Shown here one piece after another: positions 1 to 64,000 of a DNA stretch of 64,000 nucleotides. The position numbers and the translations under genes were made by a program. A model generated the notes under the pieces. It saw nothing but the letters and a program-made list of their open reading frames with translations. It had not been told where the DNA came from and searched no databases. Source of the stretch: Candidatus Tumulicola scandinaviensis (GTDB lineage: Bacteria > Vulcanimicrobiota > Vulcanimicrobiia > Vulcanimicrobiales > Vulcanimicrobiaceae); assembly GCA_003140835.1 (NCBI GenBank), contig PLLA01000080.1:11003-75002 (forward strand), given 5' to 3'. The number at the start of each line of letters is the position of its first letter. Position 1 is the stretch's first letter.

Positions 1-1875
1 CCCAACACCGTCCCCGCAGCTCCGCCCGCCGCAACCCCGACAATCGCTCAGCAGGCACAACAACTACAGCTCCAGTCTATCGGCCCGCAGCAGCCCTTCC
101 AGGTCGTCATGCCGCGTTCCCGCAATCCACTGGCGGCGTATCGCCCGAGCGGTGTGCCGGCCCTGAATCTCTTCAACTCTCCGCGCCTCCAGAACCTCAT
201 CCGCGACGGCAAGCTCTACATCTCCCTGCGGGACGCCATCGCTCTCGCCCTCGAGAACAACCTCGACCTCGCCTACTTCCGCTATAACTTCCCCATCGCT
301 CAGACCGACATCCTGCGTACCGCAGCAGGCAGTCCCGCCAACGGCGTCAACGCCAGCGTCGTACAGTCCACGCAGGGAGGCTTCGGCGGATCCAGCGGCG
401 GTGGCGGTGGCTCCTCGGGTGGCAGCTCTGCCGCAGCAGGCGCCGGCGGCATTGTCACCTCGACTCTCGGCGAAGGTGCCGTCGTACCCTCTTTTGACCC
501 CTATCTCACCTTCAAAGGCTACGTCGATCACACCGTCGTCCAGGAAGCAAACCAGTTCCTCGTCGGTACGCCGACCCTCAGAACCAACACCATTCAGGGT
601 CAGGCCAATTTCAGCGAATCCTTTCCGCTGGGCACCAACATCTACGCTCAGTACCTGGGACAGCGCATCACCAGCAACTCGCCTTACAACGCCATCAATC
701 CTGAGCTGTATTCCAACTTCGCCGTCCAGATCACGCAGCCCTTCCTCGCCGGATTCGGCCTCTCCTCCAATGAGCGCTACATCCGCATCGCAAAGCGCAA
801 CGCTCAGATCACTGACCTCGTCTTCAGGCAGCAGGTCATTACCACCGTCACTCAGGTCGAAAACATCTACTGGGATCTCGTCAACGCTTATCAGGACGAG
901 CAGATCAAAGAACGCTCCCTCGGCTTCGCCAATCAGACTCTGACGGATGATCAGAAGCAACTCGAGCTCAAGGCCATCCCCGCCATGCAGGTCATGACCG
1001 ACCAGTCCGCTGTTGCGACCGCTGAGGGCAATCTCACCGTTGCCCGCGCCAGCCTCCGCCTCAACGAGCTGCTCATCAAGAACGCGCTCACCAAAACCGA
1101 CGATCCCACCATCGACGAAATGCCCGTCATCCCCCTCGATCTTCGAGGCGCGCCCGATCCCAACGCCGCCAAGGCCATCGACGACCTCATCGCCAGCGCG
1201 GAAAAGAATCGCCCTGAAGTTGCCATCTACCAGATGCAGGCCGATGTGCAGAAGCAGGCCCTCAAGGACATCAACAGTGAGCTCCTGCCCACCCTCAACA
1301 TGTACGGCTACTATGCCGGCGCCGGTACCGCTGGCCCGGCTAACCCCTATTGCAATCTCGGTGCCGAGTGCGCCACTACCCTACCCACCGGTTTCCCCCA
1401 GATGTTCCAGAACATCTTCAACTATTCCTCGCCCGAGTATCAGGTCGGCATGACGCTGTCCATCAACCTGCGCAACCGCCAAAACAAAGCCGATCAGTTC
1501 CGCGCTGTCCTGGCGTACCGCCAGAGCCAGATCACCTACGAGCAGCAGACGAAGGGCATCCGCTTCGACGTCCGTAACTCCCAGTTCGCTCTCGAACAGG
1601 CCCAGGCCCGTGTCGATGCCTCACAAAAAGCCCGCGACCTCGCCCAGCGCACCTTCGACATCACCAAACAGGAACAGCAGCTCGGCGCCAAGTCCAGCTC
1701 CGACACTCTGGCCGCCTCCAGCGCCCTGGCCATTGCCGAATCCGCTCTCGATGCCGCCCAGACCAACTACGAAAAAGCCAAAGTCGACATCGACCGCGCC
1801 ACCGGCGACACCCTGGTGCGCATGAACGTCTCCATCGACGACGCAAGATCCGGCATCGTCACCCACGGCCCATAA
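1..1875 (+). CDS. TolC-family outer-membrane efflux protein (5' truncated by window edge)
   Basis: The reading frame is open from base 1, so the first ATG in the window (109) is probably internal and the N-terminus lies outside. The 588 residues after that ATG look like an outer-membrane efflux protein (OEP/TolC family): an amphipathic start (SLRDAIALALENNLDLAY), beta-strand stretches and long coiled-coil helices rich in Ala and Gln near the C-terminus. Such proteins form the outer-membrane channel of RND or ABC efflux systems. A Gly/Ser-rich linker (residues about 89-116 after the ATG) is unusual for the family. No pump gene is visible; the next genes on the same strand are a regulator and its kinase. 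The family call is firm, the substrate unknown. Confidence 0.85.
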   Translation, partial: PNTVPAAPPAATPTIAQQAQQLQLQSIGPQQPFQVVMPRSRNPLAAYRPSGVPALNLFNSPRLQNLIRDGKLYISLRDAIALALENNLDLAYFRYNFPIAQTDILRTAAGSPANGVNASVVQSTQGGFGGSSGGGGGSSGGSSAAAGAGGIVTSTLGEGAVVPSFDPYLTFKGYVDHTVVQEANQFLVGTPTLRTNTIQGQANFSESFPLGTNIYAQYLGQRITSNSPYNAINPELYSNFAVQITQPFLAGFGLSSNERYIRIAKRNAQITDLVFRQQVITTVTQVENIYWDLVNAYQDEQIKERSLGFANQTLTDDQKQLELKAIPAMQVMTDQSAVATAEGNLTVARASLRLNELLIKNALTKTDDPTIDEMPVIPLDLRGAPDPNAAKAIDDLIASAEKNRPEVAIYQMQADVQKQALKDINSELLPTLNMYGYYAGAGTAGPANPYCNLGAECATTLPTGFPQMFQNIFNYSSPEYQVGMTLSINLRNRQNKADQFRAVLAYRQSQITYEQQTKGIRFDVRNSQFALEQAQARVDASQKARDLAQRTFDITKQEQQLGAKSSSDTLAASSALAIAESALDAAQTNYEKAKVDIDRATGDTLVRMNVSIDDARSGIVTHGP

Positions 1876-1924
1876 AGAAGGAGAATCCCGGGCCGTCCCT
1901 GTAACCTGAGACCTGAACCCTGGC

Positions 1925-3325
1925 ATGAGCACCGCCGCCCAACCCGTCCCCACCGAAACCACCGGCGCCAAACTCGCGCCCTCGGTCCTCATCGCCGACG
2001 ATCAGCCCCACATCCTCGACGCCCTCGAGCTCCTCCTCGAGCCCGAAGGCTACCGCATCGAGAAAGCCACCTCGCCTTACATGGTTCTCGATGCGCTCAA
2101 GTGCAATTCGTTCGATGCGCTGCTCCTCGACCTGAACTACACCCGCGACACCACCTCCGGCCGCGAAGGCCTCGACCTCCTCTCGCAAATTCGCTCCCAC
2201 GAGTCGCAGCTCCCAGTCATCATCATGACCGCGTGGGCCAACGTTGACCTCGCCGTAGAAGCCATGCGCCGCGGCGCGTCCGACTTCATCCAGAAACCCT
2301 GGGACAACGCCCGCCTCCTCACCATCCTCCGCACACAGATCGACCTCTCGAACGCCGTCCGCCGCACCCAGCGCCTCGAAGCCGAAAACCGCCTTCTCCG
2401 CGCCGCTAATTTGCCGGAGATGATCGCCACCGCCGCGATCATGCAGCCCGTCCTCACCACCATCACCCGCATCGGACCCTCCGACGCCAGCGTGCTGATC
2501 ACCGGCGAGCACGGCACCGGCAAAGAAGTCGTCGCGCAGACCCTCCACGCCCTCTCCTCGCGCGCCTCGCGCTCCATGGTCGCCGTCAACACCGGCGCGC
2601 TCCCCGAGGGCACCTTCGAGTCAGAACTCTTCGGCCACGTCAAAGGCGCATTCACCGACGCGCGCACCGAGCGCATCGGCCGCTTCGAGCTCGCCGAAGG
2701 CGGAACCCTCTTCCTCGACGAGATCGCCAACGTCCCCATGCGCCAGCAGTCCAAGCTCCTCCGCGTCCTCGAGACCGGTGAGATGGAGCGGGTCGGCTCC
2801 TCAAAAACCCGTCGCGTCAACGTCCGCATTATCTCGGCTACCAACGCTGACATCCGCAAGGAAGTCGAAGCCGGCAATTTCCGCGCCGATCTTCTCTTTC
2901 GCCTCAATACGGTGGAAATCCACCTGCCGCCCCTGCGCGAGCGCCGCGAAGACATCCCGCCGCTGGCCGCGCATTTCCTCTCCCGCTACGCGCAGCGCTA
3001 CCGCAAACAGGTGCAGGGCATCGACCAGGCCGCCATGGACCTGATGCTCCACTACGCCTGGCCGGGCAACGTCCGCGAGCTCGACCACACCATCGAGCGC
3101 GCCGTCCTCATGTCGCGCGAGGACATCATCGACGTCACCGATCTCGGCCTCTCGCCGGCCCGCGTCTCCACTCAGGCCCTTGAAGAGATGTCCCTTGAGT
3201 CGGTGGAGAGTATCCTCATCCGCAAAGCCCTCTCGCGCTGCAACGGCAACGTGAGCCAGGCGGCAGAAGCCCTCGGTCTCAGCCGAGGCGCTCTCTACCG
3301 GCGGATGGAAAAATATGGCATCTGA
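1925..3325 (+). CDS. sigma-54-dependent NtrC-family response regulator
   Basis: 466 residues with three domains. The receiver (about 20-130) has acidic pair D25/D26, likely phosphoacceptor D69 and K124. The AAA+ domain (about 165-400) has Walker A GEHGTGKE near 194-201 and Walker B TLFLDE near 261-266. The C-terminal Fis-type helix-turn-helix ends in RGALYRRMEKYGI. The sigma-54 contact loop reads GAFTDA (241-246) instead of the usual GAFTGA; this is a variant known in some family members. The protein should activate sigma-54 promoters when phosphorylated, most likely by the kinase encoded just downstream. The ATG start follows a 49-base gap after the TolC-like gene. Confidence 0.93.
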   Translation: MSTAAQPVPTETTGAKLAPSVLIADDQPHILDALELLLEPEGYRIEKATSPYMVLDALKCNSFDALLLDLNYTRDTTSGREGLDLLSQIRSHESQLPVIIMTAWANVDLAVEAMRRGASDFIQKPWDNARLLTILRTQIDLSNAVRRTQRLEAENRLLRAANLPEMIATAAIMQPVLTTITRIGPSDASVLITGEHGTGKEVVAQTLHALSSRASRSMVAVNTGALPEGTFESELFGHVKGAFTDARTERIGRFELAEGGTLFLDEIANVPMRQQSKLLRVLETGEMERVGSSKTRRVNVRIISATNADIRKEVEAGNFRADLLFRLNTVEIHLPPLRERREDIPPLAAHFLSRYAQRYRKQVQGIDQAAMDLMLHYAWPGNVRELDHTIERAVLMSREDIIDVTDLGLSPARVSTQALEEMSLESVESILIRKALSRCNGNVSQAAEALGLSRGALYRRMEKYGI

Positions 3326-3330
3326 CGATT

Positions 3331-3408
3331 GTCATCCTGAGCGGAGCGCCGCCACAAAACTTTCCAGCGGTGCACGGACATACACGGCGCGCAGTCGAAG
3401 GACTCCCC
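3331..3408. repeat. intergenic GTCATCCTGAGCG...AGTCGAAGGAC repeat copy
   Basis: The gap between the regulator and the kinase contains GTCATCCTGAGCGGAGCG at its left end and GCAGTCGAAGGACTCC at its right end. The same words recur near 10065, 26984 and 33594, and GTCATCCTGAGCG also occurs inside the kinase gene. This is a dispersed short palindromic-type element. Its function is unknown, and similar words are common between genes in several phyla. Confidence 0.6.
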
Positions 3409-3484
3409 GAAACGCGGTGAGGGGAATCGGTCGTGCAGCGGCCGAAAAAGATCTGAAGCGGTGAACTGATTACGGGAGTCCACC

Positions 3485-5191
3485 TTGTCTCAGCGTCCCT
3501 ACACCCACCGCAAACCCAAACGCCAAAGCATCTCCTTCGAGGCGCGCCTCCGCATCTTCTGCACCGTCGCCGCCCTCCTCTTCATGGGACTCTGCGCTGC
3601 CGTCCTCACCCTCCTGCACGTGACCGCCGGACCCATGCTCGCCACCCTGGGCATCCTCCTCCTCATCCTGCTTCTCGTCTTCGCCGCATTCATCGAAGAA
3701 GCCATCCGCCCCATCCAGACCCTCGCCAACGTCGTCGCCGCCCTCCGCGAAGAGGACTACTCCTTCCGCGCACGCGGCGCCAATCGCGAGGACTCCGTCG
3801 GCCAGCTCTCGCTGGAAATCAACGCCCTCGCCGACACACTCCAGGCCCAGCGCGTCGGCGCTCTCGAAGCCGTCGCACTCCTGCGCCGCGTCATCGCCGA
3901 AATGGACGCCCCCGTCCTCGCTTTCGACCAGGAAGCCCGCCTCCGCCTCCTCAACCCCGCTGCCGAGCGCGTCTTCTCGCTGCTGCCCGCGCGCGACCTC
4001 GGCAAAACCGCTTCCGACCTCAACCTCGCCGATCTCCTCGACGAGCCCAGCGAAGCCGTCCTCCAGCTCGATCTCCAGCGCCCACCCGCTCCAAACGCAA
4101 AGCGCGCCGACCCCAGCCAGCCCGCCCGCTGGATGATCCGCCGCGGCGCCTTCCGCCAGCGCGGCCTCCCTCACACCCTGGTCGTTCTCTCCGACGTCAG
4201 CGCCGCCCTACGCGAAGAGGAGCGCCTCGCCTGGCGCCGCCTCATCCGCGTCATCGGCCACGAAATCTCCAACTCCCTAACACCCATCAAGTCCATCGCC
4301 GGCAGCCTGCGCTCCCGCATCCTGCCCGCCGCACTGCGCCCCGAGACTCCGATCTCAGCAACGCCCATCCCCGCGCCCTCCAACGGCGTGCTGCAGCGCG
4401 ACCTCCAGCGAGGCCTCAGCGTCATCGAAAACCGCGCCGAGTCCCTCAACCGATTCGTCCAGGCCTATCGCCAGCTCGCCCAGCTCCCAGCGCCCATTCT
4501 CAAACGCGTCCCGCTCCAGCCGCTCCTCGAGCGCGTCGTCTCGCTCGAAATCCGCCTCGACGTCCGCCTCCTCGCCGCCCCCGACGTCGACCTGTTAGCC
4601 GACACCGACCAAATCGAGCAACTCCTCATCAACCTCGTCCGCAACGCCGTCGAATCCGCCCTGACCTGCGTAGACGAAGAACCGGAGTCCTTAACCTCCG
4701 CCTCCTCCCCCGATGTCATTGCGAGCGAAGCACAGCGCAGCGAACATTTGCGCGCTGTAACGAGTGCTCAACAAGCAGGGGATGCAGAAGAAAATAGAAA
4801 ATCTGTCATCCTGAGCGAAGCTTCCGAATCTGTTGCGCCCGCTTTTGGGCGCAACAAACAATCAGAACGCGAGTCGAACGGACCTGCTTTTTCTTCAGCC
4901 GCCCAATCCACAAAGCCCTGCACGCCCGAAGTCACCATCAGAGCCACCGAAGACGGAGACCTCGCCTCGATCGTCATCGAAGACAACGGCCCAGGCCTCG
5001 CCAACCCCGAGAACCTCTTCGTCCCCCTCTACACGACAAAGAAATCCGGCTCCGGAGTAGGCCTCGCCCTCGCCCGCCAAATCGTCGAAGCCCACGGAGG
5101 CGTCATCGACCTCCGCAACAAACCCAACCACACCGGCTGCATCGCCGAAGTCCGCATCCCCATCGCCGAACGCAGCCGCGGGTCCCAATGA
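3485..5191 (+). CDS. NtrY-like membrane sensor histidine kinase with in-frame repeat insertion
   Basis: 568 residues from a TTG start that has GGGAG upstream. In order: two membrane segments (about 22-45 and 50-70), a HAMP-like linker (70-120), a PAS-like region (125-235), a HisKA domain with phosphoacceptor H259 in IGHEISNSLTPIK, and an HATPase domain with N box INLVRNAVE (about 382-390), G1 DNGPGL and G2 GSGVGLALA. Between the N box and G1, about 85 residues (395-480) are low-complexity and encoded partly by the intergenic repeat words GTCATTGCGAGCGAAG and GTCATCCTGAGCGAAG. The core motifs remain, so it may still work. It probably phosphorylates the regulator upstream; the signal is unknown. 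Confidence 0.9.
   Translation: MSQRPYTHRKPKRQSISFEARLRIFCTVAALLFMGLCAAVLTLLHVTAGPMLATLGILLLILLLVFAAFIEEAIRPIQTLANVVAALREEDYSFRARGANREDSVGQLSLEINALADTLQAQRVGALEAVALLRRVIAEMDAPVLAFDQEARLRLLNPAAERVFSLLPARDLGKTASDLNLADLLDEPSEAVLQLDLQRPPAPNAKRADPSQPARWMIRRGAFRQRGLPHTLVVLSDVSAALREEERLAWRRLIRVIGHEISNSLTPIKSIAGSLRSRILPAALRPETPISATPIPAPSNGVLQRDLQRGLSVIENRAESLNRFVQAYRQLAQLPAPILKRVPLQPLLERVVSLEIRLDVRLLAAPDVDLLADTDQIEQLLINLVRNAVESALTCVDEEPESLTSASSPDVIASEAQRSEHLRAVTSAQQAGDAEENRKSVILSEASESVAPAFGRNKQSERESNGPAFSSAAQSTKPCTPEVTIRATEDGDLASIVIEDNGPGLANPENLFVPLYTTKKSGSGVGLALARQIVEAHGGVIDLRNKPNHTGCIAEVRIPIAERSRGSQ
4667..4925. repeat. repeat-derived insertion inside the kinase ATPase domain
   Basis: This coding stretch carries GTCATTGCGAGCGAAG near 4713 and GTCATCCTGAGCGAAG near 4805, plus a perfect 9-bp inverted repeat GTTGCGCCC/GGGCGCAAC at 4832-4840 and 4847-4855. 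These words are normally intergenic. Here they are in frame and lengthen the variable loop of the HATPase fold, where family members tolerate length changes. Confidence 0.65.
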
Positions 5192-5220
5192 ATGATCGGG
5201 GAACGTCGGCGCTGTCCGCG

Positions 5221-5601
5221 CTACTCCATCTGCCGGTACATGCTCTCGAAATCGAAATAGTTCCAGCTCTCGACGATCTTGCCTTCGCGCACATGGACCA
5301 TGATCATTCCAGTGAAGCGAATCGGTGTGCGGCCGGATCCATCACCACGATCGATGGCGGTGATGACACAACGCGCGGCCACCATATCGCCCTGAGTCAA
5401 CTTGTGTTCGACCGTAACCTGCACGTCGGAGAGATCCGCAAGCAATGAACGAAACATTCTCTTGAACTCCGGTAACTGGATAACCTTCTCTCCGTCCCCG
5501 CCCATTAGGTCGTGGATGACCACATCGGCCGCCATGAGCTCGTCCATGGCTGCTTCGTTTCCCTTATTCCAAACTTCCTCAAACCATTTTTCCAAAACCA
5601 T
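5221..5601 (-). CDS. SnoaL-like / NTF2-fold small protein
   Basis: 126 residues from ATG 5601, chosen because AGAGGAG lies about 8 bases upstream and the family similarity begins at MVLEKWFEEVWNKGNE. The open frame continues upstream but that part belongs to a decayed neighbour. The pattern (EEVWNKGNEAAMDELMAAD near the start, EGKIVESWNYFD near the end) is typical of SnoaL-like ester-cyclase or NTF2-fold proteins. Members bind small hydrophobic ligands, and many have no known substrate. The 3' end points at the kinase gene, so the two are convergent. Confidence 0.8.
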   Translation of the reverse strand: MVLEKWFEEVWNKGNEAAMDELMAADVVIHDLMGGDGEKVIQLPEFKRMFRSLLADLSDVQVTVEHKLTQGDMVAARCVITAIDRGDGSGRTPIRFTGMIMVHVREGKIVESWNYFDFESMYRQME

Positions 5602-5940
5602 AACGTCCACTCCTCTGAATGAATTTTGTGAGTAGCGCATCTGCGGAAAGGGCGTCGCAACGACGGAAAGCGAGCAGGCCCGCATCGACCAATGCAGCCA
5701 TCCGATTCCAGACCAGCGCTCTCCCCAACCCTGCCGGAGCGTCGTGTCCGCAGGTAAGAACAACATCGACAGGGTCCCTGCGGACAGAGCGGCACGGCTA
5801 AACACCCCGGGCAGAACCAATAGCCCCATGAGTGCTTCGGCCCACGGCCAGGCCAACGTTCAGTCGGACTGTGGGCGCGCAGGAAGTGACAGGTCGGAGA
5901 CCGATCCCCGATCCCCCGCTCCTCCTCTGCCGCCGGCATG
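5602..5940 (-). pseudogene. decayed MauE/DoxX-like membrane protein
   Basis: Two adjacent frames on the minus strand each hold part of what looks like one small membrane protein. One frame gives WPWAEALMGLLVLPGVFSRA (from about 5853). After about 5755 another frame gives LTCGHDAPAGLGRALVWNR followed by a hydrophobic helix ending near 5610. Together they resemble the C-terminal half of MauE-type proteins (Cys-Gly motif followed by a last membrane helix). A TGA precedes the first piece, so the N-terminus is missing too. The call rests on pattern only. Confidence 0.35.
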
Positions 5941-5960
5941 ACAACTACTTCACAATTATT

Positions 5961-5999
5961 GATTATCTATAAGTCGCCAGGTTGCAGATTATTTATAAT
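5961..5999 (+). promoter_or_regulatory. AT-rich direct repeat and -10 box upstream of the GntR gene
   Basis: Two 13-bp words, GATTATCTATAAG (5961-5973) and GATTATTTATAAT (5987-5999), differ at two positions and are 26 bp apart in an otherwise GC-rich region. The second contains TATAAT (5994-5999). With transcription starting about 7 bases later, the mRNA would begin almost at the ATG at 6007. The repeat could be an operator for the adjacent regulator. No good -35 box was found. Confidence 0.45.
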
Positions 6000-6006
6000 T
6001 CCTGCC

Positions 6007-6672
6007 ATGTCGAACACCCACAACGCTCTCCGCCGGGACTCCATGGCCGAACGTGTCAGGCAGGAACTGTTGCGCAGAATCATGAGCGGCGATCTGGCCC
6101 CCGGAACCCGCCTCGTGGAACTTGAGGTCGCCCGCGATCTCAATACCAGTCAGGGGCCGGTCCGGGAAGCTCTGCGCCAACTCGAAGGGATCGATCTTGT
6201 GGTGACCGAACCCTATAAGGGGACTCGCGTTCGAGATGTCACCGCGCAGGATATTGGTGAAGCGTTCATGGTGCGAGCATCGCTTGAGGAATTGGCGGGC
6301 CAGCGGGCAGCGAAATCGTTGAAGGGCAGGGTTGGTGAGCTCAGAAAGGAAGCGGAGGCGATCCGGAAAGCCGCAACCCAAAAGAACATTGAGCTCTATG
6401 CGAAACACGATCACAACTTCCATCGCATGATTGTTGAGGCGGCACAAAACAGAATCCTGCTGCGCACCTGGAACTCTCTGGCCTTTGAAGTTCGCACCCA
6501 GATCAGATTGGCTAAAGGGAAAGTGAATCTCAGTCAAACCCAGGAAGCTCACTGGGAGATACTCAAGGCGCTCGAACTTGGCAATGGAAATAGCGCTGGA
6601 CGTCTGCTGCATAAGCACATCTACTGTCTGCCGGATTTGGATTGTGGTGAAGCGAAGATGATCTCTCTGTAG
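6007..6672 (+). CDS. GntR-family (FadR/FCD subfamily) transcriptional regulator
   Basis: 221 residues from ATG 6007. An open frame reaches 5938, but its extra 23 residues come from AT-rich promoter sequence. The winged helix spans about 10-75 (MSGDLAPGTRLVELEVARDL, GPVREALRQLE). The FCD ligand/metal domain spans about 85-210 and shows HDHNFHRMIVEAAQN and the later EAHWEILKAL and LLHKHI histidines. FCD regulators usually repress genes for organic-acid or sugar-acid use. No such genes are adjacent, so the target is unknown; autoregulation through the direct repeat upstream is likely. Confidence 0.88.
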   Translation: MSNTHNALRRDSMAERVRQELLRRIMSGDLAPGTRLVELEVARDLNTSQGPVREALRQLEGIDLVVTEPYKGTRVRDVTAQDIGEAFMVRASLEELAGQRAAKSLKGRVGELRKEAEAIRKAATQKNIELYAKHDHNFHRMIVEAAQNRILLRTWNSLAFEVRTQIRLAKGKVNLSQTQEAHWEILKALELGNGNSAGRLLHKHIYCLPDLDCGEAKMISL

Positions 6673-7006
6673 GGCTATTTCCTCTGCTCAACGCATGAGG
6701 CCGTTCCTCTCACCACCGCGAGCTGGCAGATTCTGCGGGGGCAATCAAGCCGGCGCGAACCCGGGGCCACTTCACCTACTTACGCAGCAACCCCTGCACC
6801 AACCCGCCCAACCCCTTCTTCCCAGCTCCCAAACTGCTCTTCACCATCGCCCCCGCATCCGCCGAACGCTCCCGGTCGTAACGAACTCCCACTGCGCGGG
6901 CTCTTTCCAGGAGCGAGCGTGAGTGCACATGGGGTGCTGCGCAGCGGCACGACGGTAAAAGCCACGGCCTCAGGCCGCATGAAAAGGCCCGGACAGAAAA
7001 GGGGCT
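6673..7006. other. intergenic region with rearrangement debris
   Basis: No intact gene. It holds the first of two AsmA tail fragments (6776-6885) and a GC-rich stretch near 6940-7025 with the small palindrome CGGCCTCAGGCCG. The convergent ends of the GntR gene and the DUF4386 gene bound it. Confidence 0.6.
6776..6885 (-). pseudogene. AsmA-family C-terminal fragment, copy 1
   Basis: On the minus strand the frame ending in TAG at 6776-6778 reads DAGAMVKSSLGAGKKGLGG followed by LVQGLLRK and stop. It matches the tail of copy 2 (7818-7951), which reads GAMVKGSLGAGKKGLGG and LVQGLLPK. Upstream the similarity stops abruptly. AsmA-family proteins are large envelope proteins of over 600 residues; only the last 30 or so remain here. 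Confidence 0.55.
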
Positions 7007-7549
7007 TCAGCCCCGGGCCTTCTCCTCCCATCGCTCAACATTCACCCCCATCACCAGGAGCCACAGGAACACCGACACCTCCCCGGCCAGCCCGCAGGCC
7101 AGATTCCAGGGGAACAGCCGCGAGGACATATAAGTCAGCCAACCCAAACCGCCCACCGCAATCAGCACGCCCAGAAACCGAGGAAGAAACCTCGACCTGA
7201 AGATGAGATAGCCGATCAGAATGCAAAAGCCTCCGTGAAACACCATGGCCACGTCGGTGCCGTGAGCATTCAAGTGAATCGCCTCCAGAGTGAGGCCCAC
7301 GAAGTTCAAGGCCGCCGCAAGCATAGACAGACCCCGGTTCACCGGCCTCAAAAGGGCGTAGAGGACCAGGGTCACTGCGAACATGCCCACGATCTCGATG
7401 ACACCGGCGGCGCGATTCATCTTGCCGGGAAAGAGCCACTCGAGCGTCTGAGCCGTCAGCAAGGTGAAGAAGTAGAGCCCACCGGCGATCCTGGCCTTGA
7501 ATCGCGGCGACACTTTCTCAACCCGCTGGATCGTGACTGTCGCGCTCAT
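7007..7549 (-). CDS. DUF4386-family integral membrane protein
   Basis: 180 residues from ATG 7549 with GGAGGA just upstream. The N-terminal SPRFKARIAGGLYFF and the later GFCILIGYLIFRSRFLPRF with LGVLIAVGGLGWL are the hallmark of DUF4386 proteins. About five membrane helices can be seen. The usual family length is somewhat over 200 residues, and here the segment between the first helix and RAAGVIEIVG appears short, so one hydrophobic segment may be lost. Function of the family is unknown. Confidence 0.78.
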   Translation of the reverse strand: MSATVTIQRVEKVSPRFKARIAGGLYFFTLLTAQTLEWLFPGKMNRAAGVIEIVGMFAVTLVLYALLRPVNRGLSMLAAALNFVGLTLEAIHLNAHGTDVAMVFHGGFCILIGYLIFRSRFLPRFLGVLIAVGGLGWLTYMSSRLFPWNLACGLAGEVSVFLWLLVMGVNVERWEEKARG

Positions 7550-7817
7550 GCTCTTTCCTCCTCATGCAAGGGATCGCATCAAGCGCAGGCGAATCAAACG
7601 ATGGAAACACCCATCATTCCTCTGAGCGCGACGGACCGGCAACCGTTGATCTCACAATAGGCGCGTCGACTGCACCAGAGTGGGCAATATCGCTCACACA
7701 TCGAATGAAAGAGCTGCACCTGAAAGAGCTGCTCCTGAGAACGGCCGGGGGACGTTCGTGCGAGAAGGGGCGGTACAAACCAGGGCGACGAGAGCCAGCG
7801 CATCAGAAAGACCCGCC

Positions 7818-7951
7818 CTACTTAGGCAGCAACCCCTGCACCAACCCGCCCAACCCCTTCTTCCCAGCCCCCAAACTACCCTTCACCATCGCGCCCACAT
7901 CCGCCCGAATCACCGGGTCCGCCGTAGTCCCCGTAATCGTCAGCGGCACCG
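7818..7951 (-). pseudogene. AsmA-family C-terminal fragment, copy 2
   Basis: The frame ending in TAG at 7818-7820 reads VPLTITGTTADPVIRADVG and then GAMVKGSLGAGKKGLGG, LVQGLLPK, stop. This is the typical end of an AsmA-family protein. It is cut upstream near 7951, where the 3' end of the neighbouring membrane-protein gene takes over in a different frame. It duplicates copy 1 at 6776-6885 but extends about 15 residues further. Confidence 0.6.
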
Positions 7952-8347
7952 TACCCGCGTCGCTGCTACCGCAAACAACACCCCCAGCACCAGCACGCCT
8001 GGAGCAATCGCCCACCGTCCCTCAAACCCATCCACCATCGCGTCCAGCAACTGTACCAGCGCGTACAGCACCATCAACCCCTTCAGGGCTCCCCACGCAC
8101 GCAGCCGCAACATCACAATCAGCAGCACACCCAGCGCAAGATTCCGCGAGAACAAATATCCCGCAAAAACCCGCACCGCGCCCGTCACCTCATCTGTCGG
8201 AGAAAGCAGCAGCGCCGGACGCACAACCGCAATCAGAGCCCCCGCCACCATCACCAGTGCTCCCAGGATCACAACCGCCGTAACCCACCCCGGCGCCCCA
8301 CCATCGGACCTCGCCACCGACACACCTGCCCTGACCGGTCGCTCCAT
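7940..8347 (-). CDS. small multi-pass membrane protein (DUF4267-like)
   Basis: 135 residues from ATG 8347 with GAGGGAGGG upstream. Four hydrophobic segments are visible: about 20-42, 62-80, 88-105 and 113-130, with the motif FSRNLALGVLLIVMLRLRAW. This pattern is seen in DUF4267-type proteins of unknown function. The last few codons run into the AsmA fragment, so the native stop was probably replaced at the recombination point near 7951. Confidence 0.65.
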   Translation of the reverse strand: MERPVRAGVSVARSDGGAPGWVTAVVILGALVMVAGALIAVVRPALLLSPTDEVTGAVRVFAGYLFSRNLALGVLLIVMLRLRAWGALKGLMVLYALVQLLDAMVDGFEGRWAIAPGVLVLGVLFAVAATRVRCR

Positions 8348-8811
8348 CTTGCCCTCCCTCGCAACGTTTCACCCGATGCAGCCCGTACGCGCATCTCCTG
8401 GATTAAGTTCCACCCTGTCAATGCGTCGCTGACAGCTTCTCAGCTGACCGTCCCTCCGCTAACCGCCTCTCTGCTATACTGAATTCACGCTCAGTTGTTT
8501 GGTTGTGAGCCGTTCTCGCCTTCATCCGCAAGACCGTCCTCCCGTAATCTTCCCAGCCCTCTCAGCGTAATGGCCCCTCTGTCATGATGTGTGCGCAATG
8601 TTGCGTACCGGGCCAGGCTGCAGCGCTCCTGCAATTCATGCAAAAGCGCATCCCAGCCGAAAACGTGAGTGTGGGTCGAATCGATCGGCGCGTCGCAAGC
8701 GCTTCCCCGAATCTCCCTGCATAGAAAACTTAAGATCCCAGGCGCAGCTCTGCACACAGCCGAGCCCCGCCCAGGAACACAGCAACTCCGGCCACGCCGC
8801 TGGATCCCTGG
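8348..8811. other. intergenic region, possible long helicase leader
   Basis: 464 bases with no convincing gene. A TATACT hexamer lies at 8475-8480 in the + direction without a clear -35 box. If it is used, the helicase mRNA would have a leader of about 330-400 bases. Long structured leaders are known for cold-inducible RNA helicase mRNAs, but nothing here proves it. Confidence 0.35.
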
Positions 8812-10056
8812 ATGAAAGACCGGCTGATTAAAGATCAGCCCAAAGAGGGAATCCAGGCCAGGCCCGAGCACAGGAACGAATTGAAACTATTTTCTGAACT
8901 CAACCTTTCGCCGGCTCTGCAACAGCAGATTGCCGCCGCCAACTTCATCACCCCCACCCCGGTCCAGGCCGGAGCGATTCCGCCCGCCCTTGAAGGCCGC
9001 GACGTCATCGCCACCGCCCAAACCGGCACCGGTAAGACCCTCAGCTTCCTCATCCCCCTCATCGAGCGAATGCCCAAAACAACAAAGGGAGCAGCCGCCC
9101 TCGTCCTCCTGCCCACGCGCGAGCTGGCCATGCAGGTCCTCGATCACTACCGCCACCTCACCCACGCCAAAGGCACTGCGGCGCTGGTCTGCGGCGGCCT
9201 CGCTGAAGGTCCGCAGCTCGACGCCATCCGCCGCGGCGCGCGGCTCATCGTCGCCACCCCCGGCCGCCTCGAAGACTACCTCGACCGCAAGCTGGTCAAC
9301 CTCAGCGGCATCAAAATCCTGGTCCTCGACGAAGTCGACCGCATGCTCGACATGGGCTTTCTGCCGGACGTTCGCCGCATCATCACGCAGGTGCCCACCG
9401 ATCGGCAGACGCTCTTCTTCTCCGCAACGTTACCGCCGCAAATCTCCGGACTCGTCCGCGAGATCCTTCGCGATCCGGTGCGCGTAGAGCTGGCGGCCAA
9501 AGCGGCTCCCGTCCAAACGCTGAGCCAAACGCTTTACGCGGTTCCCCAGGAGAACAAGACCGATCTTCTCGTCGAGTTGCTGAAAGACAACGCCATCTTT
9601 TCGGCGATTGCGTTCACGCGAACCAAAGCGCGTGCCAACCGGCTGGCTGCGGCGCTGCAGAAGCACCGCATTCCAGTGAACCTAATTCACGGCGACCGCT
9701 CGCAATCGCAACGCACGCATGCCTTGGAAAACTTTAAGCAGGGCCGCTATCGCGTTCTCGTCGCAACCGATATCGCCGCCCGCGGCATCGACATCTCGTC
9801 GCTGGGCCACGTGATCAACTACGACGTGCCGCTCGTCGCGGCCGACTATTTGCACCGCGTCGGACGGACCGCTCGCGCCAAAGCCGCCGGCGACGCCATC
9901 ACGTTCGTTTCTTCCGACGAAGAGCCGCTCATCAAGCAGATCGAGTACGTGCTCGGCAAACGCCTCGAACGCAGCCAAAATCCACTCTTTCCCGAAGCCA
10001 GCGTCGAGCCACCGAAAGCGCGCGTCGTTTACCGTTCGCGCTCGCGCCGCCGCTAA
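8812..10056 (+). CDS. DEAD-box ATP-dependent RNA helicase (RhlE/SrmB-like) with a DEVD motif II
   Basis: 414 residues. Motifs in order: Q motif FITPTPVQAGAIPPAL, motif I AQTGTGKT, Ia PTRELAMQV, Ib ATPGRLEDYL, motif II DEVD (canonical DEAD), III SAT, IV AIAFTRTKARANRLA, V VATDIAARGIDI and VI HRVGRTAR, then a basic tail RSRSRRR. It would unwind short RNA duplexes in RNA decay or ribosome assembly. Start choice is open: ATG 8812 has no clear ribosome site, while TTG 8881 has AGGA 6 bases upstream and sits where homologues begin. Codon style appears to change between the first and second halves (near 9.4 kb). Confidence 0.92.
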   Translation: MKDRLIKDQPKEGIQARPEHRNELKLFSELNLSPALQQQIAAANFITPTPVQAGAIPPALEGRDVIATAQTGTGKTLSFLIPLIERMPKTTKGAAALVLLPTRELAMQVLDHYRHLTHAKGTAALVCGGLAEGPQLDAIRRGARLIVATPGRLEDYLDRKLVNLSGIKILVLDEVDRMLDMGFLPDVRRIITQVPTDRQTLFFSATLPPQISGLVREILRDPVRVELAAKAAPVQTLSQTLYAVPQENKTDLLVELLKDNAIFSAIAFTRTKARANRLAAALQKHRIPVNLIHGDRSQSQRTHALENFKQGRYRVLVATDIAARGIDISSLGHVINYDVPLVAADYLHRVGRTARAKAAGDAITFVSSDEEPLIKQIEYVLGKRLERSQNPLFPEASVEPPKARVVYRSRSRRR

Positions 10057-10064
10057 GCAGCACC

Positions 10065-10093
10065 CGGCGCGAAGCGCCGCAGTCGAAGGACGC
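10065..10093. repeat. dispersed repeat copy (GAAGCGCCGCAGTCGAAGGACGC)
   Basis: Directly after the helicase stop lies GCGCGAAGCGCCGC followed by AGTCGAAGGACGC. The same words occur at 33594-33659 and, in part, at 3391-3406 and 26984-27000. Confidence 0.6.
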
Positions 10094-10225
10094 TAGCATA
10101 TAGTTTAGCCAACGCTTGCGATCGTGAGTAAGGAAGAGCCTTCGCTGCCACAGGCGGCGCCGTTCCGAGAGCAACCCGCTTCGGATCGGTCTGCCGCATC
10201 GGGAGCGCAGCCGCGGTCACGAGTC

Positions 10226-10530
10226 ATGTACGTCGAATCGAAGGCCGATAGCCTCAATGGCCCGGCGTGGATTGGAAGCGTTTTCTTCTCCAAGCGCGGA
10301 GCAACGCTCTACGACAAAGGCCGCTCTTTTCGAAGTCTCAAAGGGAGAGGTTTTAAGGCCAACTACTACGACACGGAAACCTTGGATCAATACTGGATTT
10401 CCGGACCGCGAAAAGACGGTAAGGACCGTCTCTACAATACCGGACCGCCGTGCACGTCGACGTCGACGTATGGGATGAGTATTGGCCGGCGATACGCAAG
10501 GCGACGCCCGTTCCAAAACGCCGCAAATAA
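10226..10530 (+). pseudogene. small conserved protein of unknown function, frameshifted
   Basis: From ATG 10226 the frame gives MYVESKADSLNGPAWIGS, then SLKGRGFKANYYDTET and YWISGPRKDGKDRLYN. This is a widespread small conserved protein, sometimes mis-annotated as a DXP synthase. After GPP (near 10447) the frame breaks. One base further on, the expected C-terminus VDVDVWDEYWPAIRKATP resumes and ends at TAA 10528-10530. A single missing base, with CCGCCGTGCAC in place of CCGCCGGTGCAC, explains it. Because both halves are well preserved, this is a very recent mutation or a sequence error. Confidence 0.75.
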
Positions 10531-10534
10531 CGCG

Positions 10535-10990
10535 TTACGCGGGCTTGAAAATCATCAGCACCAAGATAGCGACGATGAGAACCGCCAGAAACGCCGCCCA
10601 GACGTTGCCGCGGACGGCGAGCCCTTTTGCGGATGCGCTCGCGACTCCGTCACGTTCGACAGCCGCGATCTGCGCGCGCAGCGCCGGCGAGTAGCCGAGA
10701 TACGCCGCGAATATTGCCACCGCCCATAGGGCCATTGCCCATGCGATCCAGTGCGTCCGAAACGAGTATCCGCCGAGTGCCACCATGGCCATCCCGGTCG
10801 GCAACAAGAGAATGTACGCCGGGTTGGCGATCCAGTCGTCGATGAACTTGATGCCGCGCAACGCCACCGGCGCAAACGCCGGATTCGCGTTTGCGCGCGC
10901 GAACCAAACGCCGTAGGTCAAGTTCGCACCCAGCGCCGTAATCGCGAGCAGCACGTGAAAGAGCTTAATGGCCAGATACGCGACAGGCAT
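10535..10990 (-). CDS. DUF2269-family integral membrane protein
   Basis: 151 residues with four membrane helices: about 5-27, 52-75, 80-100 and 128-148. The start LAIKLFHVLLAITALGANL and the central IKFIDDWIANPAYILLLPTG are typical of predicted membrane proteins in DUF2269 or related families. Function is unknown. It is convergent with the frameshifted small gene, the stops being 5 bases apart. Confidence 0.75.
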   Translation of the reverse strand: MPVAYLAIKLFHVLLAITALGANLTYGVWFARANANPAFAPVALRGIKFIDDWIANPAYILLLPTGMAMVALGGYSFRTHWIAWAMALWAVAIFAAYLGYSPALRAQIAAVERDGVASASAKGLAVRGNVWAAFLAVLIVAILVLMIFKPA

Positions 10991-11128
10991 GCGTCAGGGC
11001 TTCGCCCACGCACCTGCGCGGGGCCTTGTAGCCAGAGGCTCGCCGGGCAGGCGTTCGCCGCCGCCAACACTTTGCCGTCTGGCCACGTCTGTTTGGCAGA
11101 TGCTTTCTTCGCATAAGGCCGCAAGAAC

Positions 11129-11686
11129 GTGCCCCTGAGCGTCGACGATGGCGCGATAGAAGCCGCACGCTCGGGCGGCGCAGGCGTCGACCGCCTGATC
11201 GCTGCGGTTTGGCCTGAGGCGTATCGGATTGCTTTCGGTGTCCTTCGCGATCGCGGCCTGGCCGAAGATGCCGCCCAAGAAGCGTGTGCGTCGATCGCTC
11301 GCGGCCTTCCGTCGCTCAAGAATACGGCCGCGTTCTCGACCTGGAGCTATAAAATTATCGTCAATCGAGCCATATCCGCGGCCCGCGCGCGCCCGCGGAC
11401 GTTGACGCTCGATTCGTCGATTGAGTCCGGCGTGCATGTCGATCGCACCGTCGCGGTGGACCTCTCCAACGCTCTTTCCCGGCTCTCCGTCGTTCAACGC
11501 GCCGCCGTCATCTTGCACTACTACGCCGGTCTAAATAGCAGGGAGATCGCGGCCGCCACCGGCGTGACGTCCGCCACCGTGCGCTTTCACCTCATGCTCG
11601 CGCGCCGAGCGCTGCGCAAGGCACTTTCGAGTGACGATGCCTGCGGGAACCAATCCGTCGAGGAGGCTGCTACCGATGCTCGCTGA
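11129..11686 (+). CDS. ECF-type RNA polymerase sigma factor
   Basis: 185 residues from a GTG start. Region 2 (about 24-90) includes AYRIAFGVLRDRGLAEDAAQEA and FSTWSYKIIVNRAIS. Region 4 (about 112-170) includes LSVVQRAAVILHYYAGLNS and EIAAATGVTSATVRFHLMLARRALRK, the DNA-binding helix-turn-helix. These define an extracytoplasmic-function sigma factor. The next gene overlaps its end and encodes a one-pass membrane protein, the usual arrangement for a cognate anti-sigma factor. The signal sensed is unknown. Confidence 0.9.
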   Translation: MPLSVDDGAIEAARSGGAGVDRLIAAVWPEAYRIAFGVLRDRGLAEDAAQEACASIARGLPSLKNTAAFSTWSYKIIVNRAISAARARPRTLTLDSSIESGVHVDRTVAVDLSNALSRLSVVQRAAVILHYYAGLNSREIAAATGVTSATVRFHLMLARRALRKALSSDDACGNQSVEEAATDAR

Positions 11687-12449
11687 TGCTCAGATTCGTA
11701 ATGCTTTAGCAGCGATGCTTCACGATATCGATCCGCCGCCGGTTCCGCTGCACGCGATTCAGGAGAGATTCGAACGGCGTTCCCCAGCGAAGCATCTCCC
11801 GCCAGCTAAAATACGGCTCGCCCTTGCAACCTCGGCGATCGTCGCGGTGCTCTTTCTGGCACTCGCGTCGAGTAGTCGCGAATTCATCCGAACGATCGAA
11901 GAGCGCGTCGCCTCGATCCTGCAGTGGGCGCCTCCGCCATCCCCGCCCCGATCCTTGAGCTCGGCGATTTCATCCCAAACCGCGACCGTCTGGTCCGCGC
12001 AACAGCAGGTTTCGTTTCGAATCGTGCCGCCGGCGGGTTTGCCCAACGATATCACTCGAAGGCGCGTCTGGATGACACCATCGCTCGTCTATTCTAAGCT
12101 CACGCGGAAATGGTCGAAGGGCGATCTCGAAATCACCTTCAGCTACGACCGCACGCGCCACCGCTCGTTCGAGCTCGTTGCCGATCGGTTCGACCCGCGC
12201 TTCGGACGGCCGCCGAAGTATATGTTCGAAGACGACTCGACCAACGGCCGCATGCTAATAAGACACCCCAATTTTGCATGGCGTAATGGCAACCAAGAGA
12301 TGTCGGCGACCGCGAGCGGCGACATCAGCGTGGGGGAAATCGAAGCCATCCGCGACGCGATGCACGGAGTTCCTCTCCAAGGCGCAGAGACGCACTCGGG
12401 GTTGAACGCGGGAACGCTCGTCAAGCAGATCCGGCTTCGCAAGCCTTAA
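11676..12449 (+). CDS. membrane-anchored protein coupled to the ECF sigma factor (putative anti-sigma factor)
   Basis: 257 residues from ATG 11676, which overlaps the sigma-factor stop by 11 bases and has GAGGAGG about 9 bases upstream. The cytoplasmic N-terminal part (1-45) is followed by one membrane helix (about 48-65, RLALATSAIVAVLFLALA) and a roughly 190-residue outer domain with no recognised motif. The position and topology suggest an anti-sigma factor. No zinc-binding HxxxCxxC (ZAS) motif is present, so this is inferred from context only. Confidence 0.6.
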   Translation: MLADAQIRNALAAMLHDIDPPPVPLHAIQERFERRSPAKHLPPAKIRLALATSAIVAVLFLALASSSREFIRTIEERVASILQWAPPPSPPRSLSSAISSQTATVWSAQQQVSFRIVPPAGLPNDITRRRVWMTPSLVYSKLTRKWSKGDLEITFSYDRTRHRSFELVADRFDPRFGRPPKYMFEDDSTNGRMLIRHPNFAWRNGNQEMSATASGDISVGEIEAIRDAMHGVPLQGAETHSGLNAGTLVKQIRLRKP

Positions 12450-12450
12450 G

Positions 12451-13083
12451 CTACGAAGGCGCAAAGACCGACGGCGATACAGGCGCGTCGGGCTTGTAGT
12501 TGCTAAACGTGATGGTGCCGTCGACGCTGTAGCCGGGGAAGCGCGCCGCGATATCGGCCTTTGAAGGCAGCCGATAGCTGCCGACGGTGGAATACGATTG
12601 GTCGAAGCTCAGGGTTCCGCCGTTCGTATAGGACCACTGCGCGCGTGTGAGGAGCGCGCTCTGGTCGTTGACGGTGATGGTAACGCTCTTGACGCGACTG
12701 CCGGTCGCTTTCGGCACGAGCGAATAGGTCGATGCACCGCCGTCGTCGCTCAGCGGCGTGACGGTGTACTGTGCGACTACTTGATCGTAGCTCGGCGTTG
12801 CCGAAACGAGATTCTGAAACTTGCTGAGCGGACCGAATACGTTTTGAAATGCGATCTTGCGCTTCGGCCTCAAGTAGTAAACCGTGCCGCTGAAACTCTT
12901 ATGAAGTGGAAGCGCCACGTGCAAAATTGCCGACAACTGCGCGTCGGCGGTATAGGAATTCAGCGTGGGATTCGGATTGGCCGCTCGTTGAAGGAGGCTC
13001 ATCGAGGGCGTCTGCGCGGCCGCCACCGTCGACGCCGGCGCGAGCAACGCCAGCGTCAGCGTCGCAGCAATCGATGCGTTCAT
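12451..13083 (-). CDS. secreted LolA-like protein of unknown function
   Basis: 210 residues with a signal peptide (MNASIAATLTLALLAPAS, cleavage after about AAA at 23). The mature part is rich in beta strands: SYTADAQLSAILHVALPLHK, GTVYYLRPKRKIAFQ, then repeated strands to PGYSVDGTITFSNY. This is the layout of outer-membrane lipoprotein-sorting-like (LolA fold) proteins. The partner is not evident. It ends one base from the stop of the convergent membrane protein. Confidence 0.6.
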   Translation of the reverse strand: MNASIAATLTLALLAPASTVAAAQTPSMSLLQRAANPNPTLNSYTADAQLSAILHVALPLHKSFSGTVYYLRPKRKIAFQNVFGPLSKFQNLVSATPSYDQVVAQYTVTPLSDDGGASTYSLVPKATGSRVKSVTITVNDQSALLTRAQWSYTNGGTLSFDQSYSTVGSYRLPSKADIAARFPGYSVDGTITFSNYKPDAPVSPSVFAPS

Positions 13084-13096
13084 CTACAGTCGCTCC

Positions 13097-15232
13097 TTAC
13101 GGTTTGAGGATGAGGCGTTCGCGGGTAGCCGCCTCAACTGCGCCGATACTAAACGGCAGCGGCTCGAGCCTTCCCGAGATCCAATCCGCGGTCAAGTCGC
13201 TGTAGTGGCCCGACCCGGGTTCGCCCGACTCGCCGCTCGGGATCGCAATGCCGCCCGCATCCCAATTGCCCGTATCCCAAACTGCCCGGAAGCTCTGCGA
13301 AAAGCCCGGTTCTTGCAGATGGATCGTGTATTCGTCGCCGTCACCCGGCAGCGTGGCCCCGTTGAGGAATCCGAAGCGCAACGGTGCCAGCGGATGCTCG
13401 ATGCGCACCGCGCCGGCTCGCCCCCATGGCTGGGTTCGCGCGCTGGGGCCGTACAACGCGCTGCGGAGATCCGAATCGACGTCGTCGTCGCCACCGGCGC
13501 GGAGCCGGCCTACCAGGGCGTAGAGGGACGGCGCATTTTCTTCCAACCTCGTCCGCACGGCGTGCTCGAGCGTCGCAACCCGTGATGCCGCGCTAAACGT
13601 GCCGTTCCAGGAGGTCAGTTGGCGCGCGAGCCCGCGCTCTGCCGGATCGCCGTCCCGCGACAGCGCCGCAGAGGTCAGTCGCGCAAACTCTAAGTCGATC
13701 GGTGACACGGCGTCGAGCTGCATGCGCGCAAAGTATGCCGCATCGTAACGGTCGCTCGAACGCAAGAGTTCCGCGATCCGATATGCGCGATAGGGCGGAT
13801 CGAACGCGGCCGACAGCCGAAACGGATAGCCGGATCGATACATCTTGTTGTTGGCGCTGACGATCGTGGCGGCTCGCGAAACGGCGAGGCCGGGCAGCCG
13901 CCAAAACGGAATTGCGTCGAAGCGCCGGAACAAATCGCGTGCCGGATGAACGTACCGGCCCCAGGCCGGATCTAGCGGAACGTCGCCCGCGAGATGGTAG
14001 GCGACGTCGCCGCGCCGATCCGTGATCGCGAAATTTTCGGCGGTGCCGTGATATCCGGCCAGCAGCCGAATGGCGGCGCGCGTGCTGGTCGCGCGATCCA
14101 ACGCTAGGAAAGCCGTCACCGCGGATTGCCGTTGGTAGAATAGCGGCCATCGTACCAGCACGAGCCGGCCCCCGTCGTAGGTGTCCGGGACGCCGAACTC
14201 GTGGGCTGTCCGGTAGTACGAAGCCACGACGTCTTTCGAAAAGCGAACGTGGAAGACTTCACGCGCCCAGGCGCGCGGCGTCAGGTGGCCTGATTCGAAG
14301 ACGCTCATGGCCGACGCATCGGCATTGGTTGCGGCCCACGCGATGCGCTCGTTGTGGCCCAACAGCACCCCTGGAGTGCCGGGAATCGATGCGCCGGCGA
14401 CGTGCATTCCGGGAGCGCGCAGATCTTCCAGGTACCATAAGCCCGGAATCGTCAGATCCAAATGGGGATCGTTGGCAATCAGCGCGCTGCCGCCGGCCGT
14501 TCGCAATCCGCCGGCTGCCCACGCGTTGCTCCCGGCCCGCCCCGGCGTAGCTGCCGGCGCACGGCCGCGCCATGGCCACAGCGCGACCTCGGACGCGGTT
14601 GCGCCGCGGCGCGGCGGGGCGGCGAATCGTCCGTCGAGCGTCACGTCGTAGCTCGGATCGCTAAGCGGGTAGTAGTCGCCGAATCCGCGCGCACCGTACC
14701 GTTTCCAGCTGTCGTTGCGGGCGAGGACGTCGTGCCACGAGTCGGCCAGGGCAATCGACACCGCCAGCGATACGGCCAGCGAATCTTGCGGCTTCCACGG
14801 GCGCGGTCGATACACGAGCAGTCGAAACTCGATGGGTAACGGTTGCGTTCGCATGGCCGCATTCACGCCGTCGCTGAAGGCGGCGAGCACCGCGCGCTCG
14901 CGTCGGCCCATCGCCTGCCACTGCCGCGCCGCGATGTCGTGCACGTCGTAATAGCGCTGTTCCCGGTCGATCGATAACGCGCGCGGTCCGAGCACTTCGG
15001 CCAGCGTGCCGGTCGCATACCGGCGCGTCAACTCCATCTGAAAGAGCCGGTCGGAACCCTCGACGAATCCCTGCGCGTAAAAAAGATCGTGTGGCGAGGC
15101 CGCCACAATGTGCGGAACGTCGCGGCCATCGCGCGCAATGGCAACCCGCGCATACAGAAATGGCGCAGCAATCGTGCCGCTCGTCGCCGCGTGCGCGCGA
15201 AATCCCCACGCGACGCTACCGGCGTACGCCAA
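13097..15232 (-). CDS. penicillin acylase family (Ntn) hydrolase
   Basis: 711 residues. The family pattern is complete: an alpha-chain region with VPHIVAASPHDLFYAQGFVEG and DRLFQMELTRRYATGTLAE, then the self-processing site AGSNAWAAGG with nucleophile S235, followed by LIANDPHLDLTIPGLWY. Family members cleave amide bonds in beta-lactams or N-acyl homoserine lactones, usually in the periplasm. The only ATG/GTG/TTG available is TTG 15232. Codons just upstream encode a strong hydrophobic stretch (GVALILAAAALALAYAG) in the same frame, bounded by TGA, so the true start may be a rarer codon further up. Substrate unknown. Confidence 0.88.
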   Translation of the reverse strand: MAYAGSVAWGFRAHAATSGTIAAPFLYARVAIARDGRDVPHIVAASPHDLFYAQGFVEGSDRLFQMELTRRYATGTLAEVLGPRALSIDREQRYYDVHDIAARQWQAMGRRERAVLAAFSDGVNAAMRTQPLPIEFRLLVYRPRPWKPQDSLAVSLAVSIALADSWHDVLARNDSWKRYGARGFGDYYPLSDPSYDVTLDGRFAAPPRRGATASEVALWPWRGRAPAATPGRAGSNAWAAGGLRTAGGSALIANDPHLDLTIPGLWYLEDLRAPGMHVAGASIPGTPGVLLGHNERIAWAATNADASAMSVFESGHLTPRAWAREVFHVRFSKDVVASYYRTAHEFGVPDTYDGGRLVLVRWPLFYQRQSAVTAFLALDRATSTRAAIRLLAGYHGTAENFAITDRRGDVAYHLAGDVPLDPAWGRYVHPARDLFRRFDAIPFWRLPGLAVSRAATIVSANNKMYRSGYPFRLSAAFDPPYRAYRIAELLRSSDRYDAAYFARMQLDAVSPIDLEFARLTSAALSRDGDPAERGLARQLTSWNGTFSAASRVATLEHAVRTRLEENAPSLYALVGRLRAGGDDDVDSDLRSALYGPSARTQPWGRAGAVRIEHPLAPLRFGFLNGATLPGDGDEYTIHLQEPGFSQSFRAVWDTGNWDAGGIAIPSGESGEPGSGHYSDLTADWISGRLEPLPFSIGAVEAATRERLILKP

Positions 15233-15384
15233 CGCCAGCGCCGCGGCCGCGAGTATGAGAGCGACGCCATGCCGCGCACGCGCGCGCTGCCACGGCGTCG
15301 AACGCCGATATCGGGCGGCAGAGATCTCGAACGAGATCTTCGCGTTGGCGCGCCGTCAGGCGCCGCTCTAGTTTCCTCGTATGG

Positions 15385-16101
15385 TTACGTTTTCTCCGCG
15401 AAGAGTTGCGAGTAAAGGATTCCCGCAATCGCCGCCCCGATGATCGGTGCAACCCAGAAGAGCCATAACTGTCCGAGCGCCCAGCCGCCCTGCGCGAACA
15501 GTGCCGGACCCAGGCTGCGCGCCGGATTCACCGACGTGTTGGTGATCGGAATGCCGATCAAATGAATCAGGGTCAAACATAAGCCGATCGCAAGTCCGGC
15601 AAACCCAGCCGGGGCGCGTTTGTCGGTGCTGCCCAGGATGACTGCTAGGAAGAAGAACGTCAGCACCACTTCTGCAACGAACGCCGCCGCCAGATTGTAA
15701 CCGCCGGGCGAGTGGTCGCCGTAGCCGTTGGCCGCGAAGTTGCCGGCGCCGGCGAACCCGGCCTTGCCCGAGAGGATGAAGTACAAGACCGCCGCCGCCG
15801 CGATGGCGGCTACACACTGGGTGATGATGTACGGGATCACGTCTTTGCCGTCGAACCGGCGGGCGACCCACAGACCGATGGTCACGGCCGGATTGAAGTG
15901 ACCGCCGGAAATCGGCCCGAGCGCGTAGACCGCGGTCAAGACCGTCAGACCAAACGCCAACGCCACGCCGGCGAACCCGATGCCGATCGGAACCTTGTCA
16001 GGTGCGAGGAACAGAGCGGCGAAAATCGCGCTGCCGCATCCGCCAAAAACCAACCAGAACGTCCCCAGAAACTCGGCGGAGACGCGCTTTGCAATGGGCA
16101 T
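15385..16101 (-). CDS. aqpZ: aquaporin Z-type water channel
   Basis: 238 residues from ATG 16101, preceded by AGGAGG at 6 bases. Six membrane helices and both NPA loops are present (GGHFNPAVT and TSVNPARS). The second half contains [19 protein letters not shown], matching the water-selective filter of AqpZ (the His before the second NPA and the Arg after it). An insertion with [16 protein letters not shown] lies between helices 3 and 4. It should pass water across the inner membrane. Confidence 0.93.
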
Positions 16102-16140
16102 AGTAGCCCTCCTTTTGCGCATTGTATCCTCCGCGGGCAA

Positions 16141-16174
16141 TAAAAGGAACCGCTCGGTCGAAACCGAGCGGTTC
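16141..16174 (-). terminator. rho-independent terminator of the phasin transcript
   Basis: A perfect 12-bp stem GAACCGCTCGGT (16147-16158) and ACCGAGCGGTTC (16163-16174) encloses a 4-base loop. Read on the minus strand it is followed by CTTTTATT. It lies about 80 bases past the phasin stop. On the + strand a run of eight T follows after 9 bases, but no + gene ends here. Confidence 0.8.
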
Positions 16175-16254
16175 TTGCTACCCTTTTTTTTCCTAAACGG
16201 GACATTCCCCCAGGCGTGGCGTCCTAATTGGAGCCCGTCCCCCTTGGTGTGGAC

Positions 16255-16638
16255 TTACTTGTTCGCGGTGACCGGCTTCGACGGAATGGTCGAGCCGTTC
16301 TGGGTCACGTTCTGCGTCATGTTCTGGGCGGTGGCAGTCGCCTGCTTGACGGTGGCTTCGGCCTGCTTCTGGGTCTCGACGAGGATCTCGGCGATCTTCA
16401 GCGTGTAGGCTTTGCGAAGCTCCAGGACCTGCGAGGCGAATCCGAACGACATCTCGACGAGCTGCGTCGGCGACGGCATGTTCTCGAAGGTCGGGAACGT
16501 GCCCGGCTTCTCGGCGAACTCTTTGCCGAACGAGCGGAACTGCTCGAGTGCCTTGATGCTGGCATCCTGACCCTGCTTGAGGGTGTTCAGGCTCTCTTGC
16601 TGCATTTTGGTGAAATAGTCGGCTACGTTGACAGCCAT
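16255..16638 (-). CDS. phasin-like PHA granule protein
   Basis: 127 residues, start supported by AGGAG about 9 bases upstream. The protein is helical and Gln/Glu/Lys-rich with NVADYFTKMQQESLNTLK and LRKAYTLKIAEILVETQKQA, the amphipathic heptad pattern of phasins that coat polyhydroxyalkanoate granules. The tail (TAQNMTQNVTQNGSTIPSKP) is disordered. Location next to the XRE regulator and PHA synthase supports the role. It has its own terminator. Confidence 0.75.
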   Translation of the reverse strand: MAVNVADYFTKMQQESLNTLKQGQDASIKALEQFRSFGKEFAEKPGTFPTFENMPSPTQLVEMSFGFASQVLELRKAYTLKIAEILVETQKQAEATVKQATATAQNMTQNVTQNGSTIPSKPVTANK

Positions 16639-16697
16639 TTTCGTTGTACTCCTGTGTGCGTTGGTGTGCTAAGTCTACCAAGCACCCGGGGCATTTG

Positions 16698-17081
16698 TCA
16701 ACCGCCGGAGCCGCCCCCGGCAAAACTGCGGTAAATTCGGATGAGCGCTTCCTTCTGATCGACCGTCAGCCGCGGGTCGAGCTTAATGGCGTGCTCCACG
16801 CCGTGGTGGTTATCTTGCTCGGCATTACTATCGAGCAAGCCGGCTTGAGTGTACATCGTCTCGGCCGATAGATGCAGCGCGTTGGCGATCTGCTTGAGCA
16901 CGTCGGCCGACGGTTTGTAGAGGCCGCGTTCTACCTGGCTCAGGTATGGATTGGAGATCTTGGCGATCTCCGCCAGTTGCCGCATCGACAGGTTGGCCAG
17001 CTCGCGCTGGCTCCGGATAAAATCACCGAGGCTGCTCCAGGCGGTACGCGGCTCGCGATCCTCCTCGGGCCCGTCGGTCAC
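16698..17081 (-). CDS. XRE-family helix-turn-helix regulator of the PHA cluster
   Basis: 127 residues. The Cro/CI-type helix-turn-helix spans about 17-75 (LGDFIRSQRELANLSMRQLA, ISNPYLSQVERGLYKPSADVL). The C-terminal part (DPRLTVDQKEALIRIYRSF) resembles small XRE regulators of actinobacterial and related PHA loci. It overlaps the end of phaC by 4 bases, so it is co-translated with the synthase. A role in controlling the phasin gene downstream is inferred from position. Confidence 0.78.
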   Translation of the reverse strand: MTDGPEEDREPRTAWSSLGDFIRSQRELANLSMRQLAEIAKISNPYLSQVERGLYKPSADVLKQIANALHLSAETMYTQAGLLDSNAEQDNHHGVEHAIKLDPRLTVDQKEALIRIYRSFAGGGSGG

Positions 17082-18838
17082 GAGGTCCGCGCCTCGGCCG
17101 TAGGGCCGAACGGCGGTGCGGTCTCGTTGCGAACGTACCGGCCGGGAGCCGGCTCACCCTCCGGCAGCGGGTACGGCTCGACCATATCGCCGCCATGCGC
17201 TTCGGCCCAGGTGGCCCAATCTTCCCACCAGCTCCCCTGCCTCCGATCGGCGGTCTCGAACCATTCCTGCGCGCTTTCGCCATGGCCGGCTGCCGGCTTC
17301 GTGTAGTACAGACTCTTCTTCCCGCCGGGCGGATTGACGATGCCCGCGATATGACCTGAGTTAGTCAGCGTGTATTTCGCTTCGCCGCTGACGTATTGCG
17401 TCGTCAAGTAGGTGGCGTGCCACGGAGCGATATGATCGTTCTCGGCCCCCAACACATACAGCGGCGCCGAAATCTTGGAGAGATCGATCGGTGTGTCGTC
17501 GATAACGAACGCACCCGGTTTTACGATGGCGTTGTGCAGGTAGCAGGCTCGCAAGTATTGCGAGTGCATTTCGACCGGCATGCGCGTCGAATCGCCGTTC
17601 CACGCCAGAATGTCGAACGCCGGCGGCTTCTTGCCTTTGAACCAGCTATTGACGACGTAACTCCAAATGAGGTCGTGCGAGCGCATCCAGTCGAACGTTT
17701 TCGCCATTTCGTGCGACTCGAGATACCCGCGCTCGCGCATGCGCCGTTCGAGGCGCGTAATCGTGTCTTCGTCGGTGAAGATGCCGAGGTCGCCCGGGAT
17801 GCTGAAATCGATCAGCGTGTTGGTCACGGTCAGACTGTTCACGCGATCGGCCTGACCGTGAGCGGCTAGATACGCCATCGCGATCAACGCCAGCGTTCCG
17901 CCGAGGCACAGCGCCGCGAGATTGAGCTTTTTCGCGCCCGTCATCTCCTGCACGGCGTCCAGCGCCGCAAGGACACCCGAGCGCAAATAGTCGTCCATCT
18001 TGAGGTTCGACATGCGTTCGTCGGGATTGCGGTAGCTGATCATGAAGACTTGGTGGCCGTGCTTGACCGCCCACTCGACGAACGAACGGCCAGGCGCTAA
18101 ATCCATAATATAGTACTTATTGATCCACGGCGGGCTGCAGAGAATCGGCAGCGCGTGAACTTTGGGCGTCTGCGGTTCGTACGCGATCAACTCGATCAGC
18201 TCGTTTCGCATCACCACCCGACCGGGGGTGGCGGCGATATTCTTGCCCAACTCGAAGCCCGAGGCATCGACCTGTCGTGGATAGCCGCCGTTGTTTTGTA
18301 GGTCGTCCATGAAGTTGCGCATGCCTTGCAGCAGGCTCAAACCGCCGGTATTCATGGCTTCTTTCACGACGCCGGGATTGAGCCACGGCACGTTGCTCGG
18401 CGCAAACGCGTCGAACATCAGCTGCATGGCGAAGCGCGCCTTCCGGCGGGTGGCGTCCGGCAGTCGCGCCGAGTCGACCAACTGCAGCGCCGCCTGCGTT
18501 CGCACGTGGTAATCTTCCACGATGCCCGCGAGCAGCGGATTGCTCGACCATTCCGGCTCGCTGAAGCGCTTGTCGGGTGCGGACGGGGCTTGACCGAGCG
18601 GCGCCATCGCTTCCTGACCGCCCAAACGTCGCAACATGTTGAGCCCGACGTTCTGTTCTGCCAACGCGAAGCCCGAGAGCCAGGTGCTCATGCGCAGCGG
18701 GTCGGCCATCGCATCGGTCATGACCGCTTTGAGCGCGTCGTTGAGCGAGGCCGGGTCGAGGCCGGTAACGTCGATGCCGTAACTGAGATCGTCGGCTTGC
18801 AGCGGAACCTCCTCGCGGGCTTCGTCGAGGGCTCTCAC
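17078..18838 (-). CDS. phaC: class I poly(3-hydroxyalkanoate) synthase
   Basis: 586 residues from GTG 18838, overlapping the upstream reductase by 4 bases (GTGA). The alpha/beta-hydrolase core carries the lipase-like box ALCLGGTL near 310-317 with the nucleophilic Cys, the catalytic Asp in LGAENDHIAPW and the His in TNSGHIAGIVNPPGG. CSPPWINKYYIMDL and the following PGRSFVEWAVKHGHQVFMIS are PhaC hallmarks. It polymerises hydroxyacyl-CoA into granules. The first Gly of the GxCxG box is Ala here. Length fits class I. Confidence 0.95.
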   Translation of the reverse strand: MRALDEAREEVPLQADDLSYGIDVTGLDPASLNDALKAVMTDAMADPLRMSTWLSGFALAEQNVGLNMLRRLGGQEAMAPLGQAPSAPDKRFSEPEWSSNPLLAGIVEDYHVRTQAALQLVDSARLPDATRRKARFAMQLMFDAFAPSNVPWLNPGVVKEAMNTGGLSLLQGMRNFMDDLQNNGGYPRQVDASGFELGKNIAATPGRVVMRNELIELIAYEPQTPKVHALPILCSPPWINKYYIMDLAPGRSFVEWAVKHGHQVFMISYRNPDERMSNLKMDDYLRSGVLAALDAVQEMTGAKKLNLAALCLGGTLALIAMAYLAAHGQADRVNSLTVTNTLIDFSIPGDLGIFTDEDTITRLERRMRERGYLESHEMAKTFDWMRSHDLIWSYVVNSWFKGKKPPAFDILAWNGDSTRMPVEMHSQYLRACYLHNAIVKPGAFVIDDTPIDLSKISAPLYVLGAENDHIAPWHATYLTTQYVSGEAKYTLTNSGHIAGIVNPPGGKKSLYYTKPAAGHGESAQEWFETADRRQGSWWEDWATWAEAHGGDMVEPYPLPEGEPAPGRYVRNETAPPFGPTAEARTS

Positions 18839-19590
18839 ATGTACCAGCCGCCGTTGACGTTGTACACCGCGCCGGTAATGTACCCGGCGTTGTCGTCGAT
18901 GAGGAAGCGCACCAGATGCGCGACTTCTTCGGGCTGTCCGAGACGCCGTTTCGGCGTCTGCGAGATCGCCATTTCGATTGCCTCCGACGGCATCGCCTTG
19001 GTCATCTCGGTGTCGATGAATCCGGGCGCGACGGCGTTGACGGTGATCCGGTTCTTCGCGACTTCGAGTGCGACCGTCTTGGTGAGGCCGATCAACCCCG
19101 CTTTCGCGGCGGCGTAGTTCGCCTGCCCGAAGTTGCCGCCTTGACCGACCACCGAGCTGATGTTGACGATCCGGCCGAACTGCTGGGCGACCATCGTGTC
19201 GAGGACCGCCTTAATCATAAAAAACGGTCCCGAAAGATTTACTTGCAGAACCGCTTGCCATTCGTCAACCGTCATCTTGCGAACCGTATGGTCGCGAGTG
19301 ATGCCGGCGTTATTGACGAGATAATCGATCCGACCATGCTCGGCGACGATGCCCTCGACGGCCCTCCGGCACTCGCCGAAGTCGCCGACGTCGCCCTCGT
19401 AAAAATGCAGCCTCGGCGCACTTCCATTGAGATGTAGGCGAAGCGTTTCGGTGCGCTCCCGATCGATCGGGAGACCCAAGACGGCAACCGTTGCCCCGTC
19501 TTCTGCCAGGAGGCGGCTAATTGCGCCTCCGATTCCGCGGGAGCCCCCGGTAACGACGGCAACCCGCTTTTCAAGTGGTAGACTGCTCAC
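18835..19590 (-). CDS. phaB: acetoacetyl-CoA reductase-like SDR (PhaB/FabG)
   Basis: 251 residues from a GTG start. The Rossmann motif is VTGGSRGIGGA, followed by NNAG, the catalytic Ser in ISSVVGQGGNFGQ and the YxxxK in NYAAAKAGLIG. The ending ITGAVYNVNGGWYM is characteristic of PhaB. It reduces acetoacetyl-CoA to (R)-3-hydroxybutyryl-CoA with NADPH, the step before PhaC, with which it overlaps. A FabG role cannot be excluded, but the context favours PHA. A second close paralogue lies at 26191-26931. Confidence 0.88.
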   Translation of the reverse strand: MSSLPLEKRVAVVTGGSRGIGGAISRLLAEDGATVAVLGLPIDRERTETLRLHLNGSAPRLHFYEGDVGDFGECRRAVEGIVAEHGRIDYLVNNAGITRDHTVRKMTVDEWQAVLQVNLSGPFFMIKAVLDTMVAQQFGRIVNISSVVGQGGNFGQANYAAAKAGLIGLTKTVALEVAKNRITVNAVAPGFIDTEMTKAMPSEAIEMAISQTPKRRLGQPEEVAHLVRFLIDDNAGYITGAVYNVNGGWYM

Positions 19591-19677
19591 CCGCTAGATT
19601 TACCCAGCATCGGCTCAGTTTACCTTCCACTCTGACTCCCTTGCTCGTTCGGTCCAAATTCGGCTCGGGAAAGGCGC

Positions 19678-21573
19678 CTATCCCACGTGCGACGCCAGAG
19701 CGCTTTGCGAAATGGCGCGCTGCTCGCTCGGGGTCTCGCTCGCGCCTCGAACGCTGTCGGCCGGCGCATCGGGCGATACGATACGCCCTTCGAAGATTGT
19801 GGCCACCACGCGGATTTCGTCGATCTCGGCCGGATCGATCGTTAGCGGGTCGCGGTCGAGAACCGTGAAGTCGGATTTCTTGCCGGCCTTGATGCTGCCG
19901 ATCTCGCCTTCTAGTCCGAGGGAGTAGGCCGCTTCAATCGTTACCGCTCGAAGCGCCTTCTCGGCTGTAATCTTTTGGGATGGGTCCGCCGTTCGACCGG
20001 AAAGGGTCGTCCGATTGACCGCGCACCATGCAAGAAACAGCGGATCGGCCGGAGCCATCGGCATGTCGGAATGCAACGATATGCTCATATTCTGGCGGAC
20101 CGCGCTGCCCAAGCGCACCATGCTATTCGCGCGTTCCGGTCCTAACCCGATCTCCGAGTAACGATCCGCGAGCGCTACCGGATAATACGGGTTCGCGCTG
20201 ATGATCGCGCCGAGTTCCGCGAGACGCGCAATCTGTTCTTCGGTCGACATGGCAAAGTGTACCACCGTAAAACGATGATCGCCGCGAGGGTTGGCCCGCA
20301 TGTTTCGTGCTAGCGTGTCGGTCACGACTTGGAGACCGCCGTCACCATTGACGTGGGTATGGATGTGAAATCCGGCATCCCAGTAGAGTGCAAATGCCGC
20401 CTCGTAGTCTGCCGGTTCGGCAATCCACTCGCCGCGATGGCCATCGAGATAGGGCTGCTCCATTTGCATGAGTTGCGAGAAGATCGCGCCGTCGGCGAAC
20501 AGCTTTACCTGCTTTGGAAGCCAGGCGACGTGGCCTCTTCCCCACGACGCGAATTCGTTGGTCTTAGCGACGAGCGTCCCGAGGTCGCTCTTGTTCTGGT
20601 CGTACAAGCTGCGCCCGTCGGCAATAAAGTACGTTCGAAACCCGACGTCGTCGCCTCCGAGAGTGGTTTCCCAAAACGTCTGGATGCGCCTCGACAATTG
20701 CGTGCCCGGCTCGCAGATCGTGGTGATCCCTTTGGAACGCACGTAACTTTTCAGCCGCTCGACCCCCGACTTCATGCGCGCGCGAGTCGCCAGCTCCTTG
20801 GCGATGGGCACCAGCACGAGTTCTAGGCCCTTCTCATAGAAGTGACCCCGAGCGAAGTTTGCTTGCGTGCTTGCGAGCCCATGCCCCGCGAGCGAAGCCT
20901 CGGTGATTCCGTACTTCTCGAGTGCAACGCTGTTAAAGATCAACTCGTGGCAGGATCGATGCCATATCACGATCGGGCGATCGCGGCCGATCGCGTCGAG
21001 TTCGGGGCGATAAACGTTTCCGTGAAAGTACTGATGGTATCCCCAGGTAAACAGCATCTCACCGGCAGGCGCATTTTTCATCTCAGTCACCGCCGCCGTT
21101 AACCGCGCGACGTACTCGGCATTGTCTTTTGCGGCCTTGGCGAAGTTGTCCGGAATGGCCCAATCTTCGATAGCGATCACAACGGCCGACATCGACAGCG
21201 CGCCCAACAGGGGATGCAAGTGCTGCTCGATGAAGCCCGGAAAGATCACGCGCTTCTCGAACCGCCGGTCGATCACATACGAACCCGGTTGGAGCTGTTG
21301 CGTCACCTCGTCGAGCATCCCGACGGCCACGGTGCGAGGCCCCGAAACGGCGACCGCGTTCGCCGCCGCCGCGGATTCCATGGTGACGACTTTTTCCGCC
21401 AGGTAGACGGTGGTGGCGCCCGCAGCCGTCGCCTGCGCCTGCCCGGCGTTTGGCGTTGGTGCGGTTAGCGGCATGGCGGCGGAGTCGGCCGCGAATGCCC
21501 CGTTCGCTAGAGTCGCGCGCAGAAGCGGCAGGATGGCGTTACAGCCGGAACAGCCGGAAACGTGCAAGTCCAT
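19678..21573 (-). CDS. YtcJ-like metal-dependent amidohydrolase
   Basis: 631 residues from ATG 21573 with GGAAGG just upstream; the longer open frame upstream is a shadow of the next gene. Amidohydrolase family 3 features: metal motif HLHP in FPGFIEQHLHPLLG, TWGYHQYFHGN, HVNGDGG, LHSDMPMAP, and C-terminal GEIGSIKAGKKSDFTVLDRDPL. These enzymes hydrolyse amides or formyl groups; the substrate is unknown. The N-terminus (1-50) carries a CSGC pair and no classical signal peptide. It is the last gene of a four-gene minus-strand operon. Confidence 0.85.
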   Translation of the reverse strand: MDLHVSGCSGCNAILPLLRATLANGAFAADSAAMPLTAPTPNAGQAQATAAGATTVYLAEKVVTMESAAAANAVAVSGPRTVAVGMLDEVTQQLQPGSYVIDRRFEKRVIFPGFIEQHLHPLLGALSMSAVVIAIEDWAIPDNFAKAAKDNAEYVARLTAAVTEMKNAPAGEMLFTWGYHQYFHGNVYRPELDAIGRDRPIVIWHRSCHELIFNSVALEKYGITEASLAGHGLASTQANFARGHFYEKGLELVLVPIAKELATRARMKSGVERLKSYVRSKGITTICEPGTQLSRRIQTFWETTLGGDDVGFRTYFIADGRSLYDQNKSDLGTLVAKTNEFASWGRGHVAWLPKQVKLFADGAIFSQLMQMEQPYLDGHRGEWIAEPADYEAAFALYWDAGFHIHTHVNGDGGLQVVTDTLARNMRANPRGDHRFTVVHFAMSTEEQIARLAELGAIISANPYYPVALADRYSEIGLGPERANSMVRLGSAVRQNMSISLHSDMPMAPADPLFLAWCAVNRTTLSGRTADPSQKITAEKALRAVTIEAAYSLGLEGEIGSIKAGKKSDFTVLDRDPLTIDPAEIDEIRVVATIFEGRIVSPDAPADSVRGASETPSEQRAISQSALASHVG

Positions 21574-21599
21574 GGCACCTTCCGATTCGTAAAAGAAGT

Positions 21600-22811
21600 T
21601 TAGTGGGGGAAGCTTTGCATAGTATTCGGTGCGAGCCCATCGGCGAGCGCGTGGAACACGGCGACGGCGCCAAGGCCGGCGTTGCCATCGGCGTCGTAAG
21701 CTCCGGGTCCGTTGGTGCCTTCGACGGCGATCGCTAGGTGCTGCGAAGGCAGATATCCGACGGCTCCGGAGGCGCCGGCAAATCCCAGCGTTTGCATGAT
21801 CCACGGCCCGGCATCGATTACGCCGAGGCCGTAATTGAAGACGGCGGTGTTGGCGCGGCAAGCGGAGCAGCCGGGCTGCGCGTGACCGAATCCGACCAGG
21901 CTCGGTATGATCTGCGCGGCGGACGACGCCGGCGACAGCAGTTTTCCAGTCGCAACGGCCTCGATCGACACGCCTAGATCGCTGATGTCGGTCGTTTCAA
22001 CGGCGCCTTCGATGGTGGTCCACGACGGGTTCCAAAACGTCGCTTCCTCGTAGAACGGCACGCCCGGCTTGACGCCGAGCACTTCGCGGCGTTCCGAACT
22101 GAAAGCGTGCAATACGGGTTCCGGAATCTCCGGGGTGGATAGAGCGCCGGTTTGTTTGAGGTCCAGCGGCTCGAGTACGTATTGGCGGATCGCATCGGCA
22201 ATCGGCATGCCGGTAATCTTTTCGAGCACCCGGCCGAGGATCACGTAGTTGGTGTGCGAGTAGCCCCAGTTGGCGCCGGGCGCAAACTCCATGGGCTTCG
22301 AGACGCCGATCTGCGTCAGCTCCTCGGGAGTCCACTGGCGAAACGGGTCGCGGTAAACTCCTTGAATAGTCTCGGGCTGATACACATAATCGGCATAACC
22401 CGACGTCATTTGCGCCAAGTTCCTTAGCGTGATGCCGCCGGCGTTCGGAAGGTCGGGAAAGTACCTCGAGAGTTTGGTGTCGAGCGTCGTTTTCTTCCTG
22501 TCGACCAACTCGAGCAACAGCGTCGACATATAGGTGAACGCCATCGCCCCGTTCCGAAAATGCATGTCCGGCGTTGCCGGTACGCCGGTCATCGAGTCGC
22601 CGAAAGCACCGGTGTAGACGACCGCTCCGTTCGAGCGCACCTGGATGACCAGCGCCTTGAGGTGGTTTTTCGCCATCGAACTGCGCACGACGGTTTCAAT
22701 CGTCGCCGCGGAGGGCGCGCCGGCGGCCAAAGCCGGCGAGAAACCCGGTAAAATGGTGGCGAAAGCCAGTGCCGCGATGCAGGCCTTCCGCACGCCGAGC
22801 GTTAGTGCCAC
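21600..22811 (-). CDS. class C beta-lactamase-fold protein lacking the catalytic residues
   Basis: 403 residues with a signal peptide (to about ALAA at 30) from GTG 22811. The fold is clear: LLELVDRKKTTLDTKLSRYFP, ITLRNLAQMTSGYADYVYQP and GANWGYSHTNYVILGRVLE. All three active-site motifs are altered: the SxxK position reads AMAF (A89, F92), Tyr-x-Asn reads YSH, and the HxG site reads FAG. It is therefore probably a binding or structural protein, not an enzyme. A CSAC pair occurs near 315. It overlaps the upstream phosphoesterase gene by 10 bases. Confidence 0.85.
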   Translation of the reverse strand: MALTLGVRKACIAALAFATILPGFSPALAAGAPSAATIETVVRSSMAKNHLKALVIQVRSNGAVVYTGAFGDSMTGVPATPDMHFRNGAMAFTYMSTLLLELVDRKKTTLDTKLSRYFPDLPNAGGITLRNLAQMTSGYADYVYQPETIQGVYRDPFRQWTPEELTQIGVSKPMEFAPGANWGYSHTNYVILGRVLEKITGMPIADAIRQYVLEPLDLKQTGALSTPEIPEPVLHAFSSERREVLGVKPGVPFYEEATFWNPSWTTIEGAVETTDISDLGVSIEAVATGKLLSPASSAAQIIPSLVGFGHAQPGCSACRANTAVFNYGLGVIDAGPWIMQTLGFAGASGAVGYLPSQHLAIAVEGTNGPGAYDADGNAGLGAVAVFHALADGLAPNTMQSFPH

Positions 22812-23695
22812 ATTTTCTTAAGCGTAACGGCCTTGCAGGCGTTCGCCGTGCACGCAACGCCGGCGATGGTCTCGATGGTGCGCAACACCGAATAGTGATT
22901 GACGAGCTGGTTATAGGATCCCGGAGTAACCATCGGCCCGATGAGCAACGTTGCAATCTGATTCTTTCCGTTACTATCCGGGTCCGCCTCGTCCCACGTG
23001 AGGATCAGCAGCCCGTTGTGAGCCGCATTGTAGGAGAGAATCGGCGGCAGATTGGCCTTGAGCCAGTTGTCGCCGGTCCCGGTGCTGCAGTCGTGCATGT
23101 CGTCGCACAGATTTGGGACGATGATCGACAAGGTCGGCGGACTGCTCGGGAATCCGTTATAGACGAGATTCGAAGACGACGGCACGTTGGTAAAGTTCAC
23201 CCACGGGTTGTGTTTACGTGCGTATTTGCTCGTCGTGCAGCCGGTATAGCCATTCTGCGGCATCGATTCCGAGTAGCCGTCGAACGTTTTGTTCGCAGCC
23301 AGGAGTTCGGCGCCGACGTTCGGTGTCGAAAACGAGTGCGGGCAGGAGTCGTCGTGAACGCCTTGGTCGGACCCCGAGAACAAGGCCAGGTAGTTGGGTT
23401 CGCTCGGGTGCTCGATCGCGTGACTATTCGTCATCAACGCGGCTTGGGGAACGAGGGTGCCGTTGATGTACGGCGCCTGGGCGTTTCCGATGATGAGATT
23501 GTAGTCGCGATTTTCCATAATCACGACCACGACGTTGTTGGCGTGCGGCGCAGCAGCGGCGACTCGCGCCGGCGTACCGGACGCAGCCACGGATTGTCCG
23601 GGCAACGTGCTGGCTTGGCTGCATCCCGCGAGCGACAGCGCAAACAGAAACCCAACGCCGGCGGCGCTAAAGCCTTTAATCGAATACGGGGTCAT
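22802..23695 (-). CDS. secreted lipoprotein of the phosphoesterase (acid phosphatase/PLC) family
   Basis: 297 residues. The signal peptide ends in a lipobox (LSLAGCSQ), so it should be a lipoprotein. The catalytic domain shows VVVVIMENRDYNLIIGNAQA, HPSEPNYLALFSGSDQG, HDDSCPHS and ILTWDEADPD, the pattern of PF04185 phosphoesterases (AcpA / phospholipase C type). It likely releases phosphate from phosphomonoesters or phospholipids outside the cell. It overlaps the beta-propeller gene by 4 bases and the dead beta-lactamase by 10, so it belongs to the same transcript. Confidence 0.85.
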   Translation of the reverse strand: MTPYSIKGFSAAGVGFLFALSLAGCSQASTLPGQSVAASGTPARVAAAAPHANNVVVVIMENRDYNLIIGNAQAPYINGTLVPQAALMTNSHAIEHPSEPNYLALFSGSDQGVHDDSCPHSFSTPNVGAELLAANKTFDGYSESMPQNGYTGCTTSKYARKHNPWVNFTNVPSSSNLVYNGFPSSPPTLSIIVPNLCDDMHDCSTGTGDNWLKANLPPILSYNAAHNGLLILTWDEADPDSNGKNQIATLLIGPMVTPGSYNQLVNHYSVLRTIETIAGVACTANACKAVTLKKMWH

Positions 23696-24717
23696 TGTAG
23701 CCGTCCGATCTTATTGGTAAGGGGTTCGGTGAACCAGAGCGCCCCATGCGCGTCCGGCACAACGCTCGACACGCCACTTCCCGACGTTGGAACGACGTAT
23801 TCGGTGAAGGTGCCGGCGAGAGTCATCTCGCCGATCTTCCCGGCGGCACTTTCGGCGAACCAGAGCGCATTCTCCGGTCCCGCGGTAATCCCGATCGGCA
23901 TGCTCGACGGCGTCGGGATCGCGTACGCGACCTTATGGCCATTGCGCAGGCGCACGATCGCATTATTTCCCGAATCCGTAAACCACAGGTTCGTGTCGGA
24001 TCCGACGGTCACGTCTTGCGGAACGCTTCCCTTTGGCACTTGGACTTCCGAAATACCGCCTCGCGTCGTCGATCGGCCGATTCTTCGAATTCCCGACTCG
24101 GCAAACCATAGCTCGCCCCTCGGCCCGGAAACGATTCCGGCCGGCAGCGACTTCGGCGCGGAGAGGAGGTAGTTGGAGTTTACTCCGCCGGGCGTCATCC
24201 GTCCGATCTGATTGGCGTTGGTTTGGGTAAACCAGAGGTTCCCGTCCGGTCCGGCAGTGATGTAATAGGGCGCCGAATGCGGCAACGGGAGCGCTACGTG
24301 AATCTTGTATTCGGTGATCGTTCCGGACTTCGTGATACGACCAATTTTCTCAACCGCCATTTCCGTAAACCACATCGCGCCGTCGGGTCCGGCCGCAATT
24401 CCGACCGGCTGACTACTCGCGGTGGTAACAACAAACTCCCGGAAAGACCCTTGAGACGTGACGCGCCCGATCTTGTTTGCATTCGATTCGGTAAACCACA
24501 TGGCACCATCCGGGCCAAGCGCGATTTGATTCGGCCGGCTCTTTGCGGTTGGAACCTTATACTCGGTAAACGACCCCGCAATCGCGCGCGTTGCCGAGCG
24601 CTGCTGTTGGACGATCGGCGGTGGAGCGATTCCGTTCACGAGGGACTGCGTTCCCGGCGCGCTGCAACCGACGATCGTTAAGGCGACGAGTAACGCCGCC
24701 GTCTTCGAACGACTCAT
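23692..24717 (-). CDS. virginiamycin B lyase-like beta-propeller lipoprotein
   Basis: 341 residues from ATG 24717 with GGGAGGG upstream; the longer open frame is not used. Signal with lipobox TIVGCSAP. Then about six repeats of about 42 residues of the form GPDGAMWFTE...NKIGRVT..G...EY.VPT..S.P.GI, which is the Vgb/NHL/SMP-30-like propeller. True Vgb lyases open streptogramin B; here a lyase role is unproven, and such propellers often just bind ligands. It is first in the four-gene secreted operon and divergent from another phosphoesterase at 24840. Confidence 0.82.
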   Translation of the reverse strand: MSRSKTAALLVALTIVGCSAPGTQSLVNGIAPPPIVQQQRSATRAIAGSFTEYKVPTAKSRPNQIALGPDGAMWFTESNANKIGRVTSQGSFREFVVTTASSQPVGIAAGPDGAMWFTEMAVEKIGRITKSGTITEYKIHVALPLPHSAPYYITAGPDGNLWFTQTNANQIGRMTPGGVNSNYLLSAPKSLPAGIVSGPRGELWFAESGIRRIGRSTTRGGISEVQVPKGSVPQDVTVGSDTNLWFTDSGNNAIVRLRNGHKVAYAIPTPSSMPIGITAGPENALWFAESAAGKIGEMTLAGTFTEYVVPTSGSGVSSVVPDAHGALWFTEPLTNKIGRLQ

Positions 24718-24839
24718 TCGTTCACCCTCCCTTTCGCAGCCGTTAACGTTCTCCGGCTGGAGGCTCGAGAACTGCCGAGGAGCACCCGGAATCGCCGCCG
24801 AAGTCAAACGCCCTCATCGTATTGCGAGGTCCCGAATTC

Positions 24840-26162
24840 ATGAAAAGGCTCGTGTTTCTACTAGCAGCCGCGCTCGGGGCCTGTAGCGGCCCGCTTTCTC
24901 CCGTGTCGGATAGTAACGGCGGGGCGCAATTCTTAGCCCGCTTCGCGACCGGCAGCACGAAGATCAAGCACGTCGTCTTCATCATTCAAGAGAATCGCAG
25001 TTTCGACAACCTCTTCCAGGGATATCCGGGCGCCGACACGGTTTCAAGCGGCAAGAATTCTTCCGGACAGACGATCGCGCTCCAGCCGGTGACGCTGGCA
25101 ACCCAGTACATCATCGACCACTCGCTGAGCGCGATGATCGCCGCCTGCAACGGCACCGGAAAGCTGCCTGGAACGCAGTGCAGAAACGACGGTTTCGATA
25201 AAGAGCAAGCCTTTGGCGGCCCCAAGAACCCCGAATACGTGTACGTTCCGCATACCGACTCGAAACCATACTTCGACATGGCCCACGAGTGGGTGCTGGG
25301 CGATCGCATGTTCCAATCGCACCTCGACGAGAGTTTCGTCTCGCACCAGTACATCATCGCGGCCCAGGCGCAGTCGAGCGTCGACCTGCCGGGCTATTAT
25401 TGGGGATGCGACGGCGGATCAAGCGACAAGGTCGCCACGATCACAAAGCAACGCCAGCTCGGCCCGTATCAGACGGCTTGCTTCGACTATATGACGCTCG
25501 GCGACGAGCTCGACAAGGCGAAGCTGACGTGGCGCTTCTATTCGAGCGACATCAACGACTTCACCGACTACGTGTGGTCGGGTTACCAAGCCGTAAAGCA
25601 CATCCGCTACGGCCCGGATTGGAAGCAAGACGTCATCACGCCGCAAAAACAGTTCATCACCGACGTCGGTGCCGGGACGCTCCAGAACGTGACGTGGATC
25701 ACGCCTATGTGCGACGAGTCCGATCACGTAAACTGCGGAGGCGGATACGGCCCGTCGTGGGTGACGTCGCTCGTGAATGCCGTCGGTAAGAGCAAGTTCT
25801 GGGACTCAACCGCGATTTTCGTGATGTGGGACGATTGGGGAGGCCTCTACGATCACGTCCCGCCGCCGCACCTAGACTACGACGGCCTGGGCTTCCGGGT
25901 GCCGCTTCTCGTCATCTCCCCGTATGCCAAGCACGGCTACGTTTCGCACGTGCAGTACGAAACCGGCAGTATTCTGCGATTCGCCGAAGACGTTTTCGGG
26001 CTCGGGCAACTGGCCGCTAGCGATACGCGCGCGAATTCACCTGCCGCCGATTGCTTCGACTTCACCAAACCGCCGCGGAAATTCGTCCCCATCAGCGCTC
26101 CGAAACCCGCGTCGTTTTTTATGACCAAACCCGCGGATCCGCGGGCTCCCGACTACGAGTAA
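24840..26162 (+). CDS. secreted phospholipase C / phosphoesterase family lipoprotein
   Basis: 440 residues from ATG 24840 (GAGG about 10 bases upstream; 18 bases of extra frame upstream ignored). Lipobox AALGACSG. Catalytic-domain motifs are KHVVFIIQENRSFDNLFQGY, HLDESFVSHQYIIAAQAQ, MWDDWGGLYDHVPPP and VPLLVISPYAKHGYVSH, all typical of the bacterial PLC family (PF04185). It acts outside the cytoplasmic membrane on phosphodiesters. It starts 122 bases from the divergent operon that holds a second family member, so a joint role in organic-phosphate use is plausible, with pst genes just beyond. Confidence 0.87.
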   Translation: MKRLVFLLAAALGACSGPLSPVSDSNGGAQFLARFATGSTKIKHVVFIIQENRSFDNLFQGYPGADTVSSGKNSSGQTIALQPVTLATQYIIDHSLSAMIAACNGTGKLPGTQCRNDGFDKEQAFGGPKNPEYVYVPHTDSKPYFDMAHEWVLGDRMFQSHLDESFVSHQYIIAAQAQSSVDLPGYYWGCDGGSSDKVATITKQRQLGPYQTACFDYMTLGDELDKAKLTWRFYSSDINDFTDYVWSGYQAVKHIRYGPDWKQDVITPQKQFITDVGAGTLQNVTWITPMCDESDHVNCGGGYGPSWVTSLVNAVGKSKFWDSTAIFVMWDDWGGLYDHVPPPHLDYDGLGFRVPLLVISPYAKHGYVSHVQYETGSILRFAEDVFGLGQLAASDTRANSPAADCFDFTKPPRKFVPISAPKPASFFMTKPADPRAPDYE

Positions 26163-26190
26163 GCCATGAGACCGGCGATGGTGCCGGCAG

Positions 26191-26931
26191 CTACATGTCC
26201 AAGCCGCCGTTGACGTTGTACACAGCTCCGGTGATGTAGCTGGCTTCGTCCTCGAGCAGAAAACGCACGACTCGCGCCACTTCTTCAGGTTTGCCGAGGC
26301 GGCGTTGCGGGATTTTTTCGATGACCTTCGCGAGGGCTGCTTCCGGAATCGCCTCGACCATCTCGGTGGCGATGAATCCCGGGGCCACCGTGTTAACGGT
26401 GATGCCGCGCTGGGCCATCTCGAGCGCCAAGCTCTTGACCAATCCGAAGAGACCCGCCTTGGACGCCGCATAGTTGGCTTGGCCGACGTTCCCGGTTTCG
26501 CCGATCACCGAACTGATCATCACGATGCGCCCGGAGCCCCGCTCGATCATATGCTCGAGCACGGATTTGGTCATTTGAAAGGCGCCTGAGAGGTTCACGT
26601 TGAGGACTTGGCGCCAGTCGTCGACGGTCATCTTGCGAACCGTCTTGTCGATCGTGATGCCGGCGTTGTTCACCAGGTAGTCCACGCGCCCAAACTCGTC
26701 GATTACCTCTTTGAAGACGCGATTGCAGTCGTCGGTCTCGTCGACGCGCCCTTGATGGATCGACATCTTCGCACCGCCGGCGGCCATGGTGTCCCTGAAG
26801 CGCTCGGCGCTCTCCTTACCGCGACTGTATCCGGCCGCCACCGACGCCCCATTCTCGCACAGCATTCGCGTGATCGCGGCACCGATGCCACGCGTACCGC
26901 CGGTAACAATCGCAACCCGTCCTTCAAACAC
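26191..26931 (-). CDS. second acetoacetyl-CoA reductase-like SDR (PhaB/FabG paralogue)
   Basis: 246 residues from GTG 26931, with GGAGG 7 bases upstream. The open frame to 27027 includes repeat-derived sequence and is not used. Motifs: VTGGTRGIGAA, NNAGIT, ISSVIGETGNVGQ with NYAASKAGLFG, and the PhaB-like end ITGAVYNVNGGLDM. It is the same family as the gene at 18835-19590, and the two stay close in sequence. It may supply NADH- or NADPH-linked reduction for PHA synthesis, or act as FabG. Confidence 0.87.
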   Translation of the reverse strand: MFEGRVAIVTGGTRGIGAAITRMLCENGASVAAGYSRGKESAERFRDTMAAGGAKMSIHQGRVDETDDCNRVFKEVIDEFGRVDYLVNNAGITIDKTVRKMTVDDWRQVLNVNLSGAFQMTKSVLEHMIERGSGRIVMISSVIGETGNVGQANYAASKAGLFGLVKSLALEMAQRGITVNTVAPGFIATEMVEAIPEAALAKVIEKIPQRRLGKPEEVARVVRFLLEDEASYITGAVYNVNGGLDM

Positions 26932-26983
26932 TCTGGCCTCCTCCCTTGCGGGCGTCTTGCTTTCGCCACACGCGGAGTGTTTC

Positions 26984-27050
26984 CGTCCTTCGATTGCGCC
27001 CCTTGGGGACTCCGCTCGGGATGACAAAGCGCTCCGCTCAGGATGGCAAG
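26984..27050. repeat. dispersed repeat copy upstream of the SDR gene
   Basis: Contains CGTCCTTCGATTGCGCC at the left and two GCTC(A/G)GGATG words (CCGCTCGGGATGACA, CCGCTCAGGATGGCA) at the right. It is the same family as the elements at 3331, 10065 and 33594. It lies between pstB and the reductase gene. Confidence 0.6.
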
Positions 27051-27057
27051 GGGTCCT

Positions 27058-27837
27058 TTAGCCGAAACGGCCCGTGATGTAGTCCTCGGTGCGGCGGTCC
27101 GACGGTTTGGTGAAAATCTTGGTCGTCTCGTCCATTTCGATCAAGCGTCCCACGCCGTGCTCGTCGGCGAGCATGAATGCCGAGTAATCCGACACGCGCG
27201 CGGCTTGCTGCATGTTGTGCGTCACGACGACGATCGCGTACTCGTCGGCCAACGCGGTCATCAGCTCTTCGATGCTCAACGTCGAGATCGGGTCCAGCGA
27301 CGAGGTCGGCTCGTCCATCAATAGCACTTCCGGCTCTACCGCCAGCGCGCGTGCGATGCACAAGCGTTGCTGCTGTCCGCCCGACAGCGCCGTCGCAGGC
27401 TTTTGCAGTTTGTCTTTTACCTCGTCCCACAGCGCCGCCGACCGCAATGCCTTTTCCGCGACGCGCATCTTTTCGCTCGAAGGAACGTTGCGGCTCAACC
27501 CCGCCGTCACATTCCCGAGAATCGACAGCGTCGGAAACGGATTCGCTCGCTGGAACACCATGCCGACGCGGCGGCGGAGCTCGATGACGCTGATGTGCGA
27601 TTCGTACACGTCCTCGCCGTCCAGCAGCACCTGGCCGCGCGCATACGCTCCCGGCGCGATTTCGTGAATGCGGTTGAGGCATCGCAGGATGGTCGTCTTC
27701 CCGCACCCCGACGGCCCCATTAACGCCGTCACCGCGTTCGGCGCAAACGACATGGTGACGTCGGCAACTGCTTGCCGCGTGCCGTAATAGGCGTTCAAGT
27801 CGATGACGCGCAGCGGCGCGGTGTCGCTTGAGCTCAT
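27058..27837 (-). CDS. pstB: phosphate ABC transporter ATP-binding protein
   Basis: 259 residues. Walker [10 protein letters not shown], signature LSGGQQQRL, Walker [14 protein letters not shown] and the switch His in [13 protein letters not shown]. The N-terminal [18 protein letters not shown] and [10 protein letters not shown] are specific for PstB. It powers high-affinity phosphate import with PstA/PstC. It starts inside the end of pstA (4-base ATGA overlap). A PhoU gene, often next, is absent; a repeat and a PhaB-like reductase follow instead. Confidence 0.96.
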
Positions 27838-28700
27838 CGCTGAGCCTTCGGCGACAGCACTAGCCGCGCCAGTACGTTAAGCACCAGCACGGCGAGAATC
27901 AGCAGCAGCGCACCCGCCCAAGCCTGCTGATGCCAGCTTTGGTACGGAGAAATCGCATACGTGAACACCTGCAACGGAAGCTGGGCCATCGGTTGGGTAG
28001 GATTGAGCTCCCAAAACTGGCTGCCGAAGGCCGTAAAGAGCAGCGGAGCGGTTTCGCCGGTAACGCGCGCGATCGCCAGCAGCAGTCCGGTGATGATCGC
28101 CGGCCGCGCCGCCGGAAGTACGATGCGCATGGTCGACGCGAATTCCGACAAGCCCAATGCCAGCGCGCCCTCGCGAATCGCGCGTGGAACGCTTCGCACC
28201 GCTTCTTCCGACGTTCGCAGAATGAGCGGAAGCATCAATAAGGCAAACGCAAACGACGCCGACAGCGCGGAGAAATGCCTGAAAGGCGCCACCAGCAGCG
28301 TATACGCGAACAACCCGATCGCAATGCTCGGGATGCCCGACAGTACGTCGGAAAGAAAGCGCACCGCTTCCGGAAACCAGCCGCGTCCAAACAGCGCCAG
28401 AAACAATCCCGAGAGCAAGCCTAACGGCGTGGCGATCAACACCGCGACGCCAACGGTGACGAGCGTACCGACGATGCCGTTAGCGACGCCGCCGCCCGGC
28501 TCGCCGACCGGAACCGGCAACTGCGTGAGGAAGGCGACGTTTATCGCGCGGAATCCCTGTAAGGCGACGTATCCCAAGATTACGAGCAGGGCGATCGCGC
28601 CCAGCGACGCGCACGCCGCCGTCACCGCGGCTCCGGCGAAGCTTACCGCGTGCCGGAACTTCACCGGGTCCGTTGCCCTCGCCGGCCGCGCCGTCGCCAC
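27834..28700 (-). CDS. pstA: phosphate ABC transporter permease
   Basis: 288 residues from GTG 28700, 1 base after the pstC stop. The longer frame upstream is a shadow of pstC. Six membrane helices are visible. The permease EAA-type loop reads [21 protein letters not shown], followed by [16 protein letters not shown], a PstA signature. It forms the inner-membrane channel with PstC. Order pstS-pstC-pstA-pstB is canonical. Confidence 0.95.
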
Positions 28701-28701
28701 G

Positions 28702-29649
28702 TTAACTCTTCTCCCGCAAAACGGCCCACAACAGCAGCCGGGCCATCGCATTGACGAGGAAGCTGACGATGAACAGCAGCAACCCCAGTTCGACGAGCGC
28801 GCTGATATAGACGGTCCCGTTAGCTTCGGTGAACTCGTTGGCGATGACGCTCGCCAGCGTGTACGAGGGAGCAAATAGCGAAGCCGCAATTTCGGGACGG
28901 TTGCCGATGACCATCGTGGTGGCGATCGTTTCGCCAAGCGCGCGCCCGAGCGCCAGTACGATCGCGCCGAAGATCCCCACCCGCGAAGCCGGAATGACCA
29001 CGCGCGCAACGGTTTCCCACTTCGTTGCGCCCAGCGACATGGAGGCTTCGCGCAGGTCAGACCCGATCGCAACGATGACCTCGCGGCTAATCGCCGTCAC
29101 CGTCGGAAGAACCATCAGCGCGAGAATCAAGCCCGCCGTCAACATGCCGACGCCGCTGATCGAACCCTGGAACAGCGGCAAGAATCCCAACGTCTTTTGC
29201 AAGAACGGCCCCAGAACGGTACGCACGAACGGTGCGAGCACGAACAGGCCCCATAGACCGAACACGACGCTGGGAACCGCCGCTAGCAGCTCGATCACGA
29301 AGCCGAGCGGGCGCGCGATCCAGCCGGGGGCGAACTCGGCAAGGTATGCGGCCGCCAAAATTCCGACGAAGCCGGCCAGGACGATGGCGATCAGCGAGGT
29401 GACCAGCGTGCCGTAGATGAGCGGCAGTGCACCGAACTGCCCGGTCACCGGATTCCACTCCGACGTCCACAGGAACTTGAATTTGAAGGCGACGATCGAC
29501 GGCCACGATCCGTGCACGAGCTCGACGAACAACATTGCGACGAGCAGCACGAACAGCCCGGCGGCGGCGTACACCACCAGCAGAAAGACTCGATCCGCCG
29601 CAGCTATGGCGGCATAATTTCGATTCTTCATGTCCTCACGGCGGGGCAC
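28702..29649 (-). CDS. pstC: phosphate ABC transporter permease
   Basis: 315 residues from GTG 29649, which has GAGG at 8 bases; ATG 29631 is possible but its ribosome site would be too close. Six or more helices with the loop REASMSLGATKWETVARVVI and ALGRALGETIATTMVIGN, both diagnostic for PstC. Forms the membrane pore with PstA. Confidence 0.95.
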   Translation of the reverse strand: MPRREDMKNRNYAAIAAADRVFLLVVYAAAGLFVLLVAMLFVELVHGSWPSIVAFKFKFLWTSEWNPVTGQFGALPLIYGTLVTSLIAIVLAGFVGILAAAYLAEFAPGWIARPLGFVIELLAAVPSVVFGLWGLFVLAPFVRTVLGPFLQKTLGFLPLFQGSISGVGMLTAGLILALMVLPTVTAISREVIVAIGSDLREASMSLGATKWETVARVVIPASRVGIFGAIVLALGRALGETIATTMVIGNRPEIAASLFAPSYTLASVIANEFTEANGTVYISALVELGLLLFIVSFLVNAMARLLLWAVLREKS

Positions 29650-29710
29650 AAGAAACGCCTCAATACACGATCGAGGCGCTCCCTACCTTCACGCGATGCT
29701 TCGTAAAGCG

Positions 29711-30742
29711 CTACACGTGCATTTTCGCAAGCGTATTGCGCGCGAGCGACTGAATGTTCTCCGGAAGCGGAACGTAGTCGAGTCCGCCGGCGATCTTTTG
29801 AGCATCGCCGCCACTCAACCAGGTGAGGATCTGCTGTAGAACCTTCCCTTTGCCTTTGTCCTGCGGGTTCTGATAGACCACCACCCAGCTGTAGCCGGCG
29901 ATGGGATAACACGTCGCGCACTTCATGTTGACGATCGAGAAGCTGGTTGCGCTAACGTCGGGCTTCGCAGCCGCCGCCGCCCGCACGCCGCCCGGGGCAT
30001 CGGAGATGTATTTGCCGGCGGCGTTCTGCAACGTCGCTTGCGACATTTTATTTTGGATGGCGTAGGCCAGTTCGACGTAGCCGATGGCTCCCGGATTGTT
30101 GTTGACCTGACCCGCCACCCCTTCGTTGCCTTTGCCGCCGATGGCGCTCGCTGCGATCCACATCACGCTCTTTCCCGTCCCAACTTTTGTTTTCCATTCC
30201 GCCGAGATGGCGCTGAGATAATCCGTGAAGATGTACGTCGTCCCAGAACCGTCGGAACGATGCACGACCACAATCGGCGTGTTGGGCAGCTTCATCCCGC
30301 CGTTGAGTTTGGCGATTTGCGGATCGTTCCAGCTCGTAATCTTGCCCAAGAAGATTCCAGCCAATAACCCGGAGGTCAGATGCAGTCCACTTGCAACTCC
30401 GGGAACGTTGTACACGATAGACTCGCCACCGAGCGCCACCGGCACCTGCAGCACGGGTCCGCCCGAAGCCTCGGCCGCCTTCACTTCGCCGGCGTTCATC
30501 GGCACGTCGGTCGCACCAAAGTCCACCGTGCGCTGCGTGAACTGTGCGATGCCGCCGCCGCTGCCGATGGACTGGTAGTTGACCTGCACGTCGCCGTGGC
30601 TCTTGCTGTAGTCGTAAAACGCTTTCGAGAAGAACGGGTAATCGAACGTCGACCCTGCGCCCGTCAGCTGCGTCGCTGCCATTGCCGGAAGGATCGCCGT
30701 GACGAACAGCGCCGCTGCTATCGGCGCAAGTCTTTTCCGCAT
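29711..30742 (-). CDS. pstS: periplasmic phosphate-binding protein
   Basis: 343 residues from ATG 30742 with AAGGAG upstream; the much longer frame seen upstream is antisense to thrS. Signal peptide APIAAALFVTAILPAMA. Mature protein: LTGAGSTFDYPFFSKA, YQSIGSGGGIAQFTQR, VDFGATDVPM and VVHRSDGSGTTYIFTDYL, the phosphate-ligand loops of PstS. It captures phosphate for PstCAB. Its promoter region holds a four-unit Pho-box-like array. Confidence 0.96.
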   Translation of the reverse strand: MRKRLAPIAAALFVTAILPAMAATQLTGAGSTFDYPFFSKAFYDYSKSHGDVQVNYQSIGSGGGIAQFTQRTVDFGATDVPMNAGEVKAAEASGGPVLQVPVALGGESIVYNVPGVASGLHLTSGLLAGIFLGKITSWNDPQIAKLNGGMKLPNTPIVVVHRSDGSGTTYIFTDYLSAISAEWKTKVGTGKSVMWIAASAIGGKGNEGVAGQVNNNPGAIGYVELAYAIQNKMSQATLQNAAGKYISDAPGGVRAAAAAKPDVSATSFSIVNMKCATCYPIAGYSWVVVYQNPQDKGKGKVLQQILTWLSGGDAQKIAGGLDYVPLPENIQSLARNTLAKMHV

Positions 30743-30804
30743 GAATGCTCCTTTGCACGCGAGTGCAATGCCGAGTCGATGAAAACTCTTCCCATTCTCA
30801 CGGC

Positions 30805-30848
30805 CGAATACTAAGAACAGATTAAGAAGACATAGGGAAGGGCTTAAG
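30805..30848 (-). promoter_or_regulatory. Pho-box-like array of four 11-bp units upstream of pstS
   Basis: On the minus strand CTTAAG, CCCTAT, CTTAAT and CTTAGT begin exactly 11 bases apart (at 30848, 30837, 30826 and 30815). PhoB/PhoP-type activators bind direct repeats with 11-bp spacing, so this fits a phosphate-starvation box. A -10-like GAGAAT lies downstream at 30799-30794. Binding is inferred. Confidence 0.65.
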
Positions 30849-30922
30849 ACTCGAGGCACGGAGGCGGCCTGCCGGGCGCTTCGAAGGCTTCCGGCCACGC
30901 GGCCGCCGAAAGCGCGTGCTCT

Positions 30923-32650
30923 ATGTCCGAGCCCCAGGTGAAAACGCCGCTCCCCGAACTGCGCCATACGGCCGCCCACGTGCTGGCGTATGCCGCGCAG
31001 GACCTCTTTCCCGACGCCAAGCCGACCATTGGGCCGGCGATCGAGAATGGGTTCTACTACGATTTCGATCGCGCCGAAGCGTTTACGCCTGAGGATCTGG
31101 CCCGGTTGGAAGCGCGCATGGCGGAGATCGTGAAGGCGAACTATGCGATGACCGGCCGGCCCGTCACGCGAGCCGAGGCGCTCAGCATTTTCAGGGGCAA
31201 CCCCTATAAGGTAGAGATCGCGAGCGAAATCCCGGAGGGGGAGCCGATCACGCTCTATACCATAGGCGAGTTTACCGACCTGTGCCGTGGCGGCCATGCC
31301 GACTTCACCGGTGAGATTGGCGCGCTCAAGCTGACGAGCGTTGCGGGCGCCTATTGGCGTGGGGACGAGCGCAAGCCGATGCTGCAACGCATTTACGGCA
31401 CCGCGTGGTACGACCGCGCCGAGCTCGATGCGTATCTCGCCCAAGTCGAAGAGGCCCTCCAGCGCGACCATCGCAAACTCGGCGCCGAGCTCGACTTGTA
31501 TTCGGTCGAGGAAGACGCCGGAGCCGGATTGATTTTCTGGCATCCCAAGGGCGCCATCGTGCGCGGACTCATCGAAGACTTCATCCGCCAGGGGTTGCGC
31601 GAACGCGGCTATCAGCCGGTCGTCACCCCGCACGTCGTCAGTGAAAAACTGTACGAGATCTCCGGGCATCTGGAAAACTTCGCGCAGAATATGTTCGGGC
31701 CGCTCGAAGTCGAGGAGCAACGCTTCCGTCTCAAACCGATGAACTGCCCCGGACACATCCTCATCTACCGCAGCCGGTTGCACAGTTACCGCGACCTGCC
31801 GGTGCGTTACAGCGAGTTCGGAACGGTGTACCGCTACGAGCGATCCGGCGTCGTGCACGGCTTGACGCGCGTGCGGGGCTTCACCCAGGACGACGCGCAC
31901 ATCTTCTGCACGCCCGAGCAGTTACAGGGCGAGTTCGAGCTTACGCTCGACGAAGCGATGCGCTTGATGAACGCGTTCGGCTTCAGCGATTTCGAATACG
32001 TGCTCTCCACGCGCGACGACGCGCTCCGCACCGAAACCGATCCGGTGGCCGAAGACGCGATTCGAAAAGCGCTCGAACGCTTTGGCCTTCCGCACAGCGT
32101 CGATCCCGGTGGCGGCGCATTTTACGGACCGAAGCTCGACATCAACGTGCGCGACGCGATCGGACGGAAGTGGCAGCTCGGAACCGTGCAGGTCGATTTC
32201 ATCCTTCCCGCTCGCTTCGAACTGAAGTATCGCGCGAGCGACGGGCACGACCGCACGCCGGTCATGATTCACCGGGCGTTGGCCGGGTCGCTCGAGCGAT
32301 TTTTCGGCATCGCCATCGAACACTTCGGCGGCGCGTTCCCGGCATGGCTGGCGCCGGTGCAGGCTGCGGTCGTTCCGATTTCGGAGCATCAGCAAGACTA
32401 CGCGCGCGAAGTGGCCGCCCGCCTTACCGGAATGGGTCGCCGGGTCGAGGTCGATGAAAGCAACGAGAAGCTCGGTCATAAGATCCGGCACTGGAAGAAG
32501 CAAAAGGTTCCCTATATTCTCGTGGTTGGAAAACAAGAAGCCGCCGAGGGTACGGTGAACGTCAACCAGCGCGGCGTCGAAGACAAACGCACCGTTTCTG
32601 TCGGAACGTTTGCCGAACAACTCCAATCAATCATCGAGGCGAAGAAGTAA
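30923..32650 (+). CDS. thrS: threonyl-tRNA synthetase lacking the TGS domain
   Basis: 575 residues. The editing (N2) domain begins almost at once with HTAAHVLAYAAQDLFP and has the CRGGH motif. The class II catalytic core has PMNCPGHILIYRS (zinc Cys), YRYERSGVVHGLTRVRGFTQ (motif 2) and the motif 3 Arg in IHRALAGSLERF. The anticodon-binding domain follows. Most bacterial ThrRS are about 640 residues with an N-terminal TGS domain; this one omits it, as some lineages do. ATG 30923 has only a weak ribosome site. Divergent from pstS. Confidence 0.96.
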   Translation: MSEPQVKTPLPELRHTAAHVLAYAAQDLFPDAKPTIGPAIENGFYYDFDRAEAFTPEDLARLEARMAEIVKANYAMTGRPVTRAEALSIFRGNPYKVEIASEIPEGEPITLYTIGEFTDLCRGGHADFTGEIGALKLTSVAGAYWRGDERKPMLQRIYGTAWYDRAELDAYLAQVEEALQRDHRKLGAELDLYSVEEDAGAGLIFWHPKGAIVRGLIEDFIRQGLRERGYQPVVTPHVVSEKLYEISGHLENFAQNMFGPLEVEEQRFRLKPMNCPGHILIYRSRLHSYRDLPVRYSEFGTVYRYERSGVVHGLTRVRGFTQDDAHIFCTPEQLQGEFELTLDEAMRLMNAFGFSDFEYVLSTRDDALRTETDPVAEDAIRKALERFGLPHSVDPGGGAFYGPKLDINVRDAIGRKWQLGTVQVDFILPARFELKYRASDGHDRTPVMIHRALAGSLERFFGIAIEHFGGAFPAWLAPVQAAVVPISEHQQDYAREVAARLTGMGRRVEVDESNEKLGHKIRHWKKQKVPYILVVGKQEAAEGTVNVNQRGVEDKRTVSVGTFAEQLQSIIEAKK

Positions 32651-32656
32651 AAGCAC

Positions 32657-33562
32657 ATGAAGTTTGACGTTCGCGTGGCATTCGCCGCGATCGCGCTCGC
32701 GCTCGGAGCCTGCCAGGGTGGCATGGACAGCGGCGGCGGTATGCCGGGCATGATGGGACCGCCGGTTTCCCAACCGGGTCCGATGGCCAGCGGCCAAATG
32801 CAGGGCCCGGCGATTGGCGCGAACGGACAAGCCGAGCTCACCGTTCCGGGCTCGACGCTCGCACCGAACGAATCGCAGTTTGCGGTTGGTGACGGCCCCA
32901 ACGGCGTCAAGTGCCCGGTCGTGCAGCAGTTCGCGTGCACGGTGAGTTTCAATATGCCGACGCCCGGACCGTCGCCCTCAGGCGGATCGACCCCGAAGCC
33001 GACTCCCTCGCCCACCCCGTCGCCGTCGCCGAGCGCCTCGAGCGGAAGCGACGAAGGCGACGATACGTCCGATGCGGCCAGTCCTTCGCCCACCCCGCCG
33101 GGCACGATTACGCTGCAAATGGAGCCGCTACCCAAGGACGTTCCGGCGATGACCAATCCCGATCCTCGCATCTTGCGCATCACGCCGATGGTCGCGATTC
33201 GCTTGCAGAGCGATACGGACTTTTCGCTGAACGGTAACGCTGCCGTGCAATACACGATGCCGCGCGTACAAGTCGCCACCCGCTCGTTTGCCATCCAGTT
33301 GTATAACGAGAGCGCTTTGCGCGGAAAGCGCACCGACCAGTATCTTGCGACCTACACGAAGGCAAATGTCGGCGATACGACCGTGCAGTTCACCTTTGCC
33401 ACGCCGCGCGTCACCGTCAAACGCGGACAAATTTGGCTGCTCGCGCTCTACGGATACCAGTGGCCGCCGGGAATGACGCCGACGCCGTCGCCATCGCCGG
33501 CCGGATCGGGGGCGCCGTCGGCGTCGCCCAGCGCGAACCCATCCCCAACGCCCTCCCCCTAA
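32657..33562 (+). CDS. Pro/Ser-rich secreted lipoprotein, unknown function
   Basis: 301 residues with a lipobox (LALGACQG). The mature part has a Gly/Met/Pro-rich start, a central PSPTPSPSPS-type linker (about 100-135), a beta-rich domain (about 145-270, with ILRITPMVAIRLQSDTDFSL and TVKRGQIWLLALYGYQW), and a second PSPSP-type tail to the end. Such tails often cross or bind cell-wall material. It starts 6 bases after thrS, so it may be co-transcribed with it. Confidence 0.6.
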   Translation: MKFDVRVAFAAIALALGACQGGMDSGGGMPGMMGPPVSQPGPMASGQMQGPAIGANGQAELTVPGSTLAPNESQFAVGDGPNGVKCPVVQQFACTVSFNMPTPGPSPSGGSTPKPTPSPTPSPSPSASSGSDEGDDTSDAASPSPTPPGTITLQMEPLPKDVPAMTNPDPRILRITPMVAIRLQSDTDFSLNGNAAVQYTMPRVQVATRSFAIQLYNESALRGKRTDQYLATYTKANVGDTTVQFTFATPRVTVKRGQIWLLALYGYQWPPGMTPTPSPSPAGSGAPSASPSANPSPTPSP

Positions 33563-33593
33563 GCCTCCGACTTGTCAATCGAAGGGTACATTC

Positions 33594-33659
33594 GCGTCCT
33601 TCGACTGCGGCGCTTCGCGCCTCCGCTCAGGATGACAAAGTGCCGTAGTCGAAGGACGC
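33594..33659. repeat. inverted-repeat element abutting the transporter start
   Basis: Arms of 17 bp, GCGTCCTTCGACTGCGG (33594-33610) and CCGTAGTCGAAGGACGC (33643-33659), pair with one mismatch around a loop that includes CCGCTCAGGATGACA. This is the most complete copy of the dispersed element. The AAGGA of the right arm (33652-33656) lies 6 bases before the ATG of the transporter gene, so the repeat seems to supply its ribosome-binding site. Confidence 0.75.
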
Positions 33660-33662
33660 CCC

Positions 33663-34931
33663 ATGCGCGCTTGGAGCGAACTCAGCCCGCCCGCTAAGAA
33701 GACGTTCGTCGCCAGTTTTCTCGGCTGGACGCTCGACGCTTTCGATTTCTTTCTCCTGACCTTCGTCGTCACCCGAATCGCCGCCGATTTCAACCGCGGC
33801 ATCGCCGAAGTCACCGGTGCCATCACCCTGTCGCTCTTGTGTAGGCCGGTTGGCGCGTTCGTCTTCGGATGGATCGCCGACCGGTACGGACGCCGGACGC
33901 CGTTGATGATCGACATCGTCTTCTATTCGATTGTCGAGCTGCTTACGGCGTTCTCGCCCAATTTTACGGTCTTTCTCGTGCTCCGCGCGCTCTACGGAGT
34001 TGCGATGGGCGGGGAGTGGGGCATCGGAGCGGCGATGGCCATGGAAGTGCTTCCGCCGCGCCGTCGCGGACTCTTCAGCGGCGTTTTGCAAGAGGGCTAC
34101 ATGGTCGGCTACCTGCTTGCCGCCGTCGCCTACTTTCTGGTGTTCCATTTCGCCGACGCGCTCGGGCTCGCGCGCTGGAATTGGCGCATTCTCTTCGGCG
34201 TCGGCGTGTTGCCCGCGCTCTTGATCTTCTACATTCGCGCCTACGTCCCCGAATCGCCGGCCTGGCTCACGCATCGCGGGCAACGCGTCGCGCCGCCGCA
34301 AATACTGCGCTCGCTGACGCGTCATTGGCCGCTCGTCGTTTACGCGATTCTTTTTATGGCGGCGTTGAACTTCATGTCGCACGGCACCCAAGATCTCTAC
34401 GCGACGTTTCTACAAAAGCAGCACGGATTTTCCACGGCAACCGTCTTCACGCTGTCGGTCGTCGCCGCGTGCGGCGCCATCCTCGGCGGCATCGCTTTCG
34501 GGGCGATCTCACAGCGTTGGGGCCGGCGGGCGTGCATCCTGATCGCCGTGGTACTGGGAGCGGCGACGGTCCCGCTATGGGCCTTCGGCCAAACCATGGC
34601 GCTGCTCGGCGTCGGCGCTTTCGCCATTCAGTTTATGGTACAGGGCGCGTGGGGTGTGATTCCCGCGCACCTCAACGAACTCTCGCCCGCCGAGGCACGC
34701 GGAACGTTTCCGGGGTTCACCTACCAGCTCGGCAACGCCATCAGCGCCGGTGCGGCACAGATGGAAGCGGCCTTCGCGCTGAAGTTTCCGCTACCGGGCG
34801 GCGGCGCAAACTATGCCAAAGCGATGGCCATCATCGCGTTAATAGCGTTGGCATCCGTTTTCATGCTGACGGCGCTCGGGTATCTGGTTCAACCCGAACG
34901 CCGCCATCGCGATTTCCTCGAACCGTCGTAA
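33663..34931 (+). CDS. MFS transporter, sialate/lactate-type proton symporter family
   Basis: 422 residues, 12 predicted membrane helices. Major-facilitator loop motif GWIADRYGRRTPLM (between helices 2 and 3) and the metabolite-symporter-like start FLGWTLDAFDFFLLTFVV, typical of NanT/JEN-like (SHS) carriers of monocarboxylates or sialic acid. Also has YGVAMGGEWGIGAAMAMEVLP. The substrate cannot be read from sequence. Its Shine-Dalgarno-like AAGGA belongs to the repeat just upstream. Confidence 0.88.
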   Translation: MRAWSELSPPAKKTFVASFLGWTLDAFDFFLLTFVVTRIAADFNRGIAEVTGAITLSLLCRPVGAFVFGWIADRYGRRTPLMIDIVFYSIVELLTAFSPNFTVFLVLRALYGVAMGGEWGIGAAMAMEVLPPRRRGLFSGVLQEGYMVGYLLAAVAYFLVFHFADALGLARWNWRILFGVGVLPALLIFYIRAYVPESPAWLTHRGQRVAPPQILRSLTRHWPLVVYAILFMAALNFMSHGTQDLYATFLQKQHGFSTATVFTLSVVAACGAILGGIAFGAISQRWGRRACILIAVVLGAATVPLWAFGQTMALLGVGAFAIQFMVQGAWGVIPAHLNELSPAEARGTFPGFTYQLGNAISAGAAQMEAAFALKFPLPGGGANYAKAMAIIALIALASVFMLTALGYLVQPERRHRDFLEPS

Positions 34932-34954
34932 GCGCCGGAGCGCTATACGGCGCT
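34931..34954. terminator. weak stem-loop between convergent genes
   Basis: AGCGCCG (34931-34937) pairs with CGGCGCT (34948-34954) around a 10-base loop, between the stops of the transporter and the glycosidase. No T-run follows on either strand, so termination is only a guess. Confidence 0.25.
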
Positions 34955-36158
34955 ACTGATTCGCCCAGATGCCTTTGAGCGTCGAAAACGCCGGACGCGG
35001 CGTGAAGACGTTCGGATTCCCGGCCGAAATGATGTTGAGCCCAAACCACGCTTCGTCGTCAAATCCGCCGACGAACTTTGGATCGGGCGCCTTCGGATTG
35101 GTCAACTGTATGCAGTTGTCGCCAGCTTTCCACCACTCGTCGTTGAACTCGAAGTAGAAGCCGCCCGAAGCCGGACCGTTGTTCAACGTAGAGTGCTGGT
35201 ACAGCTGCTTCGCCAGTCCGCCGATGTAGGTCGTCACTTGATTCACGCGGCCCGGCGGAAATTCTATGGCCTTATCCGGATTACCGTTGGGGTGATACCC
35301 GACCGGCGTTCCGTATTCGCTAACGAGGAACGGCTTTTTCGAGGCCGCCTCATACTGCGACCAAAGCTTACCGAAGTCGGAACCGCGGTAGGCGTTAATT
35401 CCCCAAACGTCGACCGGGAACTTGTTTTGCTCTCCCGCAATGACGGTTTTCATTCCGTCATCAACCATCGTCGTCGTCGTGAATTTGTCGGGCTGACCCG
35501 CCAGTCTGAAGCCGTCTTTTGCCGCTCGGGAGAGCGCGCTCATACCTTTCCAAAAAGTCGGATTGTCGATGAAGTTTTCGGCATTGACTTCCGATCCGAT
35601 CGAAATCCCGATGACCGCCGGGTATCCGCCGTTGACTTGGGCCAGCTTGCGATACTGATTGCTCAGATCGTCGACGGCGCCCTGATTCAGCATGGCGTCG
35701 GGGGGGAAGAAAATCGATAGGATCACGTAGACGGGCTGCTTACCATTATTATACGCAGCGTTGAGAAAGTCGCCGATGGGATCGGCGTTCGGGTTGGCGT
35801 TGTACACCTTGACCGCATTGATATTGAACGCGCGAAACGTTGGTAAGTCTCGCTGCCAAATAGCTCGGTTCTTGTTGCCGAGGGGGTTGTCCAACGTCGT
35901 GCTGCAAATCGGCGTCGGCCCGTAGTCGACGCCCTTCATGTACATCAACTGGGGAATTGCCGGACCGGCACCGTGCCGCGTGGCAATCTCGATGTTCCGG
36001 CCGTGGATGAAAATCTCCGGGGTCGTCTTCGTCGCGCTCGCATTCGTCTGCACGCTCTGGCCGGGGACCGCATTGAAGTTCGATCCCGCGGACGAATTGC
36101 AGGCAGTTACTGCGAGCACGACGCAAAGTGACACGCACCTTGAAAATAGGCGATTCAC
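34953..36158 (-). CDS. secreted TIM-barrel glycoside hydrolase, GH72 glucanosyltransferase-like
   Basis: 401 residues, lipobox AVTACNSS. The barrel begins PQLMYMKGVDYGPTPIC, then IWQRDLPTFRAFNINAVKVY, matching the layout of GH72 beta-1,3-glucanosyltransferases (a Gas1-like NxxRVY region). Probable acid/base Glu in GISIGSEVNAENF and nucleophile Glu in PFLVSEYGTP. It would act on extracellular beta-glucan, either host or self. GH72 is mostly fungal; relatives in bacteria are few, so GH5/GH17-like assignment remains possible. Confidence 0.7.
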   Translation of the reverse strand: MNRLFSRCVSLCVVLAVTACNSSAGSNFNAVPGQSVQTNASATKTTPEIFIHGRNIEIATRHGAGPAIPQLMYMKGVDYGPTPICSTTLDNPLGNKNRAIWQRDLPTFRAFNINAVKVYNANPNADPIGDFLNAAYNNGKQPVYVILSIFFPPDAMLNQGAVDDLSNQYRKLAQVNGGYPAVIGISIGSEVNAENFIDNPTFWKGMSALSRAAKDGFRLAGQPDKFTTTTMVDDGMKTVIAGEQNKFPVDVWGINAYRGSDFGKLWSQYEAASKKPFLVSEYGTPVGYHPNGNPDKAIEFPPGRVNQVTTYIGGLAKQLYQHSTLNNGPASGGFYFEFNDEWWKAGDNCIQLTNPKAPDPKFVGGFDDEAWFGLNIISAGNPNVFTPRPAFSTLKGIWANQ

Positions 36159-36285
36159 TCATAGCTCCTTTGCGCGAAAAGAGTAGCTCGAGGAACGCCA
36201 AATCGCTACCACGGAAGCAATCCCCCGGCTGCTGAGCATCTTCGACGGTCCGCCCCGGTAGCCTACTCATCTCCGGTAAGCGGCA

Positions 36286-36300
36286 GCTTGCTAAGCAAGC
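36286..36300. promoter_or_regulatory. near-perfect palindrome upstream of the glycosidase
   Basis: GCTTGCTAAGCAAGC has 7-bp arms with a single central base. It lies in the 163-base gap upstream of the GH72-like gene (start 36158) and after the stop of the esterase gene. It could be an operator for the glycosidase. No regulator gene is adjacent. Confidence 0.3.
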
Positions 36301-36321
36301 AAACCCAAGTGGCGCTGCGCG

Positions 36322-37347
36322 TTACGTTTTAAACGTCGGCGGGGGCACACCGAGAAGCGGGCCGGCGGACGTCAGCGACCACGGCGTGCGGACGATTCCA
36401 GCTTCCATATCGCTCCACGCTTGTTCCATAATCGGGCGCAGCGTAGAAAGACGGTGCGTGGCCTTAGGATCGGAATAGAACGTCACCGGTATCCCCGCAT
36501 TGCGCAAGAACACAGCGGTCGTGGTCGGATACTGGGTCGGGATGTTGTCGTCGAGCGATCCCGTCAGAATATAGAATGGCGTCGTCGGCAGCATCGCCGT
36601 AACCATGTACGAGCGCGAACCCAGCAAGGCGCCGGCAATCGACATCACCGCCGACCAATCGTTCGGGTGAATCGGTGCGACGAGGTAGACCGAGAACCCG
36701 CCCATCGAATAGCCGGCCAAGTAGCGCTTGCGGGGATCGATCGTAAACGCTTGTTTGGCTGCGGCGAGTGCATCGTAAACGTCGCTCTCCGAACCCTGGA
36801 AATCGTAGTAACCGCGACCGTAGGGCGCGACGATGATGGTGCCGGTTCGTTCGGCTAAATCGTCAATGAACGCTGGAGCGATGAGCGCCGTCTCCGATTG
36901 CGGATGTCCGTGGAGGAACACCACCAGCGGGGCCGCGCGGCCGGGCACGTAGGTGGTCGGCACGTATACCGCCACCGGCTGCATCGTCCCGTCTTTTGAG
37001 GCTCGGATCAGCGTCTCGCCCAGCCCGCGAATCGTTGCCATCGGCTGATACGACTGGTCCATGAGTTGATGGGCCAAGCTGAGATCGAGCTGCGTAATGC
37101 TGGTGAGGAAGTGTTGCCACATCGCGGGCGTGTAATCGTCGGGGAGCGGCGCCTTGAGCAAGTCCATGTCGTCGAACAGGCGCTGGTAGTAATCCATGGT
37201 GGTGTCGCGCCCGGTCACGCGAGCGATCTGCGGGGCCTGCGCATAGTACGCCGCGGCGGTCGCCTGCAGCGTCGCGCCGGCATCGCCCGGGCCGGCGCCC
37301 AGCAGCGCCAGCGCCGCGGCTCCGGCCGCCAACCCTCGCAGACTCAT
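36322..37347 (-). CDS. secreted alpha/beta-hydrolase (esterase, PHB-depolymerase-like fold)
   Basis: 341 residues with a short signal peptide (to about GAGPGDA). The C-terminal domain has PLVVFLHGHPQSE (oxyanion), nucleophile Ser in AGYSMGGFS, Asp in TGSLDDNIPT and His in ATHRLST, a full triad. The N-terminal 100 residues are helical and unassigned. Similar to polyhydroxybutyrate-depolymerase/feruloyl-esterase-type enzymes. With the PHA cluster nearby, polymer breakdown is possible but unproven. Confidence 0.72.
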   Translation of the reverse strand: MSLRGLAAGAAALALLGAGPGDAGATLQATAAAYYAQAPQIARVTGRDTTMDYYQRLFDDMDLLKAPLPDDYTPAMWQHFLTSITQLDLSLAHQLMDQSYQPMATIRGLGETLIRASKDGTMQPVAVYVPTTYVPGRAAPLVVFLHGHPQSETALIAPAFIDDLAERTGTIIVAPYGRGYYDFQGSESDVYDALAAAKQAFTIDPRKRYLAGYSMGGFSVYLVAPIHPNDWSAVMSIAGALLGSRSYMVTAMLPTTPFYILTGSLDDNIPTQYPTTTAVFLRNAGIPVTFYSDPKATHRLSTLRPIMEQAWSDMEAGIVRTPWSLTSAGPLLGVPPPTFKT

Positions 37348-37410
37348 AGACCTAGTATAACGCCTCTGCCGATCAGGCCGTGATGGGCGCCGGCCACGGA
37401 GCCTCGGCGG

Positions 37411-38055
37411 TCAGATGGTAAAGGCGACGATCTGGTTGTTTTCGCGGTGATTCGTCCAGAAGCGGCTTCCATCGCTTGCCAGCGCGCGCGCGGCAAACGG
37501 CACCCGCGCGAGATCTTCGCACTTTGACGCCCCGCCGTTAACGCTGACGCGCGTCAGGAAGTAGTCGTTTGAGTCCTCGTCGTCGGTATTCAGCACGTAA
37601 AAAGCGCCGTCCGCGTAACACTGTCCGCAGATGCCGCGTGGAACCTCGATAGTGCGCACCACGCTGCCGCGTTCGTCGATGCCGAGAATTCGTTTGTTAT
37701 ACCACTGGCTGACGTACAGCCGTATACCGTCGTAGCTGAGTTGCGACCCGGTATCGTCGGGACAGCCGATTGCATCCGAATCCTTGAAGCCGTGGCCGGG
37801 AACGAAGCGCCGGATGACGCGCGAGTCGTCGTCACCCTCTCCGCAGATCACGCGCAACTCGTCTCCGATCACGGTCATTCCCCAGGGCTTTCCCGGAGCG
37901 CGATCTTCTTCACTCACCGTCCAATGATGCGGATCGATCGCATAAATTCGGCTGGTCTCGATCGATCCCATCCACAGTTTTTCGCCGTCGAACGCAATCG
38001 ACTGCGGGCGCGGTGCCGGCGAAGGCAGCCGCATCGTTTCGTTCACATCCTGCAT
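37411..38055 (-). CDS. beta-propeller (SMP-30/YncE-like) protein, unknown function
   Basis: 214 residues from ATG 38055; the longer frame overlaps tsaD and is a shadow. Repeats of about 40 residues: AFDGEKLWMGSIETSRIYAI, PWGMTVIGDELRVICGEGDD, LSYDGIRLYVSQWYNKRILG and ASDGSRFWTNHRENNQIVAF. No signal peptide. The Cys-rich pair GICGQCYADG may bind metal. Divergent from tsaD. Confidence 0.65.
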   Translation of the reverse strand: MQDVNETMRLPSPAPRPQSIAFDGEKLWMGSIETSRIYAIDPHHWTVSEEDRAPGKPWGMTVIGDELRVICGEGDDDSRVIRRFVPGHGFKDSDAIGCPDDTGSQLSYDGIRLYVSQWYNKRILGIDERGSVVRTIEVPRGICGQCYADGAFYVLNTDDEDSNDYFLTRVSVNGGASKCEDLARVPFAARALASDGSRFWTNHRENNQIVAFTI

Positions 38056-38117
38056 GCTCGACGCTTTTCGCGACTCCCACCCGGTTCCTGGCGCGCCGGC
38101 AGCGAACCGCCTACTCC

Positions 38118-39134
38118 ATGGTTTTGCTGGGAATCGAGACGTCGTGCGACGATACTGCGACCGCGCTGGTCGCCGACGGTCGCGACGTGCTGGCGAGCGT
38201 CTCGACCAACCAAGACGCGTTTCACGCGAAGTACGGCGGGATCGTTCCCGAGATCGCGAGCCGGCGTCACGTCGCCCTGCTGTCGGCCGCGGTCGAGGAT
38301 GCGCTCGGCCGCGCGAACCTCGCGCTCCCACAGATTAACGGTGTCGCCGTGACCCGCGGCCCGGGTTTGATCGGCAGCTTGGTGGTCGGCGTGGCATCTG
38401 CCAAAGCGCTGGCGTTTGCGCTCGGCAAGCCGCTGTACGGCGTCAACCACCTCCACGGGCATATCTTCGCGCCGTTCCTCGACCGCAGCGACCCGCCACC
38501 CTATCCGTTTCTGGCGCTGCTCGTGTCCGGCGGCCACTCGCAGCTGGTCGCGGTAGAATCGGCGACCGGCATGCGCATCATCGGACGCACCCATGACGAT
38601 GCCGCCGGCGAGGCCTTCGACAAAACCGCCCGATTGCTCGGTTTGCCCTATCCGGGCGGACCCGAACTCGACCGCCTGGCGCAACGCGGAAATCCGCGCG
38701 CGCATGCATTTCCGCGCCACCGGCCAGCCGCGGATTCGCTCGATCTGTCCTTTTCGGGATTGAAAACGTCGGTGCGGTACTTCCTCGAATCCCCGGCCGG
38801 CCGCGACGCTAAGCACGAGGACGTCGCAGCTTCGTTCCAAGCCGCAGTCGTCGACGTGCTGATGGCACGCCTGCACGCCGCTTACAAGCGCGGGAACTAT
38901 CGTGCGGTGATCTTGTCCGGCGGGGTTGCGGCGAACTCGGCTCTGCAGACCGCGTTTCGCACCTGGAGCGATCGCAACGACGTGACCGTCTTCATTCCGC
39001 CGCCGCAGTACTGCACCGACAACGCCGCCATGGTTGCCGCCGCCGCCTACCATCAGCGCGACGTTGCGCGGGTCGACCCGCTGACGCTCTCCGCCGATCC
39101 AAACCTTCCGTTCGAATTCGCAAGCCTCGCATAA
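38118..39134 (+). CDS. tsaD: tRNA N6-threonylcarbamoyladenosine transferase
   Basis: 338 residues from ATG 38118. GIETSCDDTATALV at the start, metal-site HLHGHIFAPFL, LVSGGHSQLV, the AGEAFDKTARLLGLPYPGGP loop and SGGVAANSAL are all TsaD hallmarks. It adds threonylcarbamoyl to A37 of ANN-decoding tRNAs with TsaB and TsaE, which are not in this window. Standard length. Confidence 0.97.
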   Translation: MVLLGIETSCDDTATALVADGRDVLASVSTNQDAFHAKYGGIVPEIASRRHVALLSAAVEDALGRANLALPQINGVAVTRGPGLIGSLVVGVASAKALAFALGKPLYGVNHLHGHIFAPFLDRSDPPPYPFLALLVSGGHSQLVAVESATGMRIIGRTHDDAAGEAFDKTARLLGLPYPGGPELDRLAQRGNPRAHAFPRHRPAADSLDLSFSGLKTSVRYFLESPAGRDAKHEDVAASFQAAVVDVLMARLHAAYKRGNYRAVILSGGVAANSALQTAFRTWSDRNDVTVFIPPPQYCTDNAAMVAAAAYHQRDVARVDPLTLSADPNLPFEFASLA

Positions 39135-39181
39135 GCGGCCACGAGGGCGCCGCCCGAACCGGCCCGAATCCAGCGCCTGAA

Positions 39182-39550
39182 ATGCGACGCGTGATTGCTG
39201 CAATCGTGGCCATGACGACTCCCGCGCTGGCGGCGGCCGATCCCGTGCAAACGCCGGGATCGAACGTCACGATCGCGACCTGCCACGCGCAACTCGATCG
39301 GCCGCCGCTACGAATTGCGTACAAGAACGTGGCGCCGGCCACCGCGACCGAAGTGGATTTCGCCATCGTCGACACGACCGGCGTTATTGCGAAAGTCAGG
39401 GACATCGGCAAGTTCGATCCTGGAACGCAGATCAATCACGTCTTTGGATTACCGCCCGATACGTCGCCGTTAGGGCTGAGTTCCGCGCGCTGCGTGGTGA
39501 CGAAAGTGGTTTACGGCGACGGCACCGCCTGGACCAACCCGAACCCGTAG
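39182..39550 (+). CDS. small secreted protein, unknown function
   Basis: 122 residues with a signal peptide (MRRVIAAIVAMTTPALAAA). The mature part has two cysteines (about 34 and 103) that could pair, and a beta-rich pattern (RIAYKNVAPATATEVDFAIV). Not recognised. It lies 47 bases after tsaD on the same strand. Confidence 0.5.
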   Translation: MRRVIAAIVAMTTPALAAADPVQTPGSNVTIATCHAQLDRPPLRIAYKNVAPATATEVDFAIVDTTGVIAKVRDIGKFDPGTQINHVFGLPPDTSPLGLSSARCVVTKVVYGDGTAWTNPNP

Positions 39551-39560
39551 CTTGAGCGAT

Positions 39561-39950
39561 TCAGAGTCCGATTTGGTTGAGGTTCCAAACGAAGCGTTGC
39601 GTGTTGGGGTGGTCCCACCAGTTCGCAACGATGGCTTCGAGCTCGGGTAGCGAGCGCAAATCCGTGACGTACGTTTCGATCGCGCCGCGATTGGGCGCGG
39701 CGTCTTCGATTTCGGCGTGAAGCCGGTCGATGGTTGCATGCGCCGGGTGGCCTTGCGGGAGCGCCGCATGCAAATCCTGGTGCGGTAGCGCGGGGCGTTC
39801 GGCGAGCAGCGGGCGTAGGATTTCCGCTTGCGCGATGCGCTCCTCGTCGGCAACCATACCGGTAGCGTCCGCGTCGGTCACGCCGTCGCGAAGCTCGCCG
39901 AGCCGCTCCTCGAGGTCGGGTTTGTGAAACTCGTGACGGTTCTTGTCCAT
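39561..39950 (-). CDS. small acidic cytoplasmic protein, unknown function
   Basis: 129 residues, start supported by GGGGGGTGG just upstream. Helical and rich in Glu/Asp/His; HDQDLHAALPQGHPAH-like and LPELEAIVANWWDHPNTQRF segments are the most distinctive. No domain recognised. Convergent with the small secreted protein. Confidence 0.5.
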   Translation of the reverse strand: MDKNRHEFHKPDLEERLGELRDGVTDADATGMVADEERIAQAEILRPLLAERPALPHQDLHAALPQGHPAHATIDRLHAEIEDAAPNRGAIETYVTDLRSLPELEAIVANWWDHPNTQRFVWNLNQIGL

Positions 39951-40013
39951 TCCACCCCCCTACCAGGTCGTTCGACTCCGGCCCTTCCCTCGGGGACTGC
40001 CCAGCGAGGTGCG

Positions 40014-43000
40014 CTAGAACGCCGTCGGAGCAACCGGCGCGATGTCCGAACGCTCGCCGCCGATTTGATCGGTCCCGAGAATCGTCAGCGACGCGCCGTG
40101 CCGCAAGAACGTGCCGACGATGGTGTTGAACGCTAGGCGCGGCAAAATGCAGCGCCAGCTGCCCAGCGCGGCGATAAGATTTTGAATCGGAGCATCTTCG
40201 ATGGTGGTGCCGAGATTGTACTCGTTTTCGCTCCAATCGCGTCGCGGCGCGCCGAACGGCTGGAGTTTCTTGCGCAGGTCTTTCTCGAGCCCGGCCAGCG
40301 CGTTGTAGCGGGCGAACTCGTCCGGCGACCGTCGAATCCACTGCGTGAACGACGGCTGGTTTTCAACGTACCGTTGCAGCGCCAGCAGGGTCGCAAACAG
40401 CGCGCGGTTGGAGTCTTGCGAGCAGTTGTTGGCCGCGCCGACGAACGTGCCCCCAGTACCGTCGCCGATCCGGTATCGCGCCGTCATCGCCTCGAGTTGA
40501 AGCTGCAACGCCTCGAACGCGCTCGCGCGCCCTCCACCGTCGAGCGTAAAGTGACCGTCGAATGCTTCCAAGCGCAAAATGGCTTCACACACCGGACGCA
40601 CGCCCGCCCACCCGAACTGACGATCGCCCATGTACCGCGACCAATCCAACGAACCGGCGATCAATCCGTCGCTATTTTGCGTGTAGACCTGGTGGTAGGT
40701 GATCTCGAACCGCAGCTCGCCCGAGAGCGGATCGTCCACTACGTTTGCGACGCCGTACGCGAAGTGGCCGAAATAGATCGGCCCCGAGGCAGCTTTCTCG
40801 CGCTTCTCGCCACCAATGCCGCCGTACGTGTGAACGACCAGGCCGGCGTCGCCGGCCTTCCATCCGTCCATGCGCGCGGCAATGATGCCGCCTTTCGCTG
40901 CCAGGAGATCGCGCCAGGCCTCACGGCGCGTGTAACGATAAGCGGATCGAGCATCGGCCAACGCCGCTGCCGCGGCATCCGCCCGTAACAGCGCGCGCGG
41001 CGCCAGCGACTGCACCACGAACCGGCCGCTTTCATCGAACCCGCCGTACGCATACCAGCCCTCGGCGTTGAGCGGCGACTGCTCGATGCCGGCGGTTACC
41101 GAGTTCGCGACCCCGGCCAGATCCGGCACGATCGGCGGCATCCGCACGATTTCCTCGGCGCCGCTAAAACTGCGGGCGTCGCGATCGAAGTGTACCGCGA
41201 TGTATCCGTCGCCGACATCGGGAGCCACGCCGCGAAACGACAGCAAGCCGTAGTACGAGCCGGTAATCTGCACCGGTTCCCGCTCGACGAACAGCGTGGC
41301 CGTACCGTCGCGCGCCTCGTGCACGATCACGTTGCCCGCTAGCTTGACGACGACGTCGTCGATCGGATGCGAACCGGCCAGCGATTCGAGCGGATCGACC
41401 AATCGCCAGTGGTTCAATCGCACCGGCATGATCAACCCGCCGTACGTGCTCGCCGATTGCGCTTCGGCGCTGAAGTTGACATCGCGCACGACGGCGCGCA
41501 CGCGCTCGCGGACGGCTGGATCGTCGCTCCAGCACAAGCGGACCGTCTTGCCGGCCAGTCCGGCGTGCGCCTTCGGTGCCAGCTTCACTTCGAAAAGCAC
41601 GCCCCCAAAACGCTGCTCGCGCGGCGGCAGAATCAGTCGCCCGGCCCAATCCGCGACCGGGAGGTAGCGCCCGGTCACCGGCGCTCCATCGAGACGTACC
41701 TGCGGCGCCTCGACGTAGCGCTGATAGTTGCTCGGATGCTTTATGAGATCGTTCGGCACGACAAAGCGGTCGGTGAGGATGGTTCCGATGTAGTCGAGCG
41801 TTTGGCGCAGATTGGTGCGACCGTCGGGCAGCGTAGTGGCGGGATCGAGCATTCCACCCGGTACCTGATGTCCTACCGGGCCGAGCGATACGCACGTCAG
41901 CGATCCGAGACGTTTGGCACGGTTCCATAACGACAGCAGTGCCATCGACCAGCGCGAGGCAAACATCACCGGGCCAATGCGTTCGACCTTGTCCTTGTCG
42001 CCGACCAAATGATACAAGTGCTCGAGATTTAGAATCGGGTTGTTGCCGGTCATCACGCCGCCGAGCGAGATCACGTCGACCGGTGCGTCGAGCGCGTGTT
42101 TGAGAAACGACGCCGATCCGCACGCCATCTGCCCGCCGCCGCTATACCCGACCAGCGTCACCGGTATCCCGCTCTTCTTCTGATAGCCGTTGGCGATCAG
42201 CGAACGATAGATGACGTCGGCAATTCCGAAGTTGTACATCGGGCCGTACCGCGTATCGGCCGACACCGCGACGATGGTGACGTTGCGCAGATTGATCAGC
42301 ATCCCGAGCAACGAGTTCATATTCCGGCTGCGGCTGGCGTCGATTGCTTTCCAAAACCGCGAGAGGATCGGATCGTCTTCGAGCGGTTTGTTGAGCACGG
42401 AGTAGCACATGACGCCGCGAATCAAGCGGACGTTCGCCGGCAGCTCCGGCGAAAGGGCGTCGAGAAACGTCTCGATGTCGGGCGTATACTTGCCGCTCGA
42501 CTGGGCTATGCCGTCCAAGTACACGACGTAGCGAGCGACGCTCTTTGCGCCCGCCAAGGGTTTCGACGGGCGGCTTTCCTCGCTGGTATCGATCTTATCG
42601 CCATACCATCCCGCCCACCATCCCAAGGTTTCGAGCGGCGCCATAAACGCCGCGACGACGAGCGCGATGACTCCCAGCCATACTAGATCGAGCGGAAGCT
42701 GCAAGACTTGCGGCAGGTGGGCCTGCCAACCGAACACCGTGTCCCGGACCGGCTGCAGCGCCAGCGCGACGATGATCGCGAGCACCGCGATCCCCCCCAG
42801 CCCAACGACGCCGATCCACCATTGAGGGTGTTTGGGCGCCGTTTGCTTCGCAACGCGCGGTGCGTTCGTTCCGGGCTCGGCGGTCGTTCCACGCTCGGCG
42901 CCCGTCTCTACGCGCCCGATGGCCAGTTGCGCGTCGTCGACGATCTGCACGCCGGCAACCGCGTCTATGATGCGGGTGGCCAGCGCAACGATCGGCTTGC

Positions 43001-43535
43001 CGAAGCTGCGCTGCGCCAGCACCATCACCAGCCAGCCCAACCAGACGTAGGTCGCGGCAGCAAACACGTCGACGCGTGCGATGACCGCCACGCCGACCAC
43101 CATCGCTAAGAAGTGCCACACCCGCAACGCGCTCAGCAAGCCCGACCCGAGGTACGGGAGCGCCCCCAAAAACGCAAACAGCATCGGCGCATAACTCATC
43201 GCCAGCACCAGCGCGAGGTCGCCAAGGGCCACGTGCGGCGTTCCCGGCAGCCGGCAAACCAGCCACGTGCTCAGGACGACGAATCCGAATCCGAACGTAA
43301 ACAACACGGCGTCGACCAGCAGGCTGAACAGAAAGCGTGCGGGCTTGACGCGGTTCGCAAACAGCACGATGCTTTGGGCGACGGTTTCGCTCAAGCCGGC
43401 GGCCAAGACGACCGCCAACGCGGCCAGCGTGCTTCCCTCAACCGAAAGCGCCGCCAAGTATGCGTCGCCGCGCAGCTGCATGACGCCGCCCAGCAACTGC
43501 CATACCTCCGGAACGAGCAACTCGATTCGTACCAT
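40014..43535 (-). CDS. 1173-residue membrane protein with alpha/beta-hydrolase-like domain
   Basis: Start ATG 43535 is two bases after the GNAT stop (TAACGATG), so translation is probably coupled; a GTG frame up to 43571 is less likely. The N-terminal ~200 residues form five or six membrane helices (Yip1-like). Two more follow around 255-330. A cytoplasmic or periplasmic segment contains PVTLVGYSGGGQMACGS, a serine-hydrolase nucleophile elbow, with SRFWKAIDASRSRNMNSL before it. The C-terminal 600 residues are not recognised, apart from NNCSQDSNRALFATLLALQ and DEFARYNALAGLEKDLRK, which recall large uncharacterised cyanobacterial membrane proteins. Function unknown. Confidence 0.6.
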   Translation of the reverse strand: MVRIELLVPEVWQLLGGVMQLRGDAYLAALSVEGSTLAALAVVLAAGLSETVAQSIVLFANRVKPARFLFSLLVDAVLFTFGFGFVVLSTWLVCRLPGTPHVALGDLALVLAMSYAPMLFAFLGALPYLGSGLLSALRVWHFLAMVVGVAVIARVDVFAAATYVWLGWLVMVLAQRSFGKPIVALATRIIDAVAGVQIVDDAQLAIGRVETGAERGTTAEPGTNAPRVAKQTAPKHPQWWIGVVGLGGIAVLAIIVALALQPVRDTVFGWQAHLPQVLQLPLDLVWLGVIALVVAAFMAPLETLGWWAGWYGDKIDTSEESRPSKPLAGAKSVARYVVYLDGIAQSSGKYTPDIETFLDALSPELPANVRLIRGVMCYSVLNKPLEDDPILSRFWKAIDASRSRNMNSLLGMLINLRNVTIVAVSADTRYGPMYNFGIADVIYRSLIANGYQKKSGIPVTLVGYSGGGQMACGSASFLKHALDAPVDVISLGGVMTGNNPILNLEHLYHLVGDKDKVERIGPVMFASRWSMALLSLWNRAKRLGSLTCVSLGPVGHQVPGGMLDPATTLPDGRTNLRQTLDYIGTILTDRFVVPNDLIKHPSNYQRYVEAPQVRLDGAPVTGRYLPVADWAGRLILPPREQRFGGVLFEVKLAPKAHAGLAGKTVRLCWSDDPAVRERVRAVVRDVNFSAEAQSASTYGGLIMPVRLNHWRLVDPLESLAGSHPIDDVVVKLAGNVIVHEARDGTATLFVEREPVQITGSYYGLLSFRGVAPDVGDGYIAVHFDRDARSFSGAEEIVRMPPIVPDLAGVANSVTAGIEQSPLNAEGWYAYGGFDESGRFVVQSLAPRALLRADAAAAALADARSAYRYTRREAWRDLLAAKGGIIAARMDGWKAGDAGLVVHTYGGIGGEKREKAASGPIYFGHFAYGVANVVDDPLSGELRFEITYHQVYTQNSDGLIAGSLDWSRYMGDRQFGWAGVRPVCEAILRLEAFDGHFTLDGGGRASAFEALQLQLEAMTARYRIGDGTGGTFVGAANNCSQDSNRALFATLLALQRYVENQPSFTQWIRRSPDEFARYNALAGLEKDLRKKLQPFGAPRRDWSENEYNLGTTIEDAPIQNLIAALGSWRCILPRLAFNTIVGTFLRHGASLTILGTDQIGGERSDIAPVAPTAF

Positions 43536-43537
43536 CG

Positions 43538-44020
43538 TTATGAAAGGTTCAACTGCATGAACGTCGGGCACCGGTAGTCGACGTCGCCGTAAGGCTCACA
43601 CTCGCGAAAGCCGAGCGAAAGGTAGAGCTGGTACGCTGCCGGCAACCGTTCGCGCTCCGTATCGAGAACCAAACGCGTGACGTTGCGGTCGCGTGCGAAG
43701 TCGATCAGCGCGGCCAGCAGCCGCCGAGCCAATCCGAGATTGCGATACGCCGGCGCAACGTATAATTTCTTGACCACCGCCGTCGAATCGTCCAACATGC
43801 TCAGCGCGACGCAGCCGGCGGCCCGGTCCACGGCGGTCGCGACGAACGCCGCACCCGGCGGACCGTAGTGCGCCGACAAATCGCCGATTTCGCGTTCGAA
43901 CTCCGAGTGCTTGAGGTCGGCGGGCAAACTCTCCTCATATTCCACGACCAACTCGCGGAAGCGGCGAAAGTCTGCCTCGTCCTTCGCGATGCCGACGCTG
44001 GTTACCATAGCGGCGTCCAT
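43538..44020 (-). CDS. GNAT-family N-acetyltransferase
   Basis: 160 residues. The acetyl-CoA motif is VKKLYVAPAYRNLGLARRLL (about 84-103), followed by LVLDTERERLPAAYQLYLSL and GFRECEPYGD, the standard GNAT C-terminal pattern. Substrate unknown. Translationally linked to the large membrane protein that follows. Confidence 0.88.
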   Translation of the reverse strand: MDAAMVTSVGIAKDEADFRRFRELVVEYEESLPADLKHSEFEREIGDLSAHYGPPGAAFVATAVDRAAGCVALSMLDDSTAVVKKLYVAPAYRNLGLARRLLAALIDFARDRNVTRLVLDTERERLPAAYQLYLSLGFRECEPYGDVDYRCPTFMQLNLS

Positions 44021-44103
44021 TCAACGGACCCGCATGGGGTGTCATCCTCAGGGACGGTGCCGCGTTTACCGGAAGCCGGCCAGGGCGCGTGGAGTCCCCG
44101 GAA

Positions 44104-45240
44104 CTATGCGCGCTCGTACAACCAGCGCATGATGCCGGCGGCGACCAACTGGTATTCGACCGGATGCAACCGTTCCATCACAGCCGCTTCGTCTTCTCCG
44201 TCGCGTACGCGCAGCGGCTTGCGCGCGAGAACCGGACCGCGGTCGGTCGCCGGCGTAACCACGTGCACGGTGGCCCCAACCCACGCGCCGTTCGCCGCCA
44301 GAGCGTCGCGTACAGCTCGCGGCCCGCGAAACGCGGGAACGGTCGAACCGTCCGGCAGCGCGACGACGTCGCTCGTGGGGTCCAACGGCAAAAACGCCGG
44401 ATGGACGTTGATGAGGTTCGGAAACGTTCGGACAAAGGGCTCGTCGAGCAGGTGCATCCATCCCAGCAAGAGCACCAGGTCGGGCTGCATCGCCGACACC
44501 GCTTCGAGCAGCCGCGCATCGTACGCGGAGCGTGGTTCTTCTTTTCGATGCCACGGCAAGACCGCGATCGACGCGACGTCCGCCATCCGCGCGCGTTCGA
44601 TGGCAAGCGCGCCGGGATTGTTCGTCACTAAGCCAATGACGTCGATCGGAAGCCGGCCGCTGCGAGCGGCGTCCAAGACCGCCTGAAAGTTACTGCCGCT
44701 GCCGGAGGCCAGTATCAGCGTTCGCGGTCGCGGCGCGGCCAGCGCGGTGCGCTCGAAGCGTTCGGCCACCCGCGCACCGACCGCGTCGGCGTAATATCGA
44801 ACCAAGCCCGCATCGCCGACCGCTGCAATCAGGGCACGAGCGTACCCGCGTTCTCGCAGCCCGATCAGCGCCAGCCGCAATAGAACTGCGCCCAGCCCCG
44901 ATCCACGCTCGGGCGGCGCGACGCCAAACGGTCCAAAGATGCCCACGTCGCGTTCGCGTGCGAGGCCGCGCAGCCAACGAAACCGTAAATCCTTCGCGTC
45001 GAAGGTCGCGAAGCCAACCGGGTTGCCATCGCGAAATGCAACGGCGTTGGTGCCCGCGCGTGCTTCCGAACTCCAAGCTCCGCCGAACTCGTCGTCGATC
45101 CACGCAAGCGTCGTACCGCCGGCGTCCAAAGGCGCGACGACGTCCACGCCCGGTATCGAGTTTCGCAACCCGAGGACCGCTTCGGGCGAGAGCGCAAATC
45201 GCTCGTCTAAATCGACGACGAGATTGAACAGATCCCCCAC
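44104..45240 (-). CDS. purN: GNAT domain fused to phosphoribosylglycinamide formyltransferase (PurN)
   Basis: 378 residues. Residues 1-170 form a GNAT domain (FGPFGVAPPERGSGLGAVLL; the Q/RxxGxG/A motif is R112-G117). Residues 171-378 are PurN: ILASGSGSNFQAVLDAA, VTNNPGALAIERA, LLLGWMHLLDEPFV, N278/H280 in INVHPAFLPLD, and D333 in ATDRGPVLARKP. It formylates GAR with 10-formyl-THF, step 3 of purine synthesis. An insertion of about 18 residues (DPTSDVVALPDGSTVPAF) splits the usual HPSLLP..FPG loop. The role of the GNAT part is unknown. Neighbours purM and GAF gene lie upstream. Confidence 0.88.
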   Translation of the reverse strand: MGDLFNLVVDLDERFALSPEAVLGLRNSIPGVDVVAPLDAGGTTLAWIDDEFGGAWSSEARAGTNAVAFRDGNPVGFATFDAKDLRFRWLRGLARERDVGIFGPFGVAPPERGSGLGAVLLRLALIGLRERGYARALIAAVGDAGLVRYYADAVGARVAERFERTALAAPRPRTLILASGSGSNFQAVLDAARSGRLPIDVIGLVTNNPGALAIERARMADVASIAVLPWHRKEEPRSAYDARLLEAVSAMQPDLVLLLGWMHLLDEPFVRTFPNLINVHPAFLPLDPTSDVVALPDGSTVPAFRGPRAVRDALAANGAWVGATVHVVTPATDRGPVLARKPLRVRDGEDEAAVMERLHPVEYQLVAAGIMRWLYERA

Positions 45241-45251
45241 GCCGGTTGCCG

Positions 45252-45704
45252 CTATTCGAACAGCGGCATGAGCGCGATAGCGCAGCGTTCTACAAAATCG
45301 CGATCGTCGTCGGAAAATGCTCCCAAGCGATCGCTCTCGACGTCGAGCGTGCCGATCGGGATTCCGCTTTCCGCACCGAGGATCGGGACGATCATTTCCG
45401 AGCCGGTCGACTCGAACGCGGTGAGATATCGCGAATCCTTGGCGACGTCGTTACAGATCACCGTGGAGCGCGTCCGGACGGCGTCGCCGCTCAATCCTTG
45501 CTCCGAAGAAAATTCGACGAAGACCGGCGCCTGCACGCCGGTGTGGCCGATCAGCTCGATGCGATCGTCGTCGACGTCGTAGATGCCGACCCACCGATAG
45601 TCGCGGGCGGCACGCACGATTTCGGCAGCGCGTCGCGCGCGTACGTTGCGCGCATCGAGCGTGTCGAGTGCGGCCGACAGCTCGCGCGCGATCGCGTCGA
45701 TCAT
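45252..45704 (-). CDS. GAF-domain protein
   Basis: 150 residues from ATG 45704, overlapping purM by 4 bases; the longer frame is a purM shadow. A single GAF domain: WVGIYDVDDDRIELIGHTG, EFSSEQGLSGDAVRTRST, CNDVAKDSRYLTA, GSEMIVPIL and GTLDVESDRLGAF. It resembles free-methionine-R-sulfoxide reductases, but the catalytic Cys before the SEIVVP-like strand is not present (YLTAFESTGSEM), so a sensory or ligand-binding role is more likely. Confidence 0.78.
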   Translation of the reverse strand: MIDAIARELSAALDTLDARNVRARRAAEIVRAARDYRWVGIYDVDDDRIELIGHTGVQAPVFVEFSSEQGLSGDAVRTRSTVICNDVAKDSRYLTAFESTGSEMIVPILGAESGIPIGTLDVESDRLGAFSDDDRDFVERCAIALMPLFE

Positions 45705-46747
45705 GCGTCGTCCCGCGCCGGATGCACGACGACGCGCGGTTCCGAGCCGCTGCGCGCTTCGATCCATCCGACCACGGACGCCCCAGGACTCGCAGCCACG
45801 GCGGCGGCTGCATCGGACAGCCCCACGACCAGCGTGTAACCGACGCCCATGTTGAAGGTGCGATACCGCTCCTCGAGGTCGAGACTTCCTCGCCGCACGA
45901 GCTCGCGCTGAATCGCAGGGACGGTCCAGCGCTGCTGTTCGAACACCGCCTTCACGTTTTCCGGCAAAGTGCGCGGAACGTTTTCGAGCAAGCCGCCGCC
46001 GGTGATGTGCGCCATCGTCTTCACGCGCGCAACGCGCTGAATCGCGCGCACATCGTCGTAGTACGAAGGATGCGGTGCCAAGAGCGCATCGCCGTAAGTT
46101 CCTCCGCCGTCCGGCATGGGCACGCTCCACTCCTCGGGCGGAATCAGCGAACGCGCCAACGAGTAGCCGTTGGTGTGCAGTCCGACGGCCGGCAGCCCGA
46201 CGATCGCGTCGCCCGGGATCACATCGGCAGGATTTGGAACTTCGGCGACCTCGACCGTGCCCACAATCGTCCCGGCGAGATCGAAGTGGCCCGGCGCGTA
46301 GAGTCCCGGCATTTCGGCGGTCTCGCCGCCGAGCAGCGCGCAGTTGTGGGCGCGGCACGCCCGCGCGCAGCCGCCGACGACCTCCGCGGCCACCGCCGGA
46401 TCGAGTTTGCCGACTGCGAAATAGTCTAAGAAAAATAGCGGCGTTGCATTCACGACCAAGATGTCGTTGACGCAGTGATTGACGAGATCGGCGCCCACCG
46501 TATCGTATCGTTGGAGCTCCGCGGCGATGAGGATCTTCGTCCCGACGCCGTCGTTGGAAGCGACCAGCGCGCGCCGCTCGTCCCCCGGCATGCGGAAAAT
46601 GCCGCCGAAACCGCCGATCGCGTCGAGCTGGTCGGGATGCCGCCACTGCCCCAGCAGCTCCCGATAGCGTGCAACCGCAGCGTTGCCGGCGGCAATGTCG
46701 ACACCGGCGCGCGCGTACGCATCGGGACTCCGACCTATGTCGGTCAT
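45701..46747 (-). CDS. purM: phosphoribosylformylglycinamidine cyclo-ligase
   Basis: 348 residues. YARAGVDIAAGNAAV, GGFGGIFRMPG, LVASNDGVGTKILIAAE, HCVNDILVVNATPLFFLDY, LLGGETAEMPGLY and HITGGGLLENVPRTLP are all diagnostic for PurM (AIR synthetase), step 5 of IMP synthesis. Divergent from pepA; the 61 bases between hold no clear promoter box. Confidence 0.97.
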   Translation of the reverse strand: MTDIGRSPDAYARAGVDIAAGNAAVARYRELLGQWRHPDQLDAIGGFGGIFRMPGDERRALVASNDGVGTKILIAAELQRYDTVGADLVNHCVNDILVVNATPLFFLDYFAVGKLDPAVAAEVVGGCARACRAHNCALLGGETAEMPGLYAPGHFDLAGTIVGTVEVAEVPNPADVIPGDAIVGLPAVGLHTNGYSLARSLIPPEEWSVPMPDGGGTYGDALLAPHPSYYDDVRAIQRVARVKTMAHITGGGLLENVPRTLPENVKAVFEQQRWTVPAIQRELVRRGSLDLEERYRTFNMGVGYTLVVGLSDAAAAVAASPGASVVGWIEARSGSEPRVVVHPARDDA

Positions 46748-46808
46748 GTGGCTGCTTCGCAGGGCTGGCTCATCTCAGGGCAGTAGTTCACCGCGCGAAA
46801 GGTTCACC

Positions 46809-48293
46809 ATGCAAATCCGTATCGTTCAAGATGCGCCGCTTAGCGCGCGCACCGAGGCACTCGTCGTTCCGATTTTCGAAGGAACCCCCCTCGACGGAAC
46901 CTCCAAGGAGGTCGATGCTGCCGCCGGTTCGGCGATTAGCGAAGCGCTGGCAGCCGGCGAAATCAAGGGCAAATTCGGAGAAACCATCCTCGCCTACGCG
47001 AAGGATCGGCCGTTTCGCCGCGTGCTCGCCATCGGTTTGGGCGAAAGTGCGAAATTCGAGACGCCGCTGCTGGCACGCTACGCGGCGATCGCCGTCCGGT
47101 CTCTTGGCCGGCGGAACGTCACGACGTTCGCGATAGCGTTGCCGAAGCAGGCCGAGGTCGACGCGGCGGCCACCGCCTCGTTCGTGGCCGAAGGAGCGAT
47201 TGCCGGATCGTTCGAGACGACCGTCTATCAGACGTCGCCGGAGAAAAAAATAGCCGTCAGCACGATCGACCTGCTCGCCGGCGGTCTCGATGCGAAGGCA
47301 CTAGAACGCGGCGCTGCGCGGGGAACGATTCTCGGCGAAGCGGTCAACTTTGCTCGCCGGCTTGCGATCACTCCGGCCAACGACATGACGCCCGCGATCC
47401 TCGCCGAGCAGGCAACGTCGGCAGCCAAGAGCGCGTCGCTCGAGATCGACGTGCTCGATGAAGAACGAGCGCGCAAGGAAGGCATGGGATCGTTCCTTTC
47501 GGTCGCGCAAGGCAGCGTTCAACCGCCGAAATTTATCGTCATGCGATACAACGGCGATCCCGGCAGCAAAGAATTGCTCGCACTCGTGGGCAAGGGCATC
47601 ACGTTCGACAGCGGCGGTATCTCGATCAAGCCCGCCGAGCGCATGGAAGAAATGAAGTACGACATGTCCGGCGGCGCGGCGGTCATCGCCACCATGTCGG
47701 CCCTCGGGCAACTCAAGCCGAAAATCAACGTCGTCGGAATCGTGCCGGCGACCGAGAATATGCCGGGTGGAAAGGCCACCAAGCCCGGCGACATCGTCAA
47801 AGCGATGAACGGGAAAACGATCGAGGTAATCAACACCGATGCCGAAGGCCGCCTCGTTCTCGCCGACGGACTCTGCTACGCCGCAAAGCTCGGGGCTACC
47901 AAGATCATCGACGTCGCTACCCTGACCGGGGCCGTCGTCATCGCACTCGGACATGCCGCGGCCGCGCTCGTCTCGAACGACGACGCCTTCGCTAAGGACT
48001 TTCTCGCGGTTGCCAAACCGGCCGGCGAGCGGTTTTGGCAGCTGCCGTATTACGACGACTATACGGCGCAGATGAAAAGTGACATTGCCGACTTGAAGAA
48101 CACCGGCGGCCGCGCCGCCGGAACGCTGACTGCCGCCGCTTTTCTGCGCGCCTTCGTCGAGAACACGCCGTGGATCCACCTCGACATCGCCGGCACCGCG
48201 TATCTCGACGGCGAATCGGCATGGCAAGCCAAAGGCCCCACCGCGATTCCGGTGCGTAGCTTCGTTGCGCTCGCCGAATCTCTGTCGACCTGA
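46809..48293 (+). CDS. pepA: leucyl aminopeptidase (M17)
   Basis: 494 residues from ATG 46809 with AAAGG about 8 bases upstream; 126 bases of open frame upstream overlap purM and are ignored. Metal and catalytic motifs VGKGITFDSGGISIKP, MKYDMSGGAAVIATM and NTDAEGRLVLADGL are complete. A cytoplasmic two-metal peptidase that releases N-terminal leucine and others. It interrupts the purine cluster on the opposite strand, together with panB. Confidence 0.95.
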   Translation: MQIRIVQDAPLSARTEALVVPIFEGTPLDGTSKEVDAAAGSAISEALAAGEIKGKFGETILAYAKDRPFRRVLAIGLGESAKFETPLLARYAAIAVRSLGRRNVTTFAIALPKQAEVDAAATASFVAEGAIAGSFETTVYQTSPEKKIAVSTIDLLAGGLDAKALERGAARGTILGEAVNFARRLAITPANDMTPAILAEQATSAAKSASLEIDVLDEERARKEGMGSFLSVAQGSVQPPKFIVMRYNGDPGSKELLALVGKGITFDSGGISIKPAERMEEMKYDMSGGAAVIATMSALGQLKPKINVVGIVPATENMPGGKATKPGDIVKAMNGKTIEVINTDAEGRLVLADGLCYAAKLGATKIIDVATLTGAVVIALGHAAAALVSNDDAFAKDFLAVAKPAGERFWQLPYYDDYTAQMKSDIADLKNTGGRAAGTLTAAAFLRAFVENTPWIHLDIAGTAYLDGESAWQAKGPTAIPVRSFVALAESLST

Positions 48294-48336
48294 AAGGACG
48301 GGGGTTTAACGCACCCCCACCGAACGGCTGGGGACC

Positions 48337-49176
48337 GTGTATTCCTCAGTAAAAAAAGCGCCGAACGGGGCGGATGCCCGCCCCTACGAGCCCGAAAAAA
48401 ACCCCGCGATACGCCGGCTCACCGCCGGAGCGATCAAGCGCCGTAAGGGCAAAACCCGCTTCCCGGTTGCGACCGCCTACGACGCGCCGTTCGGCCAGTT
48501 CGTCGAAGATGCCGGCATCGACGTCATTTTAGTGGGCGATAGCGTCGGCAATGTCGTGCTCGGATACGACGAAACCACGCCGGTGACGATCGAGCAGATC
48601 GTCCACCACTCGCAGGCCGTCGTACGGGGAACGGCGCGCGCGCACATTATCGCCGACATGCCGTTCGGCTCGTACCAGGTCAGCAACGAAGATGCGATCC
48701 GCTCGGCCATTCGCTTCATCAAAGATGGTGGGGCTTGTTCGGTAAAACTCGAAGGCGGCGTGTACGAAGCCGACCGGGTGCGCGCCATCGCGCGCAGCGG
48801 CATTCCGGTCGTCGGCCATATTGGCGTAACGCCGCAAACGGCGGGCCTCGGTCCGGGGTTCAAAATGCGCACGCATCGCGATCGCCTCATCGACGATGCT
48901 CGCGCGATCGAGTCTGCGGGCGCGTACGCCATCGTGCTCGAAGTCGTGGATCACGAGATCTCGCGCGAGATTACGGAAATGCTGTCGATTCCAACGATCG
49001 GCATCGGCTCGGGGCCGCATTGCGACTCGCAAGTGCTGGTGCTGCACGACATCCTCGGGATGTACTCGCACTCGCCGTCGTTCGCAAAGCGCTACGCCGA
49101 AGTGGGCCGCCTCGCGACCGAAGCGTTAGGCGCCTACGCGCGCGACGTCCGCGAAGGCACGTTCCCACCGCAGTAA
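48337..49176 (+). CDS. panB: 3-methyl-2-oxobutanoate hydroxymethyltransferase
   Basis: 279 residues. ATAYDAPFGQFVEDAGIDV, VGDSVGNVVLGYDETTPVT, ADMPFGSYQ, VKLEGG, GHIGVTPQ, and IPTIGIGSGPHCDSQVLVLHD with its catalytic Glu region are typical PanB. It makes ketopantoate for coenzyme A. GTG 48337 is the only practical start, but codons 11-16 cover a GC-rich hairpin (GGGGCGG..CCGCCCC) that looks like an intergenic repeat, so the first ~25 residues may be an extension. Confidence 0.95.
   Translation: MYSSVKKAPNGADARPYEPEKNPAIRRLTAGAIKRRKGKTRFPVATAYDAPFGQFVEDAGIDVILVGDSVGNVVLGYDETTPVTIEQIVHHSQAVVRGTARAHIIADMPFGSYQVSNEDAIRSAIRFIKDGGACSVKLEGGVYEADRVRAIARSGIPVVGHIGVTPQTAGLGPGFKMRTHRDRLIDDARAIESAGAYAIVLEVVDHEISREITEMLSIPTIGIGSGPHCDSQVLVLHDILGMYSHSPSFAKRYAEVGRLATEALGAYARDVREGTFPPQ
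48367..48384. repeat. GC hairpin inside the 5' end of panB
   Basis: GGGGCGG (48367-48373), loop ATGC and CCGCCCC (48378-48384) form a perfect 7-bp stem within the first codons. Similar short GC hairpins are often intergenic. Confidence 0.4.
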
Positions 49177-49188
49177 CGCCTGCGCCCG

Positions 49189-50589
49189 TCAGCTCGAGCG
49201 AACCGCCGTACGCGCCCCATCGTAGGATAGCGTTCGAACTTTATGCGTTGCGGGAACGTTCGGATACTCTCCCGTCAAGCATCCAAGGCACATCTCCTCA
49301 CGTTTGCGGCCACTGGCGGCGACCAGTCCGGCTAGGCTGAGATAGCCGAGAGAATCGGCGCCGGTCCGCTCGCGAATTTCTTCGACGGTGTAGTTCGCCG
49401 CCACGAGTTCGTCGTAGGTCGCCATGTCGACGCCCAGGTAACACGGGTGTTTGATCGGCGGCGACGTAATCCGCAGGTGCACTTCGGTCGCGCCGGCCTC
49501 ACGCAGCAGCGCGACGATGCGCGGCGTCGTCGTTCCGCGCACGATGGAATCGTCGACGACGATGACCCGCTGGCCGATGAGATTCTCGACCACGGGGTTG
49601 AACTTGAGGTGAACGCCGCGCGATCGCATGGCTTGATCTGGGCTAATGAACGTGCGCCCGATATAGCGGTTCTTGATGAGTCCCTCGATGTAGGGCAGGC
49701 CGCTCTCGGTGGCATAACCGATGCCGCCGGGAACCGCCGAGTCGGGCACCGCCATGACGACGTCGGCTTCGACCGGATGCTCCTTCGCGAGCTGGCGCCC
49801 CATCGCGTATCGCGCCATATAAATGGACCGTTCGTTGAATTTTGAATCCGGTCGCGCGAAGTAAATGTATTCGAACATGCACAGCGCCGGAATGGCCGAC
49901 TCGACGTCGGTCTGGAACGATTCCAAGCCATCGGCGGTGATGCGCACGATTTCACCGCGCTCGATTTCGCGAACGTACTGCGCGCCGATGGTGCCCAACG
50001 CGCACGATTCCGACGCAACTACGTAGCCGCCGTCGATGAGCGTTCCGAGACAGAGCGGCCGCACGCCCCAAGGGTCCCGAAACGCGTACAGCTCGTCTTG
50101 GGTGCAGAGCACGACCGAATACGCGCCGCGGGCAACCGCGAGCACCGCCTTGATTCGATCGACCATCGAGCCTTTCGACTCGACCAGCAGCTTGGCAACA
50201 ACTTCCGAGTCGGAGCTGGCTTGCAGCACCGTTGAGGGCGAAAGCGTTTCCCGCAACTCGTCGGGGTTGGTAATGTTTCCGTTATGCACGAACGCAAAAT
50301 CGCCCAGCTCGGTGCGCTCGAGCAATGGTTGCGCGTTGACGACGATCGACGAGCCGGTGGTGGAATAGCGCGTGTGGCCGACCGCGATGTGACCGCTGAG
50401 CTGTGCCAGGATTTCTTCGTTGAAGATGGCGCTGAGCAAGCCCATCTCTTTGTGCGACCGGATCGTTCCCCCGTCGGCTGCGGCGATGCCCGCGGACTCC
50501 TGGCCACGATGCTGGAGCGCGTATAGCGCGAAATACGCGAGGCGGGCTGCGTCGCGACCGGGCGCGAAGACCCCCGTAATCCCGCACAT
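49189..50589 (-). CDS. purF: amidophosphoribosyltransferase, [4Fe-4S] type without propeptide
   Basis: 466 residues starting Met-Cys, so the catalytic Cys2 is exposed by Met removal, unlike Bacillus PurF which needs propeptide cleavage. Motifs: CGITGVFAPG, LQHRGQESAGIA, AVGHTRYSTTGSS, CMFEYIYFARPDS, VDDSIVRGTTTPRI (PRPP loop). Four Cys positions matching the iron-sulfur ligands of Bacillus PurF are present: in CMFEY, in KHPCYLGVD, and two in MCLGCLTGEYP. Catalyses the first committed purine step. An extended -10 promoter lies immediately upstream. Confidence 0.96.
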   Translation of the reverse strand: MCGITGVFAPGRDAARLAYFALYALQHRGQESAGIAAADGGTIRSHKEMGLLSAIFNEEILAQLSGHIAVGHTRYSTTGSSIVVNAQPLLERTELGDFAFVHNGNITNPDELRETLSPSTVLQASSDSEVVAKLLVESKGSMVDRIKAVLAVARGAYSVVLCTQDELYAFRDPWGVRPLCLGTLIDGGYVVASESCALGTIGAQYVREIERGEIVRITADGLESFQTDVESAIPALCMFEYIYFARPDSKFNERSIYMARYAMGRQLAKEHPVEADVVMAVPDSAVPGGIGYATESGLPYIEGLIKNRYIGRTFISPDQAMRSRGVHLKFNPVVENLIGQRVIVVDDSIVRGTTTPRIVALLREAGATEVHLRITSPPIKHPCYLGVDMATYDELVAANYTVEEIRERTGADSLGYLSLAGLVAASGRKREEMCLGCLTGEYPNVPATHKVRTLSYDGARTAVRSS

Positions 50590-50597
50590 CTGCTTAC

Positions 50598-50607
50598 ATT
50601 ATACCAG
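50598..50607 (-). promoter_or_regulatory. extended -10 promoter of purF, likely near-leaderless
   Basis: On the minus strand TGGTATAAT (TGn extended -10; TATAAT at 50603-50598) stands 8 bases before the ATG. Transcription would start about 2 bases before the start codon, leaving almost no leader. No -35 TTGACA-like element was found at the right distance, which is usual for extended -10 promoters. Confidence 0.55.
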
Positions 50608-50645
50608 GCCCGGCCGGGTTTCGTCCCAGTTCGAGCCGGTCCACG

Positions 50646-51323
50646 TCAATCGCTCGATCGGCGACCGCCGAAGATTGAAAGCAGAGCGAGGAAGATGTTA
50701 ATCACGTCCAGGTAGATGCTGACTGCCATCTGGACCGGAGTAAGCCCGTCGCCGCCGGCCCGAATGCGCGCGAAGTCGATCAGGACGAGGCCGGTAAAAA
50801 TGACGAGGGTCAGCCACGCGTAGATCTCCGGATGGACGAAGCGAACGAAAATCGAGACGATGCCGAACACGACCAGCCCCAGCAGGGCGATCAGGAAGAT
50901 CCCCTGGAAACGGCGCAGGTCCAGACCGGTCGCATAGACGATCGCGGCTAACGCGAACATGCCTAGGCCGGTCGTTAGCGCGGCGCTCACGACGACGCTC
51001 GGCCCAACGGTGTGGATGTAGCGGCCGATCGTCGGCGCGATGCCGATGCCTTCGCAGAACGCGAACGCGTAGAACAGCGTCAGCGACAAAGCCGCGTTCG
51101 CGCGCGTGCCGTTGATCGCAAACAGTAAGATAAAACCGACGATGAGCGCAATCAGCCCGAGGCCCGGCGCGACGCCCTGCGCGACGTAAGCGGCTAACGC
51201 CGTTACGCAGAGCCCTAGTGCGGTCATTCCCAGGACTTGCGCGAGCAGCGAATGGGTCGGGATCGCCGGCGCCAGCGCGCCTCCGTACGGATTCTGCTGC
51301 GGCTGCTGAAATCGAAAAGCCAT
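50646..51323 (-). CDS. BAX inhibitor-1 / YccA-family membrane protein
   Basis: 225 residues, seven membrane helices after a polar start (FRFQQPQQNPYGGALAPAIP). LFYAFAFCEGIGIAPTIGRY and AVSIYLDVINIFLALLSIFG at the C-terminus (with the conserved Asp-rich end of helices 6 and 7) are BI-1 family signatures. The family includes pH-sensitive calcium-leak channels and FtsH-interacting proteins; its role here is unknown. It sits between purF and purD. Confidence 0.9.
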   Translation of the reverse strand: MAFRFQQPQQNPYGGALAPAIPTHSLLAQVLGMTALGLCVTALAAYVAQGVAPGLGLIALIVGFILLFAINGTRANAALSLTLFYAFAFCEGIGIAPTIGRYIHTVGPSVVVSAALTTGLGMFALAAIVYATGLDLRRFQGIFLIALLGLVVFGIVSIFVRFVHPEIYAWLTLVIFTGLVLIDFARIRAGGDGLTPVQMAVSIYLDVINIFLALLSIFGGRRSSD

Positions 51324-51381
51324 ACGTAGCTATGAACCTCCGTTATACCCCGGAGTTACAACCAGCCCGGGCGACCGCCTG

Positions 51382-52656
51382 CTACTCCGGGACTTTCCCA
51401 ATGTCGGTTCGGTAGCTCAGCGAATACGTGCCGATGCGGCGCGCGAGCGTCTTGACCGCATCGTAGGCGCGATTTCGGGCCGCTTCGAGGTCGTCGCCGA
51501 GCGCGGTGACCGTCAAGACGCGGCCGCCGCCGATGTTGACCTTACCGTCCACGAGCGTCGAGCCGCCCCAAAATGCCTGGCACCCCTCGTCGAGCGAAAC
51601 GTCGGCGCTCAAGCCGCGAAGCGGCGTGTTGCTGCGCGGGTAGTCGCTGGTTGCGAGCACGACGCCGGCGCAGCTCTGACTCGAAAGCGTCGCCAGCGAG
51701 AGATCCATCGCGCCGTCGGCCGCCGATTTGAGCAACTGCGCGAAGTCACCGCCGATGCGCGGCATCAGGACTTGCGTTTCCGGATCGCCGAAGCGCGCGT
51801 TGAACTCGATGACGTACGGTCCGTCGACAGTCCACATCAATCCGCAGTACAAAACGCCGACGTACTCTTCGCCCTCCGCCAGCAGCCCGCGTAGTACCGG
51901 CGCGAGAATGCGCTCGCGCACGCGGTCGTAGAGGTCGTCGGGAAATCCGCGCGGCGGCGAGTAGGCGCCCATCCCGCCGGTGTTCGGGCCCGTGTCGCCG
52001 TCGCCGGCGCGTTTGTAGTCGCAGGCGGCCGAGATCGGAGCCATCGCGCGCCCGTCCGCCAGCGCGAACACGCTCACCTCGCGGCCTTCCAGCACTTCTT
52101 CCAATAAGACGTCGGAGCCGCCGCCCGGAACTTTGTTTTGCGCGTACCACTCTGCCAGCTCCGCGCGAGCCGAGTCGAGGTCGGCGCAAACGATCACGCC
52201 TTTCCCAGCCGCCAAACCATCGGCTTTTATCACGACGCCGCGGCGCTTCCACGTATCCAGCGCTTTCACGGCAGCCTCCAACGAATGCACCACCACCGCG
52301 CGCGCGGTCGGGACGCCATGTCGCTCCATGAATCGCTTCGCGAACACTTTGCTCGATTCGAGCCGACCGCTCGAGCGATTGGGACCGAAGACCGAAATCC
52401 CCGCCTCGCGCAGACGGTCGCCGACGCCCGCCGCGATCGCGGTTTCCGGCCCAATTACAACGAAATCGACGCGCTCGTACAGGCACTTATCGACGAGCGT
52501 TTTACCGTCGGTAGCCGATACGTTCCAATTCTCGCCGCGCGATGCGGTTCCGGCGTTCCCAGGCGCCGCGAAGATCGTTTCGCACGACGGCGATTGCGCG
52601 AGCCGCCAAGAAAGCGCATCCTCACGTGCCCCGTTTCCGACAACTAAGATGCGCAT
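51382..52656 (-). CDS. purD: phosphoribosylamine-glycine ligase
   Basis: 424 residues. N-terminal domain with VVGNGAREDALSWRLAQSP, ATP-grasp region with FMERHGVPTARAVVV, VVIKADGLAAGKGVIVC, LLEEVLEGREVSVFAL, NTGGMGAYSPPRGF and FNARFGDPETQVLMPRI. ATP-dependent coupling of phosphoribosylamine and glycine, step 2 of purine synthesis. Six bases after the guaA stop, so co-transcribed. Confidence 0.97.
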   Translation of the reverse strand: MRILVVGNGAREDALSWRLAQSPSCETIFAAPGNAGTASRGENWNVSATDGKTLVDKCLYERVDFVVIGPETAIAAGVGDRLREAGISVFGPNRSSGRLESSKVFAKRFMERHGVPTARAVVVHSLEAAVKALDTWKRRGVVIKADGLAAGKGVIVCADLDSARAELAEWYAQNKVPGGGSDVLLEEVLEGREVSVFALADGRAMAPISAACDYKRAGDGDTGPNTGGMGAYSPPRGFPDDLYDRVRERILAPVLRGLLAEGEEYVGVLYCGLMWTVDGPYVIEFNARFGDPETQVLMPRIGGDFAQLLKSAADGAMDLSLATLSSQSCAGVVLATSDYPRSNTPLRGLSADVSLDEGCQAFWGGSTLVDGKVNIGGGRVLTVTALGDDLEAARNRAYDAVKTLARRIGTYSLSYRTDIGKVPE

Positions 52657-52662
52657 CCGCGG

Positions 52663-54228
52663 CTATTCCCACTCAACCGTGGCCGGCGGCTTCGTCGTGA
52701 TATCGTACGCCACGCGGTTCACGCCGCGTACCTCATTGACGATGCGCGACGAAATGCGTTCGAGCAGCGCGTGCGGCAATCGTGCCCAGTCGGCCGTCAT
52801 ACCGTCTTCGCTGGTGATCGCACGGACGGCAACCAAATTCGCGTACGTGCGCCCGTCGCCCATCACGCCCACGCTTTGCACCGGCGTTAGGACGGCAAAA
52901 TACTGCCATGGATGCGGCTCGAGCGGCGCCGCGTCGATCTCCTCGCGCACGATGGCATCGGCCTCGCGGACGACATCGAGGCGCTCCGGCGTGACCGCAC
53001 CTATGATGCGCACCGCCAAGCCGGGCCCGGGAAAAGGCTGCCGTCCAACGACCGCTTCCGGCAAACCCAAAACGCGCCCGAGCTCGCGGACCTCATCCTT
53101 AAAGAGCAGCCTCAGCGGCTCGACCAATCCGAAGTTCATTTTTTCCGGAAGGCCGCCGACGTTATGGTGCGACTTGATCTTATGGCCGGCTTTGCTTTCG
53201 GGCGTTTTCGATTCGATGACGTCGGGATAGAGCGTGCCCTGCACCAGCCACTTGACGCCCGCGATCTTGTCCGCCTCTTCTTCGAACACGCGAATGAACT
53301 CGTGCCCGATAATGACCCGTTTTTCTTCCGGATCGCTGACGCCCGCGAGCTTCTTCAAGAAGCGCTCGCGTGCGTCGATCGCGCGCACGTTGAGGTGCAT
53401 CACGTCGCGAAACGCGCCAACGACTTCTTCGGCCTCGTTTTTGCGCAGCAGCCCGTGATCGACGAAAATGCAGGTGAGCTGCTCGCCGATGGCGCGCGAG
53501 ACCAAGGTCGCCGCCACCGCCGAATCGACGCCCCCGGATAACGCACAGATAACCTTGTCACTGCCGATCTTCGCGCGAATCGCGTCGATCGCCGAATCGA
53601 CGAACGACTCCATCCGCCACTCGTCGGCAAGCCCCGCGACTTCGCGCAAAAAGTTTCGCAGGACGGTGCGACCGTTTTCGGTGTGCATGACCTCGGGGTG
53701 AAACTGCACGCCATAGATTTTCCGCTTCGGATCGGCCATGGCGGCGACGCTGCAGCGCTGGGTAGCGGCCAGCGTCGAGAAGCCGGCGGGCAGTCGCACC
53801 ACCGAATCGCCATGCGACATCCACACGCGCATCTCGCCGGGGACGTCTTGGAACAACGGCGTGGCGCGCTCGGCGACCTGCAGGGTCGCGGGACCGTATT
53901 CCGCGTGATCGAGCTTCACCAGTTCCGCGCCGAGTTCGCGCGCCAACAGTTGCATGCCGTAGCAGATGCCGATCATCGGGACGCCGCTGGTCACGATCGC
54001 CGGATCGATCCCGGGCGCATCCTCCACCAGGGTACTCTCGGGGCCGCCCGATAGGATGAACGCGGCGGGCGTCCGCGGCGCGAGTTCGCTCCACGGCGTA
54101 TCGAACGGCACGATCTCGCAATACGCGCCCAGCTCGCGCGTGCGCCGCGCAATCAACTGGCTATACTGCGCGCCGAAATCGAGTATGAAAACGGTGGGGC
54201 GCTCCGCCGTTTGGGTGTCAGGCGGCAG
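52663..54228 (-). CDS. guaA: GMP synthase (glutamine-hydrolysing) with a non-standard start
   Basis: Glutaminase domain: catalytic Cys in [16 protein letters not shown] and His in [13 protein letters not shown]. Synthetase domain: P-loop [16 protein letters not shown]-terminal dimerisation end [11 protein letters not shown]. The conserved N-terminus ([18 protein letters not shown]) runs upstream of the only ordinary start in reach, TTG 54156, which would cut it off. The in-frame stop TGA is 14-15 codons further up, and the only plausible initiator between is CTG 54228, with AAGG upstream and 11 bases of overlap with tpx. That start gives 521 residues, a normal length. It aminates XMP to GMP. 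Confidence 0.93.
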
Positions 54229-54760
54229 CGGCCGCCGCCTTCAACGCCGCGTCGTAGTCGGGCTCTTGCGCGACTTCGGGAACGATCTGCACGTAAGCGA
54301 GGTTCTTGTCTTTTCCGATGACGACGATCGCGCGCGCGAGTAAGTCCAGCTCGCCGATGAGCAAGCCGTAGTTGCGCCCGAAACTGCGATCGCGGTAATC
54401 CGAAAGCATCCCGAGCCGCACGTCGCCTTCTTGCGCGCCCGCCCATCGCGCTTGGGCGAACGGAAGATCCATGCTCACGACCCACGCGCTCACGCCGGCG
54501 GGAAGTTCGCCGAGTCGCTGGTTGAACTTCTGCGATTCGAGCGAGCAGACGCTCGTGTCGAGAGACGGTACGACGATCAGCATCGCGGCACGCTTGCCGG
54601 CGTCGACCAGCTGGTCGAGGGTCAGGGAAGACAGATCGCCGGCGGTGAGCCTAAATTCCGGCGCCGGAGCGCCAGCCTCCAGAGCCGGTCCCTGCAAGGT
54701 CATGGGTTTCCCTTTGAACGTCACCACATCGGTGCGTTCTTGCACGTTTTGCGCGCTCAT
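54218..54760 (-). CDS. tpx: thiol peroxidase (Tpx) lacking the resolving cysteine
   Basis: 180 residues. [20 protein letters not shown] and [20 protein letters not shown] (peroxidatic Cys72, with Thr69), then [18 protein letters not shown], follow the Tpx pattern. In typical Tpx the segment reads DLPFAQxRFC, so the resolving Cys is Ala107 here and Cys72 is the only Cys in the protein. It would work as a 1-Cys peroxiredoxin, reduced directly by an external thiol. Ribosome site GGAGG four bases upstream. Confidence 0.9.
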
Positions 54761-54790
54761 ACTGCCTCCCGTCGATCGATGGTTATATGC

Positions 54791-55930
54791 TTAGGTCAAA
54801 ACCGATTCCAAGCGATTGGTGTCACGCGCCATCGAAATTTCCATGGCGATGCGCTCCCCGACCGAGACGTCGCGCCCCCAACGATACGCCGAGTACGGCG
54901 TGTAGCGCGTTCCCGGCGAACCGGGGATGCGCAGCGAAACGTCGTAGCACACGAATTCTTTCGGCGGACCGGCAACCACGATGCACTGCAGCGCGAACGG
55001 GCCGATCACGCCGGGCGGATTCTCGGCCGAAGCGGCTGCCAGAAATCGCTCGCCCATATCGAACGCCTTCTCCAGCATCGACTCGGTGAGCGTCGTAGCA
55101 ATGTGGCCCGCCTCTTCGAGGCGCATCGGAACCTCGCGGAGCGCGTCGAATGCCGACGGCGGCACGCTGCGGAAACCTTCGAGATTCGTTTGCCGGCGCG
55201 TGTCGGTTCCGCTCAGCTCTAGTTCACCTAAGACCGGCGAATAAAAGAAGTTGAGATTCACCGACGGCCCGAGCGCGTACTCCTCGATGACCGCGCCGGC
55301 CAGACCGTCTTCCGTCAGCATGCCGTTATTGAGGAGCCGGGTCGCGGTTCGTTCGAACTCGGCCGGTGACGACGCCAAGAAGAACGCGCGCTCGAAACTG
55401 ACCTGTGCGTGCGGCGCCTTCACCATCGCCAGGCGGTCGATATCGCGCGGCGATGCAAAGCGCCTGGGATACCGAATGCCGGCTCGTTCCATGAGAGCGT
55501 ACTGATTGCACGCCTCGTCGCGTTCTTCGGCTCGCAGCAAGCTGCGATTACCGAAAAAGGGAACCAGCATACCGCGTTCGATTTCGTCGTACCCGAACCG
55601 CTGGTGAAGGTAGACCTCGAACGAACGGTTCGGCACGAAGACGACGTTCTCGGCGAGCAGCCGGCGTTGGACGCTGTCCTGCAAGATGTCGGGAAACTCG
55701 TCCAGTTCCAACACTTGGTCCACGCAACCGCGCGCCGGCCCCGGCGACTCGCGCCGCATGAAATGCTCGGCGTACGTTCGCTCGCGCCCCTTGGCCGTGA
55801 TCACCAGGTTCCGAAGGCCCTGCGCGCGAGCGCCATACGCCACGTCGAGTGCCGAATGGCTGCCGATCGACGCCAGCGTCAATCGCGAGCGATCGTACGA
55901 TGCCAGCGCGCGCGCCACATAATCGGTCAC
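54791..55930 (-). CDS. PurP-like ATP-grasp protein, diverged paralogue
   Basis: 379 residues from GTG 55930, seven bases after the cydB stop; the frame to 56002 overlaps cydB. The layout follows PurP: TLASIGSHSALDVAYGARAQ, VFVPNRSFEVYL, VPFFGNRSLLRAE, VIEEYALGPSVNLNFFYSPV, LELSGTDTRRQTNLEG, GPFALQCIVV. However, the glycine-rich ATP loop of true PurP (IVKLYGAAGGKGYMF in the paralogue at 59377) is replaced by MVKAPHAQVSFERAFFL, and ISARIVAGTN reads VSLRIPGSPGTR. It may be an inactive partner of the intact PurP, or have another substrate. Confidence 0.75.
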   Translation of the reverse strand: MTDYVARALASYDRSRLTLASIGSHSALDVAYGARAQGLRNLVITAKGRERTYAEHFMRRESPGPARGCVDQVLELDEFPDILQDSVQRRLLAENVVFVPNRSFEVYLHQRFGYDEIERGMLVPFFGNRSLLRAEERDEACNQYALMERAGIRYPRRFASPRDIDRLAMVKAPHAQVSFERAFFLASSPAEFERTATRLLNNGMLTEDGLAGAVIEEYALGPSVNLNFFYSPVLGELELSGTDTRRQTNLEGFRSVPPSAFDALREVPMRLEEAGHIATTLTESMLEKAFDMGERFLAAASAENPPGVIGPFALQCIVVAGPPKEFVCYDVSLRIPGSPGTRYTPYSAYRWGRDVSVGERIAMEISMARDTNRLESVLT

Positions 55931-55937
55931 CGGACGC

Positions 55938-56933
55938 TCATTCGACGCGAACCTTACCCGCCATGCGCCGCCACACGTACGATCCGTAGACGAGCACGGC
56001 AATGCTGCCGCCCACCGTCACCGTCAACGCAACCGTCAGCGCCGTTTGCGACGGCACCGCATCGAGGATCGAAATGCCGGCACCGCGTCCGGCAGGAAAG
56101 GCCGGAAGCAGGTACGGATAGAGCGTCCCGGCGGCCTCCAGGAGCAGCGATGCAACGAACGCCGACGACGCGGCAAACGCCCGCGCGGCAAGGCCGCGTT
56201 GCAACGACCACCGCACCGCGAAGAGCGAACCGAGTGAAACGATCGGCACGGCGTAGAGCCACCCGGCCGCGGGGACGCCGCGCACCGCGAACGTCGCCGC
56301 GCTGGCGGCGAGATAGAGTGCGAGTGCCGCCCACCATATCCCACCGAGCAGGCGCGCGGCCCGCACCGCCGGCTCGCCGTCGATTCGCACCATAGCGAAC
56401 GCGGCGCCGTGCTGGGCCAGCGTCACCAGCGCAAAAAGCCCCACCAGCAGCGCGTAGGGATTGAGCAGGAACGCGAACGTGCCGGCGAAGTAGCCGTTGG
56501 CGTCGAGCGGCACGCCGCGCAACAGATTACCCAGCGCGACGCCGAACAGTACGATTAATAGCGTGCTCGATAGCCAAAACGCAACGTCCCAAAACTGGCG
56601 CCACAGGTCCGACACGAAATGGTCGCGCAGCTCCATGGCGATGCCGCGGAACATGAGCATCCAAAGCACCACCATGAACGGCAGATAGAACCCCGAGAAC
56701 GACGAGGCGTAGGCGGATGGAAACAGCGCAAAGAGCGCGCCGCCGGCGGCGATCAGCCACACCTCGTTGCCGTTCCAAAACGGGCCGATGCTCGCCATCG
56801 TCGCGGCGCGTTCGCGGCCGGTGCGCGCGATCAAGGGCGAAATCGAGGCGATACCGAGGTCGTAGCCATCGAGCAGCACGTACGCGGTCAGCATGAACGC
56901 AATCGTCGCGAAGGCGATCGAGGCGAGGATCAT
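55938..56933 (-). CDS. cydB: cytochrome bd-type quinol oxidase subunit II
   Basis: 331 residues, eight or nine helices. YVLLDGYDLGIASISPLIAR, GPFWNGNEVWLIAAGGALFA, FRGIAMELRDHF, and GYFAGTFAFLLNPYALLVG are CydB signatures. With CydA it oxidises quinol and reduces O2 at low oxygen. It overlaps cydA by 4 bases. Confidence 0.95.
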   Translation of the reverse strand: MILASIAFATIAFMLTAYVLLDGYDLGIASISPLIARTGRERAATMASIGPFWNGNEVWLIAAGGALFALFPSAYASSFSGFYLPFMVVLWMLMFRGIAMELRDHFVSDLWRQFWDVAFWLSSTLLIVLFGVALGNLLRGVPLDANGYFAGTFAFLLNPYALLVGLFALVTLAQHGAAFAMVRIDGEPAVRAARLLGGIWWAALALYLAASAATFAVRGVPAAGWLYAVPIVSLGSLFAVRWSLQRGLAARAFAASSAFVASLLLEAAGTLYPYLLPAFPAGRGAGISILDAVPSQTALTVALTVTVGGSIAVLVYGSYVWRRMAGKVRVE

Positions 56934-58258
56934 GCGTCGGTCGCCTGCGAGGGCCCAAGTCCGATCTCGCGCAGCACCAGCAGAATGAAGAGCACGCCAA
57001 GCAAGAAGTACATGCCTGCGAAGCCGATGGCGGTGAAGACCACTTCACCGCTGTTGACGCTCGGCGAGCCGGCGTGCGCGGTGCGCATGATTCCGTAAAC
57101 GATCCACGGCTGGCGTCCGACTTCGGTCACCATCCACCCCGCTTCGTTGGCGATGTACGGAAACGGCATGAGCAACATGAGCAGCCACAATATCCAGCGA
57201 GCCGTGTAGAGCCGGCGAAGCAGCAGCGCGGCCAGCGCGATGCCGCCGATAGCGCCGAAGATGGTGCCAAGCCCGACCATGACGTGATACGCGTAGTACG
57301 TCAGTTCCACCGGCGGCCATTCCTCGCGCGCGTAGGCGCTCAACCCTTTCACGCCCGCGTTGGTATTGCCGTACGCGAGGTAGCTGAGAAATCCCGGAAC
57401 GTAAATCGGATCGACGAGCGTGCCGGTCACCGTGTCGGGCATCCCGATAATGGCCAGCGGCGCACCGTTCGTCGACTTGAAGAGGCCTTCCATCGCGGCT
57501 AGTTTCACCGGTTGATAGGCCGTAACGTCGTTGGCGTTGCCGTCGCCGGTGGGGAATGCGGCGATGGCCGCAAAAATAAAGCCGGCGATCGTCCCGGCGC
57601 GCACGAAGCGCCGAGCGAGCGCCTCTTCTCGCTTCGCCAGCAAGTAGTACGCGCCGCACCCCGCGACGATGAACGCACCGGCCACCAGTGCGCCGGTCAG
57701 CACGTGCGCGAACTGCCACCACGCCCAGGTCGAGAGTAATAGCACGCCGATGCTTTGCAGTTCGATTTTTCCGTTTCGTCCGAGCGCGTAACCCACCGGG
57801 TGCTGCATCCAGGCGTTGGCGGCGACCACGAAATACGCCGAAAGCCAGGAACCCAAACACACGAATATTGCCGACCAGGCGACGAACGGCGACGGCCGCC
57901 TATCCCGGCTGCCGTACAGCAGGACGCCGAGGAAAATCGACTCGAGGAAGAACGCGAAGACGCCTTCCATGGCGAGCGGCTGGCCGATGACGCTCCCGCT
58001 GGTACGTGAAAACTCGGCCCAGTTCGTCCCGAACTGGAACTCCATCGGGATTCCGGTCACGACGCCGGCGGCGAAGTTGATCGAGAAGATTTTCGTCCAA
58101 AAGCGCGCCGCGCGGGCCGCGTCGGCGTCGTCGGTGTGGGCGGCCTTCCACGTGTAATACGCGACGAAAGGCGCTAGCCCCATCGTGCCGATCGGAAACA
58201 GATAGTGGAACATGACGGTGAAGGCAAACTGCAGCCGGTCGGCCATCACCGCGTCCAC
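56930..58258 (-). CDS. cydA: cytochrome bd-type quinol oxidase subunit I (short Q-loop)
   Basis: 442 residues from GTG 58258. DRLQFAFTVMFHYLFPIGTM with the axial His of heme b595, GIPMEFQFGTNWAEFS, GQPLAMEGVFAFFLES, FFLESIFLGVL, and WVVYG-like MVTEVGRQPWIVYGIMRT. The length and short loop between helices 6 and 7 fit the short-Q-loop, cyanide-insensitive (CioA-like) type rather than the about 520-residue E. coli form. It is placed between two PurP-type genes, an unusual setting. Confidence 0.94.
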   Translation of the reverse strand: MDAVMADRLQFAFTVMFHYLFPIGTMGLAPFVAYYTWKAAHTDDADAARAARFWTKIFSINFAAGVVTGIPMEFQFGTNWAEFSRTSGSVIGQPLAMEGVFAFFLESIFLGVLLYGSRDRRPSPFVAWSAIFVCLGSWLSAYFVVAANAWMQHPVGYALGRNGKIELQSIGVLLLSTWAWWQFAHVLTGALVAGAFIVAGCGAYYLLAKREEALARRFVRAGTIAGFIFAAIAAFPTGDGNANDVTAYQPVKLAAMEGLFKSTNGAPLAIIGMPDTVTGTLVDPIYVPGFLSYLAYGNTNAGVKGLSAYAREEWPPVELTYYAYHVMVGLGTIFGAIGGIALAALLLRRLYTARWILWLLMLLMPFPYIANEAGWMVTEVGRQPWIVYGIMRTAHAGSPSVNSGEVVFTAIGFAGMYFLLGVLFILLVLREIGLGPSQATDA

Positions 58259-58271
58259 TAGTTAACCACCT

Positions 58272-59396
58272 TCACGTTTGGCCGTTGAGGATTTTGCGGG
58301 CTTGCGGACTGTCTTGATATTCCACCGTGAGAATGGCCCGCAAATGCGTGGCGGCGCCGCGCGAATCTTTGTCGGTCATGCGCTGCAAAGTGGTGTAGCA
58401 CCAATACAACAGCATCGGCAAATCGCGATCGCGCGGGTAGACCTTGTGCATGTCGTCGATCGATTCGGCAACCAGGAGGGTTTCGGCGCTCTCGAGATTG
58501 CCGTAGTTATAGTCGAGCATGTAGTTGATGTGCTTGAGCTGATTTTCGATTCCGAGAATCGACATGCCCATGCGTCCGAAGTACTCGTCGGCGGGCGCGA
58601 GCGTCGTCATATATGCGTCGTGCGGCAACGCGGTTACCGTCGCTATCACCCGAATCGGATCGACCGCCTTCATTCGCCGGACGATCGTGGCCGCGTTCTG
58701 CACGTCGGCTTGCGTAAATCCGCCGCGGCCCACGGCAGCCGAATCGGCGGCCGCGATGAAATCGTTTCCCCACGTGGTCGGCAGATGCGCGATCGGAAAG
58801 TCCGGCGCGGCGGCGCGCTGGAGCACGAGCGTTCGCCAAGCCGGATCGTGGGTCAACACCCACCCGCGCCAGTCGGCCTCGACCTGCGTCAGCATCGCAT
58901 CGACGTCGCGCGGATACGTCTGCAGATTCGCGGTGGCGTCGGCATCGGCCAACCGGGCCAGGTTTTCCGGATCGTCTTCAGAGTTGACGCGCTGCAGCAT
59001 GCCGGCGGCCTGGCCGATCAAGGTCGTATCTTGCGAATGTTTCGAGATCCAGTCGCTCGCTTCGCGCACCCACCACACCGCGGCGTCGTGGTTGGTCAGC
59101 GGATTGTAGTGCAGGCCGGTGCCGATTTGCACGGTGAGCGTCGCCAACTCGCCGTATGCCGGGTCGCCCGGATACTGCAGCGAGTACGCTCGCCCGGCAT
59201 TGAAGATCGTCGAGAGATAATACTCTTGCGAGCGATAGTTCCAGCCGCTGGAACTACCTTTCGCATAGGCATCCTTCATTTGCTGGTACAGTACCGCCGG
59301 ATCGGCCACCAGGGTGGCCTTGGCGGCGATCGGAAGTACGAACGCGGTCGCGAGTGCCGCTACGAGAACGAAACCCTTACAGAATGCTCGAGTCAT
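58272..59396 (-). CDS. secreted helical-repeat protein, unknown function
   Basis: 374 residues with a signal peptide (FCKGFVLVAALATAFVLPIAAKA). The mature part is all helix, with PGDPAYGELATLTVQIGTGL, NLARLADADATANLQTYPRD, and MLYWCYTTLQRMTDKDSRG suggesting TPR-like repeats. Not recognised. It overlaps the purP stop by 20 bases, so it follows purP on the transcript and precedes cydA by 13 bases. Confidence 0.6.
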   Translation of the reverse strand: MTRAFCKGFVLVAALATAFVLPIAAKATLVADPAVLYQQMKDAYAKGSSSGWNYRSQEYYLSTIFNAGRAYSLQYPGDPAYGELATLTVQIGTGLHYNPLTNHDAAVWWVREASDWISKHSQDTTLIGQAAGMLQRVNSEDDPENLARLADADATANLQTYPRDVDAMLTQVEADWRGWVLTHDPAWRTLVLQRAAAPDFPIAHLPTTWGNDFIAAADSAAVGRGGFTQADVQNAATIVRRMKAVDPIRVIATVTALPHDAYMTTLAPADEYFGRMGMSILGIENQLKHINYMLDYNYGNLESAETLLVAESIDDMHKVYPRDRDLPMLLYWCYTTLQRMTDKDSRGAATHLRAILTVEYQDSPQARKILNGQT

Positions 59397-60399
59397 CTAA
59401 TACTAAGCGAAGGTTGTTCGTAAGGAGTGCATTCTTGAGCTCGCGAGCAATCCGGCGACCGGTCGACATCGGCTCGGAGTAGTTCAAGTACGAGTACGGC
59501 GACCCGTCGATGAACAGATTGGTACCGGCAACGATGCGCGCCGAAATTTCCATGACGTAGAACTGAATGTCGGGCGTAATGATCGTTTCGATGCAGAACG
59601 CTCCAAACAGACCTTTCGGCCCGCAAATCTCTTTGCTGATCCGCACCACGTCGTCGCCCATCCGCAGCGCCTCGGCCAGCATCGACTCGCGCAACGACAC
59701 CGGCTGGTTGCCGACGACGACATACGAGGGGCTCACGTCCATGCTGCCCTGCGCGGCCGCCGGAATGCGGCCGAGCGAGTCGACGTTCGTTTCGTACCGG
59801 CGGTCCATCGACATGATCTCGAGCTTGTCTTCCAGAGGCGAATAAAAGTAGTGAATGTAGAGCGGAACGCCAATAATATACTCCTGGATAATGTGCTCTT
59901 CCTTAAGATGAGCGGCCCGGACCTCGAAGTCGTTGGCGTCTTGAATAAACATGTAGCCCTTGCCGCCGGCCGCACCGTACAGCTTCACGATGACGGGCCG
60001 ATCGATTTCGGCGCCGCTCTTGAACTGGCGAGGAAGCGTCAAGCCGGCTCGCGACAGCCACTGCCGCTGAAGTTCCCGGCTGGCTTCCCAATCGAGGACC
60101 GCCTTGTTGCCGAAGTACGGGATTCGCATCTTCTTCTGCTCGCCGAGCGATAGGTACGCAACGAACGAACCGTGCGGGACGATGATGACCTTGCGGCTGG
60201 CAAGCTCATCGACCAGCCCCATGAACTCCGAATAACTACCGAGTGCGATGACTTCGTCGACGAATCCGAACGAGCGATACAAGCGCTCGGTATCGCGATT
60301 GGAAATCGCCAGCGTTTTGAATCCTTCGTCGCGCGCACCTTTGAGAATTTGCAGCGCCGAATGCGAGCCGAGCGTTGCGATCGTATACGGCCGGTTCAC
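59377..60399 (-). CDS. purP: PurP, formate-dependent AICAR ligase (archaeal-type)
   Basis: 340 residues with every PurP landmark: IATLGSHSALQILKGARDEG, VIIVPHGSFVAYLSLGEQ, IPYFGNKAVLDWEASRELQ, PVIVKLYGAAGGKGYMFI (ATP loop), IIQEYIIGVPLYIHYFYSPL, DRRYETNVDSLGRI, YVVVGNQPVSLRES, GLFGAFCIETI and MEISARIVAGTNLFIDGSPY. In Archaea it makes FAICAR from AICAR, formate and ATP, replacing the transformylase half of PurH. It is rare in Bacteria. It lies 3 bases after the PurS-like gene in the purine operon. Confidence 0.9.
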   Translation of the reverse strand: MNRPYTIATLGSHSALQILKGARDEGFKTLAISNRDTERLYRSFGFVDEVIALGSYSEFMGLVDELASRKVIIVPHGSFVAYLSLGEQKKMRIPYFGNKAVLDWEASRELQRQWLSRAGLTLPRQFKSGAEIDRPVIVKLYGAAGGKGYMFIQDANDFEVRAAHLKEEHIIQEYIIGVPLYIHYFYSPLEDKLEIMSMDRRYETNVDSLGRIPAAAQGSMDVSPSYVVVGNQPVSLRESMLAEALRMGDDVVRISKEICGPKGLFGAFCIETIITPDIQFYVMEISARIVAGTNLFIDGSPYSYLNYSEPMSTGRRIARELKNALLTNNLRLVLDDSSIL

Positions 60400-60402
60400 A
60401 TT

Positions 60403-60855
60403 TTACTCACTTTCATAACGCGCTTTCTCGATGGCGGGATTGCAGAGTAAGCCTTCGACGGCACGCGCGAGCGTGTCGCCGGAGGCGGGAGCACCGGCCG
60501 GACCGTACAGCCGCCAGCCGACCGAGCGACTTGCCCGGCTAACGCCGGCGATAGTGGCGCCGCCGAGATGCTCGCGTACTTCGTCGTGCTCGCCGGCCTC
60601 GTCGATCCAGATTTCGCCCACGCGCGGCGCGTGCCCGTCGAGCACGCGCAGCCGGTGTTTGTTGGGATTGAAAATCGCCGCGTTGGCTTCGACGCGCGCG
60701 GCCAGCGTCGCCGGATCGCCGGCATCGTCGAGATGCCAGATTTCGCTACGCTCGACGCGATCGACGTCGAGATCCATCCGCTGCAATGCCGTCAACGCAG
60801 TGTAGGCTTCGTTATCGGGGATCTTCAACTCGATCGCCACGGTGCGTTCGGTCAT
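60403..60855 (-). CDS. purS: PurS-like FGAM synthase subunit, apparently a tandem duplication
   Basis: 150 residues from ATG 60855, overlapping purQ by 4 bases. PurS is normally about 80 residues. Two halves each look PurS-like: residues 1-75 begin TVAIELKIPDNEAYTALTAL and reach VEANAAIFNPNKHRL; residues 80-150 have GEIWIDEAGEHDEVREHL and end LARAVEGLLCNPAIEKARYE, close to the normal PurS C-terminus (LLANPVIEDYxxE). It should bridge PurL and PurQ. A fused pair would fit the two PurS chains usually present per complex, but this is inference. Confidence 0.78.
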   Translation of the reverse strand: MTERTVAIELKIPDNEAYTALTALQRMDLDVDRVERSEIWHLDDAGDPATLAARVEANAAIFNPNKHRLRVLDGHAPRVGEIWIDEAGEHDEVREHLGGATIAGVSRASRSVGWRLYGPAGAPASGDTLARAVEGLLCNPAIEKARYESE

Positions 60856-61622
60856 CGGCCGTTCACCGCGTCGACGAAACTGCGGAACAGCGCCGCACCG
60901 CCCGACGGCGCCAGCACGTCGTTCCCTTCTTGCCGGTCGAGATGATTGAAGTTCCATCCATCGCGTTCGGGATGCGGCATGATGGCCAGCACGTTGCCTT
61001 CGCGATTCACCAGCCCGGCACAACCAAGCGCCGATCCGTTGGGAACGGCCGCCGCGTCGATGCGCCCGTCGCGGTGCGCGTACACGAACGCGAGGTGATC
61101 GCCGGCGACGATCTCTTGCAGGCGTTCGGGGCTCGCCGCCAGGCGGCCCTCACCGTGAGCGGCGTACGCCGGGATCGCTGCGTCGTTCGGCAGCGCGGCG
61201 GTAATCGCGCAGCGCGACGGATCAATCGCCAGCTTCATATACACGTGCCGGCACACGAAATGTGGAACCGGTCCGTTGTCGGTGAACGCCGCGGTCGGGC
61301 GGCGCACCGGGCCGGTCCCAGGAACAAGTCCGGCTTCCAGGAGAATTTGCGCGCCGTTGCAGATGCCGAAGACCAGCTTGCCGGATATCGCTCCGGCAAT
61401 CACGTCGTCCATCATCCGATCGTGCGCCGAAACCGCGCCGGCGCGTATCCGGTCCTCGTAAGCGAAGCCGCCTGGTAAGACGTACGCGTCGTAATCCGTC
61501 AGCCGTTGCGCCCGCGACCAGTGCACGAGTTCCGCCTCGCCACCGCAGTCGCGCAACAGCCGAAGCGTCTCGTCCTCCGAGTTCGTCCCGGGAAACACCA
61601 GCACCGCAATGCGCCGCTTCAC
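60852..61622 (-). CDS. purQ: FGAM synthase glutaminase subunit
   Basis: 256 residues from GTG 61622, overlapping purL by 4 bases (GTGA); the longer frame is a shadow of purL. AVLVFPGTNSEDETLRLL, VLPGGFAYEDRIRAGAVSA, catalytic Cys in FGICNGAQILLEAGLVPG, and His in IMPHPERDGW. It supplies ammonia from glutamine to PurL. Slightly longer than the usual ~225 residues. Confidence 0.95.
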   Translation of the reverse strand: MKRRIAVLVFPGTNSEDETLRLLRDCGGEAELVHWSRAQRLTDYDAYVLPGGFAYEDRIRAGAVSAHDRMMDDVIAGAISGKLVFGICNGAQILLEAGLVPGTGPVRRPTAAFTDNGPVPHFVCRHVYMKLAIDPSRCAITAALPNDAAIPAYAAHGEGRLAASPERLQEIVAGDHLAFVYAHRDGRIDAAAVPNGSALGCAGLVNREGNVLAIMPHPERDGWNFNHLDRQEGNDVLAPSGGAALFRSFVDAVNGR

Positions 61623-63826
61623 GGATAAATCTCGGTCAGCGGCTTCGACCACACATCGTAGAGGGCCGCGACGTCGAAACTCGTTCCGTTGACGACCAGG
61701 CGCGGTTCGCCGATGGTCGTTCCAACCTTCAGGCTTCCGGAGACGTCGACGAGGCCTTCGTCGCTGACTTCGCACAAGAAACCGCCGGCTTCGCACAACG
61801 GATTGCCGAAATCCAGCTCGGCGCCGAGCCGGCGGCCGGCGTTGCGCGCATCGAATGCCAGCCGGGCGAGCGCGGTCAGCATTCCGCCGTCCGAAATGGC
61901 GCGGCACGACAACATCACGCCGGCGGAGATCGCGGTTTCGACGATCGCGATCGCGGCACGTTCAGAGTCGTACGAGATTTCCGGCAGCGGACCGTCGATG
62001 CCGAGGACTTCGGCCAGCACCGAGCCGCCGACGGCCAACTCGCGGCTACCGACCCACAACAACGCCGAACCGGCGCGCTTGAGCCCCGGCGTAACGACGC
62101 GCGACACGTCGCGGAAGCCGCCGACGCACGCCACGATGGCCGACGGCGGGATTGCCGCCCCGGACTTCGACTCGTTGTAGAGGCTGACGTTGCCGGAAAC
62201 AAACGCGAGCCCGAGTTCGCGCGCCGCATGTCCCAATCCATCGATCGCCGCTATCAGTTCGCCGTAGCGCTCGGGCTTGTGCGGATTGCCGAAGTTCAGA
62301 CAGTCTGTCAATCCCAGCGGCCGCGCACCGGTTGCGATCGCGCGGCGAACCGCCTCCAGCACCGCCAGTTCGGCAGCCGCGCGTGCGTCGATGCGGCCAT
62401 AGCGCGGATTGCCGGCAACGCTCAGCGCGACGCCGAGCGTCGAACCCGGTACCGGCGCCAGCACGCCCGCATCGGCTGCGCCACGCGGCAGGACCGTCGT
62501 GCCACGGACCGCCCAGTCGTATCGCCGGTACAGCGGCTCGCGCGAGCAAACGTCCCGATGCGCGAGGATTTTCGGAAAGACGTCTTCCACGTCGACCGCC
62601 GGCAGTTCGCGATGTCCGGGATCGTGGCGAATCGCTTCGACGTACGACAGTTCGTCGTCGATGCGGCCGGTGAGAAACTCGATGTCGACGTCCATCACGA
62701 TCGCGCCGCGATGGCGCAGCACGTAGCGCTTCTCCTGCGTCACGCGGCCGACGACCGTTGCGCGCGCGTTGTACGCAACATGCGGCAACGTAAACTCGTC
62801 GTTGTAGATGCCCACGACGCTGGCGGTCAACTCGGGAGGCAACACCCACAGCAGCCGTTCTTGCGTCTCGCCGACGGCGATAACTTCGGGCGGCAGCCCA
62901 TCGACGGCCACGTTGACGTCGTCGAGATTGAGATCGGCGCCGTAGCCGCCGCCGGCCACGATCTCCGCCGAGCAGCCCATGATACCGCCGGCGCCGAGGT
63001 CTTTGAACCCCGCCACGACCCCGCGCTCGCGCAGCATCGCGAACACCCGGTAGCTCGCGCGCATCAGGACGTTTTCGAGAAACGGATCGGGGACTTGGAC
63101 CGCGCCCTTGTTGGATTCTGCGTCGCTCGAGTCGAGCGTGACCGACGAGAACGAGGCCCCGCCGAATCCGCTCGGATCGGTAGCTTTGCCCACCAGCACG
63201 ATGTCCCACCCATCGGCTCCCGGCGGCGCGTGGGAATGAACGATCTCGGACTCTTTGACGATGCCGAGCGCGACGACGTTGACCAAACAATTGTCGTCGA
63301 AGCCTTCGTCGAAGTACGCATCGCCGGCGAGATTCGGCACGCCGATGGCGTTGCCGTACGCGCCGATTCCGTCGACGGCGCTGCGAGCTACGTAGCGCGC
63401 GTGCGAATGCGGCCTTTCGACGCGTCCGAACCGCAGCGGATCGGCAACGGCAATCACCTGCGCGCCCATGCACAGGACGTCGCGAACGATTCCGCCGATG
63501 CCGGTCGCCGCGCCCTCGAACGGCACCACTTGCGAAGGGTGGTTATGCGACTCGTGCGCCACGACCACGCCGTAGCGTTCGCCGTCGTGCTCCCCGAGAT
63601 GCAGAATTCCCGAGTCTTCGCCGGGGCCGAGCACCACGTTCGCGCCGCTAACCGGAAGCTTCTTGAGATGCCGGCGGCTCGATTTATAGCTGCAATGTTC
63701 GCTCCATTGCGCATCGAACGCGTGCAGCTCCACGGTCGAGGGTTCGCGCCTTAAGTGCTGCGCGATCGCGCGCAGTTCGTCGTCCGACAGGGCGACGTTG
63801 GGTCGCGATGCGGGGGGATTAACCAA
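61619..63826 (-). CDS. purL: FGAM synthase synthetase subunit (small PurL)
   Basis: 735 residues from TTG 63826, which overlaps the preceding gene's stop by 8 bases and has AAGGGG upstream. FDAQWSEHCSYKSSRRHLKK, ESHNHPSQVVPFEGAATGIGG, HAHAPPG-like region, KDLGAGGIMGCSAEIV, LTDCLNFGNPHKPERYGEL and AISDGGMLTALARL are typical small PurL. ATP-dependent step 4 of purine synthesis with PurQ and PurS. First purine gene of the minus-strand run visible here. Confidence 0.96.
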   Translation of the reverse strand: MVNPPASRPNVALSDDELRAIAQHLRREPSTVELHAFDAQWSEHCSYKSSRRHLKKLPVSGANVVLGPGEDSGILHLGEHDGERYGVVVAHESHNHPSQVVPFEGAATGIGGIVRDVLCMGAQVIAVADPLRFGRVERPHSHARYVARSAVDGIGAYGNAIGVPNLAGDAYFDEGFDDNCLVNVVALGIVKESEIVHSHAPPGADGWDIVLVGKATDPSGFGGASFSSVTLDSSDAESNKGAVQVPDPFLENVLMRASYRVFAMLRERGVVAGFKDLGAGGIMGCSAEIVAGGGYGADLNLDDVNVAVDGLPPEVIAVGETQERLLWVLPPELTASVVGIYNDEFTLPHVAYNARATVVGRVTQEKRYVLRHRGAIVMDVDIEFLTGRIDDELSYVEAIRHDPGHRELPAVDVEDVFPKILAHRDVCSREPLYRRYDWAVRGTTVLPRGAADAGVLAPVPGSTLGVALSVAGNPRYGRIDARAAAELAVLEAVRRAIATGARPLGLTDCLNFGNPHKPERYGELIAAIDGLGHAARELGLAFVSGNVSLYNESKSGAAIPPSAIVACVGGFRDVSRVVTPGLKRAGSALLWVGSRELAVGGSVLAEVLGIDGPLPEISYDSERAAIAIVETAISAGVMLSCRAISDGGMLTALARLAFDARNAGRRLGAELDFGNPLCEAGGFLCEVSDEGLVDVSGSLKVGTTIGEPRLVVNGTSFDVAALYDVWSKPLTEIYP

Positions 63827-64000
63827 TGACCGCCCCTTGCGGAATCTGCATTTGCTGCTGTAACGACGAGTCGGCGGCGATCACGCTCGAGCGCGCGTTG
63901 GCTTGCATCAGCAACGTTCGGCCGAACAGCACCGTGTCTTCGAGTCCGAACATCTTGGCGCACTGCATCGCCAGCTGCGACGGGTCCAGACGCCCGTCGA
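63819..64000 (-). CDS. C-terminal end of an unrecognised protein (cut by window edge)
   Basis: The frame is open from the edge and ends at TAA 63819-63821. The last 59 or so residues read LDPSQLAMQCAKMFGLEDTV, LFGRTLLMQANARSSVIAAD, then SSLQQQMQIPQGAVIG and stop. It overlaps the purL start, so it is in the same transcript. The product is not recognised from this piece. Confidence 0.55.
   Translation of the reverse strand, partial: DGRLDPSQLAMQCAKMFGLEDTVLFGRTLLMQANARSSVIAADSSLQQQMQIPQGAVIG

Follow-up and report, generated by a model that had tools for sequence, protein, structure and literature searches.

Two diverged PurP proteins are encoded in the purine operon of an uncultured soil bacterium of the class Eremiobacteria (Candidatus Eremiobacterota); the ATP loop is intact in one of them (PurP-I) and replaced in the other (PurP-II). 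On every published diagnostic residue tested, they are the counterparts of the archaeal PurP clusters I and II, respectively. The pair was found throughout the class, in almost every genome in company with PurH (encoded elsewhere), and a second, formate-using route of AICAR formylation is proposed for it, with about an even chance of being correct.

Results and Discussion

Locus and gene order: The window (the whole stretch of DNA analysed, 64 kb) belongs to a genome of 4.0 Mb (92% complete), in which a Pfam search returned the two PurP ORFs as the only DUF1297 genes. Both lie on the - strand at the positions given in a preliminary description of this DNA, and both carry DUF1246 and DUF1297 far above cut-off (DUF1297: E = 5e-66 in PurP-I; E = 1.5e-52 in PurP-II, ORF 54791-56002), so that the two PurP paralogues named there were confirmed; a match to ATP-grasp_3 was obtained with PurP-I only. 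The listed start of PurP-II is TTG 56002; GTG 55930 (379 aa) is the most likely start, since most relatives begin nearby and the TGA of cydB is located at 55938-55940. The order on the - strand is purL, purQ, PurS-like gene, PurP-I, a gene without Pfam match, cydA, cydB, PurP-II, tpx, guaA, purD, a BAX-inhibitor-like gene and purF; purM and purN follow further along in the same run (Table 1). The clustering of other purine steps around the pair, also pointed out earlier, comprises purL, purQ, PurS-like, guaA, purD, purF, purM and purN. No Rfam elements were found in the window.

Table 1: Features of the PurP locus (positions in the window).
Feature	Position	Strand	Basis and remarks
PurP-I (cluster I, Ib-like, ATP loop intact), 340 aa	59377..60399	-	Pfam DUF1246/DUF1297/ATP-grasp_3
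PurP-II (cluster II, ATP loop replaced, His258), about 379 aa	54791..55930	-	Pfam DUF1246/DUF1297; start likely GTG
purL	61619..63826	-	AIRS, AIRS_C, FGAR-AT linker
purQ (listed ORF; putative start)	60852..61907	-	GATase_5
PurS-like, about 150 aa	60403..60855	-	PF02700 E = 0.013 (below cut-off); conserved place between purQ and PurP-I
Gene without Pfam match, between PurP-I and cydA	58272..59396	-	conserved neighbour of PurP-I; homologue between both PurP genes in many family genomes
cydA-like	56930..58258	-	ORF list; identity read from protein sequence
cydB-like	55938..56933	-	ends just ahead of likely PurP-II start
tpx (thiol peroxidase)	54218..54760	-	NCBIfam PRK00522 above cut-off
guaA	52663..54156	-	GMP_synt_C, GATase
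purD	51382..52656	-	GARS_A/N/C
purF	49189..50589	-	GATase_6/7, Pribosyltran
purM	45701..46747	-	AIRS, AIRS_C
purN with N-terminal GNAT domain	44104..45240	-	Formyl_trans_N 173-285, Acetyltransf_1 59-151

The gene without Pfam match overlaps the end of PurP-I. The insertion with cydA is lineage-specific and was also seen in L035, L046 and L048. The PurS-like gene is nearly twice as long as the PurS profile, its weak match is confined to the last 20 residues, and it is perhaps a duplicated or diverged PurS. In purN the formyltransferase domain is preceded by a GNAT acetyltransferase domain; the purN-like matches of other class genomes also lie within long ORFs, and the fusion may be class-wide.

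Diagnostic residues: In the report of Brown et al. 2011 (PMC3261824), archaeal PurP proteins are divided into cluster I, with a glycine P-loop and Asn at position 258 of MJ0136, and cluster II, with a loop longer by two residues, most glycines lost and always His at 258; His27 and Arg314 are given there as 100% conserved in both. Residues were mapped (MJ0136 numbering) on 25 PurP-I and 28 PurP-II proteins of the class, together with MJ0136, PF1517 and TK0431.

PurP-I: The gene at 59377 was described earlier as keeping all motifs, and GAAGGKGY and SARIVAGTN are indeed present. GxxGG(K/R)G and ARIVAGTN are retained in 25/25 class homologues, as are His27, Ser94, Asn258, Ser266 and Arg314 (25/25 each); the residue preceding the GG of the P-loop is variable (A/Q/G/K/H/L) and not always K/R as in (K/R)GG(K/R)G. 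The AICAR and formyl contacts of MJ0136 named in PMC3261824 are present as far as tested. The nearest solved relatives are PF1517 (335 bits) and MJ0136 (294 bits).

PurP-II: The stretches aligned with the glycine loop and SARIVAGTN of PurP-I are KAPHAQVSFERAFF and SLRIPGSPGT, both with little or no variation in the class. The loop is longer than that of PurP-I by two residues (KAPHA(K/Q)VS(F/Y)ERAFF vs KxxGAxGG--KGYF), with the glycines gone and basic residues present. His27, Ser94, His258, Ser266 and Arg314 were found in 28/28 sequences each, and further positions near the ATP site have likewise changed throughout (Glu230 to Gln, Glu310 to Asp, Asn320 to Gly, each in 28/28); the invariant loop KAPHAKVSFERAFF is peculiar to cluster II. 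By its His258, longer loop and His27/Ser94/Ser266/Arg314, the loop-less protein is therefore a cluster II PurP as judged from residues. Both genes are under purifying selection (pN/pS 0.10-0.37), and the earlier observation that the gene at 54791 had lost both motifs with its frame kept holds, in that both stretches are replaced. Of the suggested split into a catalytic and a non-catalytic member, the contrast between intact and loop-less proteins stands; the term non-catalytic is one that we only infer, because cluster II has an invariant loop of its own.

An AlphaFold2 model of PurP-II (pLDDT 87) gave 2R7M, 2R7L and 2R7K as top PDB matches (TM 0.84-0.85), all FAICAR synthetase of M. jannaschii; the predicted fold would therefore be unchanged, and the site alone would differ.

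Tree: PF1517 and MJ0136 fell together with PurP-I and not with PurP-II (98-99% bootstrap), and PurP-II was separated from PurP-I and all cluster I references (100/100) in a set of references without archaeal cluster II sequences.

Occurrence in the class: The DUF1297 family was found in 111/117 class genomes (97/103 in the order of the source genome and 14/14 in a second order). In the rest of the phylum it was found in one genome only (G146), as a single cluster I gene (L176:6935-8002); this genome is 72% complete, no PurH match is listed for it, the gene has no recognised purine neighbours, and it may be a contamination or a separate acquisition. At least two copies are present in 69/69 near-complete genomes with PurP, and all genomes with a single match are <90% complete. 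Both genes are located on one contig in 57 of the 67 genomes with both matches listed; there they are on the same strand with I upstream of II in 57/57 and within 7 kb in 53/57. The suspicion that the pair forms a functional unit gains from these counts. Across the two orders the arrangement purL-purQ-purS-purP(I)-purP(II)-guaA-purD-purF is preserved. In several genera, and in the second order, the PurP genes adjoin directly or overlap; adjacency therefore looks ancestral and the cydAB insertion derived. It is not a requirement, however, since genus g33 retains both genes at a distance of 27-50 kb or on separate contigs.

In a scan of contigs from named genomes, the 80 top-scoring relatives of PurP-II are nearly all labelled Candidatus Eremiobacterota, Vulcanimicrobiota or bacterium; three carry the labels Proteobacteria or Rhodospirillales, probably misassigned, and archaea are not among these 80. 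Scans of viral, phage and plasmid sequences gave no relatives. Contamination or misassembly as the origin of the PurP genes was ruled out by their presence in 111 class genomes, including the one-contig genome G090 with both PurP and PurH.

PurH: The absence of purH stated in the preliminary description applies to the window and not to the genome, where a PurH of 543 aa (MGS and AICARFT domains, key residues present; best PDB match, bacterial PurH 3ZZM) is encoded on another contig (G000:C20:18671-19630). PurH was found in 109/117 class genomes, and it coexists with the PurP pair in almost every one. This speaks against a replacement of PurH by PurP; with PurH alongside the pair, a second, formate-using route looks likelier. 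Of the two observations named earlier as speaking against the proposal, an intact purH in the same genome was made, and a lack of conserved linkage was not, the pair being linked across the class.

Formate metabolism: The search of the genomes for purH, purO and formate genes that had been recommended gave purH, no purO (0/41 genomes), and, in a survey of 21 relatives including the source genome, the following: formate-THF ligase absent in 19/21, the source genome among them; FolD present in 21/21; PurU and PurT, nothing above curated cut-off in the 21 genomes. Sub-cut-off matches to the latter two were rejected as formate enzymes; relatedness to other formyltransferases and ATP-grasp enzymes would produce such matches. 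Matches of the formate dehydrogenase (FDH) alpha type were obtained in 21/21 genomes, with >550 bits in nine including the source genome; the curated cut-off was passed in two only. With formate-THF ligase mostly absent, neither PurU nor PurT, and FDH matches present, PurP would be the direct route from formate to purines, if PurP-I is active.

In the best FDH match of the source genome (L203, G000:C126:20906-22774), the selenocysteine position is occupied by an in-frame TGA (NNIDSCNRT*HAPSVVGL), which is closely followed by a predicted hairpin. FDH-type matches with one TGA were seen in many other class genomes, which suggests selenocysteine use in Eremiobacteria.

Proposed function: A parallel formate-dependent formylation of AICAR beside PurH, with PurP-I as the catalytic protein and PurP-II as its obligate partner, is the reading that we favour, at roughly even chances; both genes stay together within the purine operon and under purifying selection, with a working-looking PurH alongside. 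PurP-I would convert AICAR, formate and ATP into FAICAR, which would enter the normal pathway via the IMP cyclohydrolase half of PurH; PurP-II, with the binding sites for the AICAR phosphate and formyl groups kept and the ATP loop lost, would be a subunit with a structural or regulatory role, or else a specialised second site. The pair would thus provide a folate-independent use of formate in parallel to the folate-dependent PurH. As the AICAR-site residues of PurH are conserved, there is no strict need for the PurP route. For PF1517 (cluster Ib) and PF0421 (cluster II) of Pyrococcus, a lack of AICAR formyltransferase activity was reported (PMC3261824); PurP-I is closest to PF1517, and this counts against formylation by PurP-I. 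The said inactivity would be explained if neither PurP works alone: a stricter version, in which the cluster I and II proteins are obligate subunits of a heteromeric, formate-dependent AICAR formyltransferase, neither being active by itself, and in which this enzyme, run beside PurH, gives Eremiobacteria their sole direct route of formate into purines, is put forward tentatively, as a possibility that we hold to be less probable than not.

The same reported inactivity (PMC3261824) agrees with a pair that serves purine metabolism by a reaction other than AICAR formylation, FAICAR being supplied by PurH alone. The intact key residues of PurH in 109/117 class genomes fit this explanation, and the invariant loop of cluster II suggests a different chemistry over decay; the retention in PurP-I of all the tested MJ0136 contacts to AICAR and formyl (those given in PMC3261824) and the place of both genes within the purine operon make it rather unlikely. 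An opposite assignment, in which AICAR formylation depends on PurP alone and PurH is reduced to its IMP cyclohydrolase half, the transformylase site having drifted, is improbable. It would account for the location of purH outside the purine operon and for the His of the PurH motif NPHQ, which is Gln, Trp or Gly in 44/44 class sequences aligned (including L003:1303-2934); however, the Lys-His of KHxxPCG, KSN and R-x-F-x-H are conserved, and RYG retains its Arg-Tyr with few exceptions. Two PurP-less genomes of a sister class (L183 of G108, 67% complete; L186 of G132, 100% complete) likewise have Gln in place of the NPHQ His; the His is therefore dispensable or non-diagnostic, the change alone does not amount to loss of activity, and loss of the PurH transformylase is weakened as a full explanation.

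For archaea without PurO and PurH2, cluster II was considered speculatively as an IMP cyclohydrolase in PMC3261824, according to which archaea with paired PurP often have no known enzyme for this step; the absence of PurO from the 41 genomes is in line with it. Class PurH, however, keeps four residue motifs of IMP cyclohydrolase (Lys of GRVKTLHP, Tyr of the NLYP type, Asp of the IDIGG type and Lys of AAKN), and PurP-II is nevertheless retained. As PurH supplies this activity, the argument from a missing enzyme does not apply, no support for a cyclohydrolase function of PurP-II was obtained here, and we regard it as the most improbable of the assignments. Scarcely more probable is an origin of PurP-II by duplication of PurP-I within the bacterial lineage, followed by decay or local recruitment. 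A clade of class I and II proteins against the references was not formally rejected by the AU test (p = 0.064 and 0.12), but the best trees join PurP-I to PF1517 and MJ0136, PurP-II is closer to MJ0136 (212 bits, phmmer) than to the neighbouring PurP-I (142 bits, blastp) and fits both archaeal cluster II diagnostics, and purifying selection speaks against decay.

Significance: PurP has been treated as a signature of archaea, and was still called exclusively archaeal in 2014 (PMC4177761). The proposal of a new form of AICAR formyltransferase had to be dropped, since archaeal cluster I/II pairs, with the P-loop missing from II, have been on record since 2011 (PMC3261824). What is new, as far as searched, is a bacterial class that carries the PurP pair throughout; the pair itself and its combination with PurH were already known from archaea. 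In the open-access literature, most subscription papers being outside this search, neither a study of PurP in this phylum nor a report after 2011 on bacterial PurP or on an activity of cluster II was found. That near-complete PurP genomes of the class retain the pair without exception, and have PurH besides, speaks for a functional link of cluster II to cluster I and against a mere stand-in for a missing IMP cyclohydrolase. Eremiobacteria also offer a non-archaeal source of both proteins for expression. In annotation, such genomes are not to be scored as lacking PurH, and PurP is not to be used as an archaeal marker.

Comparison with known systems: PurH (ATIC) performs the step proposed for the PurP pair in the same genomes, but it is an unrelated, folate-dependent protein encoded outside the purine operon. 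With the archaeal FAICAR synthetases of cluster Ia/Ib (MJ0136, PF1517) PurP-I shares the domains, the ATP loop, Asn258 and the formyl and phosphate contacts; its host, in contrast, is a bacterium having folate enzymes and PurH. With archaeal cluster II (PF0421, AF0256, the second PurP of Sulfolobales) PurP-II shares His258, the glycine-less loop longer by two residues, His27 and Arg314, whereas its gene is located in a bacterial pur operon, adjoining guaA. According to PMC3261824, exactly one cluster II protein is present per species having a cluster Ib protein, one per cluster I as in the class pair, and the genes of Sulfolobales and Pyrobaculum are also adjacent. In Methanosarcinales a full-length PurH co-occurs with two PurP genes, as in Eremiobacteria (PMC3261824); the former are archaea with folate and archaeal folate analogues, whereas the latter are bacteria with PurN and FolD, mostly without formate-THF ligase.
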